Origin: a virus
Direction: 5' to 3' (one strand)
DNA: 25,768 nt
IMG/VR virus record: IMGVR_UViG_3300020451_000185
Span: 1 to 25,768 of that record
Position 1 is the stretch's first letter; the number at the start of each line of letters is the position of its first letter. Below are positions 1-25,768 of the stretch, in pieces. Below the pieces are notes generated by a model that saw only the letters and a program-made list of their open reading frames with translations, did no database searches and was not told where the DNA came from. Both the position numbers and the translations under genes were made by a program.

Positions 1-140
1 CGCTTGGGACCAGTCTGCAAGTAATCTGCAATCGCATATTGAGCCCTCGTAGGAGGTGGAAGATGTAATTCATGCCACAATGCTTGCAAGAATAACTTGA
101 AGTCTTGCTGTAATAGGGCTAGAGAATTTTTTTCGGTCAT
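1..140 (-). CDS. terL: Terminase large subunit, N-terminal fragment (T7 gp19-like)
   Basis: This is the start of the ATPase/nuclease motor that packages DNA into the procapsid. Only the first 46 codons are in the window. They begin with an ATG (140-138) that overlaps the TGA of the 728-residue gene upstream in an ATGA junction, which suggests translational coupling. The translation begins MTEKNSLALLQQDFKLFL, and continues with ALWHELHLPPPTRAQ, then IADYLQTGPKR at the edge. The order 'FxxFLxxLW...L.LP.PT..Q...A..L..G' is the pattern at the N-terminus of T7 gp19, just ahead of its Walker A loop, which is out of view. Position after the small terminase gene and after all virion genes agrees with the T7 order. 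Family assignment rests on the short N-terminus plus context. Confidence 0.85.
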   Translation of the reverse strand, partial: MTEKNSLALLQQDFKLFLQALWHELHLPPPTRAQYAIADYLQTGPK

Positions 141-2323
141 TTCTTAGGTTTACTCCCTGTTACTGGTGGGTTATTATTGTCATCATCTTTCTTATTAAAT
201 TTTTTCTTTGGTTTTGTTTTCTTTCTAAACGGATCTGCAAACTTACCACTTTCTGTTTCTTTTTTTTTAATTGTTTTAGATTTCGTTTTAAGTGGGGATA
301 AAGAGTCAACTTTTTTTCTTAAGCTAGCTAATAAACTTTTCTGTTCTGTTGTCATCTTTTGATTAGAAAGATAGTTAATTCCAAAATCAGCAGATTGACC
401 GGGTCTAGTTATTAAAATCTCTTCAATCATTTCTGGAAATTGTCTAAGAAGTTTTACATACTCGTCAACTTGTAACATTTGTAGTAAACTTACACCACCA
501 GACTTATACTTTGATAAAACATCTTTAAATACAGCTAAGTTTATACCATCTATATTAAATGGTGTTTCTGGATCATTTAAGTTTATACCGTAAGCTGCTA
601 AATCATCACCCTCTTCAGCAACTTGTGCTACATAATCATCAACTAAACGTTGTCTAAGCTGAACTGGTACAGCATTTGCTACATCAAGCTCAGGTTTCAT
701 GTAATTTAAGAACGACTCTTCAAGATTTGAGGCTGTGCCTTCTACTCTATTTACGTTTACATCTAAATCAGCAGCAGCTTTTGTTGCTCTATTACCAAAT
801 TCTTCTACAACTGAGTCGATTGGACCATCAAGAAGTTCGTCTAAACCTTTTCCTCTAAACAAACTTCTGACAATACTTCTTGTAGGTTCTGCTTGAAAGT
901 TACCTAAAAAGTTAGCATTATTTATAGCATCATTATCCTGTAGTATATTTAATACTGCTCGTATATGACCATACTCAAAGTAAGGATCAGTTGCTATATC
1001 AGCAAGTCTATCTTCAATAGCTGTTTGTAGCTCTTCTAAATTAGTTACTTCAAGAGCTGGTATTTTATTTCTTCTCATTCTTGGTGTTCTAAGATAAATA
1101 ATACCACCTTCATTACGTATAATTTTTTGTAGTCCAGCTTTATCTACTGGTTCTGGTAATCTAAACATATCAGCTAAACGAACTCCAAACTCATCCAGAT
1201 CTCCAGTTTTTAACTCTTGCTCTGTATAAATTTTGTTCATCATTCGTATTATAAACTGAGTCTGATCCTGTTGATCTAATACTGTTTGTAAGTACCTATC
1301 CCAATCGCCTTGATCGTAAGTACCTTCGTACTTTGCAGCTAATCCTAAGTCTTCCCAACTATCTTTATTTAAGTTAGTTCGTGCAAACTTTCTTAAGTTT
1401 TTTTGAGCTTCTGGAGTTAAAGTCCTGTAAAATGGTGTTTCTGGTTTTAATTTAAACTGAGCATCACCTATTGGTAAATTTAGATCATCTGGGAAATCTT
1501 TTGAGGCAAATACTTCTATAGGTTTTAAATTTTTAGCATAGTTTTGAAGCCCAACTGTACCAGCATCCAATATTTTTTGCATACCAGCACTAACTGTACC
1601 ACCAACAGCTCCACCTAAAAGTGCTTCTTGAGCTGTTAAAAATCTACCTTCATCTATACCAACACGTATCTGTTCAGCACCCACACCAGTCAAACCGCCT
1701 GAGATAGCAGCTCTTTTTAAACTGCCTGCTTTACCCAGTCCAGTTTTTACACCTTGAAAAGCTTTTCCAGCTTTTAGTTGAGTTCCCGGTATAATACCAA
1801 CAGCTCCTGAGCTAAGTACTTCGCCTAAACTAAAACTTGTATCTCCTCTAAGTCTCTGTGCAATTATGTTAGCAATTGAACCAGAAGCAAAGTTAGCTAA
1901 ACCATAAAGAGCAATACCTGTTGGACCGAATAACGGGTTAAGAAGACCAGCAGTCAATTTATCTGTAGCTAAACCGGCAGCTATTTCAAAACTCACACCT
2001 TTTGCTATATCACCGGCATCAGGTTCATCTTCTTCGTTTTCTTCAGCTCTATCTTTTAAAAAGTTTTCACCTGATACTTCTTTATCGTAAGCTTCTTGAT
2101 TCTGAGCTTCGTAACGCTCAACCTCTTCTTTTAGTTTACGTTCATTATACTCTGCGGCTAGCTCTTCTTCTTTGTTCATCGCAAGATCTACGTCTATGTC
2201 AATAAACTTGTCTGGATTGTCTTGATACCTTTGTAATTGTTTTGGCGTTAAATAATCTTCTGGATTAGCTCCACCACTGTTAAAAATCAGTTGCCTGTTA
2301 ATTTCATCATCTTTTTTACTCAT
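137..2323 (-). CDS. Large protein of unknown function next to terminase; candidate virion/ejection protein
   Basis: I do not recognise a family. The 728-residue product has a charged, probably helical stretch at about residues 45-105 (many E, K and Q), then a long Gly/Ala-rich, amphipathic to hydrophobic stretch at about 105-255 with GPTGIALYGLANFASGSIAN and repeated AVGG/GGLTG patches. A mixed alpha/beta-looking middle follows, and then a very basic tail (about 675-728) rich in KK, KTK and NNN. Strongly basic tails often bind DNA, and Gly/Ala-rich segments also occur in the gp16-like ejection protein of this window, so a virion-internal or membrane-penetrating role is possible, but that is inference from composition only. 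Its ATG (2323-2321) overlaps the HNH gene's TGA, and its own TGA overlaps the terminase ATG, so it sits inside the packaging block. No Shine-Dalgarno is visible; coupling to the upstream gene probably drives translation. Confidence 0.7.
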   Translation of the reverse strand: MSKKDDEINRQLIFNSGGANPEDYLTPKQLQRYQDNPDKFIDIDVDLAMNKEEELAAEYNERKLKEEVERYEAQNQEAYDKEVSGENFLKDRAEENEEDEPDAGDIAKGVSFEIAAGLATDKLTAGLLNPLFGPTGIALYGLANFASGSIANIIAQRLRGDTSFSLGEVLSSGAVGIIPGTQLKAGKAFQGVKTGLGKAGSLKRAAISGGLTGVGAEQIRVGIDEGRFLTAQEALLGGAVGGTVSAGMQKILDAGTVGLQNYAKNLKPIEVFASKDFPDDLNLPIGDAQFKLKPETPFYRTLTPEAQKNLRKFARTNLNKDSWEDLGLAAKYEGTYDQGDWDRYLQTVLDQQDQTQFIIRMMNKIYTEQELKTGDLDEFGVRLADMFRLPEPVDKAGLQKIIRNEGGIIYLRTPRMRRNKIPALEVTNLEELQTAIEDRLADIATDPYFEYGHIRAVLNILQDNDAINNANFLGNFQAEPTRSIVRSLFRGKGLDELLDGPIDSVVEEFGNRATKAAADLDVNVNRVEGTASNLEESFLNYMKPELDVANAVPVQLRQRLVDDYVAQVAEEGDDLAAYGINLNDPETPFNIDGINLAVFKDVLSKYKSGGVSLLQMLQVDEYVKLLRQFPEMIEEILITRPGQSADFGINYLSNQKMTTEQKSLLASLRKKVDSLSPLKTKSKTIKKKETESGKFADPFRKKTKPKKKFNKKDDDNNNPPVTGSKPKK

Positions 2324-2646
2324 CTTATATGTGATAGAATAGTTTGTTCTCGATCAGTGATACCAAATGTCGACCTCATCCAGTCCCTCCAGTTTTTACT
2401 ACCTTTTTCCTGATTGCATTTTCTACACGACGGTACAACATTTGTTGCCACATCTTCTCCGCCCCTACATTTTGGACGTACGTGGTCAATGGTGAGTTTT
2501 TGTAAATCATAAGTTTCTCCGCAATAAACACATGTACAGTTGAAGTGCTCTTTGATGGCTCTTCTCCAGAGCCGTTTAGAATCTGAACTTGTCATGGTTA
2601 TTAAATTGTGTAAATAGTGATCAGGGTTTGGTAGTAATGGGGTCAT
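2320..2646 (-). CDS. HNH endonuclease
   Basis: A small HNH (beta-beta-alpha-metal) nuclease of 108 residues. The zinc knuckles CVYC (C39/C42) and CRKC (C74/C77) flank the catalytic core TIDHVRPKCRGGEDVATNVV, in which D54-H55 are the metal/catalytic pair and N69 the middle HNH residue; CNQEKG follows as usual. The start used here (2646) overlaps the TGA of the upstream basic-protein gene in an ATGA junction. An internal ATG at 2595 would give a 91-residue protein with the whole domain intact, so the first 17 residues are uncertain. It lies between the small and large terminase genes. HNH proteins beside terminases are known partners in packaging in some tailed phages (HK97 gp74 type), but small HNH proteins can also be free-standing homing endonucleases; sequence alone does not separate the two. 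Confidence 0.88.
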   Translation of the reverse strand: MTPLLPNPDHYLHNLITMTSSDSKRLWRRAIKEHFNCTCVYCGETYDLQKLTIDHVRPKCRGGEDVATNVVPSCRKCNQEKGSKNWRDWMRSTFGITDREQTILSHIR

Positions 2647-2894
2647 TTGTTGATTTTGAGTCTGCTACGTCTGTTAATAGAGGGCTTTTGTTTTCTGCCC
2701 TTGGTTTTACTGCCCTTATAATGGGCGGCATCCAACCCGTCACGGTTGCCATATGTGCCAAGTTTTCTATTAAGTTTGTTTGCATTAACTCTAATCTCCA
2801 GACCTTTCTTAGTTTTGTTGTATTTTTTCTGCTGCTTACGCCTTTTAGCGGCAGCTTTTGGATTCTTCTTGTAGTATTCAGAAGTTTTTGCCAT
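2643..2894 (-). CDS. Small highly basic protein of a cyanophage hypothetical family
   Basis: An 83-residue, Lys/Arg/Asn-rich protein starting MAKTSEYYKKNPKAAAKR and containing GTYGNRDGLDAAHYKGSK near its C-terminus. I recall similar small basic proteins (MAKTS..Y..NPEA..., with a D-A-S/A-H motif) in cyanophages generally, without known function. The DAAH/KGSK segment resembles the D-H part of an HNH-like fold, but no zinc knuckles are present, so I do not call it a nuclease. The start at 2894 is chosen because AGAGGA lies 6-7 bases ahead of it. A longer reading from 2924 exists but lacks such a site and would overlap the small terminase gene by 47 bases rather than 17. Nucleic-acid binding is plausible from charge only. 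Confidence 0.75.
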   Translation of the reverse strand: MAKTSEYYKKNPKAAAKRRKQQKKYNKTKKGLEIRVNANKLNRKLGTYGNRDGLDAAHYKGSKTKGRKQKPSINRRSRLKINK

Positions 2895-3141
2895 ATACTT
2901 TCCTCTTAACGAGTGAAGGGTCAACGGTAGGTAGAAGTTTATTGAGTTTGTCTAAAGGACTACCATCGTAGGCAACACCTGTTATGTCATTGGTTTTTAA
3001 CCAGTCACATGCTGCTTTTAAATCTTGTGTAGTCGCTTCTCCACTCTTTATTCTATGTAGAAAGTCCTCTGTAACAAGATAGTGTAGCTCATTAAAGGTT
3101 TCTTCTGTCGCTTTTCTAGGTAGTTTCTTTAGCTCGTCCAT
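2878..3141 (-). CDS. Terminase small subunit / DNA packaging protein (T7 gp18-like)
   Basis: An 87-residue protein, the same size as T7 gp18 (89), which recognises phage DNA and regulates the large terminase. The segment ATTQDLKAACDWLKTNDITG (residues 37-55) followed by VAYDGSPLDKL is the pattern I associate with small packaging proteins of T7-like phages: a helix pair, then NDITGV and a short acidic/proline linker. It begins with ATG at 3141-3139, sharing one base with the TAA of the 52-codon gene upstream (TAATG). TAGGAG lies about 5 bases ahead, one of the few clear Shine-Dalgarno sites here. Context supports the call: it follows the fibre and holin-like genes and precedes the large terminase, separated from it by three genes. 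Confidence 0.75.
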   Translation of the reverse strand: MDELKKLPRKATEETFNELHYLVTEDFLHRIKSGEATTQDLKAACDWLKTNDITGVAYDGSPLDKLNKLLPTVDPSLVKRKVYGKNF

Positions 3142-3299
3142 TAATCTCCTAATAAGTTTTTCTTAACTAGCTCAACTAGCTTGTCATCAACAGTATTATC
3201 TGTAGATTTTGCATATGCCTCTAATAATTTTACTATCAGTTCTTTAACTGCTGTAGTTTTTATAAAGGCAAATAAGATTGGTTTTACTAATGTTATCAT
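3141..3299 (-). CDS. 52-residue hypothetical protein
   Basis: This short gene is found by reading the coupled frame between its neighbours. It starts with ATG at 3299-3297, overlapping the TGA of the 39-codon gene (ATGA), and ends with TAA at 3143-3141, sharing a base with the small-terminase ATG. The product starts MITLVKPILFAFIKTTAVKE and continues LIVKLLEAYAKSTDNTVDDK to the C-terminal LLGD. Residues 3-13 form a short hydrophobic segment followed by an amphipathic helix. I recall similar short proteins (KPxLFAFLKTxAVKxL...TxDNTVDD) in cyanophages, with no known function. The exact overlaps on both sides and the coherent composition argue for a real gene. Confidence 0.7.
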   Translation of the reverse strand: MITLVKPILFAFIKTTAVKELIVKLLEAYAKSTDNTVDDKLVELVKKNLLGD

Positions 3300-3415
3300 A
3301 GTGATGGTGTGTCTAGATCTGCGGTGTCTTTTTTAGCAGCTGCTTTCTTTCTTTTAGCAGCTTTTGTTTTCTTAGCCTTTTCTTCGGCTTCCCATTGTAG
3401 TGTTAGTGAACTCAT
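3296..3415 (-). CDS. 39-residue Lys/Ala-rich hypothetical protein
   Basis: A tiny gene with ATG at 3415-3413, directly beside the end of the secreted-protein gene (stop at 3416-3418, no gap). The product begins MSSLTLQWEAEEKAKKTKAA and ends ADLDTPSL; the middle is a run of K, A and R likely to form a charged helix. Its TGA overlaps the next ATG (ATGA). Function is unknown. Support comes from the tight packing on both sides rather than from any family; low-complexity Lys/Ala composition makes it the least certain of the small genes. Confidence 0.55.
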   Translation of the reverse strand: MSSLTLQWEAEEKAKKTKAAKRKKAAAKKDTADLDTPSL

Positions 3416-3943
3416 TTAAAATAATCCAAATTTCTTTTCTTTTTTAGGCGGTTTAACTTTGACTATAGGTACAATATCCTGACACATGATAGACATATCT
3501 GTATTAGGTCGTATCTGAAAGCCTTTCTTCATTAAGTCCGCACATTTATGGGCTCTTGTAAGTTCATACTCAAGCCTTAGTTTTTCTTCGTAGCGTTTAG
3601 CTATATTCTTACACTGTGCGTATCCTTTCTTATCTAGTGGAACCATAAAGTTAATCTGGAACCCCCAGTTTTCTGCTAAGGTATAACTACTAGGCTGCAT
3701 AAATTCATCAAGTGGCTTTGTATGGTTGCCCATATAAAAAGGCTGAAATGTCATTGTACTGCCATTACAGCTTATATTTGGACCCATGTACTGCCTACTT
3801 TGTGCTCCGTTGTTTTGGAACTGTACAGCTTGGTTAGTTACGTTACCCGTAGCAGCAGCTACAGGATTACTCACGTTGTTATCATCTCCTTCAGCAAGTA
3901 CAGGTGTACCTATTGAGAGAAGATAGAGTAAGATGAGGTAGTA
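3416..3943 (-). CDS. Secreted protein of unknown function; start codon unresolved
   Basis: The coding frame gives a signal-peptide-like stretch, YYLILLYLLSIGTPVLA, followed by a mature part beginning EGDDNNVSNPVAAATGNVTN. Later come four cysteines (in ISCNGS, AQCKN, HKCAD and IMCQD) and a basic tail, KPPKKEKKFGLF. I recall cyanophage proteins with this architecture (signal peptide, VTNQAVQ, spaced Cys) just after a partner like the next entry; their role is unknown. The odd point is initiation. The hydrophobic segment lies inside the 3' end of the overlapping gene (stop at 3912-3910) in its -1 frame, and no ATG, GTG or TTG occurs in frame for well over 100 bases ahead of it. The frame stays open to 4330, but that part translates as Asn/Arg low-complexity shadow. 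The right end given here is the first residue of the hydrophobic segment, not a proven start. Confidence 0.65.
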   Translation of the reverse strand, partial: YYLILLYLLSIGTPVLAEGDDNNVSNPVAAATGNVTNQAVQFQNNGAQSRQYMGPNISCNGSTMTFQPFYMGNHTKPLDEFMQPSSYTLAENWGFQINFMVPLDKKGYAQCKNIAKRYEEKLRLEYELTRAHKCADLMKKGFQIRPNTDMSIMCQDIVPIVKVKPPKKEKKFGLF

Positions 3944-4266
3944 CTGTCTGTTTCGATTTCTCTTTCGATTGAGATTGTTTCGATTGTGCCTGCTTCTCTG
4001 GTTGTGATCTGTAGATCCCAGTCCGCTGCATTGGCTGTTGGTGCATAAGTTGCGTTGTCTGCTCCTATGCTGCCAGTCACGGTAATATTTGTACCACTCC
4101 AAGATGAAGAGGCCGAGCCCTTGATGTCGTGCTCGATTGTTTCCGTTATTGTTTGTTGTGTTGTTGTCGTTGACTGCATTGAGCCTGTTGTGAAGGCTGG
4201 TGTTACAGTATTTGCTCTCGCTATTGTGGGTGACAACAATGCTAAGAGAAGAATCCATTTTTTCAT
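3910..4266 (-). CDS. Secreted protein of unknown function (Thr/Ser-rich)
   Basis: A 118-residue protein with a textbook signal peptide: MKKWILLLALLSPTIARA, cleavage expected after ARA, mature N-terminus NTVTPAFTTGSMQSTTTTQQ. The mature part is rich in Thr, Ser and Ile (ITETIEHDIKG, SIEREIETDSTTSS) and looks beta-stranded; there is no cysteine and no lipobox, so it should be periplasmic rather than a lipoprotein. The ATG (4266-4264) shares a base with the TAA of the holin-like gene (TAATG). It lies in the position where lysis genes sit in T7-like phages, and its 3' end overlaps the next secreted protein in another frame. The nested arrangement recalls Rz/Rz1 spanins, but neither product shows a coiled-coil periplasmic domain or lipobox, so that reading is weak. 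Confidence 0.75.
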   Translation of the reverse strand: MKKWILLLALLSPTIARANTVTPAFTTGSMQSTTTTQQTITETIEHDIKGSASSSWSGTNITVTGSIGADNATYAPTANAADWDLQITTREAGTIETISIEREIETDSTTSSYSIFSQ

Positions 4267-4562
4267 TATTTTGGTTTGGGTAATTCTTTCTTCTCTCCGT
4301 TCTTCTTACCATTACCAGTAGAAAGCCCAAATGTTGCTAGGGCTCCAGTAAAGATCGAAGCTACGAAAGTGATGTCTGCTGATGCAGATGACTTCTTTAC
4401 CATTGGCAGCTCAACATAGTTTAATGTAATAATAAACCCTGACCAGATAACTACACCTAGACGCACTGCTGCACCTAGTACTGCCATCTGTTCATCATGG
4501 TCATCTACGTTTTCTTTGAGCTTGGTGAAGATTCCTTTTTTTTCTGGCGGTTTTGTTTCCAT
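4266..4562 (-). CDS. Two-helix membrane protein, holin candidate
   Basis: A 98-residue protein with two hydrophobic segments, about residues 27-51 (VLGAAVRLGVVIWSGFII) and 63-81 (DITFVASIFTGALATFG). It has a charged N-terminus (KPPEKKG) and a highly charged C-terminus (GKKNGEKKELPKPK). Size, two membrane spans and basic tail fit a class II holin such as T7 gp17.5, and the location after the fibre genes and before the small terminase matches T7 17.5. The sequence itself is of a family I recall from cyanophages as hypothetical (VLGxAVRLGVVIWSGF...NYVELPMVKK), so 'holin' is inferred from topology and synteny, not from sequence similarity. It overlaps the proline-rich gene by 58 bases and ends at the ATG of the next secreted protein. 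Confidence 0.65.
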   Translation of the reverse strand: METKPPEKKGIFTKLKENVDDHDEQMAVLGAAVRLGVVIWSGFIITLNYVELPMVKKSSASADITFVASIFTGALATFGLSTGNGKKNGEKKELPKPK

Positions 4563-4897
4563 TTATTTATTTTACCTTGTAGGAACTTCTGTAATTTCTT
4601 CTTAATGTTTTCTATAATCGGCTGAGTAAGAGTTGTAGCAGCTACCGCTGTAACAGCCGCTGCTGCCGCTGTAACAAGTACTTCAGACGAGGGTATAGGA
4701 ATAGGGGGTAAGGGTGGTAAGTTTAGCCTAGGAGCCGGAGGAACCTCTTTAGTCTCTACAGGTTTAGCACCTTCTGGATCTCGTAGATCACTAGGAGGTA
4801 CAACCATAGGAATATAGTAAGGCACGTCAGCTCTAGGTAACGGTATGGATATAGTCTCTATCTCCATAGCCGGTGGTAAGTCTATTGATGGAACCAT
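4505..4897 (-). CDS. Proline-rich protein with one membrane segment
   Basis: A 130-residue protein in three parts. Residues 1-70 are proline-rich and extended (SIDLPPAMEIETISIPLP, RADVPYYIPMVVPPSDL, LPPLPPIPIP). Residues 73-91 are an Ala/Val/Thr hydrophobic segment that could cross or lie in a membrane. The C-terminus is strongly basic (IKKKLQKFL, KWKQNRQKKK). I recall cyanophage proteins of this design beginning IDLPP...PRADVP, function unknown. A role at the membrane beside the holin-like protein, or as a virion rod-like protein, are both possible. Start at 4897 is 16 bases inside the preceding oxygenase gene. Confidence 0.7.
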   Translation of the reverse strand: MVPSIDLPPAMEIETISIPLPRADVPYYIPMVVPPSDLRDPEGAKPVETKEVPPAPRLNLPPLPPIPIPSSEVLVTAAAAAVTAVAATTLTQPIIENIKKKLQKFLQGKINKWKQNRQKKKESSPSSKKT

Positions 4898-5484
4898 GAT
4901 GGATTATAAGAAGAATCTCCGCTTCCATATTTTCCTACAGGTACCATGTTAAATGCTAATGATTTTCTTCCGTCTTCATTATTAACCATAGAATAATGAT
5001 TTATAGAACTTGGGAAAATCACAAGTAAATTGTGTTCTGGTTTTATTGCTATATCCTGAGTCATAGGTGTACCTTTATCTTTACCGAGTAAAAAATGTTC
5101 TCGTTCAGATATAGGATTTCTAAAAGCTAAGTGAGCAGCGTCGTCACCGTATTCACCAAAGTAAAGAACGCAGCTCCATAAACAGTTTTTGTGATTATGG
5201 AAATGCACTCTATCACCTTTGTTTAAACAAGTTATCCAAGAAGTTGATATTTGCCAATCAACAGTTGGGTAGTTCATAGTCTTCTTTATGAAGTACTTAA
5301 ACTGAGCAGTTAGTATTATTTTATACTTTGGATACTTTTCTAAAATTCTATAATTGTCTACATTTTGAATTATCTCTGCTTGGCTGTTACCATACTGATA
5401 ATCTGTAGATTTATCTAATTCAGAAAAATCTTCTTTTAAAACTTGTGAACCAAAAAGATAGCTAAAGGGTGTTAAAATTTCCAT
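4882..5484 (-). CDS. Putative 2-oxoglutarate/Fe(II)-dependent oxygenase (TIGR02466-like)
   Basis: The 200-residue product begins MEILTPFSYLFGSQVLKEDF. It carries the features of the phage/marine 2OG-Fe(II) oxygenase group often annotated TIGR02466. ISTSWITCLNKGDRVHFHNH has an H-x-H metal-binding element (H94-H98 region), with KNCLWSCVLYFGEY next. Then IFPSSINHYSMVNNEDGRKS supplies the distal metal histidine (about H163) and the arginine (about R173) that would bind the 2OG carboxylate, within the usual 'FPS...H...R.S...N' ending. Such enzymes hydroxylate or demethylate an unknown substrate at the expense of 2OG and O2. A longer reading from 5535 exists, but those 17 residues only shadow the preceding fibre gene; the chosen start is 8 bases after that gene's stop. 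No Shine-Dalgarno is visible for either. Confidence 0.72.
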   Translation of the reverse strand: MEILTPFSYLFGSQVLKEDFSELDKSTDYQYGNSQAEIIQNVDNYRILEKYPKYKIILTAQFKYFIKKTMNYPTVDWQISTSWITCLNKGDRVHFHNHKNCLWSCVLYFGEYGDDAAHLAFRNPISEREHFLLGKDKGTPMTQDIAIKPEHNLLVIFPSSINHYSMVNNEDGRKSLAFNMVPVGKYGSGDSSYNPSWFHQ

Positions 5485-5491
5485 AGGGTGG

Positions 5492-6889
5492 TTAATAAGG
5501 TTGTGTATACATTGGTAAAACTTGATACTCTGCATAGTCGAGAGTACTAGAATCTATTGTGCTTTTTGCGGTCATAAAAGCTTGTGGCTTTACAGAAAAT
5601 TCTGCAATATCTAATGTTCCAGAACTATCGGAGTCTGGAAGAATAGAGGCAGGCGGTGTTGGTGCAGACGTAACTGAGGTTACTGTTCTTATTGCTTCCC
5701 AACCGTCATCGACGATATCTTGAATACTTAAGGTTAAATCGGGTGCTCCAGTGTTTCCTACCAAAGAATCTGGAATTGTTACAGTCTCATTTATCGCATA
5801 ATCTTGACCTAAATTATCATAATCAAAGGATCCAGACCCGTAAATAGTAGAAGTGTCAATACTTCCATCTGTTTTTACTGTTAAATAATAAGTTTGACCA
5901 TAACCATTTCCACTGGTCATAGCTGGAGTAATATATACAGTATAAGTATTACCGGCTACAGCAGCTCTAGTAGAATTAGCTGTAGTTAAGTTACCCGAAT
6001 TATACCAGAAAATCTTATTCTGAACATTATGTTTGATCTTAACATGATCTCCTACAACATAACCTCCTCCACCGTCTTTAATTAAAACACCTCCGTCATA
6101 AGTAGGAGGGCTGGTAGTATTATCTTGAAGTGCACCACTAGAACCATTGTGTGTTACTTCTATTTTTAAACCAGTTCCATTTCCTGTATAGTTATTACTA
6201 ATTGGATAAGCGTGATTACCTATAATATAAGTATCTAAATCTCTTCCGGCAACAACTTTATATGCAATACCGTTAAGATGTAGTAACTGTCCGGCAGCAT
6301 ATCCATAAGGATGATAACCACTTAAACCTGTAACAGCACCATAGTTTGACGTTGGAGCTGTATAAGTATAGCTATTATCATTACTAGCAAAAGGTTTACA
6401 AGTATACTCAGCGTATTGTAAAGGTAGTGTGCTTATGGTAGAGTTTGCTGGAATATGAACCAAAGGTTTACATTGAAACTCTATAAAATCATCTAAAGTT
6501 ATATTAGACGAATTGTATTTTGGTAAAACATTTGTAGGGGTACTTCCTCCTCCCCCACCTGATGGTGGCTGATAAACAAAGCTAGATGGTAGTGCCCAGA
6601 CAGGTTTGACCCCAAAGTAGGCATAATCTAAAGTGTTAGTGTTAAGCCCACTTTTAGCTGCAACATCTACAATAGGTAAACAACCAAATTCAGCATAATC
6701 TAAACTGGCTAGATCTAAATAATCTGGAAGTGAAACCCCAGAGGGAGGAGCTGCTGTAGCCCCTTTCCAAGTTCCAGATACATTTGCGGAGAATACTGTA
6801 CCAGTTTTCCAAGTTCCATTTACGTTTACGTAGTAATCAGTAGCTTGTTTCCAGACACCATTTACATTAACGTAAACGGTATTACTCAC
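5492..6889 (-). CDS. Repeat-containing putative tail fibre / adhesin protein
   Basis: A 465-residue Gly/Ser/Thr/Tyr-rich protein of virion-adhesin character. The N-terminus has three tandem copies of a roughly 14-residue unit (YVNVNGVWKQAT, YVNVNGTWKTGT, FSANVSGTWKGAT). Six degenerate copies of a 'TLDYAEFxxKP' motif follow, in three pairs at about 63/87, 131/155 and 426/450, separated by a Pro/Gly5 linker (110-116) and a beta-rich central domain (about 170-410) with GGVLIKDGGGGYVVGDHVKI. Translation starts with GTG at 6889-6887, inside the end of the preceding gene (8-base overlap); the first residues MSNTVYVNVN line up with the repeat, which supports this start. No enzymatic motif seen. Assignment to the tail is by composition and position in the fibre block. 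Confidence 0.7.
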   Translation of the reverse strand: MSNTVYVNVNGVWKQATDYYVNVNGTWKTGTVFSANVSGTWKGATAAPPSGVSLPDYLDLASLDYAEFGCLPIVDVAAKSGLNTNTLDYAYFGVKPVWALPSSFVYQPPSGGGGGSTPTNVLPKYNSSNITLDDFIEFQCKPLVHIPANSTISTLPLQYAEYTCKPFASNDNSYTYTAPTSNYGAVTGLSGYHPYGYAAGQLLHLNGIAYKVVAGRDLDTYIIGNHAYPISNNYTGNGTGLKIEVTHNGSSGALQDNTTSPPTYDGGVLIKDGGGGYVVGDHVKIKHNVQNKIFWYNSGNLTTANSTRAAVAGNTYTVYITPAMTSGNGYGQTYYLTVKTDGSIDTSTIYGSGSFDYDNLGQDYAINETVTIPDSLVGNTGAPDLTLSIQDIVDDGWEAIRTVTSVTSAPTPPASILPDSDSSGTLDIAEFSVKPQAFMTAKSTIDSSTLDYAEYQVLPMYTQPY

Positions 6890-7127
6890 TTAAATGTTTC
6901 CTCTCGTCTTCAGTCCAAAAAGCTTGTGCTATAGCTTTATCTATTAGTGCTTGCTTTGCTGCGTTAGCATTTTCATAAGCAAGATATTGGTCACAGTCTT
7001 TATCTAATACTGCTTGAGTTTGTGGTTCATTATAAGTTAATATACAACCTCTTGTAGCATCTAGCTGCATATGATACACAACTTGACCGGCAATATTTGT
7101 ATCTCTGTGTGTAGTTACGTACTTCAT
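6882..7127 (-). CDS. 81-residue hypothetical protein in the fibre block
   Basis: A small soluble protein, MKYVTTHRDTNIAGQVVYHM at its start and IAQAFWTEDERKHLSE at its end. Between them is a helical acidic part (LDKDCDQYLAYENANAAKQA). It follows the 948-residue fibre gene by two bases and overlaps the next by eight. I do not recognise it. Small proteins between fibre genes are often fibre-assembly chaperones, but nothing in the sequence proves this here. Confidence 0.65.
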   Translation of the reverse strand: MKYVTTHRDTNIAGQVVYHMQLDATRGCILTYNEPQTQAVLDKDCDQYLAYENANAAKQALIDKAIAQAFWTEDERKHLSE

Positions 7128-7129
7128 AA

Positions 7130-9976
7130 TTATGTTTGGGTAATAGTTAAGTCATCAAAGTAAAAGAAACCACTACCTGTAGTATCGACCAGTTCAATTT
7201 CAACAGGCATAATTCCAGCAGCAGTTGGTGTAGCAGTTACTGTAAGTTCAGTCCATGTATTAGCTGCACCGTTAGTACTGTTCATTTCAGATAGAGTTAC
7301 TCCAATAATATCGTCTTCTGGAATCCTTAATAAAGCATATGTATTAGTACCAGATACAGTTCTATATACCCATAACTTCACGGTTACAGTTCCACTACCA
7401 GCAACAGCTACTTTTGCTATCTCATATATAGGAACAGCACTTGTGCTTGTTTGTGCTAGTTTCCATGCAAGTCCTGAGTTACTATGTCTTATAGTACTTG
7501 ACGGTGTAATATTCCAGTAATACTTCATGTACTTACCATTACCAGCAATACCATTTTGGTTAGCTAACATAACTTCTAGCTTCTCATTTGTTAAATGATG
7601 TTCTTGAGTTCCTGTATAGGTAAAGCCTTTAACTTTTGCATCTTCATAGAAGTATATTCTTGAATCAGACGTTCCACCTAATAATTTAATATTAGGACTG
7701 TTCCATTGAAGACAGTTGTCTGGAGTATAATATGATCCCCAGAATTGATCTACACCGTTATCTGCTTGAGCCACATAGCTCATATCTTCAATAGTAACAT
7801 GTGCCTTGTTACCGATTTGCATATTGTTATTAATTGTATGCCAATCTTTAATAAGAAACCCTTTGCAGTATTCAAAGTTTAACTGCATAGTAGATTTTGG
7901 GCTATTACCTGATACTAACATGTTTATAGTTATGTTATCTCTCGCATCTCTATAGGCATTTGACATATTACTATCGCCTTGGAATCTAATGTATTGAGGC
8001 ATACATTGAACATCTACAATGCTCCATACTAATCCGTTACCACCATAGCCAAACGAATGATGATCGTTACCACACCAACCCCACTCATAGTAATAATTAT
8101 CAGCTGCCGGTACTGCAGCTCTTTCAGCCGAATCGGACTCATTGCCAGACATTACAGTACTGCTTCCTCGCCTACGGAAACTTTGCTGCCGTATTCCGCA
8201 GCCTCTAGGATATCTTCCTAAGAAGGTGGCTTGGTAAGATAAGTTGCAATAAATATTTTTTAGCTTTAAATAGTACCCAAAAAACTCAATTCTCATTTTA
8301 TGAAAACTTAGATCTTCCCAATCAATATATCTACCATTAGAACTACTATAACTGTTATAACGTACTCCCGCATATTGAGACGGTCCGGGATGTAAGAAAT
8401 GTGTAAGGTCGCCCGTTACTTTACTTGACATATCGGTACGATTCCAACCACCAGAAATTTTATTTGGGTTAGATGCTGTTCCAGATCCAAAAGAGTCTGG
8501 CCTTATATAATAATTACCAGAACCAAGAGTGCTCTCATTACTACCTACATAAGTAGAATCAGTATGATAGACACCAAATGGATATGTTTTTTCTGCATAA
8601 ACAGTTACTGCGTTTTGTATTGCACTCCATTTACAAGAGTGAGGTCCACCATAATACCCAAATTCATCATAATTTTCGTAAAAATAATCTGGGTTAGTAA
8701 TTAACCTAATAGCGTTATGCTTTTCGTCAAAGTATTTAATACCCCACCACTCTGGGTCAGCAGTAGTCTTAAGACCAATAACATAAGTATGATCTAAACG
8801 CTGAGTGGTGCTAGTTTTAAAAGCACATACATTACATATACCAAACTGGAAGGTTTGATTTGTACTATGATCTTGAATTATTGATACTGATTTAATAGCA
8901 GCATTTAGATTAGTCCCAAGATCTAAAGTCATATGACCTCTACTATAAGACTTATTAAAATATCTAAAGTCTAAAGGTATTTTATGAGCAACAGTCTGAC
9001 CAGCAGTATCAGTACATAAATTAAGCGATAGTTTACCGTTTGTTGTAGCATTAGGCGGTTGTACGATATTTGAATTATATTGGTTACGTAGAGTTAATTC
9101 AAGTGTTATACCTTGATAAGCACTTAAATCCATAGCTCCACCGGGTAACTCATAATGGCAAAGAGTACTTCCAGTAGGTGCACTACTATTAATTTCCCAC
9201 CAATCCATACCGGGAGGTTTACACGATCTTGTGTTACTACTCCAAGTCTGCCACTGATCCCAGTAATCATAAACAGTTATGTTACTGTTATCCTGTGTCC
9301 AGTTTGGTCTATTTGTGTCAGAAGATGTACTACAAATTTCTTTTATAGGTAAAGCGGAAGCCATCTCAACGACTGCTCCAGAAACATCACTAAACTTACC
9401 ATAATTAGATGTAGAACCAATAGGATTAATTTGAGTTCCGTCTGCCTTGTAGCACGTACTCCAACCATCAGATTGTGCTTTATTAAACATACCTGTATAC
9501 TCATCTAAATAAGCATAACCACTATTTACAGTAACTTTCCATAAACCATTTAGTCCAAGTAAATTTCCCATTTGTTGGTTACCTGAGCCATCTCCGAAAC
9601 CTGTACCCAATCCTGAGTTATAGTACCATTTGTTACCAACTATTTCAACAAATGATCCAGTTACTATACCAGCATCTCCGCTAAAGTTAGATACTCTAAA
9701 ACCTGTACCACCTTTAGTTGTACTAAAAACCCAGTAACTATTACTACTACTTAAGCTACAGTTATCGTATCCACAGTAATTATACCATCCTCTTTTCTGT
9801 ACTTTTCCGTTTCCTAAGTTTGTTGTATGTCCTTTTGCTACTCTTATCTCATAGTCTCCTGTAGCATACATAGTATGAGAACCTAAAGATTGTATGTCTC
9901 CGGCTCTATTTGCATATGAAGATCCGTCACCAGTTCCAGCTTGTCCCTCATAATCAACGTATTTAATTGTTGTCAT
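7130..9976 (-). CDS. Large tail fibre / tailspike-like protein with C-terminal carbohydrate-binding-like domain
   Basis: A 948-residue protein starting MTTIKYVDYEGQAGTGDGSS, then YANRAGDIQSL. This opening (a 'D..G..GtGDGSSyanra' turn followed by 'i.sl') is the usual start of right-handed beta-helix tailspikes and cyanophage fibres. The body is rich in Asn, Gly, Ser, Tyr and Trp with many short strands, for example WGIKYFDEKHNAIRLITN and IRFQGDSNMSNAYRDA, as expected of a beta-helix or beta-sandwich adhesin. The C-terminal part (about 800-948) with VAGSGTVTVKLWVYR, then LRIPEDDIIGV, and ending GSGFFYFDDLTITQT, looks like a jelly-roll carbohydrate-binding module; the 'FYFDDL.I' ending is typical of such domains. 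It most likely binds host surface glycans. Five bases separate it from the preceding gene. A depolymerase activity cannot be judged from the sequence. Confidence 0.78.
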   Translation of the reverse strand: MTTIKYVDYEGQAGTGDGSSYANRAGDIQSLGSHTMYATGDYEIRVAKGHTTNLGNGKVQKRGWYNYCGYDNCSLSSSNSYWVFSTTKGGTGFRVSNFSGDAGIVTGSFVEIVGNKWYYNSGLGTGFGDGSGNQQMGNLLGLNGLWKVTVNSGYAYLDEYTGMFNKAQSDGWSTCYKADGTQINPIGSTSNYGKFSDVSGAVVEMASALPIKEICSTSSDTNRPNWTQDNSNITVYDYWDQWQTWSSNTRSCKPPGMDWWEINSSAPTGSTLCHYELPGGAMDLSAYQGITLELTLRNQYNSNIVQPPNATTNGKLSLNLCTDTAGQTVAHKIPLDFRYFNKSYSRGHMTLDLGTNLNAAIKSVSIIQDHSTNQTFQFGICNVCAFKTSTTQRLDHTYVIGLKTTADPEWWGIKYFDEKHNAIRLITNPDYFYENYDEFGYYGGPHSCKWSAIQNAVTVYAEKTYPFGVYHTDSTYVGSNESTLGSGNYYIRPDSFGSGTASNPNKISGGWNRTDMSSKVTGDLTHFLHPGPSQYAGVRYNSYSSSNGRYIDWEDLSFHKMRIEFFGYYLKLKNIYCNLSYQATFLGRYPRGCGIRQQSFRRRGSSTVMSGNESDSAERAAVPAADNYYYEWGWCGNDHHSFGYGGNGLVWSIVDVQCMPQYIRFQGDSNMSNAYRDARDNITINMLVSGNSPKSTMQLNFEYCKGFLIKDWHTINNNMQIGNKAHVTIEDMSYVAQADNGVDQFWGSYYTPDNCLQWNSPNIKLLGGTSDSRIYFYEDAKVKGFTYTGTQEHHLTNEKLEVMLANQNGIAGNGKYMKYYWNITPSSTIRHSNSGLAWKLAQTSTSAVPIYEIAKVAVAGSGTVTVKLWVYRTVSGTNTYALLRIPEDDIIGVTLSEMNSTNGAANTWTELTVTATPTAAGIMPVEIELVDTTGSGFFYFDDLTITQT

Positions 9977-9981
9977 AATTT

Positions 9982-11670
9982 TTAAGTATATTTAACCCAT
10001 ATATCTCCATCACTGCCGCCAGAAGGAGCTGATGTAGATGTGGTAATTTTTCTAACTTCGTTAGATGATGAGCCGCCGTAAGCAACTGAGAAAGCTGTAC
10101 CTGATAAAGTTAATCCAGAGCTAGCTGAGTAAGATGTACCTCCAGTTGGAGTAGTCCATGAAGTGCCACCTGATCCATTACTTTGTAAAATCTGTCCGTT
10201 AGTACCATAAGCTGATGGTATAGTAAAAGTTAAGTTACCAGAAAAAGAAGAGTGTGCAGGCGATTTAAGAGCTGCATAATGAGCATTACTAGACTCACAA
10301 TATAAACGCATTTCAGATGCTGTTCCGCTATTCTTAATATCCAGTACACCAGCGGATGATTCTAGGTCAGTCCCGGGAACTCTAAACTTAGTGTGGTTGC
10401 CGTTTCCTAAAGTAATTTCGTTAGATACAGACGTTGTTGAAGTGTAAGCTTCTTTTCCAATAACAATATTATTATCACCAGAGTTAGCTGTTGCACCAGC
10501 TTGATAACCTATAAGTGTGTTGTTGTGACCTGTATGAGGTTTACCGGCTTCATAACCTACAGCTGTATTGCCGTTTTTATCTATGATTCCTTGTAAAGCC
10601 TGTGATCCAATAGCAACATTTTTTGTACCGAATGTACATTTATCTAAAGCTTGATAGCCAACAGCAGTATTGTCATCTGCCGTTGTATTATCGTGTCCAG
10701 CCTCAAAACCTATAAATACATTTCTGGTACCACTTGTTTGGGTATAACCAGCTTGATGACCCATAGCAACGTTAGCAGTACCTGTGCTATTATATAAACT
10801 CATTTCTCCTACAGCAACATTATTGCTTGAAGAAATGTTGTAGTTTAAAGCATAAGCACCTAAAGCTACATTAGCTTCACCAGTTGTATTTCTTTTTAAT
10901 GCTTCGACACCTACAGCAGTACAGCTAGTCGCACCTGTGTTATTCTGAAGTGCCTCATGACCGACTGCTGTGTTCCAGCTACCGGTTGTGTTTGTAGTTA
11001 AAGCTTTATACCCAACAGCAGTGTTACCGTTTGAAGTATTATTTTCTAACGCTAAACTTCCAAAAGCAGAGTTTTCAGTACCACTGGATACATCCATAAG
11101 TGACTTGTAGCCAAATGCACTATTATTAGCTCCGTTAGAGTTTGTTAGAGAGTAAACTCCAAAAGCACACTGATCGTCTCCAGAACTATTACTATATAAT
11201 GCTTTAAAACCAACAGCTGTACATTCTTGTCCGTGAGCGTTTTGATATAGTGCTTGATAACCGACAGCAGTTTGGAAACTTCTACTGGATCCAACACTAT
11301 GCAAAGCTTGATATCCTACAGCGACACATTGTTTAGCATCTGTAGCGTTTGCACCAGCTTGATATCCAAAGAAACTATTTTTGTCACCGGTATTAATATC
11401 AGTTCCAGAATCATATCCGAAACAAGTATTACCTAAAGCCTGACCACTTGTAAAATTATCACCAGCATTAGTTCCAGCAACTGTGTTTCCATCAGAGTCA
11501 GAGGTAACACCACCGCCACCTCCTCCTCCTCCGCCAGCTTCGACAATCGAGCCGCCAGAGGTTTTTGTAAAGATCCCACCATCAGTAGTATTAATACCAA
11601 TCTCACCTACATCAAGATCAGAGGTAGTAGGATCACTTGTACCTCTTTTATGTAGTAGTTTGGTAGCCAT
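9982..11670 (-). CDS. Tail fibre protein with about 20 YadA-head-like repeats
   Basis: A 562-residue fibre protein. Residues 1-43 (MATKLLHKRGTSDPTTSDLD, then VGEIGINTTDGGIF) form a small N-terminal domain shared in style with the next upstream fibre. A run of nine glycines (46-54) is a flexible hinge. Residues 62-410 are about 20 tandem repeats of 15-18 residues with the core 'NTAVGYQAL..NTTG', the signature of the trimeric left-handed beta-roll of YadA-like adhesin heads. The C-terminal part (about 415-562) has LTFTIPSAYGTNGQILQSNG and SYSASSGLTLSG, typical of fibre tips, and ends DGDIWVKYT. It is probably a homotrimer in the tail fibre. The ATG abuts the stop of the preceding gene with no gap. 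Confidence 0.8.
   Translation of the reverse strand: MATKLLHKRGTSDPTTSDLDVGEIGINTTDGGIFTKTSGGSIVEAGGGGGGGGGVTSDSDGNTVAGTNAGDNFTSGQALGNTCFGYDSGTDINTGDKNSFFGYQAGANATDAKQCVAVGYQALHSVGSSRSFQTAVGYQALYQNAHGQECTAVGFKALYSNSSGDDQCAFGVYSLTNSNGANNSAFGYKSLMDVSSGTENSAFGSLALENNTSNGNTAVGYKALTTNTTGSWNTAVGHEALQNNTGATSCTAVGVEALKRNTTGEANVALGAYALNYNISSSNNVAVGEMSLYNSTGTANVAMGHQAGYTQTSGTRNVFIGFEAGHDNTTADDNTAVGYQALDKCTFGTKNVAIGSQALQGIIDKNGNTAVGYEAGKPHTGHNNTLIGYQAGATANSGDNNIVIGKEAYTSTTSVSNEITLGNGNHTKFRVPGTDLESSAGVLDIKNSGTASEMRLYCESSNAHYAALKSPAHSSFSGNLTFTIPSAYGTNGQILQSNGSGGTSWTTPTGGTSYSASSGLTLSGTAFSVAYGGSSSNEVRKITTSTSAPSGGSDGDIWVKYT
10441..11487 (-). repeat. About 20 tandem YadA-head-like protein repeats
   Basis: In the translation (residues 62-410) a unit with core NTAVGYQAL recurs roughly every 17 residues. 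Examples are CVAVGYQAL, QTAVGYQAL, CTAVGFKAL, NSAFGYKSL, NTAVGYKAL, NTAVGHEAL, NVALGAYAL, NVAVGEMSL, NVAMGHQAG, NVFIGFEAG, NVAIGSQAL, NTAVGYEAG and NTLIGYQAG. DNA copies are diverged, so this is an old protein repeat rather than a fresh tandem duplication. Confidence 0.85.
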
Positions 11671-12612
11671 TTAAAACGTGCCCCCGTCGATCTGTCCAAC
11701 TGAGAGTACACCAGTAGATGGATTATAACTTAAATTACTATGTGATTCAATACCTTGTGAACCAGTTTGTCCATCTATAAAAGTTATATAAACAGTTTCA
11801 CTAGAACCACCATGTGCAGTGCCTGTAACATTTGTAGCTGTTGCAGCAGTTGTAGCTGTAGCTGCATTACCAGAAGTGTTCTGAGTACCAGATGTATTTA
11901 CACCGGGAAGGTTTATGTTTGCAGAACCATTAAATGATACTCCACCTATAGTTCTAGTGTTTGCTAGTATTGTAGCAGTTGCAGCATTACCAGATGTATT
12001 CTGGTTTCCAGATAGATTTACACCGGGAAGATTTATACTAGATGATCCATTAAAACTTACACCACCTATATCTCTTGCGGTTTGTAATGTAGTAGCAGTA
12101 GTTGCATTACCTTCTAATGACGCAACTAATGTACCTGTTGTAAGGTTTAAATTACCAGTTGAACTAGCTGTATCTGTTGTTGTACCTACAGTAAACTTAT
12201 CAGTACTTTCGTCAAAACCTATAAAAGCATTATCACCAGTTGAACCTCTTTCAATAAGGATTCCACAGTCGTTAGCGTTAGAACTAGCACCGCTATTAAG
12301 TTCCATTAAAGGATCACTTACAGTTGTGTTTGTAGTATTAACTGTAGTAGTTGTACCGTTAACTATTAAGTTACCTGTAATAGTAACATCATTACTAAAT
12401 GTTTTGTTACCAGCTAGAGTTTGTGCTGTTGTTAAATCACAGAAAGCACCAGATCCACCAATTTTAATTACTGATGCAGCATTACTACCACTTGTACCTT
12501 CTCCATAATATAGTATATCATCACCTTCTGTAAACGCTAATTCAGCGTTTGCTAAAGCTGAACTACTAGGTGCTGTTGACCCAGTAGATCTTTTTATTCT
12601 TAATTGAGCCAT
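11671..12612 (-). CDS. Tail fibre protein with 40-residue direct repeats
   Basis: A 313-residue fibre protein. It starts MAQLRIKRSTGSTAPSSSAL and continues ANAELAFTEGDDILYYGEG, a short N-terminal domain common in cyanophage fibre and structural proteins. Then come a beta-rich part (NKTFSNDVTITGNLIVNGTT, a typical phage fibre shaft motif) and two full copies plus flanks of a 40-residue unit with TIGGVSFNGSANINLPGVN and SGTQNTSGNAATAT. The C-terminus reads NLSYNPSTGVLSVGQIDGGTF; its last residues DGGTF closely match the DGGSF end of the preceding fibre adaptor. It starts 2 bases after that gene's stop. It presumably forms part of a multi-protein fibre. Confidence 0.78.
   Translation of the reverse strand: MAQLRIKRSTGSTAPSSSALANAELAFTEGDDILYYGEGTSGSNAASVIKIGGSGAFCDLTTAQTLAGNKTFSNDVTITGNLIVNGTTTTVNTTNTTVSDPLMELNSGASSNANDCGILIERGSTGDNAFIGFDESTDKFTVGTTTDTASSTGNLNLTTGTLVASLEGNATTATTLQTARDIGGVSFNGSSSINLPGVNLSGNQNTSGNAATATILANTRTIGGVSFNGSANINLPGVNTSGTQNTSGNAATATTAATATNVTGTAHGGSSETVYITFIDGQTGSQGIESHSNLSYNPSTGVLSVGQIDGGTF
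11861..12110 (-). repeat. 120-base tandem direct repeat within fibre gene
   Basis: Two complete 120-base copies (11861-11980 and 11981-12100) and the start of a third are visible as recurring blocks: 'gcattacc', then 'acaccgggaag', then 'ccattaaa', then 'acacctata' at the same spacing. They encode the 40-residue unit GNAATAT...IGGVSFNGS..INLPGVN. Copies differ at many third positions. Confidence 0.8.
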
Positions 12613-12614
12613 TT

Positions 12615-13151
12615 TTAAAAGGAACCTCCGTCCACAATTGTTGATTTAGTTGTTGTTGAATCTGCTTTGAACTCTGATGTCGCTGCATCATAGTATACAA
12701 GAGATTGATCGACTTTAGTGGTGGTATTTGCTTTGAATGTCTGTAGCAAAGATATAAGGGGGTTTGCTATGTCTGACGCTTCTTGTGCAAAGAATAAAGA
12801 CTGGTCTTGGTTATTATTTAGATCAGTAGCTCTCACTGATGAGCCTGTAGCATAGACAGCCTGAGGCGAGTCCATACCTGTTTTTCTAAATATTAATATA
12901 GTAACACCAGTTTTAGGAGCTCCGTTAGTCTCTTGTTTTAATGTTTCAAATGCAGATGGTGAGCTTCCAAGAGCATTAAACTGGATGGAGGTTGCTGTTG
13001 GAAATGTGTATTTAGTTGTTGCAAGTATCGTCCCATCGAGAGATACTTTTATGTCTTCAGTTTTTAGATAGGGAAAAGGGAAGGTTAGTTGTGCACCACC
13101 GGCTACACCTTTAGAACCATCCCCTGTATATTCCTTTGTAGTTGTAGCCAT
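12615..13151 (-). CDS. T7 gp17-type tail fibre N-terminal adaptor protein
   Basis: A 178-residue protein made almost entirely of the domain that attaches the T7 gp17 fibre to the tail (phage T7 tail fibre N-terminal family). Landmarks are a start followed by GDGS..., the QLTFPFPYLKTEDIKVSLDG segment (T7: 'FNIPFEYLARKFVVVTL'), then ATSIQFNALGSSP, ILIFRKTGMDSPQAVYATGS and VRATDLNNNQDQSLFFAQEA ('LRAYDLNVAQIQTMHVAEEA' in T7). T7 gp17 is 553 residues; here the shaft and receptor-binding parts are missing and the protein ends STIVDGGSF. Distal fibre functions are evidently carried by the separate genes that follow. Its ATG overlaps the stop of the gp16-like gene by one base. Confidence 0.88.
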   Translation of the reverse strand: MATTTKEYTGDGSKGVAGGAQLTFPFPYLKTEDIKVSLDGTILATTKYTFPTATSIQFNALGSSPSAFETLKQETNGAPKTGVTILIFRKTGMDSPQAVYATGSSVRATDLNNNQDQSLFFAQEASDIANPLISLLQTFKANTTTKVDQSLVYYDAATSEFKADSTTTKSTIVDGGSF

Positions 13152-16100
13152 TATTTATTTATATTTAAAATGTCTGTAGTTTGTTTTCTTTTTAGTAGCT
13201 TTTGACGTTTAGCTTCTTTCTGTTCTGATATTAACTCTGCAACGTCTGGTGTTTGCATAATTGATGCCCATGCTTTACGACGAGCTTTCTGAAAAATTTG
13301 ATCTATTTTACCATTATGCCAGTAGTTTCTTGCATCATATTGTGCACGTTTACCATCACGTATATCCTTTCTCATTTGTTCTAAGGATGCAAGTGCTCTT
13401 GGATCTTTAGCTAGCTTATCTAGCTCACGTTCTAAGTTTAAATTACCTAAAGCTTTTTGAAATTTAGATCGAATAGCTGGGCTGTCAGTTAAGTTTGTAC
13501 TGTCAGGTGCATAGTAAGTTGAAAGTCTTAGATCATATCCACTGTTAAACAAGAATTGTCTACCAACACCTTGGTCTAAGTTTAAACTTATAGGACTAAA
13601 AGTATTATAAGCTCTAGTTAAAAAGTCCCAATCGTTAATCGGTTTACCATTTAACATATCATATTTAATTGGTACATCTTCACCGGGTAACGCTTCAGCA
13701 TATAAGTTACGGTTTCGGAGAGATTGATCAATACCAGACCCTATCTCACGCATGTATGGTATAAATAGTTTACCTAATTCATTACGTAAACCAGCAAGAG
13801 GTAGAGAGTTATTAGCTAATGATGCTAAGATTCTTTCTCCTTGGCCGGGTCTACCACCAAATAAATCTACAAACGACTGCATACCAGCAAGATATGACTT
13901 AGCTGTAAAGGCTTGTGCTACTACTAATGATATTTTCTGTAATTCTTTTTCTGTCCACTCTTCACCCATAAGTAAACTAGCATCACCAACGTCAGCTATT
14001 GTCGACATAATAAGATTAAATGGTTCAAACTGGTCGTAACCAACACGAACTGCACCTATCTTAATAGTTCTTGGTTCATACTTAGCATCTAACCATAACT
14101 GTCTTTTCTGCCTGTCAGCTGGTCCATTACCTGTAAGATCTCCACGCATCCATGCCTGTGTAGCCATAAATACAAGAGCAGATCCCATTGCAAATCTACC
14201 AGTTTGTAACGCTTTTGCATTAGCTAGTTCAACTGCATTAGTTATTCCATAACGCTCTACATTCTTAAGATTACTAGGTGTAGCAAATGCTATATCATTA
14301 AACTCTTTAACAAAGAAGTTAAGACCGGGTGTATGTTTAGCAGTTAATGCAAGTCCATTAACACCAGTTCTAGCAAATAGAAAGAAAGGTCTAGCCCAAG
14401 GAGCAGCACTAAATACATCGTTAAGACCTTTTGCAAAGCCTGTGAGTTCCTGTGTAAGTGTTACTTCTTTACGTGCAAACTTTGTAGCTTCGTCAACAAT
14501 GTTACCATTTGAGTCAAATACCTGTGCATAGAAATCATCTTCATACGCACGCATAACTTCAGGAGTTATTTCAGGTAATTTTATACCGTCCCCTGACTGT
14601 AAATCTAGAACATTACGCATAGCCTTCTCACGCATCTTAGCACGACCTATGATATATGCAAAAGCATCATCAGTTGCAGCCATAAGCTTAGTTGAGTAAG
14701 TAAGAAAATTACTATTGTTCATGGATCTAGCCATGTTTGCTATACCAAATGCAGCACGTTCACCAAAATTAGCTCTACCACTATCTTCTGCCCATCTACG
14801 TATTAGTTCCCAGTTTTCGTCACCACGAGTAAACTCAGAGAAACGTGTCTTAATAGAAGATATATCACCTTTCCAATAAGAGTTTAATCTAGACCTAAAT
14901 AAGTCAAATGATTCTGGTATAGCTTCTATCATAGCGTTCATGGACGCAAGCCCTGCACGTATGGTAGCACTATCTTGTTTAAATGGGTAACGTAATGTAG
15001 CTCCTAATGTTGTAGCTAAAGGACGTGAAAGTGTTGCAATAGATGTACCCATAATAGCTCGAGCTGGAGTTTTAGGTCCAGACAGTATGCTATGAGTCAT
15101 TACACCTTCAAGCTCACGTATCATTGTACCTGTACGGTCTGGTCCTTTAGGATCTAGTTGACCTCCAAGTATAACTTTACGTGCAAAGTTGTCAAAATCA
15201 TCTAATGAGTTAACATCTTTCATCATAGAAAACGCTTCAAACAACGCATTTAGTAAATCATCACTAGCGTCCTCTTTAGCTATCTTTAATACTGATAAAA
15301 TAGAATCTTTTGCATCTACCATATCTGCTTGAACTGCATCTTCTATGGCAGAAACTCTCTGTTTACCAGCCTGTAGATTTCTAAATGAATCAGATTTAAT
15401 AAACCTAGCTTTCTTTGTATGATATAATGCAGTTAACATAGTATCAACAATCTGTTTAGCCGGTCCATCTATGTCATCAAGGCTTACTAAATCAGCTATT
15501 TCTCTACCAGCTATGCCAGTATCTCGTAACTGTTTAAGTAATGACCCTACAACTAAGTCAGTTATTACAACATTCTTAGATGTAAATATTTCTACACCAT
15601 CTACAACGTCAGGTCTAGCTTCTATTAGTTCTTTTAAGTACTCGTTTGGAGTCATTTCTACAGCGTTTCTACCCTGTGTAATTGATTGATGACCCTCTAC
15701 AGCTTCTTTAAAAGTTCTAGCAAGTTTAACTCTATCTCCTTTTGCAGCCTTAAGTTCTTTTGCAAACTTTTCACTACTTATTAATCCACGTAAAATACGT
15801 TCAACTTGTGCTTCATCTGTACCACCTTTCTCTGCTATACGTTCACGTTCTAATGGTCTAGTTACAGAGCCCGTAGACCCTTCTTCTTGACCCCATTCTT
15901 TACGTGTACGGGATAGCTGATTACGTGCTACATCAGGATCTACCTCAGATGTGTGAGCACCTTGATGTGGTTGAGATACTGGAGAGTTTTTATCTGCACG
16001 AAACTGGATTTCTCCTTCACGTATCTGTGCAACAGCAGCTTCTGTACTTTGTTTAGCTACGCTCTCGTTTCTGTCTGTTATTTGTTTTAATACTTTTTTT

Positions 16101-16846
16101 GATCCTTTACCTAAAAGATAAGCTGCACCGTCAAAGAATAAGCCTATACCCATTCCCTCTACAATGTTTTTTATCTTCATTACTACAGGAGAATCAGTAT
16201 CTCTTGTAGCTAGTGGAGTATCAAACCATCCATATCTGTCACGTAAAGCACCCATAGCGTTCATGCCATCGGACTCTTTAGATATAAGATCAGATGCAGC
16301 TCCAACTCCCATAGCTCTGACTACACTGCTTGCACCAAGTAGCTTTGTAGCACCAGCAGCTAATACTGGAACACCAGTAGCTGCTATGCCTTTTGCGGCT
16401 ACTACTGTCCCAGCTGCCATAGATCCAAAATGTACAAGCCCCCGTAGTTGCTTACCCCACCATGTTTTTGTTTCGATAGGATTATCTTGATTTACAAATG
16501 GATCCCAGTCAGGTTTGTAGTAACCTTGTTCTTCGATCTCTTTCTGCATTGTGCCGTCCAATGCTTCTTTAGTTCTCTCAGCAAATGTAGTAGTAGATGA
16601 AACGGTGTCTTGTAATCCACCAGATAAAATCGACTGTCCTTCTTTTGCTAATGCTTTAAATCCCCACTTCTCGGCATCTCGTGGATCGTTTTGTGTAGCA
16701 AGAGCTTGTGCTTCAGTTGCCTGCTCTTGTTTTGCGACTTGAGCCTTAGCTGCTTCGTCTTCTTGAATTGTGTCAGCAAGCTGATCTACTTGATCTGTAA
16801 TATAATCAGCTGCCTGTTGATCTATTTCTAAATTAAGATCATCCAT
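13151..16846 (-). CDS. Internal core / DNA ejection protein (T7 gp16-like)
   Basis: A 1231-residue protein, close to T7 gp16 (1318), in the gp16 position directly before the fibre adaptor. In T7 this protein sits in the internal core and is ejected into the cell envelope to form the DNA channel. The N-terminal 60 residues are acidic and Gln-rich and look coiled-coil. Residues about 130-255 are Gly/Ala-rich and hydrophobic ([60 protein letters not shown]) and could insert in membrane. A long helical body follows and the end is basic ([16 protein letters not shown]). I see no lytic transglycosylase motif of the kind T7 gp16 has at its N-terminus, so the peptidoglycan-cutting function is either elsewhere or absent. 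Family call is from length, composition and synteny. Confidence 0.82.
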
Positions 16847-16861
16847 ATGTATACCTTAGTA

Positions 16862-19252
16862 TTATTTAATTGGTGTCATTTGTAACAGTGCCTTAGCCGC
16901 TGCTGGTGACAAATTATTGAAATGTAAAAATGGTGTATCTTTTAGCTCAGGTACAGCTTCAAGTAGTTGTGCATTGTCTTCGTCTGAGATAGTTGTCTGT
17001 TGCTTGTAGCTAACATCTACACCACCTATAACCTGTTGACGTTGTATATTTGATCTAAGTTTACGTATAATAGAATCCGCATTGATTGCACTTGTGTCTG
17101 GTACTGTGTTAGTCATCCATTCCTGATTCTCAGGTTTAGATATAACCTCTAAAGTTTTAGTTGGATTAGATTTATTAAGTAACTTATTCTGATCGCCTAT
17201 GTTATCTTTTAATTCTGTACGTTCTGGTAAGGGACGTAGCACTCCATCTTTTTGTGGTTTATCTTTACTTACTTTATTAACTCTAGTTTCAAAGATTTCT
17301 TCTGGTGTAAGATATGCACCATCAGCATTTTTTATAAAGTTAAAACGTAAATAGTATGATGGATACCTTGAACGACCTTTAGTTCGTATATATTCACGAG
17401 CTATATCTAAATGAGGTTTTTCGCCAGCCCACTCTTCTGTACTATATATTAAAGTAGGATCTTTAGCAATAGCGTTGGTTGTTGCTTGTAAATCTAAAGT
17501 AGCTTGTGTATTAATGTATAACTGAGTCTCTTGGTCAAAGTCTCCTTTTTCCATTTTATCTAAAGTTTCACGCTTTGCTGTACTAAATGCTGTAGCTCTA
17601 GCCTGTCCTCCGACAACAAGTTCTTTAAATCTTGAAGTGTAAAATTCTTTAGCGTTATCTCTGGTAACAAGATACTGGTCAGTTTTAGCTTGATTTAAGT
17701 CTTTTAAATCTTTAGCTTCCTTGGTAATAGCAATGATACGTTCGTCAACAGCGTTAGCTTCATCAGCTGTAAATGCACCTAGTTCTGGAGTATTGACATA
17801 CTGCATCTGAGTATCACGTGTATCAGGATCTTGTATTTTCATTATCATTGATTCAGTTACTGGTAAGTTCTTACTTCTTCTAATAGTAATTTCAGTAACA
17901 ATCGCTTCATCATCAAGTTCTCTGCTTGTCTGCATATCTTTTATAAAGTTGGGTAACTCTTCATTTTTTGTTATGCTAAACTTTTGTTTAAATCCAAGAA
18001 TATATCTTTGATCTTCTTCAAAAGTTCTATCTTCTGACATATGTTCTTTATGTTCATTATCTTCCCAGTCAAGCATCTTAAATTTCTTATCATCTAACTC
18101 GTCAGTTAAGTCGGCATCAGATGCTAAAACTAATCCCTGTAATCTTTGATACCCTAACTTAGCTCCTTTTGGTGCGTTTTTAGAATTTAATGTACCCTCT
18201 GAACCATCAGCAAACTTAAACTTGACATTTGTCATTAAATCACGTAGCTGTTCAACATCTATACCACCCTGTGGATCAGCAAATACAGTTTCAACTTTAT
18301 CAAAATATTCTTTAAAAGCTGTTTCACTAGCTAAACCGGGACTCATACCTCTAGCTTCTAGTATAGCTTTTTTAGATGTAATCCATCCATTTTCTCCCGT
18401 CATTTCTTCACCGATAGTTTCCATGTTTTTAAACATAGTACCAACTTCGATAAGGTCTTGGCTTTCTGCTTCTTTTTTTATTAGATCGTCTTGAGTTGTA
18501 GTCCACTCTTTAATTAACTTCTTTCTTTCTATAATTAAACCTTCAGAAAGATGTCTACGAACTGCACCTAGACTTAATGGTCTCAAACCAGCTGATCTTC
18601 TTCCTCGTTGTATCTGCTGAAAATAGGCTATAGAATACTGATTAACCATATTATAGGCTTCATCAAATGTTTCAGCATCTTGTAAAGTTTTTTCCAGTCC
18701 CGGAAAGTTAGCATCTTTAGAGCTTAGACTAAAAATTTGTGGAAGCTCAAGATTAGCTCTTGATAAATTAGCTCTGTCTGCTTGATCTTCTCTATAAGTA
18801 AAAGAGCCAGCTGTAAGTATACGTGCTACATCTTTTGCTTCTTCTCTATCTTTTTGTGATTTAGATACATCGTTTGCATCTCTTTCAGCATCTGCTGCAA
18901 GTTCTAAACCTTTTTGATGTGCCTTTTTAAGATCGCCTTCATTTTTTAGTTGTTCCTCTAAAAGCTCTTTAGATGTAAGCCATAAGTCATCTGTGTTTTG
19001 AAACTTATCCCTTATTTCATTAGCATCATTAATCTCTTCTTTGTAGTTACCTACACCTTTTACTAAACCTTCAAGACTTGCTAAATTGTCATCTCTGTTT
19101 TTAATACGGAGCTTCTCAAGCTCTACCATTTGATCGTAGAAAGCTTGAGTGTCCTTGATGCCAGCGTCAATTTCTTTATTGACTGCACCGCTTAGGTCAG
19201 GATCAGTCGCTAAATAGTTAGTTGACTGACGACCTTGATAGGATGATGTCAT
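16862..19252 (-). CDS. Internal core protein (T7 gp15-like)
   Basis: A 796-residue, highly charged, almost wholly helical protein; T7 gp15 has 747 residues. It lies between the gp14-like and gp16-like genes, as in T7, where gp14, gp15 and gp16 are ejected to build a trans-envelope conduit. The N-terminus reads MTSSYQGRQSTNYLATDPDL. Long heptad-like stretches follow (LEKLRIKNRDDNLASLEGLV, LEEQLKNEGDLKKAHQKGLE). The segment YSIAYFQQIQRGRRSAGLRP is compact and aromatic. There is no signal peptide or membrane segment. It begins 2 bases after the gp14-like stop. No catalytic motif is visible. Confidence 0.82.
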   Translation of the reverse strand: MTSSYQGRQSTNYLATDPDLSGAVNKEIDAGIKDTQAFYDQMVELEKLRIKNRDDNLASLEGLVKGVGNYKEEINDANEIRDKFQNTDDLWLTSKELLEEQLKNEGDLKKAHQKGLELAADAERDANDVSKSQKDREEAKDVARILTAGSFTYREDQADRANLSRANLELPQIFSLSSKDANFPGLEKTLQDAETFDEAYNMVNQYSIAYFQQIQRGRRSAGLRPLSLGAVRRHLSEGLIIERKKLIKEWTTTQDDLIKKEAESQDLIEVGTMFKNMETIGEEMTGENGWITSKKAILEARGMSPGLASETAFKEYFDKVETVFADPQGGIDVEQLRDLMTNVKFKFADGSEGTLNSKNAPKGAKLGYQRLQGLVLASDADLTDELDDKKFKMLDWEDNEHKEHMSEDRTFEEDQRYILGFKQKFSITKNEELPNFIKDMQTSRELDDEAIVTEITIRRSKNLPVTESMIMKIQDPDTRDTQMQYVNTPELGAFTADEANAVDERIIAITKEAKDLKDLNQAKTDQYLVTRDNAKEFYTSRFKELVVGGQARATAFSTAKRETLDKMEKGDFDQETQLYINTQATLDLQATTNAIAKDPTLIYSTEEWAGEKPHLDIAREYIRTKGRSRYPSYYLRFNFIKNADGAYLTPEEIFETRVNKVSKDKPQKDGVLRPLPERTELKDNIGDQNKLLNKSNPTKTLEVISKPENQEWMTNTVPDTSAINADSIIRKLRSNIQRQQVIGGVDVSYKQQTTISDEDNAQLLEAVPELKDTPFLHFNNLSPAAAKALLQMTPIK

Positions 19253-19254
19253 AG

Positions 19255-19809
19255 TTACCAGTTTTTCTTAATGTTTGTTATACCAGATCCTATACCAACA
19301 ACTGTACTTGCAAGACTTAATGCACCACCAAGATAATTAGTTGGAGGCATCATTACAGGTGAACCGTATGCAGCTGGTATTCCTAATGCTTCACGTCCTC
19401 TAGCATTTGCAGCTAAGTATTTACGTTGAGCCTGTGTCTGCATATAAGCCATATCTCTACCGAAGGTTTGTTCTACCCTGCTTTCAAGTTGACTTTGCTG
19501 TCGTAGTAAATCTAGATATGCACCTTGTCCATACCTTTTAGATCGACCACCTTCGTTTACTTTTTTCTTTTTATAATATTTAGCTACAAGATTTTCTTTA
19601 GCTTTGCGACTTCTTCCTAGTAGCTTATTAGCTCTTGTATAGGCGTCACTTACATCACGGCTATATCCAAGAACATTTCTGTTTAAGGTTCTTGCAAGAG
19701 TTGTTTCTTTGTTAAAGAACTGTAAGGCTTTCTGTTTAAATACTGAATCCTTTTCAGCAGCTCTTTGTCTGGCAGCGGCTCTAGCCCCTGCGTTAGCGTC
19801 TATGCACAC
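19255..19809 (-). CDS. Internal virion protein (T7 gp14-like)
   Basis: A 184-residue protein in the gp14 position. It starts with a GTG codon (19809-19807) inside the end of the gp13-like gene, giving MCIDANAGARAAARQRAAEK; a Cys at position 2 followed by an Ala/Gln-rich helix is also how T7 gp14 begins (MCW...). The middle is long, basic and helical (GRSRKAKENLVAKYYKKKKV, LRQQSQLESRVEQTFGRDMA). Near the C-terminus NYLGGALSLASTVVGIGSGI is a weakly hydrophobic Gly/Ala segment that fits its T7 role as the outer-membrane part of the ejection conduit. Length is close to T7 gp14 (196). The 17-base overlap with the upstream gene suggests coupled translation. Confidence 0.8.
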   Translation of the reverse strand: MCIDANAGARAAARQRAAEKDSVFKQKALQFFNKETTLARTLNRNVLGYSRDVSDAYTRANKLLGRSRKAKENLVAKYYKKKKVNEGGRSKRYGQGAYLDLLRQQSQLESRVEQTFGRDMAYMQTQAQRKYLAANARGREALGIPAAYGSPVMMPPTNYLGGALSLASTVVGIGSGITNIKKNW

Positions 19810-20233
19810 GGCAAAATTCTATAAATGGTAAATTGTTTGGTCCATGATTTACAGTACGTAAAAACTTGAACCCTAGAAATTTTAATAATTTTAAATGTAC
19901 TGTATTTCTACAGTCGACTATGTTCCACAACAGAGGCTCTTCACGGCTATCGACATACCGTTTGGCTTCTCTTGCAAATGTGATTGGATAGCGTTCGATC
20001 TCTGGTGTACATAACATCCAGATCTCTCCCCCATCTCCTACTCCGGCTAGTCCGGCAGTCTTGCCGTCTGGCACTGTGAAATACACAGCAGAGCCCTCTC
20101 GAGCGACGAATGGTAGGAAGGTCATAGGATTTAGCCCGTGACCTTCTGTGACCTCTCTGAAGTCGTCTGAGCGTAGGTTGGAGGCCACCTGTAAGGCAGC
20201 CTCAGTTGTTATTGGGTGTATGTAATTAGACAC
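19793..20233 (-). CDS. T7 gp13-like protein with acetyltransferase-type (GNAT) fold
   Basis: A 146-residue protein in the T7 gp13 position. The pattern is that of gp13/DUF2833: an N-terminal 'YIHPITTEAALQVASNLRS' helix region, a central strand pair (AREGSAVYFTVPDGKTAGLA), and a C-terminal 'LWNIVDCRNTVHLKLLKFLG' then FKFLRTV segment, matching 'LWNYVWVGNTSHIRFLKTIGAVF' in T7. The last part is a typical GNAT 'N..h...l..lGF' ending. T7 gp13 is needed for virion assembly; enzymatic acetyl transfer is not established. I place the start at the GTG 20233-20231, whose frame overlaps the gp12 stop by 8 bases. An ATG at 20278 would add 15 residues that only shadow the gp12 C-terminus and would exceed the usual family length (T7: 138). 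Confidence 0.78.
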   Translation of the reverse strand: MSNYIHPITTEAALQVASNLRSDDFREVTEGHGLNPMTFLPFVAREGSAVYFTVPDGKTAGLAGVGDGGEIWMLCTPEIERYPITFAREAKRYVDSREEPLLWNIVDCRNTVHLKLLKFLGFKFLRTVNHGPNNLPFIEFCRVHRR

Positions 20234-23000
20234 GTTGATAGAATTTGGGTGAGTAATCTCCTTCCCAAGACATAGCATGTAGCGTAGCTGGGGACGGGTG
20301 TGTGGATTTAAGTGTAATATCTACGTTAGTATTCCGTTCATATACTGGAACGGTTTTTATAAATTCAGCTAAGTATGGTACATCAGCTGCTTCAGTCTGA
20401 TCTACGATTGTAGATTCATGTTGATCTGTGTAGCTTAGTTTACCTACACGGTTAAGAGTTGTATTATATGACCCTACTTTACCAAAGTGTAACTTAACTC
20501 TATGAAGAACTAAGGATGAGTTAACATCAGCTGTTGGCTTATTATTCTCTACCTTAGTAGGGTAAAAAGTTGGAAATTTAATTTCGTAGTCATATATGTA
20601 ACCTATTGTAAAGGCACCCTGACCAGAGGGTAATGATGAGTTAGACCAGTCACCTGTAAGTGTCAAAGTTGTACTTGATACTGTAGGTAAAGCAAATCTA
20701 CCTTCTTTATCTATAACAGCTAAAGTATAATTTGGAGTTGTAATATTGCTTAACCAACTTACACCACTAAAGGTTGTAACATTTGTAGAGTTATTATACA
20801 CTCCACCATTTAAGGTAGTATGATTATCTAAATGTAATAAAAACTCAGTATCATTTGAGACTACAGTGGGATCTGTGTCACCCTGTACAAGTTGTATCTT
20901 TTGTAAGTAGTAATCAGTATCTAAAAAGAAATACTGGTCATCAATAATAAAATGATATAGTAAGGGGTTGTTAAACTTCCACTGAAACCAAGATGCTTGT
21001 TGCCTATTCTCTGCAACTTGAAAGTATTTATAACCAATAACTGTATCTGAATTAGTTTTACCTAATAAAACCAAAGAGTTATCTCTAGAGTTTGTAAGTA
21101 AATCAATATCTTTAGGAATTAAAGTAGGTATAACCTTGCTTACTTCTACTATGTTTGGCTCTCCTTCTCGTCTTACGTTAGCCATTTCGTTGAATCGACT
21201 AAACTTACCTGAGTTATCTACATAAGCTAAGGTAGTACCAAGAGATATAGGAGATATAGTTTTATTATAATTAAAAGTTGATATACTACGTAACTTAGCT
21301 GTATCTGGATTTAAAACTGTATCATCAGATGCAAGTAAGAATTGCTGGTTTGTGCTAAATACTACTAAACCTGTGTTAGTTTCTATACCATCAAATAACT
21401 CTGATGGGAACATAGATGCAGCTGATATGTCTATAGGGTCAGCTGCTGATACTGTCAAAGCTGTTTCTATAAAAAAGTCAGGAGTTCCTAACGTACCCGG
21501 TCTGGATGTTATGACATTTTCACCTGACAGAAATGCTAATCTATTACGAAAAAATAATACCTTGTTAATACGTTTACCTACAAAACTAGGTAACGGATTA
21601 GTAAGTTCATCTCCTACTCTTCTATCCTGATAGGTAAAAGGTCTGACTGTAAATGTTGTAGCAGCAGTACGCTGTATAACAATAGGCATGTTCGTTAGAG
21701 TTTTAGGTATGCTTGGTTTTGCACACTCTGACCATGAACCAGATCCATCTTTATTATTTTGTCCGTCGAATCTAAGATAGTAGTCATCCTCTTCTGCTCG
21801 TAAGGCGTTAGATACTTTAACTATATAACCATTTTTACATTGGTTAGGTAAGTTTTGTACGTCATTTACCGAACTTTGCATGACTCGCATTAAATCATCT
21901 TCAACAACTTGTACGTTAAAGGAGTTACTACTATAAATGTATATACCAGTTCCAATAACCTTAGCTGAAACACCACCCGGTAATTCAGCAACAATTCCAC
22001 CAAGTATAGTATCAGCAGTTACAGCTGTATCAGCATCAAAGGGTGTAGGTTCTGGACGTACGAGACCGTCTCCAACTGCACTACCAAGTGTAGCGTTAAC
22101 TTGAGTAGATTCATGATCTTCTACACGTATGGTATAGTTAAAACCTTCCATTGTTACAGTAGTTGTGTCACCGGTAGTCCAACCTTCTCCACCGTGTAGT
22201 AGTACAACCTCTCTGTTGTAGCTACATCTGTAGTTATTACCACCGGGGCCATTCTGACTAGCACTGTAGTTAGGGCTCACACCTTGCTGACCTAAAGTAT
22301 TGATTCTAAATATTAAGTTTGTTTTACTACCAGAGTCTATGCTAAATACCTGAGTACCTATACCGGGGCAGTGCCCTGTGCCATCAGACTCATCAAGTGT
22401 ATCACTCTGTATTTTAAGACGTGTAGCACGATTAACAGTTGTAACATCAGCAGTACTGAATACATTAAGACCGTACTGTCTACCATTTTCTGTACGTAAA
22501 AGTTCTACAAATGCGTAATAAGCATCTGGTGTAGAATCTGTAGATCCCGTTGTCCCAACGAGAGTATTAGCATTAGTAGTATCCCGATTGTTAACAAAAG
22601 TTGTGTCATTGATTGTTAAAGTTTGTATATTTTCTGGTGATGCTGTAGCTAGATAATTCTGTATTGCAGTCTGGTGATCTGTTCCGTCTACTGTGTAGCT
22701 TGTAGTCATTAACTGACCATTATTACAACTCCATACCTTGACTTGACCATCAGCTGCTATCTGCCCTATATAAGATCCTTCTGTTTCATCACGAAAGTAG
22801 TGAAACCATGATCCACTAGACTGTACTTGGCTTAGTGGGCTGGTTCCAACTCTTTTTGCACCCGGTCTTTTAAATAAACCATTAGTTATATCTGGTATAG
22901 CATTAGTTATATTTTTAAGTTGACCGGGAAATTTTAAGTTGTCGGGCTGCTCTGATATACCTCCGACAAAGTTAGGTATAGTTTGTGTAATGCCTGCCAT
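20226..23000 (-). CDS. Tail tubular protein B, nozzle (T7 gp12-like)
   Basis: A 924-residue protein forming the lower tail tube/nozzle of T7-like virions. The N-terminus MAGITQTIPNFVGGISEQPD is nearly diagnostic (T7: MALISQSIKNLKGGISQQPD) and is followed by LKFPGQLKNITNAIPDITNG with LFKRPG (T7: '...EGLQKRPP'). The rest is beta-rich with features of the propeller part, such as NKVLFFRNRLAFLSGENVIT and ETNTGLVVFSTNQQFLLASD, and ends MSWEGDYSPKFYQRV. It is about 130 residues longer than T7 gp12 (794). Its ATG overlaps the stop of the gp11-like gene by one base. Confidence is high from sequence and from neighbours. Confidence 0.93.
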   Translation of the reverse strand: MAGITQTIPNFVGGISEQPDNLKFPGQLKNITNAIPDITNGLFKRPGAKRVGTSPLSQVQSSGSWFHYFRDETEGSYIGQIAADGQVKVWSCNNGQLMTTSYTVDGTDHQTAIQNYLATASPENIQTLTINDTTFVNNRDTTNANTLVGTTGSTDSTPDAYYAFVELLRTENGRQYGLNVFSTADVTTVNRATRLKIQSDTLDESDGTGHCPGIGTQVFSIDSGSKTNLIFRINTLGQQGVSPNYSASQNGPGGNNYRCSYNREVVLLHGGEGWTTGDTTTVTMEGFNYTIRVEDHESTQVNATLGSAVGDGLVRPEPTPFDADTAVTADTILGGIVAELPGGVSAKVIGTGIYIYSSNSFNVQVVEDDLMRVMQSSVNDVQNLPNQCKNGYIVKVSNALRAEEDDYYLRFDGQNNKDGSGSWSECAKPSIPKTLTNMPIVIQRTAATTFTVRPFTYQDRRVGDELTNPLPSFVGKRINKVLFFRNRLAFLSGENVITSRPGTLGTPDFFIETALTVSAADPIDISAASMFPSELFDGIETNTGLVVFSTNQQFLLASDDTVLNPDTAKLRSISTFNYNKTISPISLGTTLAYVDNSGKFSRFNEMANVRREGEPNIVEVSKVIPTLIPKDIDLLTNSRDNSLVLLGKTNSDTVIGYKYFQVAENRQQASWFQWKFNNPLLYHFIIDDQYFFLDTDYYLQKIQLVQGDTDPTVVSNDTEFLLHLDNHTTLNGGVYNNSTNVTTFSGVSWLSNITTPNYTLAVIDKEGRFALPTVSSTTLTLTGDWSNSSLPSGQGAFTIGYIYDYEIKFPTFYPTKVENNKPTADVNSSLVLHRVKLHFGKVGSYNTTLNRVGKLSYTDQHESTIVDQTEAADVPYLAEFIKTVPVYERNTNVDITLKSTHPSPATLHAMSWEGDYSPKFYQRV

Positions 23001-23635
23001 TATCTTCTAAGACTTCTCCAAGGTTGATAGGTTTGGTAAGTTTGACCTTGTTCAAATCCAAGCATACTATGATCGCCTTGATTACATTCGTACTCCATAA
23101 GATTAGCTCTTGCAAGTTGTTCCTGAGAACCAAGAAGTTTAACAAGTTGTGCGTTAGCAACAAGCTGTGTAGCAGCCATACGTGAAGCTCTGTATGTAAT
23201 GTAACGTGTAAATACAGTTGGTAAGTTTTCAAAGGTTACGAGATATACTACGTCTAAATCTAAGGCGGATGTAAATACATCTGTATGTTTTATTTTATCA
23301 TATAGAAATCCGTTTCGACGTACTAAATCCATAGTGCGACTAGACTGATTATCGTGTAAATCTAATGCAAGAACATTGTTAGGAATAGCAATCTTACCAT
23401 TACTATCTATCGCAAATTCTACATGTGTTTCTGTGTTAAAGTGCCAACCTTCAGACTGCGTGTCTACGTTAGCATCACGAAGAAGGTTGAATACAAAAGC
23501 TACTTCTGGGTTATCTTTTGCTTGTACACCGGGACTTACCTGTCCGAGGGTTGTTATTGGTGCTTGTCCGATAGCTCCCAGTATATTGTTTACTGCGGAT
23601 AGTTCGGTATCGAGATCAATAGTTGTGGTAGCCAT
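23000..23635 (-). CDS. Tail tubular protein A, gatekeeper (T7 gp11-like)
   Basis: A 211-residue protein; T7 gp11 has 196. It forms the ring between portal and nozzle. The N-terminus shows the expected 'ELSAVNNILGAIGQAPITTL' (family: 'ELsAVN.iLa.iGe.PV.sL'), followed by NLLRDANVDTQSEGWHFNTE ('...vq..GW.FNte'). Then comes RRNGFLYDKIKHTDVFTSAL, and then FENLPTVFTRYITYRASRMA, the usual 'f..LP...r.Yi..rAa' element. It begins directly after a transcription terminator: the T-run of the terminator touches its ATG, so there is no room for a Shine-Dalgarno. As in T7, expression past the capsid gene should depend on read-through. Confidence 0.93.
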   Translation of the reverse strand: MATTTIDLDTELSAVNNILGAIGQAPITTLGQVSPGVQAKDNPEVAFVFNLLRDANVDTQSEGWHFNTETHVEFAIDSNGKIAIPNNVLALDLHDNQSSRTMDLVRRNGFLYDKIKHTDVFTSALDLDVVYLVTFENLPTVFTRYITYRASRMAATQLVANAQLVKLLGSQEQLARANLMEYECNQGDHSMLGFEQGQTYQTYQPWRSLRR

Positions 23636-23661
23636 AAAAAAAAGGGGAGCCGAAGCCCCCG
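23636..23661 (-). terminator. Intrinsic terminator after the capsid gene (T7 T-phi equivalent)
   Basis: On the minus strand a GC hairpin, GGGGGC-TTCG-GCTCCCC (six pairs including one G-U, UUCG tetraloop), is followed at once by eight T. It lies 12 bases past the capsid stop and ends at the gp11 ATG. T7 has its T-phi terminator in the same place between genes 10 and 11, where partial read-through sets the excess of capsid over tail proteins. Confidence 0.9.
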
Positions 23662-23673
23662 TATAAAAATAAA

Positions 23674-24819
23674 TTAAGTTAAAGCTGAAGGCTTAGTTGC
23701 TGTACCAGCGAATAATTCGATAGCAGCAGCAGGGTTAAGTGCGTCAGCTCCCATTGCTAGGCGACCTAGGATTACGTCACCTTGGTAAACCACGGATATG
23801 TCTCCGCTTGTTACCTGTACTTGAGGTCCGATTGCTTCAACAACACCAGCGGCTTCCTTCTGGAAGATTAATCCGCAGCTGTTTGCAAACTCAGTACTGT
23901 TACCGTATGTGTTAACAGTCTTAGTTGTTGATGTACCAGCTCTCTCGTCTTCCATTGCAACTTCTGTGAAGTCACCTTTGTTTCCGGGATCTGTTACTCC
24001 GGGGTTTGTTGCAGAACCTGTACCATACTTAGTACCAAAGTTACTGAAGAATGGAATGTTCATTGACTTGTAGATGGTGATACCAGCTATTTCAATGATG
24101 CCATTACCAGACTGTAATGCTGTACCTTGTACGTCTCTGTTGATAAGACCGTTAGAACCAACACTTTGTATTAATTCGTAGTACTGTCTTGGGTTCAACA
24201 CAGCTACTCTACCTTCAGTAGAAACTCCCTTCTCATCTAGTGCAGCAGCTGCATCGTAGAAAGCGTTTACAAGAGCTGTAGAGCTGTAAGCATCAGATGC
24301 GTTTGTAGTTGTACCTACACGGATCTGTGTTCCACCGGGCTCTTGGAAGTTAGTCTTAGTGATAGGACTAGCTTGTCTAGCTGCCTTGGTGATTGATCTG
24401 AAGATCTTTCTGTCATACTTCTCTGCTAATGCGTAGCCGATTTTCTTAGAGATCTCTCCTCTTAGATCGTAGTGTGCTAGTGTCTCATCTAGCTCATAAA
24501 CGAACGCAGAACTAATTAATAGGTCATCGCAAGTTATGGTTTTTTCAGCTACTGGAGGTGCTCCATCAGAGTTACCTAGTATGCTGTTGCCGGGTGTATG
24601 ATACTCGGCTGTTGTTCTACCTGTAAAGATGAACTGAAGACTCTTACCGTTTGTAAGTGTTCTCTTCATTACAAGGTCTCTAGCGATTGTGTTACGCTGG
24701 AAGCCTTTAAACATCTCTCCACTGAACAACTTTAAATATAATGCTCTGGCGTTTCCAGACGCATTATCCTGACCCGGACGTGTGAGTGCGGTAGTCAGTG
24801 TACTATTTTGTTGTGCCAT
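23674..24819 (-). CDS. Major capsid protein (T7 gp10-like)
   Basis: A 381-residue HK97-fold capsid protein of the T7 type (T7 gp10A: 345). Landmarks are an N-arm TRPGQDNASGNARALYLKLF (G-Q-x-x and 'aLfLKvFsGEV' type), followed by SGEMFKGFQRNTI; then the E-loop/strand KSLQFIFTGRTTAEYHTPGN; DDLLISSAFVYELDETLAHY ('I.vD..l.s...v.diDe.m.hyd'); and RVAVLNPRQYYELIQ in the P-domain. The C-terminus AAIELFAGTATKPSALT looks complete. I see no evident slippery site or gp10B-type extension before the terminator. The ATG (24819-24817) is preceded by an AT-rich leader without Shine-Dalgarno. The gene is flanked by a structured leader and a strong terminator, in keeping with very high expression. Confidence 0.93.
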   Translation of the reverse strand: MAQQNSTLTTALTRPGQDNASGNARALYLKLFSGEMFKGFQRNTIARDLVMKRTLTNGKSLQFIFTGRTTAEYHTPGNSILGNSDGAPPVAEKTITCDDLLISSAFVYELDETLAHYDLRGEISKKIGYALAEKYDRKIFRSITKAARQASPITKTNFQEPGGTQIRVGTTTNASDAYSSTALVNAFYDAAAALDEKGVSTEGRVAVLNPRQYYELIQSVGSNGLINRDVQGTALQSGNGIIEIAGITIYKSMNIPFFSNFGTKYGTGSATNPGVTDPGNKGDFTEVAMEDERAGTSTTKTVNTYGNSTEFANSCGLIFQKEAAGVVEAIGPQVQVTSGDISVVYQGDVILGRLAMGADALNPAAAIELFAGTATKPSALT

Positions 24820-24975
24820 TATTATGGATTATTGTGTTTATATTGCTTAGTACTAATTTTTTTCTCGAGATTTTGTAGGTCTATCCCTACCGTCTAGACG
24901 GCATAAGGTGTCCAGCGTACTGGGCTTGTGCCAAATGCAGGGGAGTCCGACTCTGAGGTGCTCCCCGTGCTGTTA
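24820..24975 (-). promoter_or_regulatory. Capsid gene leader with several inverted repeats
   Basis: This 156-base stretch has no gene I can confirm. It holds, from the promoter-distal (left) side: an AT-rich 5' untranslated part; the palindrome TCTCGAGA (24863-24870); GTAGG/CCTAC around a 6-base loop (24875-24890); a perfect 12-base palindrome CCGTCTAGACGG (24890-24901); CCAG-CGTA-CTGG (24912-24923); and GGGGAG...CTCCCC with a 15-base loop (24940-24966). A minus-strand ATTTGGCACAAG (24936-24925) matches 9 of the first 12 bases of the promoter I recall for the Syn5 cyanophage RNA polymerase (ATTGGGCACCCGTAA). The capsid promoter and an RNA stabilising structure are expected here; which element does what is inference. 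Confidence 0.45.
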
Positions 24976-25029
24976 TTACTTCACAAATTTTGTGTAAGCA
25001 ATGCCACGATATACGTAAGTTACTTGCAT
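24976..25029 (-). CDS. 17-residue peptide downstream of the riboswitch
   Basis: A micro-gene with ATG at 25029-25027 and TAA at 24978-24976. GGAG lies 6 bases ahead of the ATG, one of the best ribosome sites in the window. The product is MQVTYVYRGIAYTKFVK. The 'TY..YRG..Y' core resembles the small YRG-type proteins of cyanobacteria and their phages (DUF4278-like 'LTYRGVxY'). An in-frame ATG at 25041 would give 21 residues but would place the GGAG inside the gene. Peptides of 17 or more residues following the Downstream-peptide RNA are exactly the context that gave that riboswitch class its name. A second TAA follows the first after no gap. A +1 frame extends open to 24894 (see findings). Confidence 0.65.
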   Translation of the reverse strand: MQVTYVYRGIAYTKFVK

Positions 25030-25039
25030 TGTAATCTCC

Positions 25040-25098
25040 ATATACCTAAGCCCCGTTCCATGCCTAGGTTTCATGCGTCCCATGTGGGATGAACGGAC
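25040..25098 (-). ncRNA. Glutamine-II (Downstream-peptide) riboswitch candidate
   Basis: On the minus strand an outer stem CCGTTC (25096-25091) pairs with GAACGG (25058-25053). Inside are a hairpin TCCC-ACAT-GGGA (25089-25078), the linker CGCA, and a hairpin CATG/CATG (25075-25072 with 25062-25059) whose loop carries ACCTA. That loop can pair with TAGGT (25048-25044) in the 3' tail, a 5-base pseudoknot. The linear pattern CGTTCA-T-CCC...GGGACGCA...GGAACGGGG..TAGGTA is what I recall for the Downstream-peptide motif, shown to bind glutamine. The Shine-Dalgarno of the 17-codon gene lies 5 bases past the pseudoknot strand, so control of translation is the natural reading. The 5' half (25064 upward) is also the coding sequence for the last residues of the oxygenase. 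Confidence 0.8.
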
Positions 25099-25615
25099 GT
25101 GGCTGTTCTGTTGCCCATGTATTAATTGTATATCTATAACCTTCCGGCTTGCTTACCTCATGGGGATGTGTAAAATACACAGGAAAAGCAATAGCCTGTC
25201 CACGTAACAGACGTGTTTTATATTTCTGTTGTGGAAAGTTAAATACACCTTCTTCAAAATCACTATTTAATGCAGCTATAACACTTAAATTACGAGGATG
25301 ATGATTACTACCACCAAAGACATCGTCCCAGTGGTATAGTGTAGGTCCATGAATCTTACGTATCTGATAACCTGTACAACCGTTAGATTTAAAAGTTGGT
25401 ACCATCTTTAAATACTCCATCATTACCTTAGTAAATGCTTCGTGTATATCGTGAACCAACCTATGATCTATTGTGTTTTCATAGGTTCCAAAACCGCTAA
25501 CATTGTTAGAGTTTAATTCATTAAGATTATATGTCTCAGCGTGCTCGTAATAATCAATACAAGCATCACAAAGGTAATCAGGTATTGCGTCGTCTAATTT
25601 AAGTATAGTAGTCAT
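25064..25615 (-). CDS. Prolyl 4-hydroxylase-like 2OG/Fe(II) oxygenase
   Basis: A 183-residue enzyme of the 2-oxoglutarate/Fe(II) superfamily. The double-stranded beta-helix landmarks are present: GYQIRKIHGPTLYHWDDVFG with the H95-x-D97 metal pair; LSVIAALNSDFEEGVFNFPQ, the 'ls.i..LN.dfeGGe..F' strand; then AIAFPVYFTHPHEVSKPEGY with RYTINTW, giving the distal metal histidine (H152, in HEV) and R161 for 2OG binding. Such proteins are common in cyanophages with unknown substrates (protein prolyl residues, nucleotides or tRNA have been suggested for relatives). It follows psbA by 18 bases with no terminator between, so the two are likely co-transcribed. Its last codons double as the 5' part of the riboswitch. 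No Shine-Dalgarno is visible. Confidence 0.85.
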   Translation of the reverse strand: MTTILKLDDAIPDYLCDACIDYYEHAETYNLNELNSNNVSGFGTYENTIDHRLVHDIHEAFTKVMMEYLKMVPTFKSNGCTGYQIRKIHGPTLYHWDDVFGGSNHHPRNLSVIAALNSDFEEGVFNFPQQKYKTRLLRGQAIAFPVYFTHPHEVSKPEGYRYTINTWATEQPRPFIPHGTHET

Positions 25616-25633
25616 GGTAGTGGTGGATGAATG

Positions 25634-25768
25634 TTACCCTATAGCTGGTGCTGTAAGGGCTACGTTTGTGGACTCAGCTGATGCTAAGTCAAGTGGAAAG
25701 TTGTGTGCATTTCTTTCGTGCATAACTTCAAAACCAAGGTTCTGTCTGTTTACAACGTCAGCCCATGT
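25634..25768 (-). CDS. psbA: Photosystem II D1 protein, C-terminal fragment
   Basis: The last 44 codons and stop of a viral psbA, cut by the window edge. The translation [20 protein letters not shown] is followed by [20 protein letters not shown] and PAIG. It contains the D1 residues that bind the oxygen-evolving Mn cluster and its processing site: H332, E333, H337, D342 and A344 in the usual numbering ([13 protein letters not shown]). After Ala344 comes a 15-residue extension, so CtpA-type cleavage by the host is still expected. Cyanophages use psbA to keep photosynthesis running while host D1 is lost during infection. Its place just ahead of the capsid gene and within the late transcription direction indicates expression together with virion genes. 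Confidence 0.97.

Follow-up and report, generated by a model that had tools for sequence, protein, structure and literature searches.

A probable glutamine-ON riboswitch ahead of a YRG miniprotein gene in the psbA–capsid interval of T7-like cyanophages

The minus strand of a 25.8-kb virus record (IMGVR_UViG_3300020451_000185, analysed over its full length of 25,768 nt and here called the window) was found to carry a Glutamine-II riboswitch aptamer followed by a very short open reading frame, both in the interval between psbA and the capsid gene of a T7-like cyanophage. We consider it probable, at roughly 80%, that they form a translational riboswitch switched on by glutamine and driving a miniprotein with a Tyr-Arg-Gly (YRG) motif. 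The mini-ORF, overlooked by the initial annotation of this stretch, is the likely gene under riboswitch control. Read along the minus strand, the order is psbA, a 2OG oxygenase gene, the aptamer, a Shine-Dalgarno site, the mini-ORF, a hairpin, a capsid-leader element and the capsid gene, as follows.

25634–25768, minus: 3' end of psbA (photosystem II D1)
25064–25615, minus: 2OG-Fe(II) oxygenase gene (PF13640), an insertion between psbA and the aptamer, its last 11 residues read in the aptamer
25045–25098, minus: Glutamine-II riboswitch aptamer (RF01704)
25091–25095, minus: pseudoknot 5' strand CGUUC, with ligand-contacting C1 and G2 (mapped to the numbering of PMC6698751)
25078–25089, minus: aptamer P1 hairpin UCCC-ACAU-GGGA, from the sequence and the cmscan alignment
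25062–25069, minus: P2 5' strand ACCUAGGC, covarying with the P2 3' strand and containing the oxygenase stop codon
25054–25058, minus: pseudoknot 3' strand GAACG, with ligand-contacting C39 and G40 (same mapping)
25044–25051, minus: P2 3' strand GCUUAGGU, common to P2 and the predicted OFF hairpin
25003–25051, minus: predicted ligand-free (OFF) hairpin, whose arms covary in relatives
25036–25039, minus: Shine-Dalgarno GGAG, 6 nt before the mini-ORF start codon
24976–25029, minus: mini-ORF (downstream peptide), translated as MQVTYVYRGIAYTKFVK and a stop, with YRG conservation and codon constraint
24940–24966, minus: hairpin GGGGAG...CUCCCC, on the 5' side of the capsid leader; relatives have a T-loop-like hairpin or a real tRNA instead
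24874–24934, minus: capsid-leader RNA element, conserved and covarying
23674–24819, minus: major capsid protein gene (gp10A-like, PF21703, 257.9 bits)

The aptamer belongs to a known riboswitch class. RF01704 (Glutamine-II, or Downstream-peptide) was the sole Rfam family to reach its gathering score in a cmscan search of the whole window, the match extending from 25098 to 25045 on the minus strand and over the full model (1–60) with 48.5 bits against a gathering score of 33 (E 4e-9). The glnA-type family RF01739 gave 17.5 bits, far under its cut-off of 35. The initial annotation had proposed a minus-strand Downstream-peptide (glutamine-II) aptamer here, to be checked by a covariance search with these two families and by compensatory changes in related phages, and its proposal was borne out on both counts. 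Across 132 phage loci P2 was paired in 94% of cells compared with 23–48% in slid registers, and seven of its eight pairs displayed changes on both sides. The search pattern itself fixes the pseudoknot strands, which are therefore invariant in the search set, and it is P2 that supplies the covariation evidence. The minimum free energy of the aptamer alone was not unusually stable (z -0.5), as expected when the pseudoknot is left out of the scoring; the case for the aptamer is made by the covariance model together with covariation, and not by the minimum free energy.

Helix names follow Huang et al. 2019 (PMC6698751). P1 pairs UCCC (25089–25086) with GGGA (25081–25078), and its stem is kept in relatives while the loops vary. 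P2 consists of 8 bp, 25069–25062 with 25051–25044. The bases that contact the ligand in the crystal structure, C1, G2, G18, C39 and G40, are all present in the window aptamer once it is mapped to that structure, and so are the near-invariant C19, A33, G41 and G42 (PMC6698751), and sensing of glutamine by the phage RNA is predicted. Two helices of the first description were real under other names: its outer stem CCGTTC/GAACGG is the PK of the literature (CGUUC/GAACG), and its loop-tail pseudoknot ACCTA/TAGGT is P2, with eight pairs and not five. Its CATG/CATG hairpin lies outside the known fold and was rejected, as the crystal pairs C19 of CATG with G41; CAGG or CATA stands at that place in four relatives (L010, L016, L014 and L022).

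The mini-ORF comprises 18 codons, with a 17-residue product, and starts 14 nt after P2. A GGAG or GAGG was present in 75 of the 96 distinct relatives with a recognisable site. A YRG mini-ORF of 13–51 residues follows the aptamer in all 114 readable viral loci among the 119 matches listed, the five others being cut by contig ends, and in 12 of 12 pattern-positive loci of phage records. Tyr-Arg-Gly and a later Tyr are invariant over 95 distinct sequences, and over the 12 codons around YRG the nonsynonymous/synonymous ratio is 0.13 in frame, compared with 1.3 and 3.0 out of frame, which shows coding constraint on the mini-ORF. In a profile-profile comparison with host DUF4278 proteins, the phage miniproteins aligned to the final YRG repeat (93% probability, E 3e-7), and one phage member of 38 residues passes the Pfam DUF4278 threshold (PF14105, 26.8 against 25.3), the host proteins scoring 39–43. 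The window miniprotein gave no match to PF14105, the query of 17–21 aa being too short to score alone, and no solved structure resembling it was found (best E 0.75). Judged by these profiles, the miniprotein appears to be a one-repeat relative of the riboswitch-controlled DUF4278 protein of the host.

A translational ON switch is predicted because the P2 3' strand and the Shine-Dalgarno site can pair with the YRG codons in a covarying manner. In the OFF hairpin, a computed fold, GCUUAGGU, the spacer and the Shine-Dalgarno site pair with ACUUACGUAUAUCGUGGC, namely the Thr-Tyr-Val-Tyr-Arg-Gly codons of the mini-ORF, and the start codon is left in the loop. In the window the fold has -14.7 kcal/mol (z -2.9), and 3 of 200 shuffles were equally stable; computed accessibility of the Shine-Dalgarno site increased from 0.15 with the aptamer strands free to 0.63 with these strands sequestered. 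The same operation raised accessibility at 43 of 96 loci and lowered it at 10. The spacer covaries with the codon wobble bases (GGUAU-AUAUC, GGUAC-GUAUC, GGUAG-CUAUC). The first free position is paired in 47 of 49 distinct loci, a value attained by 0 of 1000 shuffles, and three of the pairs beyond the anchor lie above every one of the 1000 shuffles; the compared sequences are related and not independent, so these shuffle counts are not probabilities. Register 0 reached 79%, against 33–43% for the others. The anchor is missing in 36 of 127 loci, and the gain over synonymous recodings is modest (mean z -0.94), 17 of 113 loci having at most 5 recodings in 100 as stable.

Under glutamine scarcity, the ribosome site would be closed by pairing of the P2 3' strand, the spacer and the Shine-Dalgarno site with the Tyr-Arg-Gly codons. 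Bound glutamine would let the pseudoknot lock P2, the OFF hairpin would be blocked and the 17-residue YRG miniprotein would be translated, probably to act on the glutamine/nitrogen control of the host in the infected cell. This model agrees with what has been described for Prochlorococcus, where the type 2 riboswitch in front of DUF4278 is an ON switch (Klahn 2018, as relayed in PMC6316151 and PMC6698751) and where the same freed ribosome site, opened by the ligand, has been proposed according to these two papers.

The exact pattern of the aptamer core was found in at least 119 IMG/VR contigs and at least 120 genome contigs, the latter, apart from a few odd bins, nearly all from Prochlorococcus or other picocyanobacteria. 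Most of the 119 IMG/VR contigs listed have the aptamer and the YRG mini-ORF flanked by psbA on one side and the capsid gene on the other; the capsid gene was located behind them in 99 contigs and psbA ahead of them in 83, many of the others being cut by contig ends. RF01704 exceeded its gathering score in 15 of the 16 phage records fetched, including P-SSP7, P-GSP1, P-SSP2, NATL2A-133, NATL1A-7, S-TIP37, S-RIP1, S-RIP2 and S-TIP28, the last having no psbA at this place. No riboswitch is annotated in the GenBank feature tables of the 16 records, and the mini-ORF is listed in only some of them, as a hypothetical protein. When loci missed by the riboswitch pattern were chosen by their capsid-leader element, 9 of 20 still matched the Rfam model. 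S-SBP1 (L131, 2500–2640) has lost the 5' part of the aptamer, next to the end of the upstream ORF, and has kept the P2 region and mini-ORF; by its sequence it appears to be a natural loss-of-switch variant. A phage-type aptamer with its mini-ORF also occurs in a MAG labelled Porticoccaceae (L168, gammaproteobacterial), probably a misbinned cyanophage contig.

The nearest known system is the Glutamine-II (RF01704) riboswitch ahead of the Prochlorococcus DUF4278 gene (PMM1846 type), which shares with the phage copy the aptamer fold, the ligand-contacting bases, a small YRG-containing ORF downstream and, likely, a translational ON mechanism. It differs in that the phage copy occupies a fixed psbA–capsid site and its target has one YRG repeat in 13–51 aa, whereas the host ORF behind the aptamer usually has 55–65 residues and three YRG/YRR repeats (among the matches listed). 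Glutamine-I (glnA, RF01739) of cyanobacteria and of Melnitz-like phages and pelagiphages likewise senses glutamine and is carried by marine phages, but it has another fold, and the Melnitz copy is tied to ssrA and to no YRG peptide (PMC9004378). In Synechocystis, gifB under a type 1 riboswitch encodes the glutamine synthetase inactivating factor IF17, again a glutamine-gated small protein and one whose N-terminal part is DUF4278 (PMC6316151), although this host protein is larger than the phage miniprotein. The DUF4278 part of IF17 is described as dispensable for glutamine synthetase inactivation, so IF17 does not imply that the phage peptide inhibits this enzyme; the DUF4278 proteins of picocyanobacteria are suspected, but not proven, to take part in glutamine synthetase control (PMC6316151). 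The manA and wcaG motifs of cyanophages are also structured cis-regulatory RNAs, some near photosynthesis genes, but belong to T4-like phages and have different folds and unproven ligands (PMC2864571).

Three other readings of the locus were weighed against a switch that drives the miniprotein. The mini-ORF might act only by pairing within the switch, or as a leader peptide, with no functional protein and with YRG conserved at the RNA level, and its YRG codons do form the anti-Shine-Dalgarno arm. Yet wobble positions vary while the residues stay constant, as the low in-frame ratio and the values above 1 elsewhere reflect, longer versions retain YRG behind an added N-terminal extension that is charged, and the host protein has three YRG-type motifs, most of them far from a Shine-Dalgarno site; we regard this reading as quite unlikely. 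Gating of virion production by glutamine, through control of the capsid gene in cis, would suit the 99 contigs in which that gene follows and the many phages in which it is the next annotated gene. The initial annotation was right in placing a Glutamine-II aptamer in the interval before the capsid gene, but a mini-ORF with its own start always intervenes and is a nearer target than the capsid gene. The mini-ORF stop and the capsid start are 149–1309 nt apart (1.0–1.3 kb in several phages), with as many as several cargo genes between them, and the capsid gene is preceded by a conserved leader element of its own. Given this distance, the intervening genes and that leader, the capsid gene is unlikely to be controlled directly, and virion production gated in this way seems very unlikely; polar effects are possible in the few phages whose mini-ORF is directly abutted by a further ORF.

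The third reading makes the overlap of oxygenase gene and aptamer a dual-coding device that would couple translation of the oxygenase with the opposition of 2-oxoglutarate and glutamine. The physical part of this earlier claim was supported: the aptamer lies in the psbA–capsid interval and overlaps the 2OG oxygenase gene (PF13640, 2OG-FeII_Oxy_3, 30.5 bits against a cut-off of 27), its bases encode the oxygenase end RPFIPHGTHET, and the stop codon TAG (25066–25064) falls within the aptamer's P2 5' strand, not in a hairpin loop. The idea of a meaningful device fared worse. L001 is an empty site, in which the psbA stop is followed by AACAGCCACGTC and then by the aptamer without an oxygenase; it is 96% identical to the window at the psbA end and identical in the P2 strands and mini-ORF. 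The window carries about 528 bp more than L001 between copies of AACA, a 4-nt micro-homology at which the oxygenase gene is inserted. Homologues from T4-like cyanophages match oxygenase residues 4–169 and end there or within a few codons (those of S-T4 and ACG-2014f stop at about residue 169), and residues 173–183 are therefore the aptamer read in frame. Among the 119 contigs listed an upstream ORF ends inside the aptamer in 9, several of these ORFs being unrelated, and in the others the stop is usually 7–16 nt before the aptamer or farther; the overlapped residues are the conserved aptamer in whichever frame arrives (VRSS.. or RPFIPHGTHET). The overlap is, by this comparison, apparently incidental. 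2OG oxygenases do recur in the slot, as the proposed tie to 2-oxoglutarate would have it, PF13759 being over its cut-off in L009, L031, L070 and L097 and under it in L004, but a D2-like ORF and further unrelated ORFs occur there as well, for which reason the slot upstream of the aptamer looks like a cargo hot-spot. Adjacency is all that speaks for a functional tie between oxygenase and riboswitch, and the dual-coding device is extremely unlikely. A tblastn search of phage records matched the oxygenase in 48 Synechococcus phage records, and a peptide-pattern search of IMG/VR for its relatives found none. In Synechococcus phage ACG-2014f (L258) the gene that matches residues 4–169 is annotated as ferrochelatase, which is doubtful.

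Downstream of the mini-ORF, the capsid-leader element of about 60 nt (UUGGC..GCC..UACG..GGAUACC..GCCGUCUAGACGGUGGGAUAGACCAC) was found in the window, in L121 and L123 and in more than 130 other loci. It contains invariant stretches and two covarying helices, with 98.8% of cells paired compared with 86% in shuffles and 17–59% in slid registers, and it matched no Rfam family. The capsid gene begins about 47–108 nt downstream of it in 135 of 135 loci with room, and the element could be one of translation or processing, or a ribozyme. The hairpin on its 5' side has the form GGGAGG-T-loop-like-CCUCCC in many phages (L121, L125 and others) and a CACCUCAGAGUCGGA loop in others, including the window; NATL1A-7 has an annotated tRNA-Gly at this site. 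It looks as if tRNAs or tRNA-like pieces have been interchanged here. ARAGORN found no tRNA for the hairpin in 14 sources. A group I intron (RF00028, 83 bits) lies at 6132–6345 of L002, in the region of the capsid gene and some 400 nt 3' of the capsid-leader element. Translational coupling of mini-ORF and capsid gene, considered for the abutting starts of L004 and L048, was discarded because capsid homology begins farther on, 295–456 nt after the mini-ORF.

As far as the open literature searched extends, the new features are the fixed place of the riboswitch in T7-like cyanophages, the one-repeat phage miniprotein, the OFF hairpin formed with YRG codons and the capsid-leader element; that literature, taken apart from the original papers on the type 2 riboswitch and the motif, gave no earlier report of them. 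The public description of the RNA motif reportedly mentions one phage. We put forward, tentatively and as somewhat less than an even chance, that T7-like cyanophages as a group possess a minimal mimic, gated by glutamine, of a nitrogen regulator of the host, that the 17-residue "downstream peptide" of marine metagenomes which named the motif is largely a phage gene, and that during infection it would retune the nitrogen assimilation of the host, but only while glutamine is plentiful. Phage mini-ORFs may in this way explain the peptides from which the motif took its name, and the covarying capsid leader is a second candidate regulatory RNA. P-SSP7 and its relatives serve as models for phages that infect the most abundant photosynthetic cells, and a nutrient sensor at a fixed site, unannotated in the GenBank records examined, together with a tiny gene would provide them with a testable link between host nitrogen and infection.
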